A stretch of DNA of 64,000 bases from Natrinema sp. SYSU A 869. GTDB taxonomy: Archaea; Halobacteriota; Halobacteria; Halobacteriales; Natrialbaceae. Shown in pieces: positions 1 through 64,000 of this stretch. The translations under genes and the position numbers were made by a program. The DNA lies in assembly GCF_019879105.1 (NCBI RefSeq), contig NZ_CP082249.1, forward strand, positions 3,100,001 through 3,164,000, read 5' to 3'. The notes beneath the pieces were generated by a model that was not told the DNA's origin, did no database searches, and saw only the letters and a program-made list of their open reading frames with translations. How positions within the stretch are numbered: the stretch's first letter is position 1; each line of letters starts with the position of its first letter.

Positions 1-209
1 GCCGAAAACACATATAAAACATGAATATGGTAGAATATTTCCGACGATGAGGGCTTTCGACGGCGATCGTGCCGTTGCGGCCGAGCCGGCCGAACCAATA
101 TCGCTCGCTGCTCGCGCTCGATGACCGGCCCTGCCCGCTTGCGTTTGCCTCGATTGAACGGTCACGTCTGACGTAAGAACTATACTGACGGCGGCGCTGG
201 ATACCGCCA

Positions 210-572
210 ATGGGACTCATGAGCAAAATTCTCGGCGGGAACCAGTCCAGATCCGTCGAGGACTACGCAGAACTGAATCTCGAGGATGTCTCGACGGACT
301 CTGCCGGAGCAGCGATGCAGGTACACATCGCGGAAGTGGGAAGCCAGGCGGACGCGATTGACATCAAGGACGCCGTCTACGACGGCGACATTGTCATCGC
401 GGATATCACGCGCCTGCGAACCGAAGACAGTACTGTCGAACACATCGTCGACGAACTCCGGCAGGTCGCCGAGGAGGTCGACGGCGATATCGTCCGAAAG
501 GGTGACGATCAGATGATTATCACGCCGACCGGCGTCCATATCAGCCGCGAAAAGCTGGGCCAGAAATTATAG
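210..572 (+). CDS. sepF: SepF-like cell division protein
   Basis: A 120-residue protein matching archaeal SepF (DUF552 fold). SepF binds FtsZ and tethers the division ring to the membrane. The short N-terminus MGLMSKILGG is the usual membrane-targeting amphipathic segment, and the acidic linker is followed by the compact SepF core ending TPTGVHISREKLGQKL. An alternative start is the second Met at 219. A TATA-like stretch (ctatac, about 180-185) lies roughly 27 nt before the start, which fits a leaderless transcript. It stands alone, with no division genes beside it. Identity is from recognised sequence pattern and length (family about 115-125 aa). Confidence 0.85.
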   Translation: MGLMSKILGGNQSRSVEDYAELNLEDVSTDSAGAAMQVHIAEVGSQADAIDIKDAVYDGDIVIADITRLRTEDSTVEHIVDELRQVAEEVDGDIVRKGDDQMIITPTGVHISREKLGQKL

Positions 573-832
573 CGGCAGTTATCGGCCGGTCGTTCGCTCC
601 TCGATTGACTTCTGATTCGATGCTACCGGTAGAAGCTGCTAGCCGTCTCGATAGATAGAACACGGCCGACCGGGAGCCGAATCCGTTGTTCTTTTTCGCT
701 CGGTAGTTACTGCTCCCGGTCGGTTCTGGTGAGCTGAACTGATGATGTCGCTCGTACTGGTCGTCTGCTCTCCGAAAAATGAACTGCTATTGGTATTGTC
801 GCGTCGCCGTTAGCAACGCATTGAACTCGAGT

Positions 833-1027
833 TTACGTGCGCGTGACGTTCTTCGCGCGCGGGCCCTTGGGAGCCTGTTCGATATCGAATTCGATGTCTG
901 TGCCTTCTTCGAGATCCGGACCGCCGATATCTTCCATGTGGAAGAAAACGTCGTCGTCTGCGTCGTCCGTCTCAATGAAACCGTAGCCGCCTGTGTCGTT
1001 GAAGAAATCAACGCTTCCTTTCGCCAT
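833..1027 (-). CDS. cspA: Cold-shock domain protein (CspA type)
   Basis: A 64-residue single cold-shock-domain protein that binds single-stranded nucleic acid. RNP1-like KGSVDFFNDTGGYGFI and RNP2-like DVFFHMEDI are both visible, and the protein ends ...KGPRAKNVTRT, typical of haloarchaeal CspA. The start at 1027 (MAKGSV) was chosen because it gives the family's standard length; the upstream in-frame Met at 1111 would add a tail with no family match. Likely monocistronic. Confidence 0.92.
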   Translation of the reverse strand: MAKGSVDFFNDTGGYGFIETDDADDDVFFHMEDIGGPDLEEGTDIEFDIEQAPKGPRAKNVTRT

Positions 1028-1285
1028 TACAAACAAATGTAGGGCCGATCGGGGGATAAGACTTCCGAGAGTCTCGGTATCACGACCGTCGGAGTTGTTC
1101 GCACGATACATAGATTCGGTCTTCCTTGCCGTATTCTGTGACGATCCTGACCTGTTGTGGCTCTCGTGCGAGCGGTCCGTTCCGTCTCGAGGGACGAATA
1201 AAGGTGGGCCATACGAATGGTGACAAATATGTTAGAAATTCCGACGCCCGTATGCAGGTAATCGCTCGAGAGTCCCGATCTCGGG
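1028..1285. other. Intergenic, no gene seen
   Basis: This stretch lies between the cold-shock gene and the rhodanese remnant. I see no conserved reading frame in it. It probably holds the cold-shock promoter (reading leftward) and decayed 5' sequence of the rhodanese pseudogene, whose frame has a stop at about 1259-1261 and no convincing start codon. Confidence 0.4.
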
Positions 1286-1593
1286 ATCGTCTCACCGTCG
1301 TGGCTCGCAGCCCACCGTGACGCGGACTCGGTCACAGTCGTCGACGTCCGCGAGGCGCGAAACTGTAGTAGCAACTGAAAGTCAATGCATACCTGATCGC
1401 ATGAAAGCTGTGCGATCAGTGTGTAAATCGTTTCAGTGGCTACTATAGAACAACTGGGTCACGTCCGGGCGCAGTCAGCGTTCCGGCTGACCGCTTTCGC
1501 GATCCGCGCAGCGTCGCCGACGGGAAGCTACCGGCCTCCGACGCCTTGGCAGACCTGTTAGGCGAGGCCGGAATCGCTGAACCCGGCCCGGTC
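1286..1593 (+). pseudogene. Rhodanese (thiosulfate sulfurtransferase) remnant interrupted by MITE-like repeat
   Basis: The frame starting at 1286 reads IVSPSWLAAHRDADSV then TVVDVREARN up to 1363, the classic rhodanese N-terminus. Then 80 bp of repeat intervene (1366-1445) and bring an in-frame stop. The reading resumes with QLGHV at 1451-1465. A one-base deletion (near 1466) shifts the frame, which then continues GAVSVPADRFRDPRSV, ADGKLPASDALADLLGEAGI and EPGPV. This is the canonical GHxPGAVxVP...FRDP...GKLP...LLGEAGI order of haloarchaeal thiosulfate sulfurtransferases. After about 1595 the similarity dissolves, and the C-terminal catalytic rhodanese domain is absent. Known: the family normally has about 280 residues. 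Inferred: insertion first, decay afterwards. Confidence 0.72.
1366..1445. mobile_element. 80-bp MITE-like palindromic repeat, copy 1
   Basis: The ends are imperfect inverted repeats of 15 bp (TAGTAGCAACTGAAA at the left, TTTCAGTGGCTACTA at the right). The centre carries a second inverted repeat, TGATCGCA...TGCGATCA (about 1394-1418). A second copy of the same length lies at 40024-40103 and is nearly identical across the centre and right end. There is no coding capacity. This is best explained as a non-autonomous transposon (MITE) mobilised by an IS not present in the window; the family is not assignable from sequence alone. It splits a rhodanese gene. Confidence 0.75.
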
Positions 1594-1749
1594 CACCAGT
1601 ACGAGGAGTGGTGTTGGGACGGCAATATCGCGTCAGGGCGAGCGCTGCCGCCCTCGCCGATTCGCCGACTGCCCCGCCTGTATGTGGAATTTTCACCCGG
1701 CGGGAATTCCCGTTCGCCGTTATCCCGCGTGCGGACGTACGAACACGAT

Positions 1750-1971
1750 ATGACGGGCTTTCGTGCAACTGTCGTCGTCGACGAACCGGCGGACTGTCCG
1801 GTGGCCGACGTCTCCGCCTCCCTCGAGAAATCGGTCGACTCGGTCTCTCGGTCGTTTCAGGCGACGGCCGAGGGAACGGTCGTTGAGGAGTTCGGCGTCG
1901 CCCGATCGACGTTCACCGAACACTTGGCGGCGGCCCAGACGAAGCTGATGGACGCGATTCTCGAGTCCTGA
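1750..1971 (+). pseudogene. Internally deleted Bat-type HTH regulator
   Basis: A 73-codon open frame. Its first 40 or so residues (MTGFRATVVVDEPADCPV...) match the N-terminus of the roughly 210-residue haloarchaeal HTH-10 (Bat, bacterio-opsin-activator-like) regulators. Its last 28 (GVARSTFTEHLAAAQTKLMD) match the end of their C-terminal HTH. The middle (about 140 residues, including the first HTH helix) is missing, with the join at ...VVEEF/GVARS. An in-frame internal deletion is the simplest reading. It follows directly after the rhodanese remnant, so the region looks like decaying DNA. It could be expressed but lacks a complete DNA-binding motif. Confidence 0.65.
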
Positions 1972-1987
1972 TCGACGGACCGCCTGA

Positions 1988-2254
1988 TCAGTTCGATTCG
2001 TCGCACAACGGTCGACGAGGACCGCAATCCATGGTTTCCGTTGGCCCGAACGCAATCAACGTGGGCTGGGAGAGATACGTGGTCGTCCCATAACCGGTCA
2101 CGTTCCCGTATATTCCGATGCGATCGCCATCACCGGTCGTCTGCTCGTAGATGATACTGAACTCCGAAGACGACTCGGCCTCTCCCACTACCTCGAATTG
2201 GGTCACGAACTCCGCGAGCAAGTCAATGGCCGTGAAAGTCCATCCGTCGTCCAT
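1988..2254 (-). CDS. Hypothetical small protein
   Basis: An 88-residue acidic frame (MDDGWTFTAIDLLAEF...). Composition is protein-like (IGIYGNVTGYGTTTYL, LSQPTLIAFGPTETM), with no transmembrane segment, signal or motif I can assign. An in-frame stop lies shortly upstream, so 2254 is the first possible ATG. It is convergent with the deleted HTH remnant and could itself be part of the decayed region. I do not recognise the family. Confidence 0.4.
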   Translation of the reverse strand: MDDGWTFTAIDLLAEFVTQFEVVGEAESSSEFSIIYEQTTGDGDRIGIYGNVTGYGTTTYLSQPTLIAFGPTETMDCGPRRPLCDESN

Positions 2255-2441
2255 CCCGAGCTCGTCTCTCTCATCGAATCAGGTCACGCTCGGGAGATCG
2301 ACGTCGTATTGATCCTCGAGGGACACTGAACAGCCTGTAGCTGACTGTGACGATCGCGCCCAGCGTCCCTGCCGCCACCGAGAACCGGCAGTCCCGGGCG
2401 CTGCCAGTAACTCTTTGATCGGCGGCGTCCTCCGCGATCAC

Positions 2442-2816
2442 ATGGACGTCATTCACACGGCCCTATGGGTATCGGACATAGAGCGGACGCGCGAGTTCTA
2501 TCTCGACGGCCTCGGACTGGAAGAGAACTGGTCGTTCACTGCCGACGACGGCGTCGAAAACGTCTACATCGGCGGTGAGAACGGTGAGTTCCAGTTCAAG
2601 TACGATCCCGATGGCGGCCCGGAAATCGATTCGGGGACGATGGCCCACGTTGCGGTCGGCGTCGATAGCACCGACGAGACCTTCGAGCGGTTGGCAGAGC
2701 GAGAAGCGCCACCGGTCCAGACGGAGCCGACGACAATGGTTGACATCGACGTCCGCGTCGCGTTCGTCGAGGATCCGGACGGCTACGTCGTCGAACTGGT
2801 CGAAGAACTCGAGTAA
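2442..2816 (+). CDS. VOC/glyoxalase-family protein
   Basis: A 124-residue single vicinal-oxygen-chelate domain. The N-terminus MDVIHTALWVSDIERTREFY and the later GTMAHVAVGV...RVAFVEDPDGYVVELVEEL give the two beta-alpha-beta-beta-beta halves. Candidate metal ligands are His5, the His of MAHVAV and the Glu of YVVELVE, as in glyoxalase I-like enzymes. The substrate is unknown; the family includes lactoylglutathione lyase-like, dioxygenase and resistance proteins. The ATG at 2442 gives the normal domain start. It stands alone and converges with the MFS gene. Confidence 0.85.
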   Translation: MDVIHTALWVSDIERTREFYLDGLGLEENWSFTADDGVENVYIGGENGEFQFKYDPDGGPEIDSGTMAHVAVGVDSTDETFERLAEREAPPVQTEPTTMVDIDVRVAFVEDPDGYVVELVEELE

Positions 2817-2870
2817 GCGCCGCAAGCGCGGTCGTAGCGATGGGTCACTGTCGCTCGAGCGACAGCGACC

Positions 2871-4079
2871 CTACTTCTCGGACGCGTCGGCCGCAGCGGG
2901 GTTCGCGACCGATGGCGGCGTCCGGACGACCTGGACGAGGAGTACGGCAGCGATCGTCACGACGGTGGCCAGAAAGAGCCACGAGGTCCGGTAGCCGACC
3001 GTATCGGCGAGGTATCCGAACGCCGGTGGTGCGACGAGCGCGCCGCTGGTGAGCGCGAGCTGCCCGCCAGCGGTCGCACCGCCCATCTCGTCCGCTCGGA
3101 CGAGCGTCGCCATGACGGAGTAGTAGACGCCGGTGTAGCCGAGGACGAAAAATCCGAGAACGGAAAACGCGACTGCGGCACCGAGTTCGGTGGTCGTCGA
3201 CGCGACGACGACGAACATGACGGCACTGCCGAGCGACTGGGCGAGGAGTACCAGCCCGATCCTGACGCGTGGCTTTCCGGGGAGTACGTCGCTCAGCCAG
3301 CCCGTTAGTACGCGCCCGACGCTGCCGAACAACTGGACGAGCGCGAGGACGATACCGCCGAACGCGACGGACGCGCCGATCGATTCCTCGACGTACAGGA
3401 CCGTGTACCCGGTGGTCGTAAACAGAGCTGCCCCGAGAAAGAGCCCAGCGGTCGTCAACAGAAGGTATGGCCGGTTCGACAGCAGTGCTTCGAAGTCGGG
3501 GTAGTCGGCCGTCCCTCCGTCGTGCTCGCTTGCGTAGCCGAGATAGAAGCCGACGGCGACGAGAAAGCCGATCCCCGCGGCGACGAGAAAGCCGACTCGC
3601 CAGAAGAGTGCTCCTGCGAGGCCGGTGACCAGAAGCGCGCTGATGCCGCTGCCACCGGTAACGCCGACCTGTTTGATGCCCATCGCGAGATTCTGACGAC
3701 CCGGTTCGATGTTGTCAAAGACCGCCTTGTTCGTCCCGGGGATCGCGGTTCCGTACATCGATCCGAGGACGAACACGACCGCGAGCAACAGCGCGTACGT
3801 CGGCGCTCCCGCGACCAGAAGGGTCCCCGTCGCGAGCCCAATGAGACCGAGTGTCAGCGTTAATCGCTCGCCGAACCGATCCGTCAGCGCGCCGAGTGGC
3901 AACAGAAAGATAGCGTAGCCGAGCGTGAGTGTGGTGACGACGATTCCGACTGAGAATCGGGACAGTCCGAACGCGTCCCGAAAAAACGGCGTTGCGGCAA
4001 AGATCGTGTAATAACAGATACTTGCGGAAATCTGCCACATCGTGACGAGCAACACTGTCCGCCAGTATGACCTATCCAT
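2871..4079 (-). CDS. MFS transporter
   Basis: A 402-residue major facilitator with about 12 hydrophobic segments. The MFS loop 2-3 signature is visible as GALTDRFGERLTLTLG near residue 65, and its second-half counterpart as GWLSDVLPGKPRVRIG. The region SMYGTAIPGTNKAVFDNIEP resembles MFS-1 members that transport organic anions, but the substrate cannot be told. The start at 4079 (MDRSYWRTVLLV) puts TM1 at the N-terminus; an in-frame start at 4136 would add 19 residues. No neighbouring gene hints at function. Confidence 0.85.
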   Translation of the reverse strand: MDRSYWRTVLLVTMWQISASICYYTIFAATPFFRDAFGLSRFSVGIVVTTLTLGYAIFLLPLGALTDRFGERLTLTLGLIGLATGTLLVAGAPTYALLLAVVFVLGSMYGTAIPGTNKAVFDNIEPGRQNLAMGIKQVGVTGGSGISALLVTGLAGALFWRVGFLVAAGIGFLVAVGFYLGYASEHDGGTADYPDFEALLSNRPYLLLTTAGLFLGAALFTTTGYTVLYVEESIGASVAFGGIVLALVQLFGSVGRVLTGWLSDVLPGKPRVRIGLVLLAQSLGSAVMFVVVASTTTELGAAVAFSVLGFFVLGYTGVYYSVMATLVRADEMGGATAGGQLALTSGALVAPPAFGYLADTVGYRTSWLFLATVVTIAAVLLVQVVRTPPSVANPAAADASEK

Positions 4080-4445
4080 TAGCCGGCGGTCCTTGGTAAA
4101 GAGCATCAAAAAGAGTGACGACGTGGTTCCGTCCACGCGATCGATATGCTGTTCGTAGCTAATCGAGTTCGCCCTATCGATTCCGTCACGACCGTTCTGT
4201 CCGGTTTCAGCCGGTCAATTTTCGACGAACTCCCGCTGTCGCGACCGATCCCTCCGCTCGAGCGAACTCCCACGAAAGACAATTATAGTAGTCTGGTCGG
4301 GTATCGACTGACTGTGTGTCCGTTTCAGGGCGAAAATACCACCCGTACGTGTTCGTGAAAGCGGCAAAATAAACACATCCAATGTGCCGACCGCCGCCAC
4401 CAGCCAAACGATAATACTTTCCATTGGCGTCCGAAATCCCTGACT
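4080..4445. other. Intergenic region upstream of citrate synthase
   Basis: 366 bp between divergent genes, AT-richer than its surroundings. I see no gene or repeat. An A/T-rich stretch (gataatac, about 4410-4417) sits roughly 27-35 nt before the citrate synthase ATG and is the likely TATA element; the ATG follows closely enough to be leaderless. Confidence 0.45.
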
Positions 4446-5594
4446 ATGTCTGACGACCTCAAGAAAGGGCTCGAGGGCGTGTTGGTTGCCGAATCGGAGC
4501 TCAGTTCGATCGACGGTGACGCGGGTCGGCTGATCTATCGTGGCTACACGATCGAGGACCTCGCTCGCGGCGCGAGCTACGAGGAAGTGCTGTACTTGCT
4601 CTGGAACGGTCATCTCCCGTCCGAGGACGAACTCGAGCCGTTTGCGGACGCCCTCATGGACGAACGCGAGGTCAACGACGACGTCCTCACGACGATGGAG
4701 CGCCTCGCTGCGGCCGACGAACAGCCGATGGCCGCCCTGCGGACTGCAGTCTCGATGTTCTCAGCGTACGAACCCGAAGACGACGCCGATCCCGAAGACC
4801 TCGATGCGACGCTTCGGAAGGGCCGTCGGATCACGGCCAAGATCCCGACCGCGCTCGCGGCCTTCGAGCGCTACCGCCTCGGCGAGGAGCCCGTCGACCC
4901 CAACCCCGATCTGGGTCTTGCCGCGAACTTCCTCTACATGCTGACCGGCGAGGAACCCGACGACATCGCCGCCGAAACCTTCGATCAGGCGCTCATCCTC
5001 CACGCCGACCACGGGCTGAACGCCTCGACGTTCACCTCGATGGTCATCGGCTCGACGATGGCAGACATCTACAGCGCCGTCACCGGCGGCATCAGCGCCC
5101 TTTCGGGGCCGCTCCACGGCGGCGCAAATCAGGACGTCATGGAGGTCCTCATCGAGATCGACGAGAGCGACCTCGACCACCGTGAGTGGGTCGAGCAGGC
5201 GACCGCGGAGGGGCGTCGCATCCCCGGCTTCGGCCACCGCGTCTACAACGTCAAGGACCCCCGCGCGAAGATCCTGCAGGAACGCAGCAAGGAACTCGCC
5301 GAAAACGGCGAGGACAAGTGGTACAACTACACCACCACCATCGAACAGTACCTCACCGACGAGAAGGGCCTCGGCGAGAAGGGAATCGCCCCGAACGTCG
5401 ACTTCTACTCCGGCTCGGTCTACTACCAGCTAGGCATCCCGATCGACATGTACACCCCCATCTTCGCCATGAGTCGCGCCGGCGGCTGGATCGCCCACGT
5501 CCTCGAGTACCAGGGAGACAACCGCCTCATCCGCCCACGCGCCCGATACACCGGCCCGCAGAATCAGGAGTTCGTCCCGGTCGAGGATCGGTAA
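4446..5594 (+). CDS. citZ: Citrate synthase
   Basis: A 382-residue type II-like short citrate synthase as in other haloarchaea. It condenses oxaloacetate and acetyl-CoA at the entry of the TCA cycle. Catalytic residues are visible: His224 in GPLHGGANQ, His264 in GFGHRVYNVKDPRA and Asp319 in PNVDFYSG. The N-terminal LIYRGYTIEDLARGASYEEV is typical. Length and motif spacing are complete. Monocistronic. The alternative, 2-methylcitrate synthase, cannot be wholly excluded by motif, but there are no prp genes nearby. Confidence 0.95.
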   Translation: MSDDLKKGLEGVLVAESELSSIDGDAGRLIYRGYTIEDLARGASYEEVLYLLWNGHLPSEDELEPFADALMDEREVNDDVLTTMERLAAADEQPMAALRTAVSMFSAYEPEDDADPEDLDATLRKGRRITAKIPTALAAFERYRLGEEPVDPNPDLGLAANFLYMLTGEEPDDIAAETFDQALILHADHGLNASTFTSMVIGSTMADIYSAVTGGISALSGPLHGGANQDVMEVLIEIDESDLDHREWVEQATAEGRRIPGFGHRVYNVKDPRAKILQERSKELAENGEDKWYNYTTTIEQYLTDEKGLGEKGIAPNVDFYSGSVYYQLGIPIDMYTPIFAMSRAGGWIAHVLEYQGDNRLIRPRARYTGPQNQEFVPVEDR

Positions 5595-5757
5595 GCGCGG
5601 CCCGAATTGCGTTTTCGATGCCCTTTCTTTGCCGACATCGCTCGAGCAACCGGTAGACGCTCCCGTCGTCGGCTACCGTCGACGACTGCGGACGTGGCGC
5701 TGTCGAGGTCGATCGGACGGCAGTACGAGCAAGTCCCTCGAGTCACAACTATCGTTC

Positions 5758-6207
5758 GTGGACGTCTTCGTTTACGGGACGCTGACCGATCCGAAGCGGG
5801 TTAGGACCGTTCTTGAGACGGATCGGTCGGACACGGCGGCGGCGTTCGTCGGCCGAGCGACGCTCGAGGGGCTCCATCGGGTCGACGGCCGGTATCCGAC
5901 GCTTGCACCCGGTGGCACCATCGACGGACGGCTGCTCGCAGTCGACGACGCGGGCCTCGAGCGACTCGACCGGTACGAGAGCGTCGAGAGCGGGCTCTAC
6001 GTCCGGGTCGCGGTGCCGCAGATGAGCCGGAGCGATGACCGACGGGGAGACATGGCGGGAGGGACGATCGACGAACGGTGTTGGGTGTACGTCGGGGATC
6101 CGGATCGACTCGGCGTCGACGTGACCTGGCCCGGAGACGGACCGTTCCACGACCGCGTGGATGGGTTCGTTTCACGGGCCGATATCGCGGTTCGTCGACC
6201 CGGATGA
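5758..6207 (+). CDS. Gamma-glutamylcyclotransferase-like (AIG2/GGCT) protein
   Basis: 149 residues from a GTG start that yields VDVFVYGTLTDPKRV. The family signature (F)VYGTL is at the N-terminus, and the catalytic-type Glu lies in LERLDRYESVESGLYVRVAV. Members cleave gamma-glutamyl peptides or act on related small amides; the substrate is unknown here. The frame is open upstream to 5629, but the extra 43 residues are Arg-rich and unlike the family, so the GTG at 5758 is preferred. Confidence 0.8.
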   Translation: MDVFVYGTLTDPKRVRTVLETDRSDTAAAFVGRATLEGLHRVDGRYPTLAPGGTIDGRLLAVDDAGLERLDRYESVESGLYVRVAVPQMSRSDDRRGDMAGGTIDERCWVYVGDPDRLGVDVTWPGDGPFHDRVDGFVSRADIAVRRPG

Positions 6208-6462
6208 CGTTCGTCTGTCCCGCGTCTGACGCTGAACTTTTCCCGACGCCTGCTTGCGGTTTCACTTCCGCCGTGGGTGCATGAGTTTTATATGGTCCCG
6301 GTCCACTTCTCTATTCGCACGTCACACGCCGTGCATTCCCTGTATTCCCTGTCGTGCCGTCCAGGTTTGACGGCATATCGCTGTTGGGGTCGACGGGCCC
6401 GGCAACAGGCTCGCGCGGTTCCCGACAGTAATCCTTACACCCTACGCCGAGTAGACGGGCGT

Positions 6463-7674
6463 ATGCTGGAACTTGAAGATATTCTCGAGGCACGCGAGCG
6501 AGTCCGAGAGACATCTCGGCACACGCCGCTTGAGCACTCCCATACCTATTCGTCGATGACCGGTGCCGATATCCGCCTGAAACTGGAGAATTTCCAGCGA
6601 ACGGGCGCGTTCAAGATCCGCGGAGCGACGAACCGAATCGCGACGCTCTCCGAGGCACAGAAGGATGCGGGCGTCGTCACCGCGAGCGCGGGCAACCACG
6701 CGCAGGGAGTGGCGCTCGCAGCGACGCGATCCGGTGTCGACTCGAAGATCGTCATGCCCGAGCACGCGCCGATCTCGAAAGTCAAGGCGACCAAGAGCTA
6801 CGGCGCGGAGGTCGTCCTCTCCGGGCGAGATTACAACGAGGCCGCCGAACGCGCCCACGAGATCGAACGCGAGGAGGACAGAACGTACGTCCATGCCTTC
6901 GACGACGAGTACATTATGGCCGGGCAGGGAACGATCGGCCTCGAGATTCTCGAGGACTGCCCCGACGTCGAAACGGTCGTCGTTCCGATCGGCGGCGGTG
7001 GCCTCATCAGCGGCATCGCGACCGCGATCAAAGAGCAAAAACCCGACACGCGCGTCATCGGTGTCCAGGCCGAGGGGGCCTCGAGCGCCGCGAAGTCCCT
7101 CGAAAAGGGCGAACGGATCTCCCTCGACGGCGTCGACACCATCGCGGACGGCATCGCGACCCGCAGCGTCGGCGAGCAGACGTTCCCCTATATTCAGGAG
7201 TACGTCGACGAGGTCGTCACCGTCTCGGACCCCGAGATCGCGGTCGCCCTGGTCTACCTGCTCGAGCGCTCGAAGACGCTCGTCGAGGGGGCCGGCGCGG
7301 TCCCGCTCGCCGCCGTCCTCTTCGAGGCGTTCGACTACGCCGAGGACGAGATCATCGTCCCCGCGCTCTGTGGCGGCAACATCGACCTCAACACGCTGAC
7401 CAACGTCATCGTCCGCGGCCTCGTCGAGACCGGCCGCTACCTGAAGATCAGGACCGTGCTGAAGGACCGCCCGGGCGCGCTCGAGGACCTCCTGGACATC
7501 TTTACCGCCCACCGGGCCAACATCTACGCCATCCACCACGACCGGACCTCCCGCGATGTCGAGATGAACGATACCGAAGTCGAGATCGAACTCGAGATGC
7601 GCGGCCCCGACCACGTCGATAGCTTCCTCTCGGCGCTCCGGGATGCGGGCTACGAGGTCGACGTGCTCGCCTAA
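6463..7674 (+). CDS. ilvA: Threonine ammonia-lyase (threonine deaminase)
   Basis: 403 residues. PLP enzyme converting threonine (and serine) to 2-oxobutyrate (pyruvate) plus ammonia. The Schiff-base lysine is Lys51 in FKIRGATNR, and the phosphate-binding loop is GGGGLIS. SAGNHAQGV follows the family order. The C-terminal 80 residues form an ACT-type regulatory domain (LKIRTVLKDRPGALEDLLDI...). The start at 6463 (MLELEDIL) is set by family length. A paralog with a divergent ACT region lies at 46428-47723, so the two probably divide biosynthetic and catabolic duty. RidA, which clears the enamine products of this reaction, is 3 kb downstream. Confidence 0.92.
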   Translation: MLELEDILEARERVRETSRHTPLEHSHTYSSMTGADIRLKLENFQRTGAFKIRGATNRIATLSEAQKDAGVVTASAGNHAQGVALAATRSGVDSKIVMPEHAPISKVKATKSYGAEVVLSGRDYNEAAERAHEIEREEDRTYVHAFDDEYIMAGQGTIGLEILEDCPDVETVVVPIGGGGLISGIATAIKEQKPDTRVIGVQAEGASSAAKSLEKGERISLDGVDTIADGIATRSVGEQTFPYIQEYVDEVVTVSDPEIAVALVYLLERSKTLVEGAGAVPLAAVLFEAFDYAEDEIIVPALCGGNIDLNTLTNVIVRGLVETGRYLKIRTVLKDRPGALEDLLDIFTAHRANIYAIHHDRTSRDVEMNDTEVEIELEMRGPDHVDSFLSALRDAGYEVDVLA

Positions 7675-7843
7675 CGGCGGCGATCCACTCCGCGATCGTT
7701 CTCTCCCAATCCCGCTCCGTTTCCCCGCCGGGAGGAGACGGCATACTCAACGCTCCGAGCGGTTCCCAGCGCTCGAGAATCGACGAGGGGCCATCAAATG
7801 GCGGGCGAGTATCTTCGATCGGGTAGCCTGCCCGGATATCACA

Positions 7844-9412
7844 ATGGTCGATCCAGCCCTCGCCAGTCGACTCCAGTTCGCGCTCACGACCATCGTTCAC
7901 ATCATTTTCCCGGTGATGAGCATGGGCCTCGCGCCCTTCCTCGTCTACTTCACATGGAAGTCGATCCGGTCGTCGGATCCGCTCTGGGAGCGTCAGCGCC
8001 GCTTCTGGACGCGCATCTTCGCGGTCAGCTTCGTCGTCGGCACCGTAACGGGCCTCGTCCTCGAGTTCGAGTTCGGGACGAACTTCGCGGCCTTCTCGAC
8101 GTTCGCGGGCGAACTGTTCGGCGGTCCGCTGGCCGTCGAAGGGATGATGGCCTTCTTCCTCGAGGCCACGTTCCTCGGCGTCTTCGTCTTCGGCCGCGAG
8201 AAGGTCGGTGACGCGCTCTACATGCTATCGGCGGTCGCCGTCGGACTGGGAACGTGGCTCTCAGCGCTTTGGATCCTCATCGCCAACTCGTGGATGCAGA
8301 CGCCGCGCGGGTACGAACTCGCCCAACAGAACGGCCAGCCGATCGTGACGCTCGTCGATCCCGTCGCCGCCTACCTCAACCCTCGATTCCCTTGGATGTT
8401 CGTCCACATGCAGTCCGCGGCCGTCCTCTCGGTCGCGCTCTTCATGGCCGGCGTGGCGGCGTACTTCTTGTACCGCTCGAGCAATGGCGGTGAGAGCGGT
8501 GACGACATCGAGAGCGACGAAGTAATGGAGAGCGACGAAGCGATGGGCGCGGGTTCGGACTCGGGCGTGGCCGCCGGAGAGACGACTACCGGCAACGACG
8601 ACGCCCGTTTCTGGCGAACTACTCTGAAAATTGCGCTGGTCGTCCTCCTCGTGACTGCGCCCTTCCAGGTCGTCCACGGTGACTCCTACGCGCGCCACGT
8701 CGCCGAGACCCAGCCCCAGAAGTTCGCCGCCATGGAGGCACAGTACGAGACCGAAGCGCCGGCCGCGCTCCACCTGTTCGCGGTTCCGACCGATCCGAGC
8801 GCCCTCACCGACCCCCGTGCAGAGAACCTCTGGACAGTCGATATTCCAGCAATGGCATCGGTATTGGCGAGCGGCGGTGATCCGTCCTACGAGGTGACGG
8901 GTCTCGACGAGTTCGACGGCTCACCGCCGGTCGCGATCGTCTTCTGGTCGTTCCGCGCCATGGTACTGCTCGGCTTCTGGTTCGTCGGCCTGGCGCTATG
9001 GAGTGCTTACCGCTGGCGACGCGGTGACCTAACGACGGATCGGCGACTCCACCTCGCACTGATGGGCTCTGCGCCGCTCGGCTTCGTCGCCGTCGAAACC
9101 GGCTGGATCGTCACCGAAGTCGGCCGCCAGCCATGGGTCGTTCAGGGTTTGCTCAAGACCGATGATGGCGTCTCACCCGGTCTCACCGGCACCGAAGCAA
9201 CGCTGACGCTTGCCAGCTTCGCACTCGTCTATACCGCCCTGCTCGTCGGCTACAGCTACGTTGTTCGACGGATTATCTTGGCGGGGCCGCCCGCCGTCGA
9301 GTCGGCCGCTGGCTCGAGGTCGGAGTCGGAAGCGGATCCCGACTCGGACGCCGACCCGGACTCGAGTCCATCGGATTCGACGCCGACGCCGGAGGTAAGC
9401 AGCGATGACTGA
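7844..9412 (+). CDS. cydA: Cytochrome bd-type quinol oxidase subunit I
   Basis: 522-residue polytopic membrane protein carrying the haems of bd oxidase. His19 (RLQFALTTIVHIIF) is the conserved high-spin haem ligand. NPRFPWMFVHMQSA provides the b558 His, and GRQPWVVQG the quinol-site signature. The Q-loop is short and an acidic low-complexity insert (about residues 215-250) is present, as in CIO-type haloarchaeal enzymes. The start at 7844 was chosen because it places His19 correctly. It overlaps cydB by 8 bp. It reduces O2 to water with high affinity at the membrane. Confidence 0.93.
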   Translation: MVDPALASRLQFALTTIVHIIFPVMSMGLAPFLVYFTWKSIRSSDPLWERQRRFWTRIFAVSFVVGTVTGLVLEFEFGTNFAAFSTFAGELFGGPLAVEGMMAFFLEATFLGVFVFGREKVGDALYMLSAVAVGLGTWLSALWILIANSWMQTPRGYELAQQNGQPIVTLVDPVAAYLNPRFPWMFVHMQSAAVLSVALFMAGVAAYFLYRSSNGGESGDDIESDEVMESDEAMGAGSDSGVAAGETTTGNDDARFWRTTLKIALVVLLVTAPFQVVHGDSYARHVAETQPQKFAAMEAQYETEAPAALHLFAVPTDPSALTDPRAENLWTVDIPAMASVLASGGDPSYEVTGLDEFDGSPPVAIVFWSFRAMVLLGFWFVGLALWSAYRWRRGDLTTDRRLHLALMGSAPLGFVAVETGWIVTEVGRQPWVVQGLLKTDDGVSPGLTGTEATLTLASFALVYTALLVGYSYVVRRIILAGPPAVESAAGSRSESEADPDSDADPDSSPSDSTPTPEVSSDD

Positions 9413-10409
9413 GCCCGTCAGCCTCCCGCTCGCTGCGCTCGCACGCTCGCTCCCAGTCGATCTACCAACACTGTGGGTCGCCATCGTCTTCGCGTTCCTC
9501 GGGACGTTCCTCTTCCTCGACGGGTTCGACTTCGGGGCCGGGGCACTGTTCGCGACGCGAGCCGACGAGGCCGAACGCGAGCGGATCCTCGCGGCGATCG
9601 GTCCCTTCTGGGACGGGAACGAAGTGTGGCTGGTCGTCTTCGGTGGCGGCCTGTTCGCGGCGTTCCCGCCGATCTATGCGACGCTGTTCAGTCGCCACTA
9701 CCTGCTGCTCTTCGGCGTCCTCGGCGCGCTCATCTGTCGCGGCCTCGCACCTGAGTTCTACGAGCAACGCGAGGACGAGGCGTGGAAGCGCTGGTGGGGC
9801 CGTGCATTCGTCGTCGGCAGCATCGCCTCGCCGTTCCTGCTCGGCACGTTCGTCGGCAACTGGCTGCTCGGAACGACGGTCACCGAGGCCCCTGTGACCG
9901 TGCTCGTTGGCTTCGCCGTCGTCGCGCTGACCGTCGTCACCGGCGGTGCCTTCGTCGCACTGAAGACCGACGGACAGCTCGCGGACGATGCTCGAATGTG
10001 GGGCCTGCGTGCCCTCGCCGCGTATCTCCTTTCGATCACTGCGATTCTTCTCGCGTTGGCCGCCCGACCCGCCGTTCGTCCCGCCCTGCTTGAGCCGGTC
10101 CCGATGGCGCTCGTCGCCGCATCGGTCGTCCTCGGCGGCAGCTACGCCCTCACCATTCGACGCGAACGCGATCTCCTTGCGTTCCTCACCGCCGGCGGAC
10201 TGACCTACGCGCTGGTCGCGCTCGTTGCCGTATTGCTGTCCCCAACGCTCGACCCCGCGACTGGACGTACCGCCACCGAGGCTGCGATCTCGCCGCCCGC
10301 ATTGGGGCTGCTGACGCTGTCCGCGGCCCTCCTCGTTCCGCTCGTCTGCACGTACTTTGCGGTCCTCTACTCGACGTTCTCGGGACCGGTCGAGGCAGAG
10401 GGATACTGA
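9405..10409 (+). CDS. cydB: Cytochrome bd-type quinol oxidase subunit II
   Basis: 334 residues with about 8-9 membrane spans. Family hallmarks are FLFLDGFDFGAGALF near residue 35 and PFWDGNEVWLVVFGGGLF near residue 75. It forms the heterodimer with CydA, and the 8-bp overlap implies coupled translation. No cydCD exporter and no CydX-like small frame is visible afterwards. Confidence 0.93.
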   Translation: MTEPVSLPLAALARSLPVDLPTLWVAIVFAFLGTFLFLDGFDFGAGALFATRADEAERERILAAIGPFWDGNEVWLVVFGGGLFAAFPPIYATLFSRHYLLLFGVLGALICRGLAPEFYEQREDEAWKRWWGRAFVVGSIASPFLLGTFVGNWLLGTTVTEAPVTVLVGFAVVALTVVTGGAFVALKTDGQLADDARMWGLRALAAYLLSITAILLALAARPAVRPALLEPVPMALVAASVVLGGSYALTIRRERDLLAFLTAGGLTYALVALVAVLLSPTLDPATGRTATEAAISPPALGLLTLSAALLVPLVCTYFAVLYSTFSGPVEAEGY

Positions 10410-10501
10410 CTCTCCCGCCGGTCCTCGAGATTCCTCGAGCCCCTCCTGATGCCGACTCCTGATCTCGAGGCTTTAAGCGCGGCCGGATACACGCGTTAGA
10501 T

Positions 10502-10888
10502 ATGAAACGGATCATTGAAACTGACGACGCACCCGCTGCGGTCGGTGCCTACAGTCAGGCGACCAGCAACGGCTCGCTGGTGTTCACCGCCGGTCAGATC
10601 CCCATGACCGCTGACGGCGAACTGCTCGACGACGAGTCCATCGAGAATCAGACGGAGCAGGCCCTCTACAACCTCGACGCCGTCCTCGACGAAGCGGACG
10701 CGAGCTACGGGGACGTCCTCAAGGTGACCGTCTTCCTCGAGAACATCGACGACTTCGAGGCGATGAACGAGGCCTACGCCGACTACTTCGACGATCAGCC
10801 GCCGGCCCGTAGCGCCGTCGAGGTCGCCGCGCTTCCGAAGGGCGTTGGCATCGAAATCGAAGCCGTTGCATCCGTCGAAGACGAGTGA
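10502..10888 (+). CDS. ridA: RidA family enamine/imine deaminase
   Basis: 128-residue Rid/YjgF protein. It hydrolyses reactive 2-aminoacrylate and related enamines made by PLP enzymes. The catalytic Arg is in PPARSAVEVAALPKG and the terminal Glu of IEIEAVA is present, so it belongs to the active RidA subfamily. VGAYSQAT and FTAGQIP are standard. It sits in the same direction as ilvA and cydAB, with a 92-bp gap after cydB. A second Rid protein is at 37541. Confidence 0.9.
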   Translation: MKRIIETDDAPAAVGAYSQATSNGSLVFTAGQIPMTADGELLDDESIENQTEQALYNLDAVLDEADASYGDVLKVTVFLENIDDFEAMNEAYADYFDDQPPARSAVEVAALPKGVGIEIEAVASVEDE

Positions 10889-10919
10889 CGACAGCGTGAG
10901 CGGCTATCCCGCCGGGAAG

Positions 10920-11159
10920 ATGGGAATCGATCCGCGGACCAAATCTGCCGTCCTCTGGGGCATCGTCGGCTGCCTGTCGTTTCTGGTGCTCGTCCAGAGC
11001 TACGCCCTGCTCGCCGACCCGCTCGCGACGATCACGCAGGCGCTAGGGCTCGCACTGCTGGTCGGCCTCGGTGCGGGAACCGGGGCGTACCTGCTCGAGC
11101 CGCGGCTCGCGTCGTGGGCGGCCGATCGCGGGACGGTAAACGAATCTCGTAAGGGTTAA
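10920..11159 (+). CDS. Small two-TM membrane protein
   Basis: 79 residues (MGIDPRTKSAVLWG...). Two hydrophobic segments (WGIVGCLSFLVLVQSYALLA and ALGLALLVGLGAGTGAYLLE) are followed by a basic tail. It begins just after ridA; a GTG at 10896 is an alternative start, and either would leave a very short spacer to ridA, suggesting an operon. It resembles uncharacterised haloarchaeal two-TM proteins; function unknown. Confidence 0.65.
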   Translation: MGIDPRTKSAVLWGIVGCLSFLVLVQSYALLADPLATITQALGLALLVGLGAGTGAYLLEPRLASWAADRGTVNESRKG

Positions 11160-11186
11160 ACAACAGACGCGGTTAGGATGACCTGA

Positions 11187-11267
11187 GCCAGGATGGCCGA
11201 ATGGTAAGGCGCACGCCTGGAAAGCGTGTTCCCTTTGGGATTCAGGGTTCAAATCCCTGTCCTGGCG
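11187..11267 (+). tRNA. tRNA-Ser (GGA)
   Basis: The acceptor stem GCCAGGA pairs with TCCTGGC, with discriminator G. The anticodon stem CACGC/GCGTG encloses loop CTGGAAA, giving anticodon GGA. A long class-II variable arm (ttccctttgggatt) follows, then the T arm with GGTTCAAATCC. It reads UCC/UCU serine codons. No intron and no encoded CCA. Confidence 0.96.
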
Positions 11268-11335
11268 TTTTCGTGATTTTACTTGCTACGAGCGACGCGT
11301 AGCGGTGCGGGTAATCCAAAATCGCGAAACGACAC

Positions 11336-11420
11336 AGACAGGATTTGAACACGCGAGTCGGATGCGGCCGAACGAAGTGAAACTGACCGTCTCGAATCTG
11401 TTCAAATCCCAGTTCTGGCG
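11336..11420. repeat. Partial direct and inverted copies of the tRNA-Ser 3' end (att-like scar)
   Basis: At 11401-11420 the sequence TTCAAATCCCAGTTCTGGCG repeats the tRNA-Ser 3' end (11248-11267) with two mismatches in 20. At about 11336-11350, GACAGGATTTGAACAC resembles the same end in inverted orientation. No other part of a tRNA is present, so this is not a second gene. tRNA 3' ends are the usual attachment sites of archaeal integrating elements, so this looks like a scar left by an element that came and went. No integrase is found nearby. Confidence 0.5.
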
Positions 11421-11509
11421 CTCTTCCAGTTTTCATTCCACCGAGCGGCAGCTATCGATGGTTTTCTCGATCGAATTATTGAAGGGAAGGGGTACGGGGA
11501 AGGAGCGCG

Positions 11510-11623
11510 TTACCGCTCGAGTTCGACAGGGGAGTCGGTCGCGATCCAACAGTCGGGGTCATCCGGATCTCTGAGTTCCAGGCTACCGCTTTGACACACC
11601 ACCATTTCGTATCGGTCGTCCAT
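11510..11623 (-). CDS. Small haloarchaeal protein (37 aa)
   Basis: A 37-codon frame: MDDRYEMVVCQSGSLELR followed by DPDDPDCWIATDSPVELER. The pattern of a short strand, an acidic DPDDPDxW motif and WIxTD.PVEL resembles the small haloarchaeal DUF7331-like proteins, which end similarly. An upstream in-frame extension (without ATG) is possible, so the true N-terminus is uncertain. A GGTGGGG stretch lies about 8-14 nt before the ATG and could serve as a ribosome-binding site. Function unknown. Confidence 0.5.
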   Translation of the reverse strand: MDDRYEMVVCQSGSLELRDPDDPDCWIATDSPVELER

Positions 11624-11817
11624 GATGACCCCACCGGAGACTCCACTGGGATCGGATATCGTAACGGGGGACGTACCGGCCGCTCGAATCGGAGTAAGCG
11701 CGTCATACTACTGTGTACGGGCGTCTTCGGGACTGTTATTTCAAGTTCCGAGCGGTTCCGGTCGTCCGGACGACCGCGACCGGATGAGCCTTTGTGCTGG
11801 CGGTCCAACGGTCGGGT

Positions 11818-12570
11818 ATGTGCGGTCGCTACACGCTCGTTGTCGAGCAGGACGACCTCGAGGCGCGGTTCGATGCCCGGTTTCGGGACGCGGAGTTCAC
11901 CCCTCGGTACAACATGGCTCCGGGACAGGAACTCCCGGTGATCACGAACGAGGAGCCGGAGGCGTTCCAGCACCTTGAGTGGGGGCTGGTGCCGTCGTGG
12001 GCGGACGACGACAGCGGCGGGCTGATCAACGCCCGAGCGGAATCCGTCGACGAGAAGCCGAGTTTCAAAGCGGCTTACGAGCAGCAGTGGTGTTCTCGCG
12101 AGCCGAGCGAACGAGCGCTCGACACGCCTTCGGCGGGTCGGTGTCTGGTTCCTACGGACGGCTTCTACGAGTGGGTCGAAACGGACGACGGGAAACGGCC
12201 CTATCGAGTGGGGTTCGAGGACAACCGGGTGTTTGCGATGGCCGGCCTCTGGGAGCGCTGGGAACCTGAAACGACCCAGACCGGGCTCGACGCATTCGGT
12301 GGCGGCGTCGACGACGAGAGCGAAAACGGCCCGCTCGAGACGTTTACAATCATCACGACCGAACCGAACGACCTCGTGGCGAACTTGCACCATCGAATGG
12401 CCGTAATCCTCGAACCTGACGCCGAGCAGCGGTGGCTATCGGGCGATGCCGGTCGGGAAGTCCTCGAGCCGCGGCCGACCGATGGAATGCGGGCCTATCC
12501 GGTTTCGACGGCGGTGAACGATCCGGCGACTGACGAGCCGTCGCTGGTCGAACCGGTTGAGGGTGTGTGA
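11818..12570 (+). CDS. SRAP-domain protein (HMCES/YedK family)
   Basis: 250 residues. It begins MCGRYTLV; Cys2 becomes the N-terminal nucleophile after Met removal and cross-links to abasic sites in single-stranded DNA. The other SRAP residues are present: YNMAPGQ with the active-site Asn, WGLVPSW, INARAES with Glu, CLVPTDGFYEW and a His in LHHRMAVIL. The start at 11818 is therefore certain; earlier Mets would bury Cys2. Two acidic inserts make it longer than bacterial YedK (about 222 aa), as is usual for halophiles. Confidence 0.93.
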   Translation: MCGRYTLVVEQDDLEARFDARFRDAEFTPRYNMAPGQELPVITNEEPEAFQHLEWGLVPSWADDDSGGLINARAESVDEKPSFKAAYEQQWCSREPSERALDTPSAGRCLVPTDGFYEWVETDDGKRPYRVGFEDNRVFAMAGLWERWEPETTQTGLDAFGGGVDDESENGPLETFTIITTEPNDLVANLHHRMAVILEPDAEQRWLSGDAGREVLEPRPTDGMRAYPVSTAVNDPATDEPSLVEPVEGV

Positions 12571-12606
12571 CTGACAGCACGTGGAGACAGCGGTTGAGCG
12601 GGCAGC

Positions 12607-14241
12607 TCAGATCCCCTCACGACCGCCCTGGGTGAGGAGGACGAGCAGCGAGAGGCCGGAGACGGCGAGCAACAGCAGGGCGGGGATGACGGCGTACTGG
12701 AAGAAGGCCTCGCCCTGTGCCTTCCAGATGATGGTGACGAGGGTTTCGAAGCCGGTCGGCCGCAAGAGGAGGGTCGCCGGAAGTTCCTTCATCGTCGTCA
12801 GGAAGACCAGCGCCGCCCCGGCGGTCACGCCCGGTGCGATGAGCGGTAAGGTCACCTTTCTGAACGTGCGAAGCGGCGTCTCACCCAGCGTGTGTGCGGC
12901 CTCGACGAGTTTCGAATCGACCTGGAGCGTCGTGGTCCGGATCGAGCCGACCGCTTGGGGCATGAATCGGATCACGTAGGCGAACACTAGCAGCGGGATC
13001 GTCTGGTAGAGCGCTGGCAGGGTGGTCAGGTCGTACGTCCGGCGGATGCCCTCGTAGGTCGTGGCGAACGAGACGAGTGCGAGCCCGAGAACGATTCCCG
13101 GTACCGCGAAGCCGACGTAGGTCGACCGCTCAAAGAGCGTCGACAGCGGCGAGTCGTATCTGGCCGCGACGTACGCGACCGGCAAGGCGACGAGCACGGC
13201 CACGAACGCGGCCGCACCGGCCACAATCACGGAGTTGACCGCGTACTCGAGTTCGAAGGCCAGTGACGGCCGCGCGTCCGGATCGGCGGTCACGAGCCAG
13301 AGCCCGAGGATCCATAGCGGAACCAACAGCGCGATGCCGGTGACGCCCGCGGGCAGTAGCGTCGCCGGCCAACGCCACTTGCCGAGTTCGACGACGGGTT
13401 CGCTCGAGCCCTCGGAGCCGTCGCCCTGAACCGTCCGGTCGGGACGGGCCCACCACTCGAGGACGAGGACGACGAGCACGATGGCGAGCAACTGGAGCGA
13501 GAGGAAGGCCGCATAGTCCCGGCCATAGGAGCGGTATTCGAGGAAGATCTGTTGCGTGAAGACGGGCAGTTGCATGATCGCCGGCGTCCCGAAATCGGAG
13601 ACGGCGTACAGTGCTGCGAGCAGGCCACCGGCGACGATGGCGGGGCGGACCTGCGGGAGCGTTACGCGGCGGAAGGCCGTCCACGTATCGTGGTTTAGGG
13701 TCCGAGCGGCGTCGAGGAGTGTTGTGTCGAACGAGAGCAGAGCGGCTCGCACCGTCAGGTAGACGTACGGATAGGTGTAGAGTGTGATGACGAGCGTCGC
13801 GCCCGGAAGCCCGTAGATTTCGGGCAACTGCTGGATGCCCAGTGGCTCGAGAATCGATTGGAACTCGCCTTGCGGGCCGAACGCCGAGACGAAGGCGAAC
13901 GCGCCGATGTAGCTCGGGACGACCAGCGGGAGGGCGGCGACGACGGCCCAGAACCGGCGGAAGGGCAGGTCCGTCTGGACGGTGAGCCATGCCAGCGGAA
14001 CGCCGATCAGCGTCGACAGCACTGTGACGCCGGTCATGAGCAGGAGGCTGTTCGTGACGATCGACGCGGTTTGCGGGCGGGCGAGCATCTTCCAGAGCCG
14101 GGCTGTGTCGACGGTCGTCGCCTCGAATACGAGATATGTGAGCGGGAATAATACGCCCACGGCGATGGCACCGGACAGGAGCAATAGTCCGAGTGGCGGT
14201 CCATCGGTCGTCTCGCGTCGTCGTGAGAGGAGTGATCTCAT
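12607..14241 (-). CDS. Fe(III)-type ABC transporter permease (FbpB-like)
   Basis: 544 residues with two fused permease halves, each having about six spans and an EAA-type loop (AARTLNHDTWTAFRRVTLPQ near residue 210; AAHTLGETPLRTFRKVTLPL near residue 460). This duplicated architecture is typical of FbpB/ThiP-type importers of Fe(III), thiamine or phosphonates. The binding protein at 20931-22055 is the likely partner; no ATPase gene is in the window. The start at 14241 is chosen by TM1 position. It diverges from the DtxR-boxed gene at 14475, so the box at 14452 may control both. Confidence 0.85.
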   Translation of the reverse strand: MRSLLSRRRETTDGPPLGLLLLSGAIAVGVLFPLTYLVFEATTVDTARLWKMLARPQTASIVTNSLLLMTGVTVLSTLIGVPLAWLTVQTDLPFRRFWAVVAALPLVVPSYIGAFAFVSAFGPQGEFQSILEPLGIQQLPEIYGLPGATLVITLYTYPYVYLTVRAALLSFDTTLLDAARTLNHDTWTAFRRVTLPQVRPAIVAGGLLAALYAVSDFGTPAIMQLPVFTQQIFLEYRSYGRDYAAFLSLQLLAIVLVVLVLEWWARPDRTVQGDGSEGSSEPVVELGKWRWPATLLPAGVTGIALLVPLWILGLWLVTADPDARPSLAFELEYAVNSVIVAGAAAFVAVLVALPVAYVAARYDSPLSTLFERSTYVGFAVPGIVLGLALVSFATTYEGIRRTYDLTTLPALYQTIPLLVFAYVIRFMPQAVGSIRTTTLQVDSKLVEAAHTLGETPLRTFRKVTLPLIAPGVTAGAALVFLTTMKELPATLLLRPTGFETLVTIIWKAQGEAFFQYAVIPALLLLAVSGLSLLVLLTQGGREGI

Positions 14242-14451
14242 AGAGAGGTCGTCGGAAATGTATGGATGTGTGCGTCGCGCGTATCGAGACGGTCGTTCGG
14301 ACGCGGCGGAATAGCTGGCGGTTCCCGTCCGACTGTGCTGACACGCTCGTAGCCGACTGTCGGTTGCGTTCGCCGGGTCCGGCCGACGGCGATCGCGGCC
14401 GCGCGACGATTCGGTGGGTACTCGAGCGTCTCGTTCCAACGAGTATAAGGT

Positions 14452-14465
14452 TTAGGTTTGCCTAA
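14452..14465. promoter_or_regulatory. DtxR/SirR-type iron box 1
   Basis: The perfect palindrome TTAGGTTTGCCTAA ends 9 nt before the ATG at 14475, with a TATA-like sequence (tataa, 14444-14448) just upstream. The site lies between TATA and start, a classic repression position. The sequence is the exact reverse complement of box 2. Confidence 0.8.
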
Positions 14466-14474
14466 TTCCCTCGC

Positions 14475-15026
14475 ATGGAGCTGACCAGGCGAGACGCGGT
14501 CGCCGCATTGGCCGCGCTCGGCGTCGGTGGCGGGACGCTGTCGGGCTGTGCGGCCCCGACCGGATCCGCCCCCGACGGGAGCGATGACGATCCGTCGGCC
14601 GATATCGACACCGAACGGATTCGTGAGACGCTGGTCGCAGTCGCCGAGGTCGTTTACCCCAGCGAGGTCACCGGCACGGCGACGTTCGTCGAGACCTTCC
14701 TCAAGGGGCGACTCGAGGATCAGTCCCACGCAGCGAACGTCGACGCCACGGTCACGACACTGAACGAGCGCGCCGACGACTGGTTCGGCGATTCCTTCCC
14801 GGCGCTCTCGCCGGACGATCGGGATCGGTGCCTGCGGGAGATCGGCACGGATACCGCGGCGGAAGATCCCGAGGGGCGGCCCGCCGAACGGATGCGCTAC
14901 TACGTCGTTAATGAGTTGTTGTTGGCACTGTACACCTCGCCGACAGGCGGCGAGTTAGCCGGCATCGAGAACCCGATCGGCCACTCGGGCGGGCTCGAGA
15001 GCTACCAGCGGGGGTCCGGCGCGTGA
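14475..15026 (+). CDS. Gluconate 2-dehydrogenase subunit 3-like Tat protein
   Basis: 183 residues. It has a twin-arginine signal (LTRRDAVAALAALG) with a lipobox-like LSGC (Cys25), then the Gluconate_2-dh3 domain (VAEVVYPSEVTG...). The diagnostic C-terminal YTSPTGGELAGIENPIG precedes GLESYQRG. In known enzymes this small subunit escorts the GMC flavoprotein out through Tat and is part of a membrane sugar/polyol dehydrogenase. It overlaps the GMC gene by 4 bp (GTGA), so the two are translationally coupled. It has an iron box in its promoter. Confidence 0.88.
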   Translation: MELTRRDAVAALAALGVGGGTLSGCAAPTGSAPDGSDDDPSADIDTERIRETLVAVAEVVYPSEVTGTATFVETFLKGRLEDQSHAANVDATVTTLNERADDWFGDSFPALSPDDRDRCLREIGTDTAAEDPEGRPAERMRYYVVNELLLALYTSPTGGELAGIENPIGHSGGLESYQRGSGA

Positions 15027-16660
15027 GCGGCAGTCGACCGCCCGCCGAGTCGGCGGCGCCCGTCACCGACGAGGACGCGGATCGCACGCCGGTCGAGGAC
15101 GCCGACGTCTGCGTGATCGGCGCGGGTCCAGCCGGCGGGATCGTCGCAGATCGACTCGCCGAGGCTGGCCGCGAGGTCGTGATCCTCGAGGCCGGGCCGC
15201 GGTTCGATTCGGTCGACAGGCTCGCCAGACAGGAGCGGGCGATCAGACCAGCGTACGGTCGTCAGGACGTCTGGGACGGCGATCCCGAGCGCGATGCGTT
15301 CTCGACATCGGGTGACCAGCACTACCCGCTGAACCGCGCTCGAGTCAAGGGCGTCGGCGGGTCGACGCTCCACTGGCAGGGGATGGTAATGCGCCTCCAC
15401 GAGGCCGATTTCAACTCCCGGAGCGTCCGCGGGGTCGGGACGGACTGGCCGATCGACTATGCGGACCTCCAACCGTACTACGCTCAGGCCGAGCGGGAAC
15501 TAGGGATCGCCGGTGCCGCCGACAACCCCTTCGCGCCGCCTCGCGAAGAGCCGCATCCGATGCCGGCGTTTCCGCCCTCCTACAGCGATAGACTGTTCGC
15601 CGAGGCCTGCGACGAACTCGAGATCGCGATGCACTCCGTGCCCAACGCGCGAAACTCCGAGGGCTATGACGACCGCAGCGCCTGCGTCGGCTACGGAACC
15701 TGCCAACCCGTCTGTCCATCCGGCGCGAAGTACGATGCGACCGTCCACGTTGAGCGTGCCGAACGCGAGGGCGCGACCGTGATCGATTATGCGCCTGTCC
15801 AGCGCCTCGAGCACGACGCTGATTCGATTTCGGCGGCCGTCTACGCGACACCTGACGACGAGCGCCATCGGCAGGCGGCCGACGACTTCGTCGTCGCCTG
15901 TGGCGGCGTCGAGACGCCCCGCCTCCTGTTGCTCTCCGAATCGAATCAGTACCCCAACGGCCTGGCTAATTCGAGCGGCCTCGTCGGCCGATACTTCATG
16001 GAGCACTGCTTTGCGGGCACATTCGGCGTCCTCGACGAGCCGACCCGGCAGAACCACGTCGGCTTCCTGACCAGCGAGTCCCACCAGTTCTACGACGATG
16101 CCGACGAGGAGTACGCCCCCTTCAAACTCGAGTTCTTCAACTTCGCCGGGCCCTCGCCGGTCGGCATGGCGCTGACCGGCGACGACTGGGGTGATGCCCT
16201 GCTCGAGCGAATCCAAGACGGCTACGGCAATCACATCGCCATGGGCGCGCTGGTCGAACAGCTCCCCCGCGAGGACAGCTACGTCGGCCTCGATCCCAAG
16301 CGGACCGACGATCACGGCAACCCCGTCCCCGATGTCCACTGGACCGTCGGCGATCGAGCACGCCGGACGATGGAACGGGCAAACGAGATCCAGCGGGACG
16401 TCTTCGAGGAGCTGGATGCCGAGATCGAGTGGCAGGACGGTCCCGAAAACACCGTTCCGACCAACCACCACATGGGAACGACCCGAATGGGGAACGATCC
16501 CGCCGAGAGCGTCGTCGATCCCACGCTGCGAACGCACGACCTCGAAAACTGCTGGATCGCCTCGAGTAGCGTCTTCCCGACCGCCGGGGCGATGAACCCG
16601 ACGCTGACGATCGCGGCGCTCGCGCTGAAGGCCGCGGATCACATCCTCGAGTCCGCGTAA
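15023..16660 (+). CDS. GMC-family flavoprotein dehydrogenase with Fe-S motif
   Basis: 545 residues from a GTG inside the stop of the upstream gene. It has a FAD Rossmann motif VIGAGPAGGIVADRLAE near residue 35 and the GMC signature GVGGSTLHWQGMVMRL. The C-terminal catalytic segment holds NHHMGTTRMG and ends PTAGAMNPTLTIAALALKAA. Between these, CVGYGTCQPVCPSGAK matches the Cys-rich [3Fe-4S] site of FAD-dependent glucose/gluconate dehydrogenases. It oxidises a sugar or polyol, probably outside the membrane with its Tat partner. The cytochrome c subunit of bacterial versions is missing, so the electron acceptor is unknown. Confidence 0.87.
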   Translation: MSGSRPPAESAAPVTDEDADRTPVEDADVCVIGAGPAGGIVADRLAEAGREVVILEAGPRFDSVDRLARQERAIRPAYGRQDVWDGDPERDAFSTSGDQHYPLNRARVKGVGGSTLHWQGMVMRLHEADFNSRSVRGVGTDWPIDYADLQPYYAQAERELGIAGAADNPFAPPREEPHPMPAFPPSYSDRLFAEACDELEIAMHSVPNARNSEGYDDRSACVGYGTCQPVCPSGAKYDATVHVERAEREGATVIDYAPVQRLEHDADSISAAVYATPDDERHRQAADDFVVACGGVETPRLLLLSESNQYPNGLANSSGLVGRYFMEHCFAGTFGVLDEPTRQNHVGFLTSESHQFYDDADEEYAPFKLEFFNFAGPSPVGMALTGDDWGDALLERIQDGYGNHIAMGALVEQLPREDSYVGLDPKRTDDHGNPVPDVHWTVGDRARRTMERANEIQRDVFEELDAEIEWQDGPENTVPTNHHMGTTRMGNDPAESVVDPTLRTHDLENCWIASSSVFPTAGAMNPTLTIAALALKAADHILESA

Positions 16661-16673
16661 TCGCCGGCCCCGT

Positions 16674-16687
16674 TTAGGCAAACCTAA
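16674..16687. promoter_or_regulatory. DtxR/SirR-type iron box 2
   Basis: The palindrome TTAGGCAAACCTAA lies 14 nt after the GMC stop codon and 32 nt before the GT2 start. It abuts the presumed TATA element (cataaat, about 16690-16696), so binding would block promoter recognition. Confidence 0.78.
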
Positions 16688-16719
16688 AGCATAAATGCGG
16701 CGGGTCGAGAGTACCGTCA

Positions 16720-17475
16720 ATGAGTAGCGGAGAGCAGACCGAGACGACAGGGGGGAGCAACGAATCCGGCGAACGGTACACCTTCGACGATGTCAGCGTC
16801 GTCATGGGGACCTACAACGAAGCGGAAGCGATCGGCACAGTGCTCTCGGACATCGAGGACGTCACCGATGGGAAGGCGGAGGTCGTCTGCGTTGACGGCT
16901 CCTCGGATCGCACGCCCGAAATCGCACGCGAGCACGGCGCGACGGTCATCGAACAGCGACCGCAAGGGTACGGCGTCGCCGTCCGCGCGGCGATTTTAGG
17001 GCCCGATCGGCCGATCGTCGTGACGACTGACTGTGACGATACCTACCCGATGGAACAACTGCCGGAGTTCCTCGCCCTGATCAATCAGGGCCACGACGTC
17101 GTCAGCGGCGATCGACTCTACCACGGTGCCGACGCGATGCCGGCGTTCAACCGCTTCGGGAATCACGCGTTCGCGGCGATCGCGAGTCTGCTGATGGGCA
17201 CCCGCGTCCACGACACGACTACCGGAATGCGGGCCTATCGCCGCGATGTCGTCGAATCGATCGAGTGGACCGAGAACACCGGCCTCTCGGCCGAACTCCT
17301 GATCCGCCCGCTGATGCGGGGCTACGACGTTCGCGAACACCCGATCGAGTACCGTGAGCGCGCCGGGCAGACGAAACTCGATCCGCTGAAAGGCGGTCTC
17401 GAAATCGCGCGATCGATCGTCAAAGTCTCCCTTGAGGAGCGGCTCCGAGAGCTGCCACACCGGCCGACGCAGTAG
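16720..17475 (+). CDS. GT2-family glycosyltransferase (DPM-synthase-like)
   Basis: 251 residues. GT-A fold with VSVVMGTYNEAEAIGTVL near residue 27, VVCVDGSSDRTPEIA, a DxD-like TTDCDDTYPMEQLP near residue 108, and the downstream GMRAYRRDVVE. This matches the catalytic domain of dolichyl-phosphate mannose/glucose synthases without C-terminal TM helices. It probably loads a sugar on a dolichol-type lipid carrier. It is preceded by an iron box and followed convergently by the channel gene. Confidence 0.85.
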   Translation: MSSGEQTETTGGSNESGERYTFDDVSVVMGTYNEAEAIGTVLSDIEDVTDGKAEVVCVDGSSDRTPEIAREHGATVIEQRPQGYGVAVRAAILGPDRPIVVTTDCDDTYPMEQLPEFLALINQGHDVVSGDRLYHGADAMPAFNRFGNHAFAAIASLLMGTRVHDTTTGMRAYRRDVVESIEWTENTGLSAELLIRPLMRGYDVREHPIEYRERAGQTKLDPLKGGLEIARSIVKVSLEERLRELPHRPTQ

Positions 17476-17564
17476 CGATTCCCGTGTGCTGACAGCGTAC
17501 CGTGCCCCGATTCGATGCCTGAGCGATGGCCTCAACGACCGATTCAGATCGGGTCGCTGTAAAC

Positions 17565-18608
17565 CTAGTAGTGGACGCTTCTCGTCAGGACGAAGACCAG
17601 CAGCGCCATCAAGAGCGATCCGAGCAGGGTTTCGATACCAGCGACAGCGCGGGCCCATCCTCCGACCGGCTGGATGTCACCGTATCCCAGCGTGGCGAAG
17701 GTGATGACGCTGAAGTAGAGGCTCTTGAGGAACGCCTGAACGAGGACGCGACTGGGCGCGTCGGCGGGATTTTCGATCTGGTACGTGACCGCACTGTTGG
17801 TACCGACCTCGCGGATGCCGCCTGTCAGCGGATACAGCACCGCACAGACGAGGATTAGGAGCAGCGAGGTCGCCACGACCCGCCACGGGCTCGTCCCGTA
17901 CTGCATGACCCAGCGCGAGCCGGCGAGCTTCATCGCCTGCAGGTAGTTTCCGAGTCGCCAGGCCTGTCGCCGGCGGAAGTTCATCTCGCGAAGGTAGTAG
18001 GTGTGGACTCGCTCCGGGAACGCGTTCTCGTCATAGAGCCGCTGTAGCTCCCGGTAGACCCACTGTGCGGAGTCGGCTCGTTCCGCGAGTTGGTCGTCTG
18101 ACGACGCTTGGGGGATCTCGTCTTCGTACACCGACCGCTCGCCGAACGCCGTCTCGAGATTGAGTCGAACGTCGGTCAGGCCCGCACGATAGAGTCTCGC
18201 GTCCCGAAAGTCCGCACCGCGGAGATCGACGAAGACGAATACCGCATCGTGAAGGTTCGCGTTCCGGAACGACGTTCCGTGGGCGTCAACGTCCCGAAAC
18301 GTGGCCCGGCGAAGATCCGTCCCCGAGAGATCAGCACCGTCGAGGACCGCATCCGTGAAGTCCGCCTCGACGAGCGATCGCCCCGCGAGGAACGACTTTC
18401 CGCTCAATGTCGCTCCCTGAAAGTTCGCCCCGTCGAGCCGTTCGTCCGGCTCCGGCTGCTCCTGTTCGTACGCCGCCGCCGGAACGGCGGTCTCGGTGTG
18501 CCAGATGCAGCGGTCGGTGTCCCGCCATGTGGGCCGCCAGCAACAGACCGCTCCGGCGTCGTCGACTCCACTACTGCTCGTGACGGTACCGCACCGTTTC
18601 TCGGTCAT
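17565..18608 (-). CDS. Pentapeptide-repeat protein fused to two-TM potassium channel
   Basis: 347 residues. The N-terminus has about a dozen A(D/N)LxX pentapeptide units (for example GANFQGATLSGKSFLAG, ADLSGTDLRRATF, ADFRDARLY; roughly residues 55-155). A basic linker follows, then TM1 (VVATSLLLILVCAVLYPL), a pore helix with the selectivity filter TLGYGDIQP, and TM2. An early Cys-rich stretch (CGTV...CCWRPTW...CIWHTE) may bind metal. It is probably a K+-selective channel with a beta-helical cytoplasmic domain. The start at 18608 is where protein-like sequence begins. It has no iron box; it lies between boxed units. Confidence 0.82.
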   Translation of the reverse strand: MTEKRCGTVTSSSGVDDAGAVCCWRPTWRDTDRCIWHTETAVPAAAYEQEQPEPDERLDGANFQGATLSGKSFLAGRSLVEADFTDAVLDGADLSGTDLRRATFRDVDAHGTSFRNANLHDAVFVFVDLRGADFRDARLYRAGLTDVRLNLETAFGERSVYEDEIPQASSDDQLAERADSAQWVYRELQRLYDENAFPERVHTYYLREMNFRRRQAWRLGNYLQAMKLAGSRWVMQYGTSPWRVVATSLLLILVCAVLYPLTGGIREVGTNSAVTYQIENPADAPSRVLVQAFLKSLYFSVITFATLGYGDIQPVGGWARAVAGIETLLGSLLMALLVFVLTRSVHY

Positions 18609-18697
18609 AGGCGTCTTGGCGGCGAGTCGGCCCCTAATGCTGGTGCCTGAAATGCCCCATCGCACCGCTCGTCGACTCGCCGACAGCCGAACCGCCC

Positions 18698-20917
18698 CTA
18701 CGACGCCGACTCCCGTTCCTCGAGTCGTGTCTCGAATGTCTCCCACCGGCTGTGGGTCTCCGGCCGGTCGGGGAGGTAGGTTCCCTCGGTGCCGCAGTCG
18801 GTGACGAGCCGACAGCCCGTCCGTTCGGGCGGCCGGATCGCCTCGACGCCGTCCTCGGTCGCACGGACGGTCACCGCCTGTCGGTAGGTGTACGTTGCGC
18901 CCTCCGGCTGGACCTGCGTGATCGTCAGCACGACCTCGTCGGCCCCGTCGAACGACACTGTCTCGTTCGGTGATCGGTTCAGGTGACCGATCCCGCGGTC
19001 GTCGGTGGCGTTCGCTTCTGTATCGCTTCCGGTCGATGCATCGCGCTCGAGGGCCCACCCGACGGACAGTTCGCTATCGGGGTTGGCAACGGTGTAGCCG
19101 GCGACCTCGCCGTTGTTCTCGAGGCGGACCCGCACCCGATCGACACGGCTGGCGATCCCGACGGTGGTGGTCCCCTCGAGTCGCTCGCCCGACCGGACCG
19201 AGAGCGGTTCGAGTTGGGCGACGATCTCGTCATCAGGCGTTGCCGTCCACTCACCGCGGTAGCTGTAGCGGTAGTAGCTCCGGTTCGGATAGGCATCGAG
19301 GACGGCGAAATCGCGGGCTGGTGCCCCCTCGAGTGCGTAGACGACCTCCCCGTCGAGGCCGCCGTCGTTCCGGAGCGCTTGGAAGGGGTGATTCTGCCAC
19401 TGGCCGTAGGGTGTCGGCATGAAGACCAGCGCGTTCTCGAGGTCGTGCTCCTCGACGGGCTCGTAGGCGGATTCGAAGCGCTCGGTGTGGACGGCATTTC
19501 GTTCGACTGGGGCCGAGAGGAGGGCGGCATTCGCCGCGCCGGCGACGAGAACGCTCACGAGCAGGGCGACGAGGACGATGGCTCGAGCCGTCCGCGGCGA
19601 GGCGACGGTCGCGATTCGGCTTCGGACCGCGGCGTCGCGACACCGCCGAACGCCGACGACGACGCCGAACGACGCGAAGATCGACAGGGGGACGAGGAGG
19701 TCGAAGTGATAGAACGGCCCGAACTTCGAGAGGAGTCCGGTGGTCGGATCGGCGATCCCCTCGTGGACGTTGTAGTTGCCCCAGAACGCGACATTCCCGA
19801 GCGTGACGGAGATGAAGAGCCCGGCCAGCAGCAGGCCCGCGGTTCGGTCGCTCTTCCAGTTGCCCGTTCCGCCGGATTCTGGAACGGGGAGCCACCGCCA
19901 CAGCGCGACGGCCAGCCCCCCAAGTGCGGCGACCGTTCCGAGCGGTCCGGCTGTGAACCAGCGCGTAGCGAAGTACCAGAGGGCAGCCCCGTTCGCCTCG
20001 AGGGCGACTGCCGGCGTGTACTCGAGCGAGTGGTCGAGGAGTTCGCGGTGGCCGAACCCGGGCCCGTCGAGCGGGGCGAACGCAGCGTACGGAAAGGTAA
20101 GCGGTGATCCCGTGACGCGAGCGTTGTACGCGAGTGCCAGCCCGACGAATGCGAATCCGGCTGCGGCGGTGAGACCGTTTCGCCGGACTGGTCCCGGAAG
20201 CGGTCTGAGTCCCCGCTCCCACCAGCGGCCCCGAACCGATTGCAATACCGACCAGCCCGCGTGACAGATGAAGGGTGCGGCGAACAGGATGGCGGTGTAC
20301 GGCCGAGCGAAGAAGGCCAGTCCGATCGCCGCACCGGCCAAGACGGCGTCGCGGAGTCGCCCCCCACGGACGCCGCGGAGGTACCACACCGCAAAGAGGA
20401 GATTCAGTAGCGTCGTCGGTGCATACGGGAGAAACACCGATGACGTCAGTAACGTCATGGGGGCGGCGGCGAAGACAGCCGCGGCGACGACGCCGACCTG
20501 CCGGTCGAACACCATCGAGCCGAGGACGAAGACCAGTGCAGCGTTGCCCACCGCAACGGCGACGAGCGTCACCCGCGGCTCGCCGAACAGCGCCATCGAG
20601 ACGGCGTACATCGCGGGGATAACCGGCGAGTACTTCGAGTAGAGTCGGCCGCCGTCCTGAACGAAAAACCACGGCTGAAACGCGTCGGCGAGTTCGCCGG
20701 CCCGAAGCGTGAGCTGTCCCTCGAGCAGCATGGCGGCCTGCAGGAGATAGACTCCCTCGTCGTCATTGCTCGAGTGATAGGGAAAGAGCTCGGTCGCGAG
20801 GATCGCTACTGCGAGGCCGGCGAGACAGACGACGGCGAGTGCGGCCAGGTGAACGCGGCGTGGCCGCTCGCTGAGGGCGTCCCCCGACCGAACCCGGCGA
20901 ATCAGATCGTGGATCAC
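18698..20917 (-). CDS. GT39-like membrane glycosyltransferase
   Basis: 739 residues from a GTG start. The N-terminal membrane half has about 10 spans. The catalytic-loop acidic motif SSNDDEGVYLLQAAMLLEGQ lies near residue 50, as in ArnT/PMT-type enzymes using polyprenyl-phosphate sugars, and GGRLYSKYSPVIPAMYA follows. The C-terminal 270 residues are a soluble, probably extracellular beta-rich domain. It starts 13 nt after the FbpA stop, so it is in the same transcript behind iron box 3. It likely transfers a lipid-linked sugar to an external acceptor. Confidence 0.8.
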   Translation of the reverse strand: MIHDLIRRVRSGDALSERPRRVHLAALAVVCLAGLAVAILATELFPYHSSNDDEGVYLLQAAMLLEGQLTLRAGELADAFQPWFFVQDGGRLYSKYSPVIPAMYAVSMALFGEPRVTLVAVAVGNAALVFVLGSMVFDRQVGVVAAAVFAAAPMTLLTSSVFLPYAPTTLLNLLFAVWYLRGVRGGRLRDAVLAGAAIGLAFFARPYTAILFAAPFICHAGWSVLQSVRGRWWERGLRPLPGPVRRNGLTAAAGFAFVGLALAYNARVTGSPLTFPYAAFAPLDGPGFGHRELLDHSLEYTPAVALEANGAALWYFATRWFTAGPLGTVAALGGLAVALWRWLPVPESGGTGNWKSDRTAGLLLAGLFISVTLGNVAFWGNYNVHEGIADPTTGLLSKFGPFYHFDLLVPLSIFASFGVVVGVRRCRDAAVRSRIATVASPRTARAIVLVALLVSVLVAGAANAALLSAPVERNAVHTERFESAYEPVEEHDLENALVFMPTPYGQWQNHPFQALRNDGGLDGEVVYALEGAPARDFAVLDAYPNRSYYRYSYRGEWTATPDDEIVAQLEPLSVRSGERLEGTTTVGIASRVDRVRVRLENNGEVAGYTVANPDSELSVGWALERDASTGSDTEANATDDRGIGHLNRSPNETVSFDGADEVVLTITQVQPEGATYTYRQAVTVRATEDGVEAIRPPERTGCRLVTDCGTEGTYLPDRPETHSRWETFETRLEERESAS

Positions 20918-20930
20918 GAGAAGAGGGGGT

Positions 20931-22055
20931 TCAGATGCTGATGCCGTCGATGCTGCGCATCAGGTCCAGCGTCGGCTGGAGGTCTGACAGCTCCGACGGA
21001 TCGAGATCCGGCACGTCCAGTTCGTTGGTCGGCGGCAGTTCGCCGACGGGTTCGCCCTCCGCGATCAGCGGGTATTCGAACGTCTCCACCGCGAAGAACT
21101 CCTGGACCTCCGCCGAGAGCAGATGACGGACGAAGTTCTCCGCCAGCTCGGGGGTGTCCGTGTTTTCGATGACGGTCGCGCCTGCGACGTCGAACGTCGC
21201 ACCGGCGTCGCCGTCGGTGAACACCGTCTCGATCGGCGCGTCCGGGGATCCCTCGAGGACCCGCTGGATGTAGTAGTGGTTCGTGAATCCAGCATCGATT
21301 TCGCCGTCCGCGACGGCCTGACAGACTGCCATCTCGTCGTTGTACGCGGTGATGCCGTTGTCCACGATCGCTTGAAGCCACTCTCGAGTCGTCTCTTCGC
21401 CCTCGAGCAGGCGCATCGCGGTGACGAACGACTGGCAGGAGCCGTAGGAGGGGGCCCAGCCGAGGTCGCCCTCGAAGTCGGTGTAGGCGTCGATGCTCGT
21501 GGGCATGTCGCTCTCGGAGAACGCCTCTGTGTTGTAGGGTATCGTCCGGACGCGTCCGGAGGTCCCGACCCACTGGTCGGTCTGGAACTCCGCGGGAACC
21601 ATCTCCAAGACATCGTCAGAAAGCGATCGGGCCATCCCCTCGTTTGCGACCTCGCCGAGCGCGGCCGAGTCAACAGTAAAGAAAACGTCAGCGTCAGTGC
21701 CCGATCCCTCCTCGGCGATCTGATTTGCGAGCTGCGAGGAGTCGGCGTACCGGGGGCCGTCGACCACGAAATCGTCGTACTGATCTTCGAGACTGCTAAT
21801 GAGCGTCCCGACGAGGAACTCGTTTCGCCCGGAGTAGATGTGGAGTTCGCCCTCGAGGTCGGGCAGTTCCGCCATCGGCGTCCCGCCGGGCTGGCCACGG
21901 CCTGCACGGCCGGAGCCGATCTGCTTGAAGACGTTCCCCTCCTCTTCCTCGTCGTTCCCGATCAACCCCGTACAACCGGCCAGGCCGGCCATTCCAAGTC
22001 CAGCAGATCCGGCGAGAAATGTCCGCCGGGCCGTGAAATCGTGTCGCTTCGTCAT
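20931..22055 (-). CDS. Fe(III) ABC transporter substrate-binding lipoprotein (FbpA-like)
   Basis: 374 residues. It has a Tat signal (ARRTFLAGSAGLGMAGLAGC) with the lipid-anchored Cys at about residue 28, then a periplasmic-binding type II fold (ELHIYSGRNEFLVGTLISSL...). The paired tyrosines in FTNHYYIQRV are the ferric ligands of FbpA-type proteins. A low-complexity GRAGRGQPGG tether precedes the domain. The promoter has box 3 six nt before the ATG. Its permease partner is probably 12607-14241; the ATPase is not in the window. Confidence 0.9.
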   Translation of the reverse strand: MTKRHDFTARRTFLAGSAGLGMAGLAGCTGLIGNDEEEEGNVFKQIGSGRAGRGQPGGTPMAELPDLEGELHIYSGRNEFLVGTLISSLEDQYDDFVVDGPRYADSSQLANQIAEEGSGTDADVFFTVDSAALGEVANEGMARSLSDDVLEMVPAEFQTDQWVGTSGRVRTIPYNTEAFSESDMPTSIDAYTDFEGDLGWAPSYGSCQSFVTAMRLLEGEETTREWLQAIVDNGITAYNDEMAVCQAVADGEIDAGFTNHYYIQRVLEGSPDAPIETVFTDGDAGATFDVAGATVIENTDTPELAENFVRHLLSAEVQEFFAVETFEYPLIAEGEPVGELPPTNELDVPDLDPSELSDLQPTLDLMRSIDGISI

Positions 22056-22060
22056 GTGGT

Positions 22061-22074
22061 TTAGGCCGACCTAA
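22061..22074. promoter_or_regulatory. DtxR/SirR-type iron box 3
   Basis: TTAGGCCGACCTAA, 6 nt upstream of the FbpA-like ATG (22055), with TATAAGT (complement of 22078-22084) immediately behind it on the minus strand. The layout is the same as box 1: TATA, box, start. Confidence 0.82.
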
Positions 22075-22080
22075 ATGTAC

Positions 22081-23247
22081 TTATAGGCGTCGATTCCCCG
22101 CAATTCGTGTCGTCTGCTCGAGAGCCGACAGACAGTCGAGCCAGTCGCGCATGTGTTCGCCGACGTACGTAAAGAACGCGCCGTTATTGTACTCCTCCCA
22201 GTCGCCGTCGGCGAGTTCGTCGGCCATTGCTTCGAAGACGTCGGCGTAGTCGTCCGCGTCGCCGCCGACATCGTCAATTACGCGCCAGAGGTGTTCGTTG
22301 AGTTCGAGGCCGGGCACCTCGTTGTTCAGGTCGTCGAAGGTGCTGCGGGGGGCCTTGTTGTGTTCACAGAGGGGCGCGCCGTTGTAGATCCGCTTGCCGA
22401 GCACGTCGCAGGCACGCTTGAGGAAGACGCCCGACCAGATGTCGTCGAAGCGGCCGACCGCCCACTCGTTGTCGTCCATCGGGAGCTGGTAGAACGCGGG
22501 AATTACCTCGCGACGGAAGGCGAGGTTCATCGAACAGACGGTGAGGTAGTTGCCCCGTGCGGCAACGAAATCGTCGCCGAAATCGTCGCTAGAGGTCCGG
22601 GTCTGAGCCTGGCCCTCGAGGTCGCCGTCCATCAGAATGCGGACGGCGTCGAGATCGGGGACGTTGGTCCACAGTCCTTGCGAGGCGACAACCTCGCCGC
22701 CGCCGATCTCGGTCGTCCCGGTTTCGACCGTTTCGTTCATCGCCGAATAGGGGTAGCCGCGCGGATAGAGCCCGTGTTCGTCGGCGTTCTGGTAGAGGAC
22801 ATTAACCCACTGCTCGTCCGAGGAGACCGCCTCAATCTCGCCCTCGAAGGCGAGGTTCGCCATGTGCATGCCGAAGAAGTCCTGATCCTCGTGGGGGAGC
22901 GTGTCGTCGTCGATGAAGAAGCCGTAGTCGAACTCGTCGTGAGCCCACATGTAGAGCAGCCCGAAGCTGGTCTCGGCGTGGCTCGCCGCTGGCACGACGT
23001 GACCGTATTCGGAGACGTCGTGGTCAGCGTACCACTCCTCGCGGCGGCTCCCGTCGAAGACCTCGCCCGAGACGCCTTCGTCCTCGAGCATCGCTTCCAT
23101 CCCGTCAGTCTCACAGAAGTCCTCGGTAACGAGGACGACGTGCAGCCGCGAGAGGTCGAACCCGTGATTGCGAGCGTTTCCGAAGTACGAGCGCAGACAC
23201 TCGTACTCCCGAATTGTCGGGACGATGACGCAGATGTCCTGACTCAT
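22081..23247 (-). CDS. GT75-like reversibly glycosylated polypeptide family protein
   Basis: 388 residues. It begins MSQDICVIVPTIREYECL, has the metal-binding-like FFIDDDTLP near residue 115, and the long region QWVNVLYQNADEHGLYPRGYPYS with FDDIWSGVFLKRACDVLG later. This order matches the plant RGP/UDP-arabinopyranose mutase family (GT75) and its archaeal relatives. Known members interconvert or bind UDP-sugars (UDP-Arap/UDP-Araf) or self-glucosylate; the archaeal role is not established. Box 4 is 15 nt upstream of the ATG. Confidence 0.82.
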   Translation of the reverse strand: MSQDICVIVPTIREYECLRSYFGNARNHGFDLSRLHVVLVTEDFCETDGMEAMLEDEGVSGEVFDGSRREEWYADHDVSEYGHVVPAASHAETSFGLLYMWAHDEFDYGFFIDDDTLPHEDQDFFGMHMANLAFEGEIEAVSSDEQWVNVLYQNADEHGLYPRGYPYSAMNETVETGTTEIGGGEVVASQGLWTNVPDLDAVRILMDGDLEGQAQTRTSSDDFGDDFVAARGNYLTVCSMNLAFRREVIPAFYQLPMDDNEWAVGRFDDIWSGVFLKRACDVLGKRIYNGAPLCEHNKAPRSTFDDLNNEVPGLELNEHLWRVIDDVGGDADDYADVFEAMADELADGDWEEYNNGAFFTYVGEHMRDWLDCLSALEQTTRIAGNRRL

Positions 23248-23261
23248 TGCACCGCTATCTT

Positions 23262-23275
23262 TTAGGCCTGCCTAA
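23262..23275. promoter_or_regulatory. DtxR/SirR-type iron box 4
   Basis: TTAGGCCTGCCTAA, 15 nt before the RGP-like ATG. The TAG stop codon of the upstream flippase-like gene lies inside the box, so operator and coding end are shared. Confidence 0.8.
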
Positions 23276-24432
23276 AGTTTATCGGTCTCCCGTATCTCTT
23301 CTGGGTTCGACTCTGCCGCATCCGAGAGCGAAACACCCAATGAGGTGACTGCACCGGCCCCGCCGACCAGCGTTACGCCGTTTTTCAGCGCGTGATCGAC
23401 GATCGCCGCGGCCAGCGCCGTGCTCGCACCGATCGGAGTGAACCCGACCACGAGCGCCGTGAACGCGGCCTCGTAGAGCCCGACGCCGCCCTGTGACAGC
23501 GGGAGGACTTTCGCGAGGTTTCCGACGCTGACCGCCAGCGTCCCGACCGCCAGCAGCGTGCCAACCGCGAGCCCGCTACCCAGCGCCGCGAGGACGAGCA
23601 CCGCTGTGAGAACGTCGAGTATCCACACCAGCAGACTCCCTGCCCCGATCGTCGCCAGCGCTCGCGGCTGACGGGCGACGATCTGTACGTCGCCCGCGAA
23701 TCGGAGCGCGGCCTCAAGCACCCCCTCGAGTCGTGGCCGATCGTTCGCTCGCGTCCGGAGCCACACGCCTAGTCCGTGATCGGCTCGAGCGGACGTGACG
23801 ATGACGACGCCGACACCGGCGGTCGCCGTGCTCACGCCCACTGCAGCGAGGAGGGCGGTCCGCGCGCCGCCGGCCTCCGCGATGATCTCGAGCGGACCGG
23901 CCCACCCGCCCAGCGCGAGCCAGCCCGTCGCGAGCCCCGCGAGCGCGGCGATCGTCGCCAGATCGAACACTCGCTCGACGGCCAGCGACGCGAAGCCAGC
24001 GGTGTAGGGAACGTCGCGATGGGTCCGCATTACGTATGCACGAACCGCGTCACCGGCCCGCGCCGGAATCGCGAGATTCGCCGTCTGACTGACGAAGACG
24101 GCCAGTGTCGGAACGACCGTCCCGCCTCGGTATCCGATCGCGGCCAGCACGTCGCCGTACCGGCGACCCCGAAGTGGCCACGAGACGGCATAGACGGCGA
24201 TCGCGGCGCCGATCAGGAGCGGATCAGCGCTCGAGATCTCGGTCGTAACGGTCCGGATATCGATCTCTCGGAGGGCGACGAGCAGACCGACGAGAACGAG
24301 TATCGTTCCCGCGATCGTCAGTCGACGGCGAGTCAGTGCCGCGGCGAGCCTATCGCTCGCTGATCTATCGGTCCCCGAACGCGACTCGCGGTCGACATCT
24401 TGCGAGCCCGTTCTCTCACCCCCATCGTTCAT
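23272..24432 (-). CDS. LPG-synthase/flippase-like (UPF0104) membrane protein
   Basis: 386 residues. An acidic, disordered N-terminal 30 residues precede about 8 hydrophobic segments. LPG_synthase_TM features are NLAIPARAGDAVRAYVM near residue 120 and LPLSQGGVGLYEAAFTALV near residue 320. The family includes MprF flippase domains and the membrane part of AglD, thought to move lipid-linked sugars across the membrane. The start at 24432 is chosen over 24492 because the latter would run through box 5. Its stop is inside box 4. Confidence 0.83.
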   Translation of the reverse strand: MNDGGERTGSQDVDRESRSGTDRSASDRLAAALTRRRLTIAGTILVLVGLLVALREIDIRTVTTEISSADPLLIGAAIAVYAVSWPLRGRRYGDVLAAIGYRGGTVVPTLAVFVSQTANLAIPARAGDAVRAYVMRTHRDVPYTAGFASLAVERVFDLATIAALAGLATGWLALGGWAGPLEIIAEAGGARTALLAAVGVSTATAGVGVVIVTSARADHGLGVWLRTRANDRPRLEGVLEAALRFAGDVQIVARQPRALATIGAGSLLVWILDVLTAVLVLAALGSGLAVGTLLAVGTLAVSVGNLAKVLPLSQGGVGLYEAAFTALVVGFTPIGASTALAAAIVDHALKNGVTLVGGAGAVTSLGVSLSDAAESNPEEIRETDKL

Positions 24433-24457
24433 GCTCGGGTCCTTCGAGTCCAGATAT

Positions 24458-24471
24458 TTAAGCCCACCTAA
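24458..24471. promoter_or_regulatory. DtxR/SirR-type iron box 5 (one arm imperfect)
   Basis: TTAAGCCCACCTAA, 25 nt before the flippase-like ATG (24432). The right arm is perfect and the left arm has one mismatch (TTAAG for TTAGG). Its position and company make it credible as the fifth site of the series. Confidence 0.65.
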
Positions 24472-24544
24472 AACTCCTCTAGACGGAGGCAACGATCACT
24501 CTCGCGTACATTTCACGCGGATAGAATAGCCGCAGTCTCCCTTC

Positions 24545-25474
24545 TCAGCGAAGTTCGTCGATGATCTCGCGGGTCGATCGGCGGACCGCCTCGTCGCTCG
24601 AGAGATGGGGCTCCCAGCCCAGTGCAGAGAGCTTCTCGATCGAGAGACGCATCTTCGGCACGTCGCCGGTCCAGCCGCGCTCGCCGCCCGTGTACTCCCG
24701 GTCGGGATCGACGCCTAACTCTTCGGCGACGATGGTCGCGATCCGGTCGACCGAGGTCGTCGTGCGCGTGCCGAGGTTGTAGGTGTTCATCGCGTCGTCG
24801 GCGTGCTCGATGGTGTAGAGCATCGCGTCGAGACAGTCCTCGAGGTGCAGATAGGACTTCTCCTGACGGCCGTCGCCGAGAATAGTGAGTGTTTCCGGAT
24901 TCTCCTGAAGCTTCTCGATGAAGTCGGGGATCACTGCCCCACGAAGGCGCGGGCCAACTACGTTCGCGAATCGGAAATTCCAGACGGTGAGGTCGTGGCT
25001 ATGGGCCCGCGCCGAGAGCAGCCCTTCATCGGCCAGTTTGCTCGCCCCGTAGGCGCTGATCGGCTCGAGGGGAGCGTAGTCCTCCGGCGTCGGCCGCGGA
25101 GCCTCCCCGTAGACCGTCGAGGAGGATGTGTAGGCAATCTCCGTCACGTCGGCCTCGGCCATCGCCTCGAGGATGTTCCGGGTCATCTGCGTGTTGTCGT
25201 CGAACTGGCCGTGGGGCCGATCCGTGTCGACGTGTTTCGATGCCGCGAGGTGGACGACGAGGGTGATCTCCTCGAGGTGTCCCTCGAGGGCGTCGGGATC
25301 GGTGAGATCGGCCTCGAGAAAGTCGGCTTCGTCGGGCACGCGGTCGCGGTCGCCGTTCGAGAGGTCGTCGACGACGGTTACGTCGGTGCCGTCCTTGAGC
25401 AGGCGCTCGGTGAGGTGTGAGCCGATGAACCCGGCACCGCCCGTGACAAGCACGCTTCGGTTCGAGATGGACAT
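24545..25474 (-). CDS. NAD-dependent sugar-nucleotide epimerase/dehydratase
   Basis: 309-residue extended SDR. NAD-binding GGAGFIGSHL is at residues 12-21, the catalytic Ser/Thr in YTSSSTVYGE, and YGASK has the Tyr-Lys pair. The C-terminal NLGTRTTTSVDRIATIV and RGWTGDVPKMRLSIEKL match UDP-glucose 4-epimerase-like archaeal proteins. It likely supplies a nucleotide sugar to the adjacent glycosyltransferases. There is no clear iron box, but it lies upstream of the boxed flippase gene on the same strand. Confidence 0.87.
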   Translation of the reverse strand: MSISNRSVLVTGGAGFIGSHLTERLLKDGTDVTVVDDLSNGDRDRVPDEADFLEADLTDPDALEGHLEEITLVVHLAASKHVDTDRPHGQFDDNTQMTRNILEAMAEADVTEIAYTSSSTVYGEAPRPTPEDYAPLEPISAYGASKLADEGLLSARAHSHDLTVWNFRFANVVGPRLRGAVIPDFIEKLQENPETLTILGDGRQEKSYLHLEDCLDAMLYTIEHADDAMNTYNLGTRTTTSVDRIATIVAEELGVDPDREYTGGERGWTGDVPKMRLSIEKLSALGWEPHLSSDEAVRRSTREIIDELR

Positions 25475-25543
25475 GATCGGTGGTTCACTGACGGCATGAT
25501 AAGTAGTTGTGGTTCGGCGTCGGCGGCTCCCGGAAACGACGGC

Positions 25544-25990
25544 TCAGTTCGTCACGACCGTGACCGGCCCGTCGAAATCCAACACCACCTTTTGTGTGGC
25601 GTCACCGAACAGGGCTTTGCCCGTGGGTGAGCGGTTCCGGCCCGGAAGGAAGATATGGTCACACTCGTGTTCCTCGGCAGCCTGCAGAATGATGTCGCCT
25701 TTTTTGCCCACGTCTCCGACCGTTTCGTACTGGATTTCGAGGTCGGATAGGACGTCCGCTGCGACGTCCCGTGCGAACTGTTCTGCCCCTTCATGGGCAT
25801 CATCGGCCGTATACTCACCACCCGAGCTAGCGATCGATGACATCGCTTGCCTGCGAGCAGCGTATTCTTCATCGGTCGTCGCGTGAATGAGTACGACGGA
25901 TGCGTTGACGCCGTTGGCAAGTGATCCGGCTTCACGGACGAGTTCTTTGGCTTCCGCTGTCGGTTCGACGACGACGAGTGCTCGTTCCAT
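25544..25990 (-). CDS. UspA-family universal stress protein
   Basis: 148 residues, one Usp domain. It begins MERALVVVEPTAEAKELV and ends with the nucleotide-binding G-2x-G-9x-G(S/T)-like loop (DHIFLPGRNRSPTGKALFGDATQKVVLDF...). The usual GxxGRSG is altered to PGRNRSPTGKALFG, so ATP binding is probable but not certain. Monocistronic. Confidence 0.88.
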   Translation of the reverse strand: MERALVVVEPTAEAKELVREAGSLANGVNASVVLIHATTDEEYAARRQAMSSIASSGGEYTADDAHEGAEQFARDVAADVLSDLEIQYETVGDVGKKGDIILQAAEEHECDHIFLPGRNRSPTGKALFGDATQKVVLDFDGPVTVVTN

Positions 25991-26332
25991 ATCCTATATA
26001 CGACAACTTGATACGTAAATCTGTGTGGTATTACCACCTCCGCTCCCACTCCTGACCGCTACTTTTCCCGTCGTATCCGGGTTTCAGTCATGAAATATAC
26101 ATGTTCTCAGCCGGGAGCGGCGGTGGCGAATCGAACTGCCGTACTACACGGAGGCGAGTTTGCTCGGTACCCTCTCGGAACACATTGTCTCAGACGTTCC
26201 GTTTCCGCCTCGAGGGGCGCTTACAGCGAGAGCAGCGCGAAACCCCGCCGTTTTCTTGGGAGATGAGGGATAGACGAGAGATGGGAATACGGAGCCGAAA
26301 CCGGTTCGCTGACCTGTCGCGAAGGCCAGTGT
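25991..26332. other. Intergenic, nothing recognised
   Basis: 342 bp between the Usp gene's 5' end and the aRF1 stop codon. It probably holds the Usp promoter at its left end. I found no conserved frame, RNA gene or repeat. Confidence 0.4.
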
Positions 26333-27592
26333 TTAGACGCCGGTCGAGTAGCGAAGCAGGCCGGCGAAGCCGCCGAAGGCGTTGAGGAGTTGTTCGCCTT
26401 TCTCGAAGTCCGTCGAGATGAACTTGGTCTCGGTGCCGCGCTGTTCGGCGATATCGATGAGGTGGTCGATTGCGTCCTCGCGGTTCTCTTCGGTCCCTTC
26501 GACGTCAGTGCCGCACTCGGTACAGGTGTGGGTCGGTGTCGACTTGCGCCGGTCGACGACCTCGCGCTCGGTGGTATCACACTCAGGACAGTCGTAGGTA
26601 ATGACGTCCTTCCGGAGGTCCTCGCTGATTAGGAGCCGATCGACCGACCCCATCACCAGGTTCCGGCGGGTTGGCTCGAAGCCGTAGGTCGCGAGGTCGC
26701 CCGCGTTGAGTTCCTTGAAGAACTCCTCCATCACCTTCTTGTCCTTCATCACCTCCGCGTCGGCGAGTGCGTCTTCGGCGTTGTCGACGAGGTCCTTCAG
26801 GCCGGACTCGTCGGTGTAGGCGACGTCGAACTTGTCCAGGACGGAGTCCTGCAGTTCGTGGTGGAGGTAGTCGCCGTCGAGGAACTCGTCTTTGGTCGGC
26901 GATGGACCGCCGACGAGAATCCCGTCGAGTTCGTGGCGTCGCGGCACGAACAGGTCGTTCGCCATCCCCGCGACCTCCTGATAGAAGTTGTCGATGGCCT
27001 CGAGGCGCAGGCGGGCGAATCGCTGGGCGGACTGGCCACCCTTTCGCTGCTTGCCGGGGACCAGCGAGGAGGCAGATTTGACTGGCTCGATACGCTTGCC
27101 CTTCAGCCAACCGACGTTTGCCTCGCGTCGGTCGAGGACGATCAGGCCGAAGAGGCCCTTGTCGGCCAGCATCTCCTCTAAGGGTTCAGTCAGAAAGTCC
27201 GAGTCACAGTGATAGCGGAAAGACTCGATGGGCTGGGGCGGACTCTCGAGGACTTTGGTGACCATATCGGTGCGGCCGCCGCCGGAGTCGACGGCACCGG
27301 AAAAGAGCACGATGCCGTTGTCCGGTGGAAAGGTGTCGAAGTATCGCAGTCGGTCCTTGATACTCGTCAGCGCGTCTTGAACGGCCGTCCGGGTCTGCTT
27401 GGACTTGATGTTGGCCGCCTCGCTGTGTTCTTGCGTGACGTGTTGGACGACGTCACTGATCTGTCTGTCGTCGGGAATGTAAATCGTCACGAGCTGCGTT
27501 CCGGAGCCGTCGTAGTCCTTTAGGTCCTCAATGACCTTCCGGAACTCGTACTTTTTCCGGTCCGAGTGCTCCTGCTCACCCTCCTGGCTCAT
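26333..27592 (-). CDS. prf1: Peptide chain release factor aRF1
   Basis: 419 residues. It recognises all three stop codons and triggers peptide release. NIKS (residues 61-64) is the codon-recognition motif and GGQ (185-187, KGGQSAQRF) the catalytic motif. The C-terminal domain carries a two-CxxC zinc site (CPEC...CTEC). Start at 27592 (MSQEGEQEHS); the open frame extends further upstream to 27727 but that part is not family-like. It diverges from minD with a 193-bp gap. Confidence 0.96.
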   Translation of the reverse strand: MSQEGEQEHSDRKKYEFRKVIEDLKDYDGSGTQLVTIYIPDDRQISDVVQHVTQEHSEAANIKSKQTRTAVQDALTSIKDRLRYFDTFPPDNGIVLFSGAVDSGGGRTDMVTKVLESPPQPIESFRYHCDSDFLTEPLEEMLADKGLFGLIVLDRREANVGWLKGKRIEPVKSASSLVPGKQRKGGQSAQRFARLRLEAIDNFYQEVAGMANDLFVPRRHELDGILVGGPSPTKDEFLDGDYLHHELQDSVLDKFDVAYTDESGLKDLVDNAEDALADAEVMKDKKVMEEFFKELNAGDLATYGFEPTRRNLVMGSVDRLLISEDLRKDVITYDCPECDTTEREVVDRRKSTPTHTCTECGTDVEGTEENREDAIDHLIDIAEQRGTETKFISTDFEKGEQLLNAFGGFAGLLRYSTGV

Positions 27593-27785
27593 TAGCCGTA
27601 TAAAACGGGGCTGTGGGTAAGAATCCTTTGACACACCCGCCGGATGCCAACGGCTGCCGGAGGAACGGTCGGCGCGACCGGGTTCCCGTGCCGGAATCGT
27701 CTCAGCGACGTGTCGTCCCCTCGCCACGAGTCGGGAGGTGACGATTTAAGGTGATGCCGTTCCACTGTCCGGACAGTATCTACGT

Positions 27786-28652
27786 ATGTCCCATGAGACG
27801 GTCTATGCCATCGCGAGCGGGAAAGGCGGTGTCGGGAAGACGACAACGACGGTCAACCTCGGCACAGCGCTGGCCGAGGCCGGCGAGCGCGTCGCGATCG
27901 TCGACGCCGACCTCGGCATGGCGAACCTCGCCGGGTTCGTCAGCCTCACCCCTGACTCGACTACCCTACACGACGTGTTAGCCGGAGATGCATCGATCGA
28001 CGACGCCACTTACCGACTGGCGGACAATATCGTCGCCGTCCCGAGCGGCACGAACCTCGACGAGTACGCCGAAACCTCTCCCGAAGGGCTGCGGGAGGCC
28101 GTCGAAGAGTTGCAGTCCCAGTTCGACTACGTCTTTCTCGACGTCGGTGCCGGCATCAGCCACGAGACCGTCCTGCCGCTGGGACTGGCCGACGCCGTCG
28201 TCCTCGTCTCGACGCCCGAGCCTGCCGCCGTCCACGACACGAAGAAGACCATCGAACTGACCGATCGCGCCGGCGGCGAGATCGCGGGTCTCGTCCTCAC
28301 CCGCACCCACCCGGATGGCGACGTTTCTCACGACGAGATCGCCGACCGCCTCGAGGTACCCCTTCTCGGGACGATTCCCGAGGATCCGGCGGCCCGGGAC
28401 AGCGTCTACGCCGGCACGCCACTGGTCGTCTTCGAGCCCCAGGGTCCCGCGGCGGTCGCCTATCGCCGACTCACAGCGGAGTTGACCGGCGTCGAAATCC
28501 CGGTCCCGGCGGACGGCGACGAGAGTGATGCGGAAGAGCATGCCGCGACTGCCGACGCCACCGCGACCGATTCGACCGACGGAGACGACGGACGGGAGGC
28601 AGCTCACGACGATGTCTCGAGTGCGATCACGGAAGCCGAATCCGATCCCTGA
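27786..28652 (+). CDS. minD: MinD-like ParA/MRP ATPase
   Basis: 288 residues. Deviant Walker A SGKGGVGKTT (residues 11-20) has the signature lysine at position 13. Walker A' is VAIVDADLGMANLAG and Walker B is YVFLDVGAG. The last 60 residues are an acidic, disordered tail typical of haloarchaeal MinD paralogs. These proteins position polar and motility machinery rather than the FtsZ ring in haloarchaea (established for Haloferax MinD4-type proteins); which paralog this is cannot be told. Confidence 0.88.
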   Translation: MSHETVYAIASGKGGVGKTTTTVNLGTALAEAGERVAIVDADLGMANLAGFVSLTPDSTTLHDVLAGDASIDDATYRLADNIVAVPSGTNLDEYAETSPEGLREAVEELQSQFDYVFLDVGAGISHETVLPLGLADAVVLVSTPEPAAVHDTKKTIELTDRAGGEIAGLVLTRTHPDGDVSHDEIADRLEVPLLGTIPEDPAARDSVYAGTPLVVFEPQGPAAVAYRRLTAELTGVEIPVPADGDESDAEEHAATADATATDSTDGDDGREAAHDDVSSAITEAESDP

Positions 28653-28972
28653 TTCTGTCTCGATTCGACTGCGTTCCGTCGGCCGAAAACCGTACGGTCG
28701 TCAGTAATCGGTTCTTTCCGCCCTCGAGTCGCTCCTCGTTTGGTTTCGACTGCTCGAATGCAGTGATTACCACCGGTACGTGACTGTCTTTGGTGGCAGA
28801 TAGTCACGCTCGCTGTATCGACACTCCTGCCCGAGAACGCACTCCTTTCGATCCGTTTGTCACCCCCTTCCGATGTCGACACAGCGGGTAGTCGGACCCG
28901 AATTCGTCGGCCTCGACGACAAAAACAGTAACGAACTGATTACTAATCATGACGGTTCTCGATGGGTCGTCC
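28653..28972. other. Intergenic, nothing recognised
   Basis: 320 bp between minD and the lipoprotein gene. No conserved reading frame or repeat is seen. The right end has an A/T-rich stretch (ttactaatcatgac, about 28939-28952), which may be the promoter of the next gene. Confidence 0.4.
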
Positions 28973-29500
28973 ATGGAGCGACGAAAGATCCTCCTCGGCA
29001 GTGGCGCAGCGCTCGCAACCGTGCTCGCGGGTTGTTCCAGTGACGAGACTGACGACGATTCCAACCCGGAGAACGACGACGATGAATCACTCTCTGACGA
29101 CGGGGGCGACGACACCGGCGACACCGACGAGACCGACGACAAAACCGATATTCCCGGCCTCGACCGCGACAAGCTGAAGGTCGGCAGCGACAAGATGTCG
29201 ATCAAAGACGTCAACAAGGATGGCGACGAGATCGACGTCGTCGCGACGACGACGACGACCGATCCTGAGACGCTGCGGGCAGAACTGCAGTCCCTCGGGA
29301 ACACGATCGCCGCAGCGATCACCGACTCCGAGAAGTTCGCGGCCAATATCAACAGCGTCACGTGGGTCCTCGAGCAAGACGGCGCGAAGGTGATGTCGTT
29401 CTACGTCGACGTCAAGTGGGCGCTCGCGTACATCAACGACGAGATGAGCGAAGACGAGTTCGTCGAGACCGTCCTCGCGACCACCGACGAAACGCGGTAA
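28973..29500 (+). CDS. Tat lipoprotein, function unknown
   Basis: 175 residues. Signal MERRKILLGSGAALATVLAGC has RR and a lipobox Cys at 21, followed by a 45-residue Asp/Glu-rich tether and a small C-terminal domain (DIPGLDRDKLKVGSDKM...). The domain resembles uncharacterised haloarchaeal lipoproteins (DUF8159-like). It is probably surface-anchored. The start at 28973 puts RR right after Met; an in-frame ATG at 28949 is less likely. Confidence 0.75.
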   Translation: MERRKILLGSGAALATVLAGCSSDETDDDSNPENDDDESLSDDGGDDTGDTDETDDKTDIPGLDRDKLKVGSDKMSIKDVNKDGDEIDVVATTTTTDPETLRAELQSLGNTIAAAITDSEKFAANINSVTWVLEQDGAKVMSFYVDVKWALAYINDEMSEDEFVETVLATTDETR

Positions 29501-29607
29501 CTGGTCGCTCAGTTGCGTTGACCGGTTGTTCTTTCGGCTGCAACGACGAACAGCCGTGGGGCCGCCCGGCGTGACAGACGCAGTAGTGAGAGCGATCGTC
29601 GCCGATC

Positions 29608-31385
29608 TTACATCGACCGCGGCGCGGCCACGCCCAGGATCGAGAGGGCGTTCGCGACCGCGTGTTTCGAGGCCGCGACCAGCGCCAGTCGTGCCTCGCG
29701 GACCTCGGGGTCGACGTCATCGGAAAGCACCGGACACTCCCGGTAGAAGCCATTGAATCGATCGGCGAACGTCCGGGTATAGGTCGCAATCTGGTGTGGC
29801 TCGAGGTCGGCAGCGGCCTCGTCGATGACCGCCGGGAACCGCGCGATCGTCTCGAGCAGGTCCCGTTCGGCCTCGGTCTCGAGCAGGTCGGCGTCGACGG
29901 CGGTCTCGACGTCGGCCATCCCAGTCTCGGGGTCGATCCCCGCTTCCTCGAGGATGCCACAGCAGCGCGCGTGGACGTACTGAACGTAGGGCGCGGACTG
30001 GGCTTCGAAGTCCAGTGCGCGATCCCACTCGAAGGTGATCGCCTTTGTCGGCTGTTTCGAGACGATGTCGTAGCGGACCGCGCCAATTCCGACCTGGTGG
30101 GCGATGCGTTCGATGTCGTCCTCGTCCAGGTCGTCGTCACGGATGCGGTCGTCCAGTCGGTCCTCGACCTCGTCGCGGGCGCGATTGATCGCCTCGTCGA
30201 GCAGATCGTCGAGGTCGACGCCGGTTCCCTGGCGCGTGCTCATCTTCCCCTCAGGGAGGTTGACGTACGAGTAGAGCACCTGCCGAAGCTGCTCGGTTTC
30301 GTTGCCCAGCAGTTCGAGCGTCGTCCGGACCTGCTTCGCCTGTAGCTTGTGGTCCTCGCCCAGCACCGTCACCGCGCGGTCGTAGTTGTCGAACTTCCAT
30401 TCGTGGTGGGCCAGATCCCGGGTCGCGTACAGCGAGGTGCTGTCCGAGCGTAGGAAGACGAGGTTCTTATCGATGCCGTGGTCCTCGAGTTCGAGTTGCC
30501 AGGCGTCTTCCTCGTAAACCGATTCGTCGAGTTCTTTGAGCCGGTCGACGAGGTCGTCGGTCGCGCCGTTGCGCATGAACCGCGTTTCCTTAACGAACTC
30601 ATCGAACTCGGCGGGCAGGCGAGCAAGACACTCCGTCATGCCCCCCAACACCTGATCGACGACCTCGCTGACCCGCTCGTAGGCCTCGTCGTCGCCCGCC
30701 TCTAAGCCCTGCATGATCGATTCGATCTCGGCCTCGGCTTCCTCGGCCGCCTCGTCGGGCGCGTTCTCGAGGTAGGCATTGCCTTTGCGGTAGTAGCGCA
30801 CCAGGTCGTACTCGATACGGTCGCGTTCGGGCTCTCCCTCAAGATCGTCCTCGTCGAAGGTCTCGTAGGCCCAGGTGAAGACGGCCATCTGTCGACCGGC
30901 GTCGTTGACGTAGTAGTGGCGGTCGACATCATAGCCGGCGAAATCAAGCATATTGGCGACGGCGTCGCCGATGATCGGGTTCCGGGCGCGGCCGACGTGG
31001 ACCGGCCCCGTCGGATTCGCGCTCGTGTGCTCGACGACGACCGACTCCTCGCGGTCCGAAAGCGCGCCGTACGTCTCGTCGGTTGCCGCCTCGAGCGTCG
31101 CCGCGAGATACGTGTCACTCGGCAGGAAGTTGAGATACGGGCCCTGTGTCTGAATCTCGGCAACGTAGGTCAGTTCGTCGGCGTCGATCTCGCCGGCGAT
31201 CTGCCCGGCGACCTGCGGCGGCGGTGCACCGGCCTCGCCGGCGAGTCGGAACGCCACGTTCGAGGCGAGAACGCTCTCGACGTCGTCCGGCGGTTCTTCG
31301 ATCCCGAGATCGTCCGTCGGGAAGTCGAGTTCGGAGAGCGCCCCTCGAGGGCGTCCTCGACCTCCGCGCGTAGGGAGAGGAACAT
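29608..31385 (-). CDS. argS: Arginyl-tRNA synthetase (frameshifted as sequenced)
   Basis: Class I aaRS for arginine. The N-terminus [15 protein letters not shown] reads from 31385. From about 31340 the protein continues in another frame as [13 protein letters not shown] through to VAAPRSM. The shift lies in a CCCC run (31341-31344); one extra base would give a normal protein of about 592 residues. HIGH-type [18 protein letters not shown]-type EGKMSTRQG and the DALR anticodon-binding C-terminus are intact. Since the enzyme is normally essential and everything else is well preserved, the shift is probably a sequencing error. Confidence 0.9.
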
Positions 31386-31746
31386 ACCCGCCCGTATTCA
31401 GGGCTCGAGTAAAGGAATGTCGGGTTTCGTCTCGACGGATGTCTCGAGAGTGAGCATTATGTCGAGGGCTACTCGCTCGTTTCCTGCGCCAGCGTCGGTA
31501 TACGGTGGCGCGCACTGGCAGCCGACTGAGCGAGAGCGAAGGCGGCCGCCAAACCCGTGCGAGGGATGAGCGAGCGACTCCGGAGCGAGCGAATCGGTTG
31601 GGGAGGGCGTGGCGATTCCCTGCCGCCACGATAGCAGGACACTTCGTTCACCTCGATTCCGTCAGAACACACTGTTCACACAACGTAGTTGTCGAATCCG
31701 ACCACACGAGTATCACCACAGCCGAATGATAGACCGATCTCTCTCG
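31386..31746. other. Intergenic with short dispersed repeat
   Basis: It lies between the argS start and the NUDIX gene. 31558-31620 holds a dispersed haloarchaeal-type repeat core (GCGAATCGGTTGGGGAGGGC) that recurs at 46151-46218 and, inverted, at 46308-46364. Otherwise no gene is seen. Confidence 0.5.
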
Positions 31747-32282
31747 TCACTCGAACAGTGCGGCGGCTTCCCGGAACCGCTCCTCGTGGACCGGTCGAAA
31801 GGTCTCGTCAGAAGTGTCGAACTCGGCCGGCGTCCAGAATCGAGCGTCCGTCGCGTCGCTGCCCGCATCCGGCCCCCCTCGGCGTCGGCGCGGTCGGCCA
31901 CGTAGTGGACCGTCACGACGTGTTTGCCCGCTCGAGGCGGCATCGTCGACGCGCTCAGGATCTCGAGGTCGGCGGAATCGACGGCGACGCTGGTCTCCTC
32001 AACGAGTTCGCGTGCGGCCGCCGTCGCGGGTTCCTCGCTGATCTCTATGTGGCCGCCGGGAATCGTCCACTCGCCGACCCCGGGCGGGATGCCGCGTTCG
32101 ACGCAGAGCACTGCCGGCTCCGGCCTTGATCGGTCGACGACCGCGACGCCGGCACAGGGGACTGGGTTGTGCCAGACGATCGCGTCGCAGTCCGGACAGC
32201 GCATGCGCTCGCGATTCTCGAAGGTGATCGACTCAAGGTGAGTACCGCAGTCGGGACAGAACGTCGGCGGTCGGCTGACCAT
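31747..32282 (-). CDS. NUDIX hydrolase with zinc ribbon (frameshifted as sequenced)
   Basis: The N-terminal zinc ribbon (CPDCGTHL...CPDCD) is followed by a NUDIX domain with the box GHIEISEEPATAAARELVEE. It hydrolyses a nucleoside-diphosphate-X substrate. At a CCCCCC run (31873-31878) the frame is off by one. The sequenced frame runs to 31713 with an implausible Arg/Ser-rich tail. Adding one base gives the family-like end DARFWTPAEFDTSDETFRPV and a stop at 31747. The restored protein is about 178 residues. Probably a sequencing error, like argS 0.5 kb away. Confidence 0.85.
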
Positions 32283-32307
32283 CTATCGACGTTTCAGAAC
32301 CGAACCG

Positions 32308-33465
32308 TCATAGGGTTTTCAATCCGCTGCCGGTCAGCGGGACGACAACATCGTCGTCGGCATCGATGACGCCATCCTCACGGTACTGCTCGAGCGCCGC
32401 CGGCGCGACCGCACAGGTGGGCTCGACGTAAAAGCCATTGCGGTGGAGACGATCCAGCGCGGTCTCGATCGGGTCGTCGCCGAGCGCGATCGCATCGCCG
32501 TCGGTCGCCGCGATCGCGTCGAGGATCTCGGTGCCGCGGGCGGGTTCTGTGATCTTGATGCCGTCGGCGATGGCCGTCCGCTCACCCTCCTCGTCGATGG
32601 TATCGCCGCCGAGCGCGGCGACGATCGGTGCGTAGCCGGCCGCCTGTGCGCCGAGGAGACGAGGCATTCCGTCGACGATACCGGCCTCGTTGAGCAGGGA
32701 GAAGCCCCTATACGCGCCGAGGAAGAGCGTCCCGTGACCGATCGGAAGGACGACGGCGTCGGGGACGGTCCACCCCTGCTGGGCGGCCACCTCGAACGCG
32801 AACGTCATCGTCCCGGCGTAGAAGGCAGGATTCCAGGCGTGGCTGGCGTACCAGCCCTCGCCCGCCTGATACGGGACATCGCCCTCGTCGGCCGCCGTCT
32901 CGTCGCCGCTCGTGTCGCCTTCGACGGCCTCGAGACAGGCCGCAGTCACGTCTTCTCGGGTCCCCTCGATGCGAACCGGGCGGGCGTCGGCCCGCTGGAT
33001 CGCCATCAGTTTGGACTGTTTGACGTCCGCCGGGACGTAGATATCCGCGTCGACGCCCGCGCGGGCCGCGTAGGTCGCGATCGATGCGCCTGCGTTGCCC
33101 GATGAGTCCTCGATGACCTTCTCGACGCCGAGTTCGATGGCCCGCGAGAGGGTCGTCGTCGCGCCCCGATCCTTGAACGAGCCCGTCGGAAAGACGTACT
33201 CGAGTTTGAACTGCGCGTCCCAGTCGGGGGCCTCGACCGTCGGCGTAAAACCCTCATAGAAGGTGACGTGCTGTTCGATCGGGAGGAACTCGAAGAACGT
33301 CCACAGCCCCTCGCTGGTATCGAGGCTGTGCAGCGGGAGCGGATCGCCCTGCGGGTGAGGGCGTTCAGTGAACTCCAGTGCGCGGCCACAGCCACAGCGC
33401 CACGGTTCGTCCGGCCCGGCCTCGTAGACGGTCCCGCAGTCGGGACAGGTTAGATCGGAGGCCAT
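32308..33465 (-). CDS. Threonine synthase-like PLP enzyme
   Basis: About 385 residues. It has an N-terminal zinc ribbon (CPDCGTVY...CGCG), then fold-type II PLP core: PTGSFKDRGATTTLSRA with the Schiff-base Lys near residue 100, EDSSGNAGASIATYAARAG, and the phosphate-loop-like LPIGHGTLFLGAYRG. This matches archaeal threonine synthase paralogs. True ThrC makes threonine from O-phosphohomoserine, but paralogs can act as lyases. It starts one nt after the aspartoacylase-like stop (TGAGATG), so the two genes form an operon; a GTG at 33477 is an alternative start. Confidence 0.83.
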   Translation of the reverse strand: MASDLTCPDCGTVYEAGPDEPWRCGCGRALEFTERPHPQGDPLPLHSLDTSEGLWTFFEFLPIEQHVTFYEGFTPTVEAPDWDAQFKLEYVFPTGSFKDRGATTTLSRAIELGVEKVIEDSSGNAGASIATYAARAGVDADIYVPADVKQSKLMAIQRADARPVRIEGTREDVTAACLEAVEGDTSGDETAADEGDVPYQAGEGWYASHAWNPAFYAGTMTFAFEVAAQQGWTVPDAVVLPIGHGTLFLGAYRGFSLLNEAGIVDGMPRLLGAQAAGYAPIVAALGGDTIDEEGERTAIADGIKITEPARGTEILDAIAATDGDAIALGDDPIETALDRLHRNGFYVEPTCAVAPAALEQYREDGVIDADDDVVVPLTGSGLKTL

Positions 33466-33466
33466 C

Positions 33467-34426
33467 TCAGTACTCACCGATGTCGGTTCCGATCGAACAG
33501 ACGTACTCGCCGGTCGCGACCTGCGGGAGTCGTCGCGCCCGCCAGAGGATGCCCTCGCCGTCGGCCGTCACCTCCGCTTTCGGTTCTCCGAAGGGGGTCG
33601 TCACTTCGAACACCGTCTCGCCGGGTCGTACACGGTCGCCGAGTTCCTTGTGCATGGTCACGAGTCCGCCTGCAGGTGCGCCGTACTGCTCGAATCCTCT
33701 GGCGCGGGTCTGGGACTCGAGTGGTTGATCTCCCTCGAGGAAGTTGTAGTATCGGAGCACGTTGAACACGCCCGCGACGCCCTTTCGGATGCTCTCCTCG
33801 TCCCAGCCGACCGCGCCGCCGAGTTCGGGGTCGACGGTCGGAATTCCGTCGTCGGGGGCCGCGCGAGCCAGTTGGCCATCCGGTCCCTTCTGGTCGAGCA
33901 CGTACCCGCAGCCGAAGGCCTTCGCGAGCTCGAGACACTGATCGTGGAGTCGATGGCGCTTCCCGCAGCGAACGCGGACCTCGTCTAACATTCGGCTGGT
34001 CGATCCCTGGTGGAGATCGAGAATTAGGTCCGCCCTGGTCGCGGCGTCGAACGTCACGGCTGCGATCCGCTCGCTCGAGGTGCCGCCCTCGTTACCGGGA
34101 TAGGCGCGGTTCATCTTCGTGTCGTCGATCGGATTGCGGTGTTCGGCGACCTGGAACGCGTGATAGTTGACGATCCCGACGATGAGGATCGTCCCCGAGA
34201 TCTCGGCGGGATCGAGTCGCGGCACGACGCGCTGGACGACGCCGACACCGTTGAGTTCGTCACCGTCACTGGCCGCCTGCATGTAGAGGGTCTTCCCCGC
34301 AGCCGCGCCGTTTACTACGGCGACCGGCAGTCCGAACGGGCTCCCATCCCGTGTCTCGCCGATCTCGAGACGGCCCGTATCGATCTCGCCGGGCCCCGCG
34401 CTTGCGGTTCCGAGCGTCGTCGTCAT
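33467..34426 (-). CDS. Aspartoacylase/succinylglutamate desuccinylase-like deacylase
   Basis: 319 residues. Zinc carboxypeptidase-like AstE/AspA fold. The first zinc motif, usually HGxE, reads SDGDELNG (His replaced by Asp), and the second His is in LDLHQGSTSR. The C-terminal 90 residues form the beta-barrel (GGLVTMHKELGDRVRPGETV...). Members remove acyl groups from N-acyl amino acids; the ectoine pathway enzyme DoeB is one. Substrate unproven. First gene of the operon with the threonine synthase-like gene. Confidence 0.8.
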   Translation of the reverse strand: MTTTLGTASAGPGEIDTGRLEIGETRDGSPFGLPVAVVNGAAAGKTLYMQAASDGDELNGVGVVQRVVPRLDPAEISGTILIVGIVNYHAFQVAEHRNPIDDTKMNRAYPGNEGGTSSERIAAVTFDAATRADLILDLHQGSTSRMLDEVRVRCGKRHRLHDQCLELAKAFGCGYVLDQKGPDGQLARAAPDDGIPTVDPELGGAVGWDEESIRKGVAGVFNVLRYYNFLEGDQPLESQTRARGFEQYGAPAGGLVTMHKELGDRVRPGETVFEVTTPFGEPKAEVTADGEGILWRARRLPQVATGEYVCSIGTDIGEY

Positions 34427-34657
34427 ATGTCCACCACGATGGATCCGTTTGCCTTTATACTATCCTTTGATCTCGACCAGTGGGCACCGGACGCGAGCGC
34501 TCCGGGCCGATCGGTCCGCTTCCGTCGCCGCTCGAGATCGATACTCGATAGTGGTCCCGCCGTACTGTCGTCTGCGGGGACGCCGAGGCACTAATAGCGC
34601 TCCAATACAGTTGAATCGCTGTGACACCCACACAGTGCCGATATTCGCGGCTCTCGT

Positions 34658-35494
34658 TTAGCCGCTGAGAACGGCGCGGAACGCGAACCGGAGGTTCTCC
34701 CGTCGCTCCATGACCCGCCGGTAGAAGTAGGACAGCCAGCGGTCGCCGTAGGGGACGTACTGCCAGACTTCGTACTCGTCGGCCAGTTCGTACTGGGTGT
34801 CCTCGCGCACGCCCATGAGCATCTGTATCTCGAACTCGGTACCGTGGCGTTCGTGGAGCGCTTTCGCGCGCTCGATCATTGCCGGATCGTGGCTCCCCAC
34901 CCCGATCCCGCCGTCGTAGTGCTCGAACGCGTACTCGAGCAGGTCACGATACTCCCGATCGATCCGCGCGGAATCGGTGTAGGCCACGTCGGACGACGGA
35001 TCGTAGGCCCCTTTGACGAATCGGACCTTGCCGGGGACGTCGGCGAGACGTCTGACATCGGCTCGCGTCCGTCGGAGATTCGCCTGGACGCAGATACCGA
35101 CGCCGCCCCCGTATTCGTGGGCGAACGCTTCGAACGCGTCCAGCGTCGCGTCGGTCGTCGTGTGGTCCTCCATATCGACCCAGACGAAGACGCCGTGTTC
35201 GGCCGCCGCGTCGACGATGTCGGCCAGCTCCGCCCGGAAGACGTCCTCGCCGAGGTCCAGGCCCAGTTGCGAGGGCTTGACGGAGATGCAGCCCTCGAGT
35301 CCGGAACCCGCGATATCGGCGACGAGCCGTCGGTACTCGGCGGCGTCGGCTTCGACGGGGTCGCGCTCGTCGTAGTGTTCCCCGAGCAGGTTGACGATGG
35401 CCTTCACATTGTGGTCGTTCAGTTGGCGGACGTGCTCGAGCGCTTCCGCAGGAGATTCCCCCGCGACGAACCGGTTCGCGATGGGCGGGATCAT
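34658..35494 (-). CDS. Proline dehydrogenase
   Basis: 278 residues, FAD-dependent TIM barrel oxidising proline to pyrroline-5-carboxylate. Typical pieces are CISVKPSQLGLDLG, FVWVDMEDHTTTD, VRFVKGAYDPSSDVAY and the C-terminal YVPYGDRWLSYFYRRVMER. It is the short monofunctional archaeal form. The ATG at 35494 overlaps the stop of the upstream membrane protein (ATGA), which supports this start over the GTG at 35515. No P5C dehydrogenase is adjacent. Confidence 0.9.
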   Translation of the reverse strand: MIPPIANRFVAGESPAEALEHVRQLNDHNVKAIVNLLGEHYDERDPVEADAAEYRRLVADIAGSGLEGCISVKPSQLGLDLGEDVFRAELADIVDAAAEHGVFVWVDMEDHTTTDATLDAFEAFAHEYGGGVGICVQANLRRTRADVRRLADVPGKVRFVKGAYDPSSDVAYTDSARIDREYRDLLEYAFEHYDGGIGVGSHDPAMIERAKALHERHGTEFEIQMLMGVREDTQYELADEYEVWQYVPYGDRWLSYFYRRVMERRENLRFAFRAVLSG

Positions 35495-35871
35495 ATCAGA
35501 TATACTGGTCGCCACGCGTAAGGTTGTTCCTCCGTTTCTCGGCGACAGCCGCCTCCGTCGACCTGACTCGTCGCCGATTCGCGCGATTCGTTCGATGACC
35601 GTGCGAACGCCCTGCAGTCGCTTTCGCGGGTGGTCGGTGTGGAGGGATCCGCCGTCCGCTCACCGGTTCGCGTGTTCAGGATGACGTTCGGCGAACACCG
35701 GCCAAACGGGATCAGAAGGACCGCACCGACCGCCAAGAACGCGACGAGCGCCAGCGTAGTCGGCAGTCCGAGCCACCAGAGGCCGATCGTAATCCCGGCC
35801 GTCATAGCCACGTACGCACAGAATGCGGCCTGAACACCGCCGAAACCGTGGATTCCGTCAGCGGGTAACAT
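35491..35871 (-). CDS. Small two-TM membrane protein coupled to proline dehydrogenase
   Basis: 126 residues. Two hydrophobic helices (VQAAFCAYVAMTAGITIGLW and LPTTLALVAFLAVGAVLLIP) are followed by a hydrophilic Arg/Ser/Asp tail with two Cys. I do not recognise the family. The 4-nt ATGA overlap with proline dehydrogenase suggests translational coupling, which is the main support that it is real. Confidence 0.55.
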   Translation of the reverse strand: MLPADGIHGFGGVQAAFCAYVAMTAGITIGLWWLGLPTTLALVAFLAVGAVLLIPFGRCSPNVILNTRTGERTADPSTPTTRESDCRAFARSSNESRESATSQVDGGGCRRETEEQPYAWRPVYLI

Positions 35872-36067
35872 TCGTCCCCTCCTTGTCGCCGAAGTCACAT
35901 AAATTATCCTAATTATTCCAACTCCGGTACGGACCGTTCCGTTCGTCCGACGAATAGTCAAACCGGGTACCGGAGATGGCTCGCTCAGTCGCTCCCACGA
36001 AACCGGAGACGAAATTCGTGTCCGGCGTTTCCCGTATCAGGTTTCGACACACAGGTTGTTATCGATA

Positions 36068-36076
36068 ATTGTATAC
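36068..36076. promoter_or_regulatory. Candidate shared operator, TTGTGTA-type (site 1)
   Basis: ATTGTATAC, 56 nt before the aminotransferase ATG; the TATA-like ttatttataat (36101-36111) lies between them. ATTGT recurs at 36090 (ATTGTGGAC) and 36111 (ATTGTTTCA), about 21-22 nt apart. Similar words occur before other catabolic genes in this window. Confidence 0.3.
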
Positions 36077-36132
36077 AGCCTGCATAGATATTGTGGACAA
36101 GTTATTTATAATTGTTTCACCTGCCCATACGT

Positions 36133-37515
36133 ATGACGGCAGGACCGCCGATCGACGAACTCCACTTCGAGGATGCACCAGACGTCGACTCCGTCCCTGG
36201 CCCGAACACCCGGGCGCTGCTCGAGAAACAGCGGGAGATCGACAGCAGTGCGGTCGCCTACCCGGACGACATCCCGATCGCCTTCGAGGAGGGGAAGGGT
36301 GCCACGGTTCGCGACGCTGACGGCAACACCTACATCGACCTCTTCGCGGGGATTGGCGTGCTCAACGTCGGCCACTCGAACCCCTACGTGCTCGAGGCGG
36401 TCCACGAGCAGGCCGACAAGTTCGTCCACACGGTCGACTTCCCGACCGAAGCGCGTCTCGAGCTGATCGAGAAACTCGACGAGATCGCGCCCGACGGCCT
36501 ACAGGGGCAGAACAAGGTTGTCTTCGGCGGTCCGACCGGTAGCGACGCGATCGAAGCCTCGATCAAGCTGTCGAAGTACAACACCGGCGGCGACGGCCTC
36601 ATCGCGTTCCGCGGTGCCTACCACGGCGCGACGACCGGCGCGATGAGCGTCACGTCGAACAAGAAGTTCAAGGAACATTACACGCCGCTGCTCTCCGACG
36701 TCGTCCACGCGCCGTACCCCCACCCTTTCCGACAGGACAAGACGCCTGAGGACGCGGTTGACCATGCGCTCGAGGAGGTCCAGGCGATCGTCGAGGACCC
36801 CTATGGCGGGCTGGCGAATCCCGCAGGGATCATCGTCGAACCGATCCAGGGAGAGGGCGGTATCGTCACGCCGCCAGCGGGCTTCCTGCAGGGGCTGCGC
36901 GACATCGCCGACGACAACGACGTGACACTCGTCTTCGACGAGATCCAGAGCGGCCTCGGCCGCACCGGCCAGTGGTGGGCCAGCGATTGGGACGGCGTCG
37001 CTCCCGACGTGATGACGAGCGCGAAGGCGCTGGGTGGCGTCGGCTTCCCACTCTCGGCGACGATGTACCACGAGGATCTGGACACGTGGGGCCCGGGCGA
37101 CCATGCCGGCACCTATCGGGGCCACGTCGTCGGGATGCGCGCCGGTACCCGTGCCATCGAGTACATTCAGGACCACGATCTCCTCGCGCACGCCCGCGAC
37201 CTCGGCGACTACATTCAAGGCCGACTCCGCGAAGCCAGCGAGGGCAACGACCGACTCGCCGACGTCCGCGGCAAGGGCCTGTTCATCGGTGCGGAGTTCG
37301 TCGATGCAGACGGGAAGCCCGACGGCGACCTTGTCGACGCGATCCAGCAGTACTGCTTCGAACGCGGCGTCCTGATCTGGACGGCCGGTCGCCACGGCAA
37401 CGTGCTCCGGTTCCTGCCGCCGCTGGTGCTCACCCACGAGCTGGCCGAGACGGCGCTCAACGTCGTCGTCGAGGCGATCGAGCAGGTGACTGAGGAAGCG
37501 AAACAAGCGGCCTGA
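36133..37515 (+). CDS. Class III aminotransferase (diaminobutyrate-type)
   Basis: 460 residues, PLP fold type [21 protein letters not shown] matches the phosphate-binding region of 2,4-diaminobutyrate aminotransferases (EctB/DoeD style). [13 protein letters not shown] and [13 protein letters not shown] supply the cofactor Asp and the Schiff-base Lys. It ends [18 protein letters not shown]. The likely reaction is transfer of the gamma-amino group of DABA (or GABA/ornithine) to 2-oxoglutarate. A RidA gene follows 25 nt later, so it is in the operon. Confidence 0.85.
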
Positions 37516-37540
37516 ATCTCGAGCGACGAGAACGAGTTCC

Positions 37541-37930
37541 ATGTCCGACATCGACTCCATCGAGACCGACGACGCACCGAGCACCGACAACCCCTACTCG
37601 CAGGGGATTCGCGCCGGCGAGACGCTGTACGTCTCCGGCTACGGCCCCGTCGATCCCGAGACGGGCGCGGTTGTGAAAGGCGACGTCGAAACCCAGACCG
37701 GGCGGGTACTCGACAACATCGCCGCCGTCGTCGCGGAAGCCGGCGGTGACGGCCTCGCCGACGTGGTCAAAGTGACCGTCTACCTGACCGACCTCGCAGA
37801 CTACGAGCGGGTCAACGAGGCCTACGGCGCGCGCTTCGGCGAGGAGCCGCCGGCTCGAGTCTGCGTGGAGGTCTCGCGGCTCCCCGAGGACGTCCGCGTC
37901 GAACTCGACGCCATCGCGTACCTCGGCTAA
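37541..37930 (+). CDS. RidA family protein (second copy)
   Basis: 129 residues. NPYSQGIRAGETLYVSGYGP and PPARVCVEVSRLPEDVRVELDAIA match Rid proteins; the catalytic Arg aligns with R of PPARV and the Glu of VELDAIA is present. It follows the aminotransferase by 25 nt, where it would clear enamine or imine intermediates. It differs clearly from the RidA at 10502 and may belong to another Rid subgroup. Confidence 0.88.
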   Translation: MSDIDSIETDDAPSTDNPYSQGIRAGETLYVSGYGPVDPETGAVVKGDVETQTGRVLDNIAAVVAEAGGDGLADVVKVTVYLTDLADYERVNEAYGARFGEEPPARVCVEVSRLPEDVRVELDAIAYLG

Positions 37931-37960
37931 CGGTGCGACGGTCGAGAGAGGCCGGCTCGA

Positions 37961-38398
37961 TCACACCAGTTCGGGGGCGAACGGGTAGCGCCACGCCTCG
38001 CCGAAGATGGCCTTCGCCATCGCGACGATCCAGACGAAGACGCTGAAGAATCCGAGGAAGATTGCGACGAACGCCAGTGCGAAGACGGGGAGGAAGACGG
38101 CGGTTTCGACTATCCCCGGGAGTGCGACGTACTCGAACAGCGCGTCCAGTCCGAACACGAGGACAAACGTCGCGAGGAACGACCCGCTGACGAACAGGTG
38201 CCAGTCGAGTGCGTTCCGAGCGTTGGCTCGCGTGAACTCGTGATTCGAGACCGCGTAAATAACGACGGTAGCGATCAGTCCGACGAGCGGCAGTATCGCG
38301 ATGAAATGGACGAAGATCCCCAGGAGCGTCCGCTCCGCGAGGATCGACGGGCCGGGTTCGGTCGTGGACGAGTCGGTCGGTGACGGGTTCGTTGACAT
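37961..38398 (-). CDS. DUF4870 membrane protein
   Basis: 145 residues, about four hydrophobic segments. NHEFTRANARNALDWHLF and the C-terminal AMAKAIFGEAWRYPFAPELV are typical of DUF4870. Function unknown; convergent with the second ridA. Confidence 0.83.
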   Translation of the reverse strand: MSTNPSPTDSSTTEPGPSILAERTLLGIFVHFIAILPLVGLIATVVIYAVSNHEFTRANARNALDWHLFVSGSFLATFVLVFGLDALFEYVALPGIVETAVFLPVFALAFVAIFLGFFSVFVWIVAMAKAIFGEAWRYPFAPELV

Positions 38399-38436
38399 GG
38401 GTTTGAATTCAGCAGGTGGTTCGTGAGACGTGCGCG

Positions 38437-39039
38437 TTACTTCGGACCGGATCGATCGGGCGTCGGGACGGCTCCGTTGACGCCCTCGTCACGGACTTTT
38501 CGAGCGAGGCGCTCGGCACCGAGGAGGACTAGACAGGCGACGAAGAGGTTGCCGGCGGCCGCCAGCAGTCCATGACTCGCCTCGACGGGAGCGTCCATCG
38601 ACAGGACGATCATCCCGACGCCGACGCAGAACAGCACTAGGCTGAGCTGGAAGCCCGCCAGCACCAGCGTCCTGATGCCGGCCGAATTCCGGAGTCGGAG
38701 GAAGTCCGCCAACGACAGGGTCTCGAGTGGCGAGTCGTGATCGAGCGCGCGTTGCCCCTCCGGCGAGAGCGGCCACGGCGATTCCGGGTGGTTAACGTAG
38801 TACAGTGTGATCGTCTCCGGATAGGTCTCTGCGGCGACGACGTCGATCTCTCGGAGCTCGTTGAGCCGATTCCGCACGGTCTCCTTGCTGACGGTCGGGC
38901 TGACGCGAGACTGAAGTTGCTGGATCGAAAAGAACGGCCGGTCGGACTCGATCATGACCTCGACGACGTGTCGCTGCGTGAGTTTCTTGTCGAGTGTTGG
39001 ATCGATCCGCTCGTCGATCCACGTCGGGAGGGTTGCCAT
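38437..39039 (-). CDS. HTH-containing two-TM protein, paralog A
   Basis: 200 residues. An N-terminal winged-helix region (LTQRHVVEVMIESDRPFFSI, VSKETVRNRLNELREI) is followed by two hydrophobic helices (GIRTLVLAGFQLSLVLFCVG and LLAAAGNLFVACLVLLGA). Haloarchaea have many such membrane-tethered HTH proteins of unknown role. The start at 39039 (MATLPTWIDERID) aligns with paralog B just upstream. It could be a regulator of the neighbouring catabolic genes; unproven. Confidence 0.75.
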   Translation of the reverse strand: MATLPTWIDERIDPTLDKKLTQRHVVEVMIESDRPFFSIQQLQSRVSPTVSKETVRNRLNELREIDVVAAETYPETITLYYVNHPESPWPLSPEGQRALDHDSPLETLSLADFLRLRNSAGIRTLVLAGFQLSLVLFCVGVGMIVLSMDAPVEASHGLLAAAGNLFVACLVLLGAERLARKVRDEGVNGAVPTPDRSGPK

Positions 39040-39212
39040 CGTTGATAGAACAATCGTGGGCGATAAATTAAACCCCCAGATGAATTTGGTGGGCACCAAA
39101 CACGACTTTGCGCCCGCAAAACCCCTCGTTTACTGGTTGAACGCGCGACTGAACAGCCCCTCATAGCGGGCACACGTTCGACGTGTCCGCTGAGGGTGGG
39201 CTCGAGTCAGGA

Positions 39213-39804
39213 TTAGTCTCGCCGCGAGCGAACCCGTCGCGCGGTCCGTTCGGCGATCCGGATCACGACACAGAACAAGAGTAGGTTCAGTGCGGCGGTC
39301 CAGAGACCGTGGTCGCTGTGGACCGGTGCATCGAGTCCGGCGGCGGACAGGACGATCCCGAGCGTGAACAGCACCAGACTGAGTTGATAGCCCGCGAGAA
39401 CGAGTGTCCTTATCGCGCCAGACTCTCGAAGCAAGAGGAAGTCGCTCGCCGAGAGGTGATCGAGCGGATTCGCCGGCGACCGTGCCCGCGGTTCGCCCGG
39501 GTGATGTGATTCGGCTCGTCGCGGACGGTGATGTGATTCGGCTCGTCTCAGACGGTCGATATAGTAGAGCGTCGTCGCCGCCGGAACCGTCTCGATGGCG
39601 ACAACGTCGCGTTCGTGGAGTTCCTCGAGTCGATTCCGGACCTGTCCCTCGCTGGCGTCCGGGCCGATTTGCGCTCGAAGCTGGAATGCCGAGAAAGAAG
39701 GGGCGGTCCGCTGCCAGCATCGCCTCGACGACGCGGCGCTGTGTGAGCGCGCGGCTCGGTTCCGTGTCGATCCGATCCTCGATCCACGCTGGAAGCGTCG
39801 ACAT
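39213..39804 (-). CDS. HTH-containing two-TM protein, paralog B (frameshifted as sequenced)
   Basis: Tandem paralog of the gene at 38437. MSTLPAWIEDRIDTEPSRA...DRPFF reads from 39804. At an AAA run (39694-39696, TTT on the coding strand) one surplus base moves the rest, SAFQLRAQIGPDASEGQVRN...RVRSRRD, into another frame. Without it the protein would have 196 residues and align end to end with paralog A. It also contains a 27-bp tandem duplication adding nine residues (RRAESHHRP) between HTH and TM parts. Error or recent pseudogene. Confidence 0.7.
39501..39554. repeat. Two tandem 27-bp units inside paralog B
   Basis: The unit gtgatgtgattcggctcgtc plus 7 more bases occurs twice in a row, with three differences in the last part. 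It stays in frame and duplicates nine codons (RRAESHH plus two). Confidence 0.8.
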
Positions 39805-40246
39805 GTGTACGACCGCGCTCGACTCGGTATCGCATAAATCCCCGCCAGAATTTGGCGGACGCCGACCGCCCCTCGAGTGACGACGGCCGATTTCGAACCG
39901 TGAATCGAACGCCGGCAGTGGTTCGCGGACGCCTTTTGGTGCGTGGCGGCCACCGAATTCACGTCTGGATTTACGCTCAGTAATAAGACTCTATGCCAAC
40001 GGGAGCGCCACTGCACGCTCCGATAGTAACCACTGACAGTCACTGTACACCTGATCGCATGACAGCTGTGCGATCAGCGTGTAAATCGTTTCAGTGGCTA
40101 CTATATGTGGCCGCCCCTTCGGCCCTCCACGGGATTTCGTCCAATCGCGTTAGTCCTTTGTTTCCGTGTCGAGAGTCCGGGTCGAACACCGTTTGATCCC
40201 CGATGCTCTCCATTGATCGTGCGTAATCAGTATACGATTATTGACT
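39805..40246. other. Intergenic region with MITE copy 2
   Basis: 442 bp between divergent genes. Apart from the repeat at 40024-40103 and a candidate operator at 40230 (GTATACGAT, reverse complement ATCGTATAC), no gene is visible. Confidence 0.5.
40024..40103. mobile_element. 80-bp MITE-like palindromic repeat, copy 2
   Basis: Ends TAGTAACCACTGACA and TTTCAGTGGCTACTA, central TGATCGCA/TGCGATCA hairpin. Same length as copy 1 at 1366-1445 and nearly identical from the centre rightward. It lies in the 440-bp gap upstream of the M20 gene and interrupts no recognisable gene. Confidence 0.75.
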
Positions 40247-41563
40247 ATGACTAAGTGTCTCGCGCGCGTAGATGCGGCAAGAATGTCCTACGACGTGCGA
40301 ACCAGATTGAGTGATCTCCGGCGGGCATTTCACCGCCATCCCGAACCCGGCTGGCGCGAGTTTCGGACGACCGCGCGCGTCGTCGAGGAACTCGAGCGGA
40401 TCGGCGTCGACGAGATCGCTGTCGGCCGCGAGGTCCTGGCGACCGACGCACGGATGGCCGTTCCGTCCGATGCCGACCTCGAGCCGTGGCTCGAGCGCGC
40501 TCGCGAAGCGGGGGTCCGATCGAACATCCTCGAGCGCACTGCCGGTGGGCATACAGGCGTCGTCGCGACCCTTGAGCAGGGAATGGGCCCCTGTATTGGG
40601 CTGCGCGTCGATCTCGATGCGATCTCGATGCGGGAGTCCGACGAGAGCGATCACCGGCCGGCAGCGGAGGGGTTCCGATCCGAACACGACGGCTACATGC
40701 ACGCTTGCGGCCACGACGCCCACCTCGCAATGGCGCTGGGCACGCTCGAGGCGGTGAAGGAAAGCGACTTTTCTGGGACGCTGAAGGTGTTCTTCCAGCC
40801 CGCCGAGGAGATCTCCGGCGGGGGGAAGGCGATGGCCGAGAGTGGTTACCTCGACGACGTCGACTACCTGCTGGCGGTCCACATCGGGCTGGATCACCCG
40901 ACTGGCGAGGTCGTCGCGGGGATCGAAAAGCCGCTGGCGATGGCCCACCTGACTGCGACCTTCGAGGGCGCGAGCGCCCATGCGGGGAAGGCACCGAACG
41001 AGGGGGCAAACGCCATACAGGCCGCGGCGACCGCGATCCAGAACGCGTATGCTATCCCTCGACACAGCGAGGGGATGACGCGGGTGAACGTCGGCTGTAT
41101 CGAGGGCGGCACCGCGAGCAACGTCATCGCCGAGGAGGTCGCGATCGAGGCCGAGGTCCGCGGCGAGACCACCTCATTGATGGAGTACACGCGCACGGAA
41201 CTCGAGCGAGTGCTGTACGCCGCCGCCGAGATGCACGACTGCGACGTGACGCCGCGGGTGATCAGCGAGTCGCCACGGGTCGACAGCCATCCCGCGCTGC
41301 GAGATCTCGTCGGCAACGTCGCCTGGGAGGTCGACGGCGTCGAGCGAGTGATTTCGAGCGAGGAGTTCGGCGTGAGCGAGGACGTGACCTATCTGATGCA
41401 GCGCGTCCAGGACGACGACGGCCTCGCCTCGTACGTCCTCGTCGGCACCGACCACCCGACTAGCCACCACACGCCGACGTTCGATATCGACGAGGAAAGC
41501 CTCGAGATCGGGGTGGCGCTGCTGTCGGAAACGGCGACTGAACTCTCCCGTCGCCGGCCGTGA
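40247..41563 (+). CDS. AbgA-like M20 amidohydrolase (1)
   Basis: 438 residues. M20D metallohydrolase of the AbgA (p-aminobenzoyl-glutamate hydrolase A) type: RRAFHRHPEPGWREFRTTA, then an AbgA-type insertion, GLRVDLDAI, MHACGHDAHLAMALG with the metal Cys/His/Asp, FQPAEEISGGGKAM, SAHAGKAPNEGANA and GTDHPTSHHTP. It removes an acyl or aryl group from an N-acylated amino acid. A start at 40283 (MSYDVRT) aligns better with the paralog at 47720; 40247 is the first ATG. A role in deacetylating a compatible-solute intermediate is possible. Confidence 0.87.
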   Translation: MTKCLARVDAARMSYDVRTRLSDLRRAFHRHPEPGWREFRTTARVVEELERIGVDEIAVGREVLATDARMAVPSDADLEPWLERAREAGVRSNILERTAGGHTGVVATLEQGMGPCIGLRVDLDAISMRESDESDHRPAAEGFRSEHDGYMHACGHDAHLAMALGTLEAVKESDFSGTLKVFFQPAEEISGGGKAMAESGYLDDVDYLLAVHIGLDHPTGEVVAGIEKPLAMAHLTATFEGASAHAGKAPNEGANAIQAAATAIQNAYAIPRHSEGMTRVNVGCIEGGTASNVIAEEVAIEAEVRGETTSLMEYTRTELERVLYAAAEMHDCDVTPRVISESPRVDSHPALRDLVGNVAWEVDGVERVISSEEFGVSEDVTYLMQRVQDDDGLASYVLVGTDHPTSHHTPTFDIDEESLEIGVALLSETATELSRRRP

Positions 41564-41651
41564 GACGGCGGTCCCAGCTTGTGAATTGTTCGTCTGAAAT
41601 CACGTTCGCCGGATGGGAAACGTTAATTCGACCGCTCTCCGTGTATTCCCT

Positions 41652-42299
41652 ATGAGCCAGGACGACGTGCCGGAGTCGCTGCGGACGGCGGCGGACTCGG
41701 ATCGCCCGCGCGGAGTTCTCACGCCCTCCGACCGCGACTTTCTGCTCGGTCGGAAGACGGACTACACGGATCACTCAAAGAAACAAAAGCGAAACCGAAT
41801 CCGACGGCGCGTCAGGAACGCAATCCTCGATTTCAGCATTCTGTTCGAGTACATGGAGGAGCGCGACCGAGAGACGGTCTTCGATCCCGACGACGAGGAC
41901 CGCGACGCCTACACGCAGGGAATCACCGATATGCTTGCCTTCCTCCACCTCGGGACGATGGGGTATCACACCCCGTTCAAGGACATGCTTTCCGAGGGCG
42001 TTGGGAAGGCCGAACAGCGACTCGCCGGCTCGAACTACCGGATGGTCAACGTCGAGTTCAACGTCGAGCCGGTCGGCCAGATTGACGTCGACGAAGTCGT
42101 CGACAAACTCGAGAACGAAGAGTTCGCACAGCTGACCGACGAGGAACTCCGGGCGTTCGTGCGTCTGCTGACAATGTCCGACGGCTTCTCGCCGGAAGAC
42201 ACTCGCGAAGAGATCAAGGATCGCGTCGACGAATTCGCGGAGCGAGTTGCCGAGAGCACCGAATCCCGCGAACAGACCCTCGACGAACTGACGAACTGA
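41652..42299 (+). CDS. DUF5806 family protein
   Basis: 215 residues, acidic and soluble. LTPSDRDFLLGRKTDYTDHS and KRNRIRRRVRNAILDFSILF are hallmarks of a haloarchaea-specific family (DUF5806). Helical, no TM, function unknown. The start at 41652 (MSQDDVPES) is preferred to the ATG at 41613. Confidence 0.85.
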   Translation: MSQDDVPESLRTAADSDRPRGVLTPSDRDFLLGRKTDYTDHSKKQKRNRIRRRVRNAILDFSILFEYMEERDRETVFDPDDEDRDAYTQGITDMLAFLHLGTMGYHTPFKDMLSEGVGKAEQRLAGSNYRMVNVEFNVEPVGQIDVDEVVDKLENEEFAQLTDEELRAFVRLLTMSDGFSPEDTREEIKDRVDEFAERVAESTESREQTLDELTN

Positions 42300-42690
42300 C
42301 GAACGCGGATCCGAAATCGATTTTCGAGTACGGGTGTCGATCCCTCACTGCTAGCACGCCGTCAAATCGATCGGTATTTCGCTCCATCGCGTCGGTGACT
42401 GATCGATACCGGGTTGCGATCGAGTGTCTAAATTGGCAATTTCTGATCAGCTTGTGGCTGGATTGTCGTGTATATGCGGTTACTGGTGCTGGATATGGCA
42501 TTCAGGAGCGCCATCTGCTCGTCTCTCGAGCGAACATTCAATAAACACAATCTGTAGATACTTTCGCACTGTGAGAAACACTTATTGTGTACGCTTCCGA
42601 TTAACTCGGTATGCCATCACGCAGCATGGTGTCTGCCAGGTGGAGACACGGTCAATCAGCACGCTGCCGTCCGAGTACGGGGGTGAGTTG
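42300..42690. other. Upstream region of BCCT gene
   Basis: 391 bp, unusually AT-rich in its second half. It contains ATTGTGTAC (42584-42592), the candidate shared operator. GGTGA (42683-42687) before the ATG at 42691 is a plausible ribosome-binding site, so this transcript probably has a leader. No gene is seen. Confidence 0.45.
42584..42592. promoter_or_regulatory. Candidate shared operator, TTGTGTA-type (site 3)
   Basis: ATTGTGTAC, 98 nt upstream of the BCCT start. It matches the words before the aminotransferases and the M20/threonine-dehydratase operon. Confidence 0.3.
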
Positions 42691-44328
42691 ATGAGCGACG
42701 CCGAGGGCGGAATGGTCAACGAGTTCCTCGAGGAGATCGATCCGATCGTCTTCGCGTTCGGGGCGTTGTTGACCGTCGGCGTGATCGCGACGTTCTTCAT
42801 CAACCAGAGTCTCGTCGAGAACACCATTTCGGCGCTCAATACGGCGATGCTCGAGTACCTGAACTGGGCACTGCTGGCGATCGTGTTCGCGATTGTTGTC
42901 TTCCTGTTGTTCCTAATCGTCAGTCCGTGGGGCAAACTTCGCTTCGGTGACGATCCGCCCGAGTACAGCTTCCTCTCGTTCTTCGCGATGTTGTACTCCG
43001 CAGGCTTCGCGGCAGGTGTCGTGTTCTGGGGGCCGACCGAGGCACTGTTCTACTACGACAACCCGTCACCGCTGTTCGACGTCGGTAGTCAGTCGGGCGC
43101 GGCGATGAGCATCGCCATACAACAGACGCTCTTCCACTGGGCGCTGCCGCAGCTGGCCGTGTTCACGATCATGGGGATCGCGATCGGCTACTTCGCGTAC
43201 AACTACGACGGCGTCCCCCTCCGAGTATCCTCGGCGCTCACGCCGATCCTCGGGAAGGAGAACCTGGACGGGCCGGTCGCGAAGGTCATCGACATTCTCG
43301 CCGTCTTCGCGACCATCGGTGGCGTCGCGACGTCGCTGGGCTTCATCGGGAGCCAGTTCGTCAGCGGCCTCAACTACCAGTGGGGAATCGACCTCGGTAA
43401 CGTCGGGATCATCCTCGTGGTGACGACGATGACGCTCCTGTTTACCCTCTCGATGGTGCTCGGGGTCGACAAGGGGATCCGTCGACTCTCGAACTTCAAC
43501 ATGATCCTCTTCGTCATCCTGTTGGTCGCGACCTTCATCGTCGGACCATCGATCTTCCTGGTCCTGCTCGGAACGCAGGCAATCGGCGGGATGATCACCG
43601 ACTTCGTCTCGATGAGTCTCTTTACCGGTGCCGGCATCGAAGGTGGCACCGAGTGGGCGAACACCTGGACCGTCTTCTACTGGGCGTGGGCGCTCTCGTG
43701 GTCTCCGTTCGCGGGACTGTTCATCGCGCGGATTTCCCGCGGCCGAAGCGTTCGCGAGGTCGCATTCACCGGTATCGTCGCGACCTCGGCAGCGACGATT
43801 CCGTGGTTCATTTCGCTCGGCGGAACGGCCGTCTGGATGCAGCACAACGGGATCGCCGACTTCAGTCAGGTGATGGCCTTCGAGCTCGGCGCTGAAACGA
43901 CCGGCTTCATCATGTTCGACGCGTTCCCGCTCGGGACGGTGTTCATGGTCGCGTTCATGCTCCTCGTCACGACGTTCTTCATTACGTCCGCGGACTCGTC
44001 GACGCTCGCCGTCTCGATGATGACGACCGGCGGGAAGGCGAGCCCGTCGAACATCAACCGGATCTTCTGGGGCGTCGTCCTCGGCATGACCGCCGCGATC
44101 CTCATGATTCTCGGCGGCGTTAGCGCATTGCAGTCGGCGGCGATCATCACCGGTGCGCCGTTCGCCTTCGTCTGCTTCTTCGCGATGCTCGGACTGATCA
44201 AACACTTCAGTTCGACCGAAGGCCGCCTGCTACTGCAAGAGGAAACCGTCCTCATCGGCTCGAGCCGGAAGACCGAACCGGAGTCGCCGTCCGGTCCCGG
44301 CGGGCCGGTCGAAACCGACGACGATTGA
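42691..44328 (+). CDS. BCCT-family transporter
   Basis: 545 residues, about 12 TM helices. The family signature WTVFYWAWALSWSPFAGLF followed by IARISRGRSVREV is intact, as is the TM4 aromatic-box region VVFWGPTEALFYYDNPSP. BCCT carriers import betaine, choline, carnitine or ectoine, usually with Na+. The start at 42691 follows a GGTGA motif. Placement among amino-acid and ectoine-type catabolic genes suggests uptake of such a compound for use as food as well as for osmoprotection. Confidence 0.9.
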   Translation: MSDAEGGMVNEFLEEIDPIVFAFGALLTVGVIATFFINQSLVENTISALNTAMLEYLNWALLAIVFAIVVFLLFLIVSPWGKLRFGDDPPEYSFLSFFAMLYSAGFAAGVVFWGPTEALFYYDNPSPLFDVGSQSGAAMSIAIQQTLFHWALPQLAVFTIMGIAIGYFAYNYDGVPLRVSSALTPILGKENLDGPVAKVIDILAVFATIGGVATSLGFIGSQFVSGLNYQWGIDLGNVGIILVVTTMTLLFTLSMVLGVDKGIRRLSNFNMILFVILLVATFIVGPSIFLVLLGTQAIGGMITDFVSMSLFTGAGIEGGTEWANTWTVFYWAWALSWSPFAGLFIARISRGRSVREVAFTGIVATSAATIPWFISLGGTAVWMQHNGIADFSQVMAFELGAETTGFIMFDAFPLGTVFMVAFMLLVTTFFITSADSSTLAVSMMTTGGKASPSNINRIFWGVVLGMTAAILMILGGVSALQSAAIITGAPFAFVCFFAMLGLIKHFSSTEGRLLLQEETVLIGSSRKTEPESPSGPGGPVETDDD

Positions 44329-44477
44329 GCCGTCCGCGGCCCTCCACCTCGCTGGCCGACGATCCGTCTCGGCCGTCATGCTGTTACCGTTTTTGGCACG
44401 CGGGAAGCGACAGCGGTCATCACTGCGGTCGTCCACACACCGTCTCGCCAACCCATAACAAGATTTAATGTATGAGG

Positions 44478-44494
44478 TACACATAAATTGTGTA
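44478..44494. promoter_or_regulatory. Candidate shared operator, inverted repeat (site 4)
   Basis: TACACATAAATTGTGTA is a perfect 6-bp inverted repeat with a 5-nt spacer; it ends at the first base of the ATG. The TATA-like tttaatg (44464-44470) is 24-30 nt upstream, so binding would cover the transcription start. Confidence 0.4.
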
Positions 44495-45855
44495 TGGATA
44501 GGGACACGGCGGAACCCAATGCGGACGCGCTTCCGGGTCCGAACGCGCAGCAGTGGGTCGACTTCCACCAGGAGCACTCCGCACCCAGCGAGTACTCCCA
44601 CGACTTCGTCTGGGACGTGACGCGGGAGGCCGACGGCCCGTTCGTGACGGACGTCGACGGGAATGTTCTCCTCGACTTCACCTGTCACATCGGCGCGGCA
44701 CCGCTGGGCTACAATAACGCGAAAGTCCTCGACAAAGTCCGCGAGTTCGACCTCGTCGAACCGATGAAGATCGCGGGCCAGGACATGTACTTCGGCTCCG
44801 GCCCGAGTCCCGACGAGGCCGACATCCCCAGCTCGAGTCACCTCATGGAGAAACTCACCGAGGTCTCGAGTCAGTACGGGATGGACACCGTCTTCCTCTC
44901 GAACTCCGGTGCGGAGGCAATGGAGAACGCGATGAAGATCACCAATGACTACCGCGCGCCGGCCAAGTACGGGGTCGCCTTTGCGGGCAGCTTCCACGGC
45001 CGCACGCTCGGGACCCTCTCGCTGACGAAGTCCAAGGAGGTCTACACGCGCCACTACCCCGAAATCAGCGGGATCGAGACGGTGCCGTTCTGTGCCGATC
45101 GGGGCTGTGACGCCGACAGCTGCGACTGCGGCTTCTTCGCGGGCGGCGGCTCGCAGCTCCGCACCATGCTCGCACCCGAAGGCGGTCACATCGACCCCGA
45201 CGAGGTCGCCTTCATCGCGCTCGAGCCGATTCAGGGCGTCGGCGGCTACCGGTTCCCCAGTGAAGCGTTCATGCAGGAGGTCGCGGACGTCACCGACACC
45301 TACGACATCCCGCTGGTCGTCGACGAGATCCAGTCCGGTATCGGCCGCACCGGCGAGATCTGGGCTTCCGATCACTACCCCATCGAACCCGACGTCATCG
45401 CCAGCGCGAAGGCCCTGCGCGTCGGCGCGACGATTTCACGGTCCGAGGTCTTCCCCAGCGAGAAGAACCGGCTCGGATCGACCTTCGGCGGCGGCGACAT
45501 GCTCGGCTCGATGATGGGCGCGTTCACACTCGAGGCGATCGAGGAACACGATCTGCTCGACAACGCCACCCGACGGGGTGAACAGGCGAAAGAAATCCTG
45601 CGCGACGATGCGTCCAACTCCGTCGTGGACGTCCGCGGCAAGGGCCTGATGCTCGCCGTCGAGTTCGATACCCCGGAGCGTCGGTCCGCCGTGGTCGAGG
45701 CGGCCCTCAAGCGCGGCCTGCTGACGCTGGGCTGTGGGAAGAAAACCATCCGTCTGCTCCCGCCGCTGGACTCGAGCGAACGCGAGATCGAGTTAGGGAT
45801 CAGTATTTTCCTCGAGGCGATCGAGGCTGTCGGCCCGAGCGCGAAAGTGGCGTGA
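44494..45855 (+). CDS. Class III aminotransferase (second)
   Basis: 453 residues. FLSNSGAEAMENAMKIT, FAGSFHGRTLGTLSLT, VVDEIQSGIGRTGEIW and IASAKALRVGATIS give the complete PLP site with Lys of ASAKA. An insert CADRGCDADSCDCGFF carries four Cys where relatives have an aromatic/Cys segment; metal binding or redox sensing is possible. The start at 44494 follows the operator-like repeat. It resembles archaeal 4-aminobutyrate/ornithine/lysine aminotransferases; substrate unassigned. Confidence 0.87.
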   Translation: MDRDTAEPNADALPGPNAQQWVDFHQEHSAPSEYSHDFVWDVTREADGPFVTDVDGNVLLDFTCHIGAAPLGYNNAKVLDKVREFDLVEPMKIAGQDMYFGSGPSPDEADIPSSSHLMEKLTEVSSQYGMDTVFLSNSGAEAMENAMKITNDYRAPAKYGVAFAGSFHGRTLGTLSLTKSKEVYTRHYPEISGIETVPFCADRGCDADSCDCGFFAGGGSQLRTMLAPEGGHIDPDEVAFIALEPIQGVGGYRFPSEAFMQEVADVTDTYDIPLVVDEIQSGIGRTGEIWASDHYPIEPDVIASAKALRVGATISRSEVFPSEKNRLGSTFGGGDMLGSMMGAFTLEAIEEHDLLDNATRRGEQAKEILRDDASNSVVDVRGKGLMLAVEFDTPERRSAVVEAALKRGLLTLGCGKKTIRLLPPLDSSEREIELGISIFLEAIEAVGPSAKVA

Positions 45856-46427
45856 TTCGGTCCTGAGTTTTCGGTTATCAATTTTCGTTTTTCGCGGTGG
45901 CTCGAGTGTATCGCAGATCGCTGCTGAACAGTCCGATAAACGAATACTGTTTCATCGATTCACTTTCGTGTGACAGAGCCATCATCACACAAATATTAGT
46001 GGACGACGTGCATCTCGACCCGTACCGGCGGTCCTCTTGCGATGGCGCGCGCTGTGACAAGGTGAGCCACTGGCGAACCGTGGCTCGAGCCTGCGCGAGG
46101 TCTTCGTGAACGGAGTGAACGAAGGCGTGGAAGACGTGAAGCGTCTTCCTGTGGATGAGTGAAGGAGCAACGCGATTGAGCGAATCGGCTGGGGAGGGCG
46201 TGGAAATTCCGTGTTGCCAGCACGAGCAGCGCGCTCATTTCCGCCGACGAACAGCTCGGGGGTAGTGACCCCGTTGGACACTCACAAACCGTGGCAACGA
46301 GGAGAGCCATACCCTCCCCACCCGATTCGTTCGCTCCTACGGTCGCTCACTCATCCCTCGCGGTAGTCAAACCGCGACCCCGTCGCGGTTCAGCGCGCTA
46401 ATAGTGTTCGGTCAGTCAGCGAAGAGT
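45856..46427. other. Intergenic with inverted dispersed repeats
   Basis: 572 bp without a gene. 46151-46218 and 46308-46364 are inverted copies of a repeat core (GGGGAGGG and GATTCG/CGAATC elements, with ATCCCTCGC), also found at 31558-31620. Confidence 0.5.
46151..46364. repeat. Dispersed repeat pair in inverted orientation
   Basis: Left copy GCGAATCGGCTGGGGAGGGC... (46151-46218). The right copy is its imperfect reverse complement, ending ...CCCTCCCCACCCGATTCG (46308-46338) and continuing TCGCTCACTCATCCCTCGC. About 90 bp of unique sequence lies between. It could be the two ends of a small decayed element; the single copy near 31.6 kb shares the core. Confidence 0.5.
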
Positions 46428-47723
46428 CTATCTCTCGAGAGATGATTCGACGACCGAAACCCCCTCGAGTTCAGAGAGTGCCTCGAGCACGCCACGTAGA
46501 TGCTCGGGACCGCTTCCCTCGAGGCCGATCGTCACGGGCGTCCGATTTGGGTGGTCGATCGACGTCCGCCGGGCGCGCTTGAGGACGTCCAGTTCGGCAC
46601 CCTCGGCTTCCACCGTTTCGACTACTCCGCTGACCGCCGTCGGCCACCCCTCGAGCGCGAGTCTCGCGTCCGCATAGCGCTCGAGTTCGTGCAGACCGGT
46701 TCGAGTCAGTTCGGCGTGCTCGGTGAGATTCACGTTTCCTCCGGAGATCACGACGCCAACGTGTTCGCCCTCAAGGCCCAGATCATCCGAAAGCGCGGCG
46801 GCCAGCGGCGCAGCCCCGGCGCTCTCGGCGACCGTCTTCGCGCGCTCGGCCAGCAGCGCCACGGCAGCGGCGATCTCCCGATCGCTCACGCTCACCACGT
46901 CGGCGACGACTGCGCGGGCGATCTGGAAGGTCGTTTCGAGCATGCGTGTATCCGCGATCCCCTCCGCGACGGTGTCGACGTCCGGAAGCTGGCGGATCTC
47001 ACCGGCCTCGAGTGACGGTTTGGCGTGAGCCGCACCCTCCGGCTGAACTCCGATAACCCGAATATCTCGTTCGGCGGCTTTCAGCACCGTGCCGATCCCC
47101 GAAATGAGCCCGCCGCCGCCGATGGCGACCAGCACGCTGTCGATTTCGGGGTACTGCTCGAGGAGTTCGAGCCCGATCGTCCCCTGCCCTGCGACGATGT
47201 CTGCGTCGTCGAAGGGATGGACGAACGTTTCTCCGGTCTCCCCGGCGCGCTTGAGGGCGTACTCGTAGGAGCGCTCGTAGATGTCGCCCTCAACGACGAC
47301 TGTGGCCCCGTAGCCGCGGGTGGCCTCGATCTTCGCAGCGGGGGTGACCTCGGGGACGACGATCGTCGTGTCGATATCGAGCAGGTCGCCGGCCAGCGCG
47401 ACGCCCTGGGCGTGGTTGCCCGCACTCGAGGCGATAACCCCTGCTTCGCGCTCCGCGGGAGACAACTGGGCCATCGTGTTGTACGCCCCGCGGATCTTGA
47501 ACGAGCCCGTCCGCTGGACGTTCTCGAGTTTGAGCCCGACCGAGGCCGCGCCGCTCATCTCGGCGAACGTCCGTGAGGTGTCGAGTGGCGTCTGATGGAC
47601 GACATCTGCGAGACGGTCCCGAGCCACTTCGATATCCTCGAGGGTGACTCGGTTCTCGTTCGATTCGCTCACATCACTCTCACCCGCACTGGGATGCTCG
47701 CCCGGCTCGTTGCCCTCCGTCAT
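46428..47723 (-). CDS. Threonine dehydratase-like PLP enzyme (second)
   Basis: 431 residues. Schiff-base Lys76 in GSFKIRGAYN, SSAGNHAQGVALAG, GGGGLISGIG, and a divergent C-terminal ACT-like domain (about residues 350-431). It has a 25-residue Ser/Glu-rich N-terminal extension. Its ATG overlaps the stop of the M20 gene by 4 bp (ATGA), so it is translated with an acyl-amino-acid hydrolase. The context suggests catabolic dehydration of a hydroxy-amino acid. EutB of hydroxyectoine catabolism belongs to this fold, but its EutC partner is not in the window. Confidence 0.85.
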   Translation of the reverse strand: MTEGNEPGEHPSAGESDVSESNENRVTLEDIEVARDRLADVVHQTPLDTSRTFAEMSGAASVGLKLENVQRTGSFKIRGAYNTMAQLSPAEREAGVIASSAGNHAQGVALAGDLLDIDTTIVVPEVTPAAKIEATRGYGATVVVEGDIYERSYEYALKRAGETGETFVHPFDDADIVAGQGTIGLELLEQYPEIDSVLVAIGGGGLISGIGTVLKAAERDIRVIGVQPEGAAHAKPSLEAGEIRQLPDVDTVAEGIADTRMLETTFQIARAVVADVVSVSDREIAAAVALLAERAKTVAESAGAAPLAAALSDDLGLEGEHVGVVISGGNVNLTEHAELTRTGLHELERYADARLALEGWPTAVSGVVETVEAEGAELDVLKRARRTSIDHPNRTPVTIGLEGSGPEHLRGVLEALSELEGVSVVESSLER

Positions 47724-49108
47724 TCGCCGGCCTCCGCGCGTTCGACCGCCTCGACGGCCTCCGTTTCGTCGACTTGCGGCACTGGATGCCGGGCCTCGAG
47801 TTCCCGAATCGTTTCGACCAGTACGTCGACGCCGTGCTGGAGACTCGCCTCGTCCACGTCGAACGTCGGCGTGTGATGGCTGGTCGGGTGGTCAGTGCCG
47901 ACGATCATGTAGGTCGCCAGCCCGCCATCGGCCTGGACGCGCTCCATCAGGAAGGTCGCGTCCTCGCTCGCGCCGAAGTCGGCTGCCGGCAGCACGCGCT
48001 CGATCCCCGAAACGCCGCCGGCGACCTCGCTCACCAGTGCCTGCAGTTCGGCGTCGCTGTCGGCTCGCGGCGACTCGCTGACCACCTCGACCTCGGCCCG
48101 GCAGCCGTGCATTGTCGCGACCGATTTCATCGTGCGCTCGAGGTGGCGCTTCATGTACTCCATCAGTTCGGTCGTTTCACCCCGCGCTTCGGCCTCCATG
48201 GAGGCACGTTCGGCGATGATGTTGCTCGCTGTCCCGGCCTCGGCCTTCCCGATGTTCACCCGGGTCATCCCGTCGCTGTGGCGGGGGATGCCGTAGGCGT
48301 TCACGATCCCGGCCCCCATGGCGTGCATGGCATTTGCCCCCTCGTTCGGAGCCTTGCCAGCGTGTGCGGAGGTTCCGATTATCGTCACGTCGACGTGGCA
48401 CATCGCCAGCGGTTTCTCGATTCCCGCCACGACCTCGCCCGTGGGATGATCGAGGCCGACGTGGACCGCGAGCAGGTAGTCCAGATCGTCTGCGAACTCG
48501 CTTTTCGCCATCGGACAGCCCCCGCCGCCGGTCTCCTCAGCGGGCTGGAAGAAGACGACCAGCCGTCCCGAAAAATCTACGTCGGAACCCTGTTCCGACG
48601 AGGATCGCGACTCGTTGAGTCCCTCACCGCTCTCGGAAATCGCCTCGAGGACCGCTAACCCCCAGGTCATGTGGACGTCGTGCCCGCAGGCGTGCATCGT
48701 CCCCTCGATCTCGGAGCGAAAGCCCTCAGCCGCGGGATCGTGCTCCGCATCGGTCGATTCCTCGATGAACAGCCCGTCGATGTCGACGCGCAGCCCAATC
48801 GCTGGCCCCTCGCCGCGCTCGAGGACGGCGACTGCGCCGGTGTTGCCGCCGGTCATCCGCTCGAGGATGTCCTCGCCCGCACCGCGCTCGCGGGCGCGAT
48901 CGACCCACGGCTCGAGGTCGTCGTCAGTGACGGCCATCCGATCGGCGGGGTCGTAGGCGTCGGGGCCGACGGCCAGTTCGTCGACACCGATGGCCCGGAT
49001 CTCCTCGACCAGTTTGGCCGTCGTCGTGAATTCGCGCCACGCGGGCTCGGGGTGGCGGTGAAAGCTGCGCCGGAGGCTAACGAGGCGGTCCCGTATTGGC
49101 TCGGTCAT
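47720..49108 (-). CDS. AbgA-like M20 amidohydrolase (2)
   Basis: 462 residues, paralog of the gene at 40247. RRSFHRHPEPAWREFTTTA, MHACGHDVHMTWGLA, FQPAEETGGGGCPM, TSAHAGKAPNEGANA and VGTDHPTSHHTP are all present, so the dinuclear metal site is complete. A 15-residue Ser/Glu insert (about residue 165) is extra. The start at 49108 (ATG) is preferred to the GTG at 49117. First gene of an operon with the threonine dehydratase-like gene; the TATA-like tataatt on the minus strand overlaps the operator-like site at 49141. Confidence 0.87.
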   Translation of the reverse strand: MTEPIRDRLVSLRRSFHRHPEPAWREFTTTAKLVEEIRAIGVDELAVGPDAYDPADRMAVTDDDLEPWVDRARERGAGEDILERMTGGNTGAVAVLERGEGPAIGLRVDIDGLFIEESTDAEHDPAAEGFRSEIEGTMHACGHDVHMTWGLAVLEAISESGEGLNESRSSSEQGSDVDFSGRLVVFFQPAEETGGGGCPMAKSEFADDLDYLLAVHVGLDHPTGEVVAGIEKPLAMCHVDVTIIGTSAHAGKAPNEGANAMHAMGAGIVNAYGIPRHSDGMTRVNIGKAEAGTASNIIAERASMEAEARGETTELMEYMKRHLERTMKSVATMHGCRAEVEVVSESPRADSDAELQALVSEVAGGVSGIERVLPAADFGASEDATFLMERVQADGGLATYMIVGTDHPTSHHTPTFDVDEASLQHGVDVLVETIRELEARHPVPQVDETEAVEAVERAEAGE

Positions 49109-49140
49109 GCGAGTCACTGACGCGCCCCAGCGACTTAATT

Positions 49141-49149
49141 ATACACAAT
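49141..49149. promoter_or_regulatory. Candidate shared operator, TTGTGTA-type (site 5)
   Basis: ATACACAAT in the divergent gap between the M20 and D-2-hydroxyacid dehydrogenase genes. A second TACACAA lies 25 nt to the right (about 49167). It could act on both promoters. Confidence 0.35.
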
Positions 49150-49234
49150 CAACGTTTACACCGGTTACACAAAAGGATAAGGGGGCCTGTGACAATGGTA
49201 GGGCAAAGCGTCACACCGACGCGGACACTTCCAC

Positions 49235-50230
49235 ATGAGCGCACATTTAGACGCAGATCCGGATGTCGTCGTCCTTCGAGAGGGGACGGAAGGGCTGTCG
49301 ATGGAGTCGTACGCCGAAACGCTGCGCGAGCGGCTGCCCGATCACACCGTCGCGCTCGCGCGGACGCCCAGAGAGGAGCGCGAACTCGTACCGAAAGCGC
49401 GGGTCGTCACCGGGATCACGATCGATGCAGACCTCCTCGAGCGCGCCGACAGACTCGAGCTGTTCGCGTGTACCTTCGCTGGCACCGACCACCTGCCGAT
49501 GGACGCGCTGGCCGACCACGGTATCGCCGTCACCAATGCAGGTGGCATCCACGCCCCCGGCATCGCCGAGCAGTCGATCGGGAACATGCTCGTCTTCGCG
49601 CGCCGGCTCCACGAGGGCTGGCGGCGCAAAGAGAACAGCGAGTGGAGGCACTTCCAGTCGTACGAATTCACCGACAGCACCGTCACGATCGTCGGTCTGG
49701 GGTCGATCGGCCAGGCGGTCGTCCAGCGACTCGAGGGGTTCGAGGTCGAGACGATCGGCATCCGCTACACCCCCGAGAAGGGCGGCCCGACCGACGAGGT
49801 GCTCGGCTTCGATGAGGACGACGTTCACGAGGCGTTCTCCCGGAGCGACTACGTCGTGCTCGCGTGTCCGCTTAACGACCTGACCCGCGGGCTCGTGGGC
49901 GAGGACGAACTGGCGACGCTACCACCGAACGCAGTCGTCGTCAACGCGGCCCGCGGCGGCATCGTCGACACCGACGCGCTCGTCTCGGCGCTGCAGTTCG
50001 AAGGGATCCGCGGGGCCGCGCTCGACGTGACCAACCCCGAGCCACTCCCCGCAGACCACCCACTCTGGGACCTCGAGAACTGTCTCATCACACCGCACAC
50101 CGGCGGTCACACGCCGAAACACTGGGACCGGTTGGCCGACATCGTCGCGCACAACGTCGACGCGCTCGAGACGAGCGGCGAACTCGAAAACGCCATCTAT
50201 CGGCCCGAGTCTGACTCGAGCCACGCCTAA
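49235..50230 (+). CDS. D-2-hydroxyacid dehydrogenase
   Basis: 331 residues, NAD(P)-dependent. Cofactor motif TIVGLGSIGQAVVQRL near residue 150, catalytic Arg in VVNAARGGIVDTDAL, Glu in DVTNPEPLP, and catalytic His in ITPHTGGHTP. It interconverts 2-oxoacids and D-2-hydroxyacids. Its stop is one nt before the ATG of the FAD/Fe-S dehydrogenase, so the two act together; the next enzyme would oxidise the D-hydroxyacid into the respiratory chain. Confidence 0.9.
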   Translation: MSAHLDADPDVVVLREGTEGLSMESYAETLRERLPDHTVALARTPREERELVPKARVVTGITIDADLLERADRLELFACTFAGTDHLPMDALADHGIAVTNAGGIHAPGIAEQSIGNMLVFARRLHEGWRRKENSEWRHFQSYEFTDSTVTIVGLGSIGQAVVQRLEGFEVETIGIRYTPEKGGPTDEVLGFDEDDVHEAFSRSDYVVLACPLNDLTRGLVGEDELATLPPNAVVVNAARGGIVDTDALVSALQFEGIRGAALDVTNPEPLPADHPLWDLENCLITPHTGGHTPKHWDRLADIVAHNVDALETSGELENAIYRPESDSSHA

Positions 50231-50231
50231 G

Positions 50232-53200
50232 ATGGCGACCGATAACTCGCGTTCGACGACCGACCACAGCGATCAGACGTCGACCCCGGACGAGATCGAT
50301 CTCGGGCCGCCGCCGGATCCGCGAGCGGGCGATCCCGCTGCGGACCTGCGTGCCGAGTACGACTACGTCGGCGGCGATATCGACCGCCCCGAACTCGTCT
50401 CGGCGCTCGACGACCGCATCGACGGCGAGGTTCGGTTCGATGAGTACAGCCGGCGACTGTACGCGACCGATGCAAGCGCCTACGAGGTGACGCCCGTCGG
50501 GGTCGTGCTGCCGCGCTCGACTGCGGACATCGCCGCTGTCGTCGACTACTGCGCCGACAACGAAATTCCGGTCCTCCCGCGTGGCGGTGGCACAAGTCTC
50601 GCCGGTCAAGCGGTCAACGAGGCCGTTGTCCTCGATCTCACGACCCACATGGACGGCTTGCTTGAGGTCACGCCCGACGACCGGCGGGCAACGGTGCAGG
50701 CGGGGACAGTCCTCGCCGACCTGAACGGCCCGCTCGAGTCCCACGATCTCAAGTTCGCGCCCGATCCCGCGGCGGGGAACCGGAGCACGATCGGCGGCGC
50801 GATCGGGAACAACTCCACCGGTGCGCACTCGCTGCAGTATGGGAAGACCGACGCCTACGTCGAGGAATGCGAAGTCGTCCTCGCCGACGGCTCCGTCGAG
50901 CGATTCGGCGAGGTGACGATCGCCCAACTCCGCGAAGGGGCCGATTCAGAGGGGTGTCTGCTCGAGCAGATCTACGCCGCGCTGCGTCGTGTTGTCGACG
51001 AGGAGGCCAAGGCGATCGCCGAGGTCTTCCCACAACTCAAACGGAACGTCTCCGGCTACAACCTCGATCGGCTCGTCGCGGAGGCGTACGGCGATCCGAA
51101 GGCGTTCGACGAAAATACGGACGAGACGGTCGCAATCGACGGGAACCCGAAACCTGATGCGACCGTCAACCTCGCCCGCGTCTTCGCCGGCAGCGAGGGG
51201 ACCCTCGGTGTCATCACGGAGGCGACGGTCTCCCTCGAGCCCGTCCCCGAGACGACGGGCGTCGCGCTGTTGACCTACGAGGACCTGCTCGAAGCGATGG
51301 CCGACGTCGACACGATCGTCCGCGAGTTCGATCCCGCGGCGATCGAGGCGATCGACGACGTGTTGCTCGACCTCGCTCGCGACACCGAGGAGTTCGCCGA
51401 TGTTGCGGCGAACCTCCCCGAGGGAACCGAGACGGCGCTACTCGTCGAGTTCTATGCCGACAGCGAGGCCGACGCACGGCGAAAGGTTTCCGAGATGCTC
51501 GCCGACCGGCTTCCCGATTCACAGGCACCGAAACCCAACGGCGGAACGGCCGCCTTGGAATCGAATATTGACGCCGACCCCATCCGTGCGTTCGACGCCC
51601 TCGAGGCCTACGAGCCCGACGACCGCGCCGAACTCTGGAAACTCCGCAAGAGCGCGGCACCAATCTTGCTCTCACGAACGTCCGACGCCAAGCATATCTC
51701 TTTCATCGAGGACACGGCCGTGCCGACCGAGAACCTCGCGGACTACGTCGCCGACTTTCAGACAGTCCTCGAGGAACAGGACACGTTCGCGAGCTTCTAC
51801 GCCCACGCGGGGCCGGGCTGTATGCATATGCGGCCGCTGGTCGACACCAAGAGCCCGGCCGGCCTCAATCAGTTCGAGGCGATTTCCGACGCCGTGACCG
51901 ATCTGGTCGTCGAGTACGGCGGCTCGGTTTCGGGCGAGCATGGCGATGGCCGGGCCCGGACCCAGTGGAACCGCAAACTGTACGGCGAGGACGTCTGGTC
52001 GCTCTTCCATGACCTGAAGACGGCGTTCGACCCGGACTGGCTCCTGAATCCTGGTAACATCTGTGGCGACCACAACATGACCGAGCACTTGCGGTTCTCG
52101 CCGGGATACGAGTTCGAGGCGGGGTTTGATCCTGCCCTCGAGTGGAATACCGGCAACGGCATGCAGGGGATGGTCGAACTCTGCCATGGCTGTGGCGGCT
52201 GTCGCAGCTCTCAGGAGACGACCGGCGGCGTGATGTGTCCGACCTATCGTGCGGCAGAAGAGGAGGGTCTCAGCACCCGCGGGCGCGCGAACATGCTCCG
52301 CGGAGCGATGAACGGCGAACTCGACGCGGCAAGCACCGACGCGGAGTTCCTCGCCGAGGTGATGGACCTCTGTATTGGCTGCAAGGGCTGTGCGCGGGAT
52401 TGTCCCAGCGAGGTCGATATGGCGAAGCTGAAGGCCGAAGTCGAGCACGCGAATAATCAGGAAAACGGCGCGAGCCTCCGTGATCGGCTCTTCGCCAACG
52501 TCGATCGGCTGAACGCTGTCGGCTCCGCCCTCACCCCGCTCTCGAACTGGGCGGCCTCGCTGCCCGGCGCTGGGACGATCGCCGAGAAAACGGTCGGAAT
52601 CGCACGCGAACGTGACCTTCCGACCTTCGCGAGCGAGAGCTTCGCGGACTGGTTCGAGAGGCGAGGCGGCTCCCGGATCCCGCTCGAGGAGGCCACGCGC
52701 AAGGTGCTTCTCTTCCCCGACACATACACGAACTACAACTATCCGCGAGCGGGGAAAGCGGCGGTGCAGGTGCTCGAGACGGCAGGTGTTCACGTCGAAA
52801 TCCCCGACGATGTCACGTCGACGGGCCGTCCGGCCCACTCGAAGGGGTTCCTTGATGTCTCACGCGAGCGCGCACAGACGAACGTTGCAGCGCTGGCACC
52901 CCGGATCGAGGACGGCTGGGAGGTCGTCTTGGTCGAGCCCTCGGACGCGGTAATGCTCCAGTCGGATTATCTCGACTTGCTCTCCGGACGTGACCCGGAA
53001 CGGGTCGCGGCCAACACCTACGGCGTCATGGAGTATCTCGATCGCTTCGATCTGGCGGCCAGACTGCCGACCGCCGCGCCCGACGAACGGCTGACCTACC
53101 ACGGTCACTGTCATCAGAAGGCGACGAAAAAGGACGGACACGCGGCGACGGTCCTGCGGACGGTCGGCTACGAGGTTGACGCACTGGATTCGGGCTGCTG

Positions 53201-53408
53201 TGGCATGGCCGGCTCCTTCGGCTACGAGGCCGAACACTACTCGCTGAGTCGGGCGATCGGCGACATCCTATCCGATCAGATCGACGACAGCGACGGCGAG
53301 ACAGTCGTCGCGCCAGGCGCGTCCTGCCGGACGCAGCTATCGGACGACGAGGGCCGTGACGAACCGCCACATCCGGTGGAGAAAGTCGCCGCCGCGCTCT
53401 CGCGATAG
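50232..53408 (+). CDS. FAD/Fe-S D-2-hydroxyacid (D-lactate/glycolate-type) dehydrogenase
   Basis: 1058-residue fusion of GlcD-like and GlcF-like modules. The FAD_binding_4 part has VLPRGGGTSLAGQAVNEAV near residue 125 and GSEGTLGVITEATVSLEP. FAD-oxidase C ends GSVSGEHGDGRARTQW, with Fe/substrate-type His. Two ferredoxin Cys clusters follow (CHGCGGCRSS...CPTY and CIGCKGCARDCPSEVD), then a CCG domain (HGHCHQKA, SGCCGMAGSFGYE). It probably passes electrons from a D-2-hydroxyacid to quinone at the membrane face. Length and domain order are those of haloarchaeal Dld. Confidence 0.9.
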   Translation: MATDNSRSTTDHSDQTSTPDEIDLGPPPDPRAGDPAADLRAEYDYVGGDIDRPELVSALDDRIDGEVRFDEYSRRLYATDASAYEVTPVGVVLPRSTADIAAVVDYCADNEIPVLPRGGGTSLAGQAVNEAVVLDLTTHMDGLLEVTPDDRRATVQAGTVLADLNGPLESHDLKFAPDPAAGNRSTIGGAIGNNSTGAHSLQYGKTDAYVEECEVVLADGSVERFGEVTIAQLREGADSEGCLLEQIYAALRRVVDEEAKAIAEVFPQLKRNVSGYNLDRLVAEAYGDPKAFDENTDETVAIDGNPKPDATVNLARVFAGSEGTLGVITEATVSLEPVPETTGVALLTYEDLLEAMADVDTIVREFDPAAIEAIDDVLLDLARDTEEFADVAANLPEGTETALLVEFYADSEADARRKVSEMLADRLPDSQAPKPNGGTAALESNIDADPIRAFDALEAYEPDDRAELWKLRKSAAPILLSRTSDAKHISFIEDTAVPTENLADYVADFQTVLEEQDTFASFYAHAGPGCMHMRPLVDTKSPAGLNQFEAISDAVTDLVVEYGGSVSGEHGDGRARTQWNRKLYGEDVWSLFHDLKTAFDPDWLLNPGNICGDHNMTEHLRFSPGYEFEAGFDPALEWNTGNGMQGMVELCHGCGGCRSSQETTGGVMCPTYRAAEEEGLSTRGRANMLRGAMNGELDAASTDAEFLAEVMDLCIGCKGCARDCPSEVDMAKLKAEVEHANNQENGASLRDRLFANVDRLNAVGSALTPLSNWAASLPGAGTIAEKTVGIARERDLPTFASESFADWFERRGGSRIPLEEATRKVLLFPDTYTNYNYPRAGKAAVQVLETAGVHVEIPDDVTSTGRPAHSKGFLDVSRERAQTNVAALAPRIEDGWEVVLVEPSDAVMLQSDYLDLLSGRDPERVAANTYGVMEYLDRFDLAARLPTAAPDERLTYHGHCHQKATKKDGHAATVLRTVGYEVDALDSGCCGMAGSFGYEAEHYSLSRAIGDILSDQIDDSDGETVVAPGASCRTQLSDDEGRDEPPHPVEKVAAALSR

Positions 53409-53418
53409 TCTGGGCCCC

Positions 53419-54087
53419 TCACTCGTCGTCCGTCGAATGATCACCGGACGCGTCGGTCGGGGCAGTCGGACCCGTCTTCTGGGGATGTTCCGACTCACCG
53501 AACCCGCCGCTCAGGACTCGAGCGAGTGTCTCTTCGACGCTCTCGTCCGTTTCGGTAATCCGATCCGCCTCGGCTTCGACGACGAACCCTGAGGAGACGT
53601 TCGGTGCCGTCGGAATGAAGAGCACCACTCGGCCGTCACTGGTCGTGTGTCCGGTCTTGAATGCCGGCATCTGAGTACCGTCCCAGCTCTCGACGCTGAC
53701 CGATTCCTGCAGCGCCTGTTCCTCGCCAATCGTCGTTTCAGCGGCGATCTTCGACGCGTTGTAGACGACACGAAGCCCCGGAACGCGGTTCGCGATGCCA
53801 TCAATACTTCGTGCAAAGAGTTCACCGATCGTCGTTCGGGTCAGGGTTCCGACCATGACCGTCACCAGTAGAAAGGTGCTCAGTGAGACGGTGATCTGGA
53901 GGACTCGGACGATGAGAACGCGAGTCGGCTCGTGACCGATGTAGCCGGCCAGCAGGTCGGCGTTGAGCACGACTGCTGGCGTGACTCCGGTCACGATCGC
54001 ATAGGCACGGTAGATGACGTACAGCGTAACGAGTATCGGTCCGATAAGGATCAGCCCGCTCGCGAAGATCCGCTTCCACGGCGCCAT
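53419..54087 (-). CDS. DUF502 membrane protein
   Basis: 222 residues. Two TM segments (IFASGLILIGPILVTLYVIY and LQITVSLSTFLLVTVMVGTL) frame the domain. The DUF502 core is NRVPGLRVVYNASKIAAETT and VVLFIPTAPNVSSGFVVEAE, and it has an acidic tail. Function unknown; convergent with the oxidoreductase. Confidence 0.87.
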   Translation of the reverse strand: MAPWKRIFASGLILIGPILVTLYVIYRAYAIVTGVTPAVVLNADLLAGYIGHEPTRVLIVRVLQITVSLSTFLLVTVMVGTLTRTTIGELFARSIDGIANRVPGLRVVYNASKIAAETTIGEEQALQESVSVESWDGTQMPAFKTGHTTSDGRVVLFIPTAPNVSSGFVVEAEADRITETDESVEETLARVLSGGFGESEHPQKTGPTAPTDASGDHSTDDE

Positions 54088-54209
54088 TATCGGATCATAC
54101 GACTGCTAGATCATGAGCCCTTTCCTTCGCCCGCTCGCACCCGTCGAGAAACCGACCGGATCGTCTCGCCGACCGGATCGTCTCACTCCTGACTGGTGAC
54201 CGGAATCGG

Positions 54210-55496
54210 CTACGGCCAGAGCCCTCTGGTCTCCTTCGCCTCCGCGATCCGGGACAGCGCGACCACGTAGGCGGCGTCGCGCCACGTCAGCCCCTTGGCG
54301 TCGACCTCCGTGCGAACGTCGTCCCAAGCCTCGAGCATGTGCTCCTCGAGTTCCCTGTTGACCCGCTCGAGGGACCACTGCCGGCGGTTGATGTCCTGGA
54401 GCCACTCGAAGTAGCTGACCGTCACCCCGCCCGCGTTCGCGAGGATGTCCGGGATCACCGTCACGCCCCGTTCCTCTAAGATGGTGTCGGCGGCGAACGT
54501 CGTTGGACCGTTCGCGCCCTCGACGACGATGTCGGCGGCAATGGCGTCGGCGTTGTCCGCGGTGATGACGTTGCCGACGGCTGCAGGAATCACTACGTCG
54601 ACATCGAGTTCGAGAATCTCGCTGTTACTGAGCGTCTCCGGTGCGCCGTGTTCGAGCACCGCTTCGGGCTCCTCGTCGTGGGTCGGAATCGCGTGCGTCT
54701 CGAGCCCGTCGGGATCGTAGATCGCGCCGTTGACGTCGCTGACGGCGACGATGGTCGCACCCCAGTCCTCGAGCAGACGGGCAGCGTTGGCACCGACGCT
54801 ACCGAAGCCCTGAACGGCGACCGTACTATTCGAGACCTCGCGATCATCGTACTCGATGGCCTCGCGGGCAGCGATCGCGGTCGAGCGGCCGGGGGCCTCC
54901 TCGCGGCCGTAGGAACCGCCGATGACCGGCGGCTTGCCGGTGACGACGCCGGGGATCGTCTTGCCCTGTTGCATCGAGAAGGCGTCCATGAACCAAGCCA
55001 TCGTCTGGGCGTCGGTGCCCATGTCTGGCGCGGGGACGTCCTTCTTCGGGCCGACCGCGTCGCGAAGTTCCTCGGCGAACCGGCGTGTGAGCCGTTCGGT
55101 CTCGTCCTTGGTCAGCGATTTAGGATCGACGGTGATACCGCCTTTCGCGCCCCCGAAGGGGAGGTCCATCACGGCACACTTCCAGGTCATCCACATCGAG
55201 AGGCCGGTACACTCCTCGGCGCTGACTTCAGGGTGGTAGCGCAGGCCGCCCTTGTAGGGGCCCCGAACGTCGTCGTGCTGGGCCCGATAGCCGGTGAAGA
55301 CCTCGACGGAGCCGTCGTCGCGCTCGAGGGGCACCGACACCTGCTGGACCCGCGTCGGGTGTTTCAGTCGTTCGATGACGCCCGGATTGACGTCGACGTG
55401 GGTCGCGGCTCGCTCTAACTGTCGGCGGGCGGTGACGAGCGCCGAACCAGGTTCATCTGTCGGTTCGTTCTCCGTCTCGGGTGATGGTGTGGTCAT
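54210..55496 (-). CDS. gdhB: Glutamate dehydrogenase
   Basis: 428 residues. [32 protein letters not shown] (substrate/catalytic Lys) and [18 protein letters not shown] with the catalytic Asp are all present. The coenzyme domain has [17 protein letters not shown]. It interconverts glutamate and 2-oxoglutarate plus ammonia, linking the aminotransferases here to nitrogen balance. Haloarchaea usually carry several GDH paralogs; cofactor preference cannot be read from sequence. It lies next to the ectoine hydrolase-like gene, same strand, 63-bp gap. Confidence 0.92.
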
Positions 55497-55559
55497 CAGT
55501 ATGATGGTAGTGTTGCGGGTAGTAGTATGGCGGCCGTGCTATGGACGGGACAGTCCACA

Positions 55560-56741
55560 TTACGTCGTAAACAGTTCTCGCGGGAAGTCGGCCAGCGTCT
55601 CCGCGCCGTCGCTCGTGACGTGGAACGTCTCGCTGATCTCCATGCCGATCTCGTCCGTCCAGATGCCCGGGATCATGTGGAACGTCATGTTCTCCTCGAG
55701 AACGGTCTCGTCGCCGGGCCGGATACTCGCAGTGTGTTCACCCCAGTCCGGCGGGTAGCCCAGTCCCATCGAGTAGCCGATCCGATCCTCCTTCTCGAGG
55801 CCGTACTGCGCGATGGTCTCGCGCCACGCCTTCTCAACCGACTCGCAGGTAACGCCGGGTTCGGCAGCGTCGAGCGCCGCCTCGAGCCCCTCGACGACGA
55901 TCTCGGCGGTCTCCTGAAGTTCCGCGGGGGGGTCGCCGACGAACGTCGTGCGAGCCAGCGGGGAGTGATACCGGTGGCGACAGCCGGAGAGTTCGATGAT
56001 AACCGGATCGCCGTCCTCGAACTCCCGGTCGGTCCACGTGAGATGCGGCGTGCCGGTGTGGTCGCCCGACGGCATCAGCGGGACGATCGAGGGATAGTCG
56101 CCGCCGTACTCCTCGGTGCCCGTGATCAACTGCTCGTAGATTGCGGCCGCGGCCTCGTACTCCGGAACGCCCTCCTCGATGACGTCGAGGCCTGCCTGCA
56201 TCGCGTTCTCCGAGATTCGGGCGGCCTCGCGCATGTACTCGAGTTCCTGCTCGGACTTCTTGATCCGGACCCAGCCGACCAGCAGCGTCGCGTCCTCGAA
56301 CTCCGCTTCGGGGAGGTTCTCCTGCAGGCGCGTGTACGACTTCGCGGTGAAGTAGGCGGCATCCATCTCGAGGCCGATCCGGCCGTCCGCGACGTCGAGT
56401 TCCTCGAGGACGCCCGCTACGTAGTCCATCGGGTGGAGGTCGTGCGGCGAGTGGACGTGGTCGTCGCTGTACGCGCGAATGCTTTCCTCGCCGAGGTGGG
56501 TCGTCGCCCGTGCGCCACCGCCGTCCATGTCGCGGCCAATCCAGACGGGTTCGTCCCGGTCAGGCGTGACCACGACGGCCTGGTGCACGTAGAACGACCA
56601 GCCGTCGTACCCCGTCAGATAGTTCATGTTCGCCGGGTCGGCGACGACGATGGCGTTGAGATCCTCCTCGCGCAGTCGCTCCTTCGTCCGGGCGACCCGC
56701 CGCTCGTACTCGGCCTCGTCGAAGATATGCTCTCGTGGCAT
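55560..56741 (-). CDS. Ectoine hydrolase-like M24 protein (DoeA/EutD type)
   Basis: 393 residues, creatinase-like M24 fold. NMNYLTGYDGWSFYVHQA near residue 45 and GYPPDWGEHTASIRPGD near residue 330 are typical of DoeA/EutD, which opens ectoine to N-acetyl-2,4-diaminobutyrate. The M24 metal ligands are lost (ELSGCRHRYHSPLART where peptidases have DxG...SDxTRT), as expected for the metal-free creatinase/DoeA branch. Length matches Halomonas DoeA (about 399 aa). The start at 56741 (MPREHIF) is chosen by alignment. It is followed by gdhB on the same strand. Confidence 0.83.
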   Translation of the reverse strand: MPREHIFDEAEYERRVARTKERLREEDLNAIVVADPANMNYLTGYDGWSFYVHQAVVVTPDRDEPVWIGRDMDGGGARATTHLGEESIRAYSDDHVHSPHDLHPMDYVAGVLEELDVADGRIGLEMDAAYFTAKSYTRLQENLPEAEFEDATLLVGWVRIKKSEQELEYMREAARISENAMQAGLDVIEEGVPEYEAAAAIYEQLITGTEEYGGDYPSIVPLMPSGDHTGTPHLTWTDREFEDGDPVIIELSGCRHRYHSPLARTTFVGDPPAELQETAEIVVEGLEAALDAAEPGVTCESVEKAWRETIAQYGLEKEDRIGYSMGLGYPPDWGEHTASIRPGDETVLEENMTFHMIPGIWTDEIGMEISETFHVTSDGAETLADFPRELFTT

Positions 56742-56952
56742 GATAACAGGGATCCTACGAGGAGCATCAATCAGTAGTGCTAAAAACTTTTCGTGTATGC
56801 AGAACACAGATACTGTTTACATATATGCGGGTCGAGTCGATGACGAGCAGTGACTCTTGGAAAGTAGGTCCGGATGCGGCCACCTCGAGCACTACCGAAT
56901 TGGCTCCATCCGAACCACCGCCCGTTAAGACACGTCGGTTCGTCCCGCCGAT

Positions 56953-57497
56953 ATGGCAATCCTTGAGACTATTGTGATCGCGTTCTGGGCGATGTTGCCC
57001 GCCTATGTCCCCAACAACGCCGCGGTGCTCGCCGGCGGCGGGCGGCCGATCGACGGCGGCCGGACGTGGGGGACAAGCGCGTGCTGGGCGACGGGAAGAC
57101 CTGGCGCGGCACGGCAATGGGAATCGCGGCGGGCCTCGCGCTCGCGGCGGTGTTGACGGTCCTCGCACAGGATGTCAGCAGCGCGCTCGGCTTCGCGGTG
57201 CCGGAATTCACCCTGCTCGCGGCGCTCGGCCTCGCCGGCGGTGCCATGCTCGGCGACATCCTCGCGTCGTTCCTCAAACGCCGAAGCGGCCGCCAGCGCG
57301 GCGCGATGTTTCCCGGTCTCGATCAGCTGGACTTCGTCGTCGTCTCGCTTCCCCTGGTCGCCCTGCTGGATTTCGAGTGGTTCCGCGAGTGGTTCACGCT
57401 CGAGGTCATCCTCGTCGTCGTGGTCCTCACGCCGATCCTACATGTGACGACGAACATGATCGCATACAAACTCGGGCTGAAGAACGAGCCGTGGTAG
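56953..57497 (+). CDS. carS: CDP-archaeol synthase (frameshifted as sequenced)
   Basis: The N-terminal part [40 protein letters not shown] reads from 56953. [17 protein letters not shown] and the remaining membrane segments read from the next frame to 57497. The shift lies at a GGGGG run (57068-57072); six G would restore one 181-residue protein with the CarS motif GDGKTWRG...[15 protein letters not shown]. The enzyme makes CDP-archaeol from CTP and unsaturated archaetidic acid, a core step in archaeal lipid synthesis, so a real knockout is unlikely. Confidence 0.9.
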
Positions 57498-57599
57498 GCG
57501 TCGCCCAATCGTCTTTCTCTGGACCGAGTCGGCAGTACAACTGATCTCTGCCCGTTCTCGAGAAGGATCGGACTGAGAGCGATCCGACGACTGCGACGC

Positions 57600-58559
57600 C
57601 TATTCGAACGCTGAGTGCAGATCGGCGACGGCGTCGTCGTGGGCCTCGTGGGCCCGATCCAGGTTCACTGGCTCGGAGATCATGTTGAAGAACCCGTGGA
57701 TCATATCGTCGTAGTGGTGGTGTGCGACGGAGACGCCCTCGTTCTCGAGTCGCTCGACGAGGTTCGCCCCGTCGTCGCGGAGCGGGTCGAAGCCGGCGGT
57801 GATGACCGTCGCCGGCGGCAGGTCCGAGAGGTCGTATGCGAGCTGGGGCATGGCGTAGATGTTCCCCTGATCGATCTCGCTCTCGAAGAGATGACCGCGA
57901 AACCACGCCATATCGTCTTTCGTGAGCATGTAGCCCTCGCCGTTCTCTTCGTAGGCCTCGGTCTCGGTCACCTTCCCCGTACTGGGATAGATTAGTAACT
58001 GATAGGCGATCTCAGGACCGCCGCGATCCCGGGCGAGCAGCGACAGGCCCGCCGCGAGGTTGCCACCGGCGCTGTCGCCTGCCACGACGAGTTTTTCCGG
58101 ATCGGCATCCAGATCGTCGGCCGCGTCGGCCGCCCACTCGAGCGCCGCGTAACAGTCCTCGAGTCCCTCGGGGAAGGGGTGCTCGGGCGCGAGTCCGTAG
58201 TCAACGCTGACGACGGGATAGCCGGTGTCAGCGGCGAGCTTTCGGCAGGCCCCGTCGTGAGTATCGATGGTTCCGATGACCCAGCCGCCGCCGTGGAAGT
58301 ACAGGAGCAGCGGTCGGTCGTCACCGTCAGTGCCGGGATCGTAGATCCGGATCGACAGGTCGCCATGGGGGCCGTCGATGATCCGGTCCTCGACGGACTC
58401 AAGTTCGATATCGGGCTCCTCGGTGACCTGCATTTCGTCGAACATCTCGCGGGCCTCCCGGGCCGAGACCTCATCGAACGACGGCGTGTCGATCGATTCG
58501 TAGAGTTCGAGAAACGCCTGTACGTCCGGGTGTGGCTCGTCTGCACTGGACGGTGTCAT
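57600..58559 (-). CDS. Alpha/beta hydrolase (HSL-type esterase)
   Basis: 319 residues. The oxyanion motif YFHGGGWVIG is near residue 88, nucleophile GDSAGGNLA near residue 160, acid in TAGFDPLRDDG, and His in DDMIHGFF. This is the hormone-sensitive lipase family (acetyl esterase-like), probably cytosolic. The start at 58559 (MTPSSADEP) is preferred; the frame continues upstream to 58697 without family similarity. Substrate unknown. Confidence 0.88.
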   Translation of the reverse strand: MTPSSADEPHPDVQAFLELYESIDTPSFDEVSAREAREMFDEMQVTEEPDIELESVEDRIIDGPHGDLSIRIYDPGTDGDDRPLLLYFHGGGWVIGTIDTHDGACRKLAADTGYPVVSVDYGLAPEHPFPEGLEDCYAALEWAADAADDLDADPEKLVVAGDSAGGNLAAGLSLLARDRGGPEIAYQLLIYPSTGKVTETEAYEENGEGYMLTKDDMAWFRGHLFESEIDQGNIYAMPQLAYDLSDLPPATVITAGFDPLRDDGANLVERLENEGVSVAHHHYDDMIHGFFNMISEPVNLDRAHEAHDDAVADLHSAFE

Positions 58560-58730
58560 TATGTGACGCACTCGTCGGCGGCTATAAAAAATACAGGAAC
58601 TGTAACCCAGTTTCGTGTTGTGGCCGATCGATCGACCGGTTCGTGAACCGTCTCGTCCGGCCGCCCACTCGCTCTCGGCTGGCGCTCCGTTCCACACCGC
58701 TTATTTCGGTTCGGTGCGCCTTGTCGAGCA

Positions 58731-59258
58731 ATGACGAATCAGGACCTCATCGACGCCCTGCGCGCGGCCGACGCCGTCCAGTTCGGCGAGTTCGAACTCT
58801 CCCACGGCGGCACCAGCGAGTACTACGTCGACAAGTACCTCTTCGAGACCGATCCCGACTGTCTCGAGGCCATTGCCGAGGCCTTCGCCGAGCGACTCGT
58901 ACCCGACGACAAACTCGGCGGCGTCGCGCTCGGCGGCGTCCCGCTCGCCGCGGCCACCAGCGTCGCGGCCGGCGTCCCCTACGTCATCGCACGCAAACAG
59001 CGCAAGGAGTACGGGACCGGGAACCTAATCGAGGGCCGACTCGACGAGGGCGAGGAGGTCGTCGTCGTCGAGGACATCGTGACTACGGGAACGAGCCTCG
59101 TTGATGCCGTCGAGGCACTCCGGGAGGCGGGCGCGACCGTTGAGCGCGCGCTGGTCGTCGTCGACCGCGAGGAGGGCGGCCGCGAGAACGTCGAAGACGC
59201 CGGCGTCGAGATGGAGGCGCTGGTAACCGCGAGCGAACTGCTGGCCGACCGCGACTAA
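58731..59258 (+). CDS. pyrE: Orotate phosphoribosyltransferase
   Basis: 175 residues. [20 protein letters not shown] at the start, [13 protein letters not shown] with the catalytic loop lysines, and the PRPP-binding [13 protein letters not shown]. It makes OMP in pyrimidine synthesis and is the short archaeal form. Monocistronic. Confidence 0.93.
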
Positions 59259-59297
59259 CCGACCGGCTGTCGGCTCGGCGGCGAGCGAGACGAACGT

Positions 59298-59939
59298 TCA
59301 CTGCCCGTACGACTCGAATTTCTCGAGGACCGTCTCGAGTTGCGCGTCCGAGAGCGTCGCCGGTTCGAGGCCGGCCGCCCGCGACTGGAGATACAGCCTG
59401 GCGAGACTCTCGACGTGGTGGGTGTTCTCGAGCGCGGTCTCGAGGTCGGGTGCGGTGACCACCAGGCCGTGATTCTCGATGAGCGACGCCGTCGCGTCGG
59501 CCCCGGTCATCGCGGTCACGATGTTCTCAGCGAGCGCGTCGGTTCCGTAAGGGGCGTACTCGGCGACGGGTACGCGCTTCCCGACCGCGACGATCATGTA
59601 GTGGATCGGCGGGAGCGGTTCGCGGGCGACGGCCAGCGTCGTCGCCCATGGCGAGTGGGTGTGGACGATCGCGCCGACGTCCTCGCGGCGGTAGATCGCG
59701 GCGTGCATCGGCACTTCGCTGCTCGGATCCATCCGCCCGTCGCGGACCTCGCCGTCGACGTCGACGACCGGGACGTCAGCAGCGCCGAAGCCGTCGTAGG
59801 GGACGCCGGTGGGCGTGATCGCGAAGGCGTCGCCGGTATCGCCGTCGCGAACGCTCAAATTTCCCGTTCGCCCGGGTGTTAGCGCTGCGAGCTCCGGTGC
59901 GGACTCGACTACTGCCCGGCGTTCGTTCTCGAGGATCAC
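59298..59939 (-). CDS. Class II aldolase/adducin family protein
   Basis: 213 residues from a [23 protein letters not shown], the metal motif [13 protein letters not shown] and [10 protein letters not shown] supply the family's zinc histidines. Members include fuculose-1-phosphate aldolase and methylthioribulose dehydratase. The GTG overlaps the stop of the HAD gene (GTGA), implying a two-step pathway with a phosphatase. Confidence 0.85.
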
Positions 59940-60646
59940 AGCACCACCTCCGTCAGGTCCGCGAACGCATCGATCCGGTGGTCCGGCTCCCGGTGGCCCT
60001 CGAGTGGACCGTCGGGTTCGTCGCCGTCGGCGCTGAACAGCACCGTCTCGAGGCCGACTGCGTTGGCCCCGACGATATCGGCCTCGACGTTGTCGCCCAC
60101 CATCACCGTCTCGGACGGGCGACGCTCGAGGCGCGACAGCGCCAGCGTGAACATGACCGACCCGGGTTTCTCGCGGCCCGTTTCCTCGGAGGTCAGCAGC
60201 AGGTCGATGTCTTCCGCGAGTCCGACCGCCTCGAGTTTCTCGAGTTGGGTCCGCGCCGTGAAGTTCGTGATGACCGCGACGTCGATCCCGTGATCTCGCA
60301 ACGTCTCGAGGGTCTCCTCGACGCCCGGAACGAGATCGATCGCGTCGATGTACGCCGCCCAGTACGCCTCGCCGAGCGCGAGCGCCTCGGTCGGCTTCGG
60401 TCGGCCGGTGTGGCGCTCGAGCGCGTGTTTGAAGTAGAGGAATCGATCGTGAGAGGCCGCCGTACCGGGAACTTCACGCTTGATCGCCCGACGCCCGTCT
60501 TGGTAGAACGCCTCGAACGCCTGGCGATCGAAGTCGTAGCCCAGTTCCCGCGCGGTCTCTCGAGCGGCGTCCTTCCCCGCCCGATTGCACGGCGAGTAGG
60601 GATAGAACGTGTTGTCGAAGTCGAAGAAGACGGCGTCGGCACTCAT
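59936..60646 (-). CDS. HAD-superfamily hydrolase
   Basis: 236 residues. Motif [12 protein letters not shown], motif II TNFTA, motif III Lys in REKPG and motif [14 protein letters not shown] are all present, with a helical cap between I and II. A phosphatase of unknown substrate, upstream of and coupled to the class II aldolase gene. Confidence 0.88.
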
Positions 60647-60774
60647 ACCGGGAATGCAACGGGAACCGAAAAACGACTGTCGGTCCGAACGGGAGCGTGA
60701 AAATGCGATCAGTGCCGCCGCGGTGACACACCATCAGAAGGCTTTTATCCCACTCGAGAGAATTCGAATCCACG

Positions 60775-60924
60775 ATGGTAGGTGTCCGCTTTACAGGGGC
60801 TTTCGCCCGCTTCTAACCCACACCTACCGCTCGCTGTGTCGGTATCGACCCACAGCCGAGCGGCCACGGCGGACGTCCGACCGAACTTCTCACCGAAGTT
60901 CCCAGATTATTACCAGCTACACCC
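60775..60924 (+). promoter_or_regulatory. Structured thrS mRNA leader (three hairpins)
   Basis: A TATA-like tttat (60743-60749) predicts transcription starting at about 60772-60775, leaving roughly 150 nt before the thrS ATG. The leader folds into three successive stems. H1: GGTAGGTGT (60777-60785) with ACACCTACC (60820-60828), enclosing GGGC-TTTC-GCCC (60797-60808). H2: CCGCTCGCTGTG (60827-60838) with CACAGCCGAGCGG (60851-60863), one bulge. H3: GAACTTC-TCACC-GAAGTTC (60883-60901). A 13-codon ORF (MVGVRFTGAFARF) spans 60775-60816. This suggests cis-acting control of ThrRS. Confidence 0.6.
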
Positions 60925-62880
60925 ATGTCAGAACCAGAGCCAGAATCAGAGTCACAGGAACAGATAACGGTCGTACTGCCCGACGGATCCGAACTCGAAG
61001 TCGACGCCGACGCGACTGTCGAGGACTGCGCCTACGAGATCGGTCCCGGTCTCGGTAGCGACACGGTCGCCGGCAAACTCGACGGCGAACTCGTCGCCAA
61101 GGAGGAACCCGCCTACGACGGCGCCGAACTCGAGATCATCACGGACCAGTCAGACGAATATCTCGATGTCATGCGCCACTCCGCGGCCCACTGTCTCGCC
61201 CAAGCCGTCGAGCGCCACTACGACGATGTCGATCTCGCCATCGGCCCACCGACGGACGAGGGCTTCTACTACGACTTCGACAACCTCGACGTCGACGAGG
61301 AGGACCTCGCCGACCTCGAGGACGAAATCGAGGAGATCATCGAGGCCGACTACGAGATCGAGCGCGAGGTCGTCTCGATCGAGGAGGCACGAGAGCGACT
61401 AGCCGACAAACCCTACAAGCTCGAGCTTCTCGAGGAGTTCGCCGAGGAGGAAGACACCGTCACGTTCTACACGCAGGGCGAGTGGGAGGATCTCTGTGCC
61501 GGCCCCCACGTCGAATCAACTGGCGAGATCGGCGTTGTCGAACTGCTCGAGATTGCCGGTGCCTACTGGCGCGGCGACGAGGACAACACGATGCAGACGC
61601 GCATCTACGGCACCGCCTTCGCCGACGAGGGCGACCTTGAGGACTTCTTAGAGCGCAAACAGGAAGCCGAGAAGCGCGACCACCGTCGGATCGGCAACGA
61701 GATGAACCTGTTCTCGATTCAGGACGTCACGGGCCCCGGATTGCCGCTGTATCACCCAGCCGGGAAGACCATCCTCAAGGAGCTCGAGGACTTCGTCGAG
61801 ACGCTGAACAAGGACGCGGGCTACGATTACGTCGAGACGCCCCACGTCTTCAAGACGGACCTCTGGCACCGGTCGGGCCACTACGAGAACTACCAGGACG
61901 ACATGTTCATCTTCGACGTCGGCGACGACGAGTTCGGCCTGAAGCCGATGAACTGTCCTGGCCACGCTGCGATCTTCCAGGATCAGTCCTGGAGTTACCG
62001 TGACCTCCCTATTCGGTACGCCGAGAACGGGAAGGTCTACCGCAAGGAGCAACGCGGGGAGCTATCGGGCCTCTCGCGGGTCTGGGCCTTCACCATCGAC
62101 GACGGCCACCTATTCGTCCGCCCCGAGCAGATCAAGTCGGAAGTGGAGCAGATCATGGACATGATCACGGAGGTGCTCGACACGTTCGACCTCGAGTACG
62201 AGATGGCTCTGGCCACGCGCCCCGAGAAGTCGGTCGGCAGCGACGAGATCTGGGAGCGTGCGGAGGAGCAACTCGAGAGCGTCCTCGAGTCACACGGCCA
62301 CGAGTACGAGATCGAGGAGGGCGACGGTGCATTCTACGGGCCGAAGATCGACTTCGCGTTCGAGGACGCCATCGGCCGCTCGTGGGACGGGCCGACGGTC
62401 CAACTGGACTTCAACATGCCCGACCGGTTCGACCTGAACTACGTCGGCAAGGACAACGAGGAGCACCAGCCCGTGATGATCCACCGCGCACTCTATGGCA
62501 GCTACGAGCGGTTCTTCATGATGCTCATCGAGCACTACGAGGGCCGGTTCCCGCTCTGGCTCGCGCCCGAACAGGTCCGCGTGCTACCGATCTCCGACGA
62601 CAATCTCGGCTACGCCCACCGCGTTGCGAACGAGTTCGACGACTTCCGCGTCGAGGTCGACGGTCGCGACTCCACCTTGGAGCGGAAGATCCGCGCGGCC
62701 CATGACGACCGGGTCCCCTATCAGATCATCGTCGGCGACAACGAGGAGGACGACGGCAACATCTCGGTTCGAGACCGCTTCGAGGACCAAGAGTACGATG
62801 TCGAGATCGATGAGTTCCGTGCGCACCTCGAGGACGAAATCGAGGAACAGCGGACCGAACCGGACTTCCTGCAAGACTGA
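60925..62880 (+). CDS. thrS: Threonyl-tRNA synthetase
   Basis: 651 residues, class II aaRS with bacterial-type domain order: TGS ([20 protein letters not shown]), the editing domain with [13 protein letters not shown] and the CxxxH-type CAGPHVES, a catalytic core with motif 2 [24 protein letters not shown] and the zinc-binding Cys in [11 protein letters not shown], and the C-terminal anticodon-binding domain ([12 protein letters not shown]). It charges tRNA-Thr. Because the N-terminal editing domain is bacterial-like, this gene type in haloarchaea is generally considered acquired. It is preceded by the structured leader. Confidence 0.95.
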
Positions 62881-62975
62881 GCGCTCGAGTGCCGTCCGTC
62901 TTTTCCGTTCTCGCGAGCACGAGTTATCGTCGCCACAACGACAAGATACTTATCTAACACCTCGAACGTGAACAT

Positions 62976-63155
62976 ATGTCTGCCCTCCATACCTCGAGAC
63001 GCGGACCGCTCAGAGCGGGGGTCGCCGCGACCGGTACGGCCGCCACCGGCTGTGCCGACGGTTCGACCGCCCCCGACGGAACCGACGACGTGAGTCCGTC
63101 GTGCGAACCGGGGTCCGAAACCGACGGTGACGGACACGCGGAGGGCAACGAATGA
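62976..63155 (+). CDS. Very small Tat-type lipoprotein
   Basis: 59 residues. MSALHTSRRGPLRAGVAATG then TAATGC: twin Arg, short hydrophobic core and a lipobox Cys at about residue 26, followed by an acidic tail. The TATA-like tacttatc (62946-62953) lies about 25 nt before the ATG. Its stop overlaps the start of the next lipoprotein gene (ATGA). Function unknown. Confidence 0.6.
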   Translation: MSALHTSRRGPLRAGVAATGTAATGCADGSTAPDGTDDVSPSCEPGSETDGDGHAEGNE

Positions 63156-64000
63156 CCCGCCTCGAGCGACAAACGGTGCTCGGCGCGGTCGGGACGGGTG
63201 CCCTCGGCGCGGCGGCCGGCTGTCTCGATTTCGAGTTCCTCGAGGCTGACGACTCGCCTCAGCAGTTCGAAGCCGACGACCTGGACTCGATCCTGTCGAT
63301 GGACGCGCTGAACGTCGCCCGGCCGGCACCGGTCCGGCCGAGCGAGGGCGCCGTCGACGACGCCATCGACCGACTCGACGAACTGCTCGAGTCCGTTCCG
63401 GACCCGCTCGAGGCCGATGACGTATCGATCGATGCCGTGCGGAGGGAGATCGACGGCACGCGGGAGATTGCACGGGACAAACACGAGGCGGTCGCAGAGT
63501 CGTCGGATCGGTTCCACACGATGCGACGCAGTATCGTCGCGCGTCGCTTCGCCCGCCAGGCGGCCATCGCGTTCGATGCGGTGGACGATGGCCCATCCGG
63601 AGACAAGCTCGAATCGGCGTTCGAGGACGTCGCGACACGGGTCGAGCGACAGAAAACCGAGAGCGAGTATCTCGGCACCGATCCGCAGCGAACGCTGCTC
63701 CTCGAGTACCGCCGTGAGAGCGAGTTGGCCGCCGCCGGTCGGTGGCTCGAGCGCCTCGAGAGCGAGCTGGATACCGCCGGTCGGTGGCTCGACGACCGAT
63801 CACGCGACGACACGACCGTCGCCCTCTCCGTCGGAGAAATCGGCGGCGTAATCGAGCGGGCTCGAGCGGCACTCGCGTTCACGACGGAACTCGAGCGTCG
63901 CCACGAGGCGCGGCTCGACGACGATCGATCGTTCGAAACACGATTCGAGGACGCGCTCGACCGATCGCTCGCCGCGATCGATGCGGCGGACATCCCGGGT
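63152..64000 (+). CDS. Lipoprotein-like protein, truncated by window end
   Basis: At least 283 codons, open to the end of the window (no stop seen). MTRLERQTVLGAVGTGALGA then AAGC gives a probable lipoprotein signal with Cys24, then a long acidic, Arg-rich helical region with near-repeated GRWLERLESELD/GRWLDDRSRDD around residues 205-225. It looks coiled-coil forming. No known domain recognised. It overlaps the small lipoprotein gene by 4 bp, so the two are likely translated together. Confidence 0.7.
   Translation, partial: MTRLERQTVLGAVGTGALGAAAGCLDFEFLEADDSPQQFEADDLDSILSMDALNVARPAPVRPSEGAVDDAIDRLDELLESVPDPLEADDVSIDAVRREIDGTREIARDKHEAVAESSDRFHTMRRSIVARRFARQAAIAFDAVDDGPSGDKLESAFEDVATRVERQKTESEYLGTDPQRTLLLEYRRESELAAAGRWLERLESELDTAGRWLDDRSRDDTTVALSVGEIGGVIERARAALAFTTELERRHEARLDDDRSFETRFEDALDRSLAAIDAADIPG

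Follow-up and report, generated by a model that had tools for sequence, protein, structure and literature searches.

Most haloarchaea share a gene set that is apparently switched by iron. We consider it reasonably likely that this set constitutes a conserved, iron-repressed module in which ferric import is combined with a dolichyl-phosphate sugar route and an exported dehydrogenase. The genes were recognized in a 64,000-nt window of Natrinema sp. SYSU A 869 (NZ_CP082249.1), which is the whole stretch of DNA analyzed, where they occupy an island at positions 12607-25474 (Table 1).

Table 1. Genes and palindromic boxes of the island, with coordinates in the window
Feature	Coordinates	Strand	Evidence or context
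FbpB-type two-domain ABC permease	12607..14241	-	Pfam BPD_transp_1, two stretches
Box, exact	14452..14465	.	TTAGGTTTGCCTAA; between TATA and start codon of gdh3, also upstream of divergent fbpB
gdh3, small subunit, gluconate 2-dehydrogenase subunit 3 family	14475..15026	+	PF13618, E 1.5e-9
GMC dehydrogenase, FAD-GDH/fructose dehydrogenase-like	15023..16660	+	PDB 8hdd/6a2u, E 3e-90, cysteines aligned
Box, exact	16674..16687	.	TTAGGCAAACCTAA; immediately 5' of GT2 TATA element
GT2, dolichyl-phosphate hexose transferase family	16720..17475	+	NF041391, 408 bits (cut-off 375)
Pentapeptide-repeat channel	17565..18608		No box
GT39-like GT-C glycosyltransferase, external beta domain (DUF7846)	18698..20917	-	PMT_2 and DUF7846
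FbpA, ferric-binding lipoprotein	20931..22055	-	PDB ferric-binding proteins, E 6e-54
Box, exact	22061..22074	.	TTAGGCCGACCTAA; between TATA and start codon of fbpA
RGP/GT75, probable NDP-pyranose mutase	22081..23247	-	PF03214; MtdL, E 1e-26, catalytic residues kept
Box, exact	23262..23275	.	TTAGGCCTGCCTAA; 5' of RGP, overlaps 3' end of flippase gene
UPF0104 flippase-like membrane protein	23272..24432	-	TIGR00374, PF03706
Box, one mismatch	24458..24471	.	TTAAGCCCACCTAA; overlaps flippase core promoter
NAD-dependent sugar epimerase/dehydratase	24545..25474	-	PF01370, E 2e-54; loosely associated, no box

Palindromic boxes and probable metal control

The initial annotation had reported five palindromes at five promoters within about 10 kb, and the case proved to be stronger than claimed. 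Judged against the consensus TTAGGN4CCTAA, four of the boxes are exact and the one at 24458 carries a single mismatch. The four exact boxes compare with none in 200 first-order shuffles of the window, and the whole genome holds 17 exact boxes versus 4 for a reversed control. When the genome-wide rate of this reversed control is used as the background, the probability of four exact boxes falling within 8.8 kb is ~6e-11. Only the strict form of the box is informative, because relaxing the search to ≤2 mismatches gives 11 matches in the window versus 4.8 expected. One-mismatch boxes were rejected as count evidence because the genome-wide control count (92) is higher than that of the motif (39). 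The box at 24458 is therefore accepted solely for its recurrence (≤1 mismatch) before the flippase gene in 61 of 61 relatives.

When gene order and boxes were scanned in related genomes, as had been proposed, boxes scored at ≤1 mismatch recurred at the matching promoters across 99 loci from about 25 genera. They precede RGP in all 99 relatives, fbpA in 92 of 99, GT2 in 77 of 78, and gdh3/GMC in 65 of 67, and control palindromes are essentially absent from the corresponding promoters. Boxes are also retained by relocated copies of GT2 and by the 15 relocated copies of gdh3/GMC. The five units originally named are all correct, with some amendments. The GT39 gene has a box of its own in 0 of 99 relatives and instead follows fbpA, the flippase gene starts near 24432, and the genes for the pentapeptide-repeat channel and the epimerase are unboxed.

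Elsewhere in the genome, boxes accompany siderophore importers and a DtxR-family gene, occur close to Dps, and precede a lone FbpC-like ATPase gene outside the island. A ferR signal before the Haloferax fhu genes is cited elsewhere (PMC11349517). The proposal that the boxes confer DtxR/Idr-type iron control is well supported by their recurrence in about 25 genera and by their association with siderophore systems and the DtxR-family gene, and we regard this type of control as very probable. The protein encoded by the boxed DtxR-family gene scores best against MntR models, though below the cut-off, which would fit a SirR/MntR-type regulator responding to another metal such as manganese. This reading is very unlikely, however, given that the remaining boxed genes encode siderophore importers, Dps, and ferric transporters, and that the binding protein of the island is of the Fe(III) type. 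A point against the iron-repressed module is that the main-text table of a Haloferax low-iron proteome does not name its proteins (PMC11349517).

Proteins of the importer, the proposed sugar route, and the dehydrogenase

The assignment of FbpA as an Fe(III)-type protein is borne out by its match to ferric-binding proteins in the PDB, and its paired-tyrosine motif NHYY is present in 99 of 99 relatives. In the nearest relative, FbpB is 92% identical and its gene still adjoins gdh3. The ABC ATPase of the importer is not encoded in the island. Its gene resides at a distance of 2.1 Mb and is preceded by a separate box, and the product is 60-72% identical to the FbpC proteins whose genes are linked to fbpAB in other genera.

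Profile, PDB, and fold matches uphold the original identification of a GT75 protein, a dolichyl-phosphate sugar synthase, and a GT-C transferase. In RGP, residues D113-D115, R163, D198, S239, R266, D269, and H296 are invariant among 16 diverse sequences. His90 replaces Asp87 of MtdL, and so the mutase activity or the sugar may differ from that of MtdL, while Ser89 at the site of MtdL Ser86 suggests a GDP-sugar. In the phylum sample, RGP is confined to the haloarchaeal order, across which it is very strongly conserved (75-95% identity). No role for this protein was found in the literature searched.

GT2 matches a dolichol-phosphate mannose synthase in the PDB (E 3e-11). The model of GT39 (pLDDT 86) resembles STT3/AglB, Pmt, and ArnT with Z values of 20-24, and its external acidic motif D53-E54 is invariant. 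The external domain alone produced zero PDB matches at E ≤0.001. The flippase-like protein is 45-48% identical to the latter half of an AglD-type fusion that joins GT2 and UPF0104, and its gene is missing from the cluster in many genera. The epimerase gene adjoins it in Natrinema and near relatives and is located elsewhere or absent in others.

Two proteins of Haloferax volcanii that are elevated in low iron, HVO_1859 (UPF0104, 11.6-fold) and HVO_0655 (GalE family, 12.7-fold), appear in the published proteome (PMC11349517). The former was not used as a flippase orthologue, as the sole flippase match in Hfx. massiliensis is an unboxed AglD-like fusion. Nor was the latter used as evidence as an orthologue of the epimerase in the window.

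The originally described exported sugar dehydrogenase is likewise upheld, as an FAD-GDH-like enzyme supported by its PDB match and by a small subunit bearing a Tat signal and lipobox (N-terminus MELTRRDAV...LSGC). The motif C-x5-C-x3-C of the GMC subunit is present in 63 of 68 relatives. No cytochrome c subunit is encoded in the island, and no extra conserved gene was found in 33 clusters.

Joint inheritance and possible purposes of the proposed sugar route

RGP, GT2, and the GT39-like transferase, here called the trio, are found together in 229 of 293 genomes; 62 lack all three, and 14 genera are mixed. This co-occurrence agrees with the earlier view that the glycan parts form one system, and the trio probably represents a single pathway. 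Searches for further conserved cluster genes turned up antisense shadow ORFs and flanking genes but nothing else. FbpA was rejected as a strict partner of the trio because its relatives are found in 275 of the 293 genomes.

The sequences show the gene families, the conserved boxes, the joint inheritance of the trio, and the matched types of FbpA and GT39; repression by iron, the order of the pathway, its sugar and acceptor, and its benefit are inferred. When iron is present, a DtxR/Idr-family repressor would occupy the boxes that overlap core promoters and block transcription, and all box-bearing units would open together when iron is absent. The uptake arm would then consist of the FbpA lipoprotein, the FbpB permease, and the distant boxed ATPase. 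For the sugar route, the biochemical order that we slightly favor begins with the GT75 protein, which would produce an NDP-sugar, probably a furanose. GT2 would load the NDP-derived sugar onto dolichyl phosphate, the UPF0104 protein would help the product cross the membrane, and the GT-C enzyme would pass the sugar to an external acceptor. The exported FAD/3Fe-4S dehydrogenase would oxidize sugar outside. The acceptor might be FbpA or another part of the importer, and an S-layer protein or N-glycan is an equally tentative choice. A glycolipid or polysaccharide seems somewhat unlikely, and any other acceptor quite unlikely.

Conserved clusters without boxes, which the initial annotation had named as evidence against its proposal, were found in one genus only. 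The two genomes of this genus (g71; G199 and G255) carry the trio but lack FbpA, this GMC, and boxes, apart from one decayed box-like site 5' of RGP. Therefore, the sugar route is not tied to iron everywhere. These genomes lend something to the idea that the trio serves general surface decoration unrelated to iron, with boxes that alter the surface in poor conditions or that arose through proximity to fbpA. This idea is improbable, though, when unlinked GT2 copies retain the box and when RGP, GT2, and the flippase gene are separately boxed across genera.

A closer tie to the importer is suggested by the relationship between FbpA and GT39. Their genes form one unit, each protein exists as two types that match in 99 of 99 loci, and within Natrinema the two genes have been exchanged jointly, unlike RGP and GT2. 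The distance correlation of 0.89 between the two proteins is not taken as proof of coevolution, as the two types account for much of it. The GT-C enzyme could glycosylate FbpA or its partners, such that the sugar route would be a maturation step of iron uptake. We hold this to be doubtful, because linkage alone may explain the exchange of adjacent genes and because G199 and G255 possess GT39 without FbpA. A conserved GSG linker in FbpA was rejected as a trio-specific glycosylation site, since trio-negative genomes also have it in some of their FbpA paralogues.

The initial annotation had offered another purpose, that Fe(III) is bound or mobilized for FbpA by a surface glycan or by sugar acids from the dehydrogenase. 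The GMC/gdh3 pair is boxed even when unlinked and is nearly confined to trio genomes (220 of 222), and GMC relatives act outside the cytoplasm, where they oxidize sugars and so yield acids or lactones. Yet no sequence feature for iron binding by the sugar product is present, and siderophore systems with identical boxes already cover the need, which leaves this purpose rather unlikely. More broadly, we propose only tentatively that low iron triggers a dedicated glycosylation for Fe(III) capture, in which an external glycoconjugate of the GT75-derived sugar, perhaps oxidized by the exported dehydrogenase, is either attached to FbpA or retains Fe(III) for it at the surface.

Relationship to known systems

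We found no account in the literature covered of surface sugars being coupled to iron starvation; some of the targets may be listed in the primary regulon papers. The module unites three haloarchaeal subjects that have been studied separately, namely iron regulons, dolichyl-phosphate glycosylation, and sugar oxidation. In Haloferax, RGP, fbpABC, GT39, and box-bearing gdh3/GMC are all seen. Since most genomes of the order, those of Haloferax among them, carry the module, its purpose can be studied with genetic tools already at hand. The FbpA/GT39 types, being two and exchangeable, also provide a clean experiment on the matching of a transferase with a ferric-binding protein.

Each arm of the module resembles a familiar system and departs from it. 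As in FbpABC/HitABC importers, there is an FbpA with NHYY and a two-domain FbpB, but the remote location of the boxed ATPase gene and the GT-C gene after fbpA are different. RGP retains the DDD motif, reactive arginine, aspartates, and manganese-binding histidine of GT75 mutases (MtdL, plant RGP/UAM), and differs from MtdL at His90 and Ser89. The dehydrogenase shares a C-x5-C-x3-C catalytic subunit and a Tat-borne small subunit with FAD-dependent glucose and fructose dehydrogenases, whereas the lack of a cytochrome c subunit in the island and the iron box set it apart.

The AglD-AglR-AglS pathway of Haloferax volcanii adds the last mannose of the S-layer N-glycan via dolichyl phosphate, with transfer taking place outside (PMC3871713). 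The proposed route is similar in that sugar would be loaded inside, moved across, and transferred outside, and in the likeness of its UPF0104 protein to the AglD-type fusion. In contrast, the island GT2 is only ~28% identical to the GT2 half of this fusion, GT75 is strictly linked, no oligosaccharyltransferase is nearby, and iron boxes are present. Finally, haloarchaeal DtxR-family regulons (Idr, SirR, TroR, and the "ferR regulon signal") involve the same kind of palindrome and have siderophore uptake and DtxR-family genes among their targets, whereas the boxes described here would also govern a GT75 protein, the GT2 synthase of a dolichyl-phosphate sugar, the GT-C transferase encoded after fbpA, and a sugar dehydrogenase.

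Probable metalloregulator boxes and their conservation

The initial annotation described five palindromes of the type bound by DtxR/SirR/Idr metalloregulators, distributed among the promoters of one gene island. Four of these boxes are exact, and the fifth (24458) carries one mismatch.

Genes and boxes of the island; boxes were found as matches to TTAGGN4CCTAA
Feature	Window position	Strand	Remarks
fbpB	12607-14241	minus	
Exact box	14452		at gdh3 promoter
gluconate_2-dh3 (gdh3) and GMC	14475-16660	plus	
Exact box	16674		at GT2 promoter
GT2	16720-17475	plus	above cut-off of NCBIfam equivalog 'dolichyl-phosphate hexose transferase'
Pentapeptide-repeat protein, C-terminal ion-channel domain	17565-18608		between GT2 and GT39; no box
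GT39-like protein with DUF7846	18698-20917	minus	
FbpA	20931-22055	minus	
Exact box	22061		at fbpA promoter
RGP/GT75	22081-23247	minus	
Exact box	23262		before RGP
UPF0104 flippase-like protein	23272-24432	minus	
One-mismatch box	24458		at flippase promoter; also present in relatives
Epimerase			no box

The genome (5.67 Mb, three contigs) contains 17 exact sites versus 4 for the pattern read backwards, and thus four exact boxes within 8.8 kb are not due to chance (P ~6e-11 at the control rate). Counts of one-mismatch sites are uninformative (39 versus 92 for the control, genome-wide), and the box at 24458 is accepted solely because relatives conserve it.

At the fbpA and gdh3 promoters, TATA element, box, and start codon follow one another within ~30 bp. 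At GT2, the box sits directly against the upstream edge of the TATA element, and the flippase box overlaps the core promoter. These positions are compatible with repression, and from them we infer that the boxes serve as repressor sites.

The proposed association of boxes with these units extends to relatives. When 20 genomes from 9 families and 80 named genomes were scanned for boxes (at most one mismatch, within 250 bp upstream of the gene), the same promoters were boxed at 61-99 loci per gene: RGP 99/99, fbpA 92/99, GT2 77/78, gdh3 65/67, and flippase 61/61. No box at this threshold preceded GMC or GT39, which lie downstream within their units. None of four control palindromes matched exactly, and one-mismatch matches to them were almost absent, one control excepted (18/67 gdh3, 14/85 fbpB). 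Furthermore, gdh3/GMC units separated from RGP have an exact box in 15 cases, and relocated GT2 genes likewise retain an exact or one-mismatch box, so gene order does not account for the control. At locus L220 the gdh3/GMC pair is unboxed and lies directly 3' of GT39, with which it may be transcribed. The pentapeptide-repeat channel gene is found in only some relatives.

Other box-like sites were also encountered. A one-mismatch box, TTAGGATGACCTGA (window 11173-11186), lies directly upstream of an apparent tRNA gene (~11190) and recurs in several Natrinema relatives. Another, TTAGGACCGGCTAA, is identical at five places in the same genome (G000 C1:103480, C2:130389, C3:512459, C3:1712195, and C3:2539859), a pattern that resembles a repetitive or mobile element more than a regulatory site. 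Exact boxes outside the island are often paired at 34-36 bp spacing (G000 C3:2090622/2090658; G293 C1:548389/548425; also genomes G212, G074, and G255), and those of the island are single.

Evidence for a link to iron

Elsewhere in this genome, exact boxes accompany a FecBCD-type siderophore importer (three boxes), a second siderophore-binding protein gene, a DtxR-family regulator gene, and the vicinity of a pyridoxal-dependent decarboxylase gene. Two Dps-type ferritin genes also lie near exact boxes (loci L016 4636-6774 and L018 5972-6547), one of them adjoining the DtxR-family regulator gene. An exact box precedes by 36 bp an ABC ATPase gene of the FbpC/CysA class (C3 ~1.02 Mb). Its product is 60-72% identical to the fbpC that other genera have between fbpB and GT39, so this gene probably supplies the subunit that the island lacks.

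Haloferax massiliensis has 28 exact boxes versus 1 control site; genes for siderophore-binding lipoproteins follow many of the boxes, and fbpA and gdh3/GMC follow others. A 'ferR regulon signal' before Haloferax fhu genes is cited in a low-iron proteome study (PMC11349517), whose main-text table does not name proteins of this module. HVO_1859 and HVO_0655 share their broad families with two of the window's proteins.

Boxes absent from otherwise conserved clusters, an outcome held in the initial annotation to count against iron control, were seen only at the RGP-GT2-GT39 trio of two genomes of one genus (G199 and G255), in which FbpA and this GMC are also absent. These genomes carry 9 and 11 exact boxes elsewhere. 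The box before RGP is decayed or gone (L225 ~7020, L226 ~6950); in one genome TTGGGTGATCCTAG, with two mismatches, occupies the usual place 18 bp before RGP and looks like a decayed box. The trio can therefore exist without iron control, which, judging from this single lineage, appears to be retained along with the ferric importer and dehydrogenase.

Inheritance of the trio and its partners

Among 293 genomes of the haloarchaeal order, RGP occurs in 230 (one weak, E 1e-9), GT2 in 230, and GT39 in 229; all three are present in 229 and none in 62. Absences fall partly within 14 genera that also include carriers, indicating that the trio was lost (or gained) together many times. This is a safer argument for joint inheritance than the Fisher value of 7e-64, which ignores phylogeny. 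GMC tracks the trio closely (222 genomes, 220 of them carriers). FbpA relatives are more widespread (275 genomes); in trio-negative genomes they lie in separate FbpAB clusters that belong to other subtypes and in most cases have between one and three upstream boxes (L240-L261). An RGP profile search of sampled phylum genomes outside the order gave no match.

FbpA and GT39 each occur as two types, matched at all 99 loci (A/A 77, B/B 22, mixtures 0). Natrinema strains whose RGP and GT2 are 86-95% and 85-93% identical to those of the window have one of two versions, type A (fbpA 82-89% and GT39 76-88% identical) or type B (44-47% and 43-45%), and fbpB lies inside the block. Distances correlate at 0.89 for GT39-fbpA versus 0.38 for RGP-fbpA, much of this difference being due to the two types; the values are 0.75 versus 0.63 within type A and 0.94 versus 0.80 within type B. 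The matched types could mean that a linked block was exchanged or that transferase and ferric-binding protein are truly paired. They point to the importer as a possible glycan acceptor, whereas FbpA-less genomes point away from it.

Predicted enzymes and sugar route

RGP is similar to MtdL, a GT75 mutase (E 1e-26), and conserves the DDD motif, reactive arginine, aspartates, and manganese-binding histidine. The residue at the MtdL Ser86 site is serine, which favors a GDP-sugar (PMC9937993), but MtdL Asp87 corresponds to His90, so the sugar may differ. GT2 resembles dolichol-phosphate mannose synthase. The GT39 model (pLDDT 86) has a GT-C fold, its nearest structures being STT3/AglB, Pmt, and ArnT (Z 20-24), and D53-E54 in the first loop is invariant; for the external beta domain, the PDB holds no confident match. 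In Haloferax, a fusion protein has a GT2 as its first half, and its second half shares 45-48% identity with the flippase-like protein. We take this fusion to be AglD, which has the same GT2 and UPF0104 architecture. GMC matches FAD-glucose dehydrogenase (E 3e-90) with the C-x5-C-x3-C motif of a 3Fe-4S cluster, and its partner gdh3 carries the Tat signal.

Searches of a body of literature with few subscription journals found nothing relevant to this gene combination. Some of these genes may be named in earlier regulon papers, and thus we claim as new the module described here rather than each single box. The genes are most simply read as a one-sugar dolichyl-phosphate route from mutase to loader, flippase, and GT-C transferase, which low iron would derepress jointly with FbpABC and the exported sugar dehydrogenase. 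Its product might bind iron, as the initial annotation suggested. A similar dolichyl-phosphate route is that of AglD-AglR-AglS in Haloferax N-glycosylation (PMC3871713).
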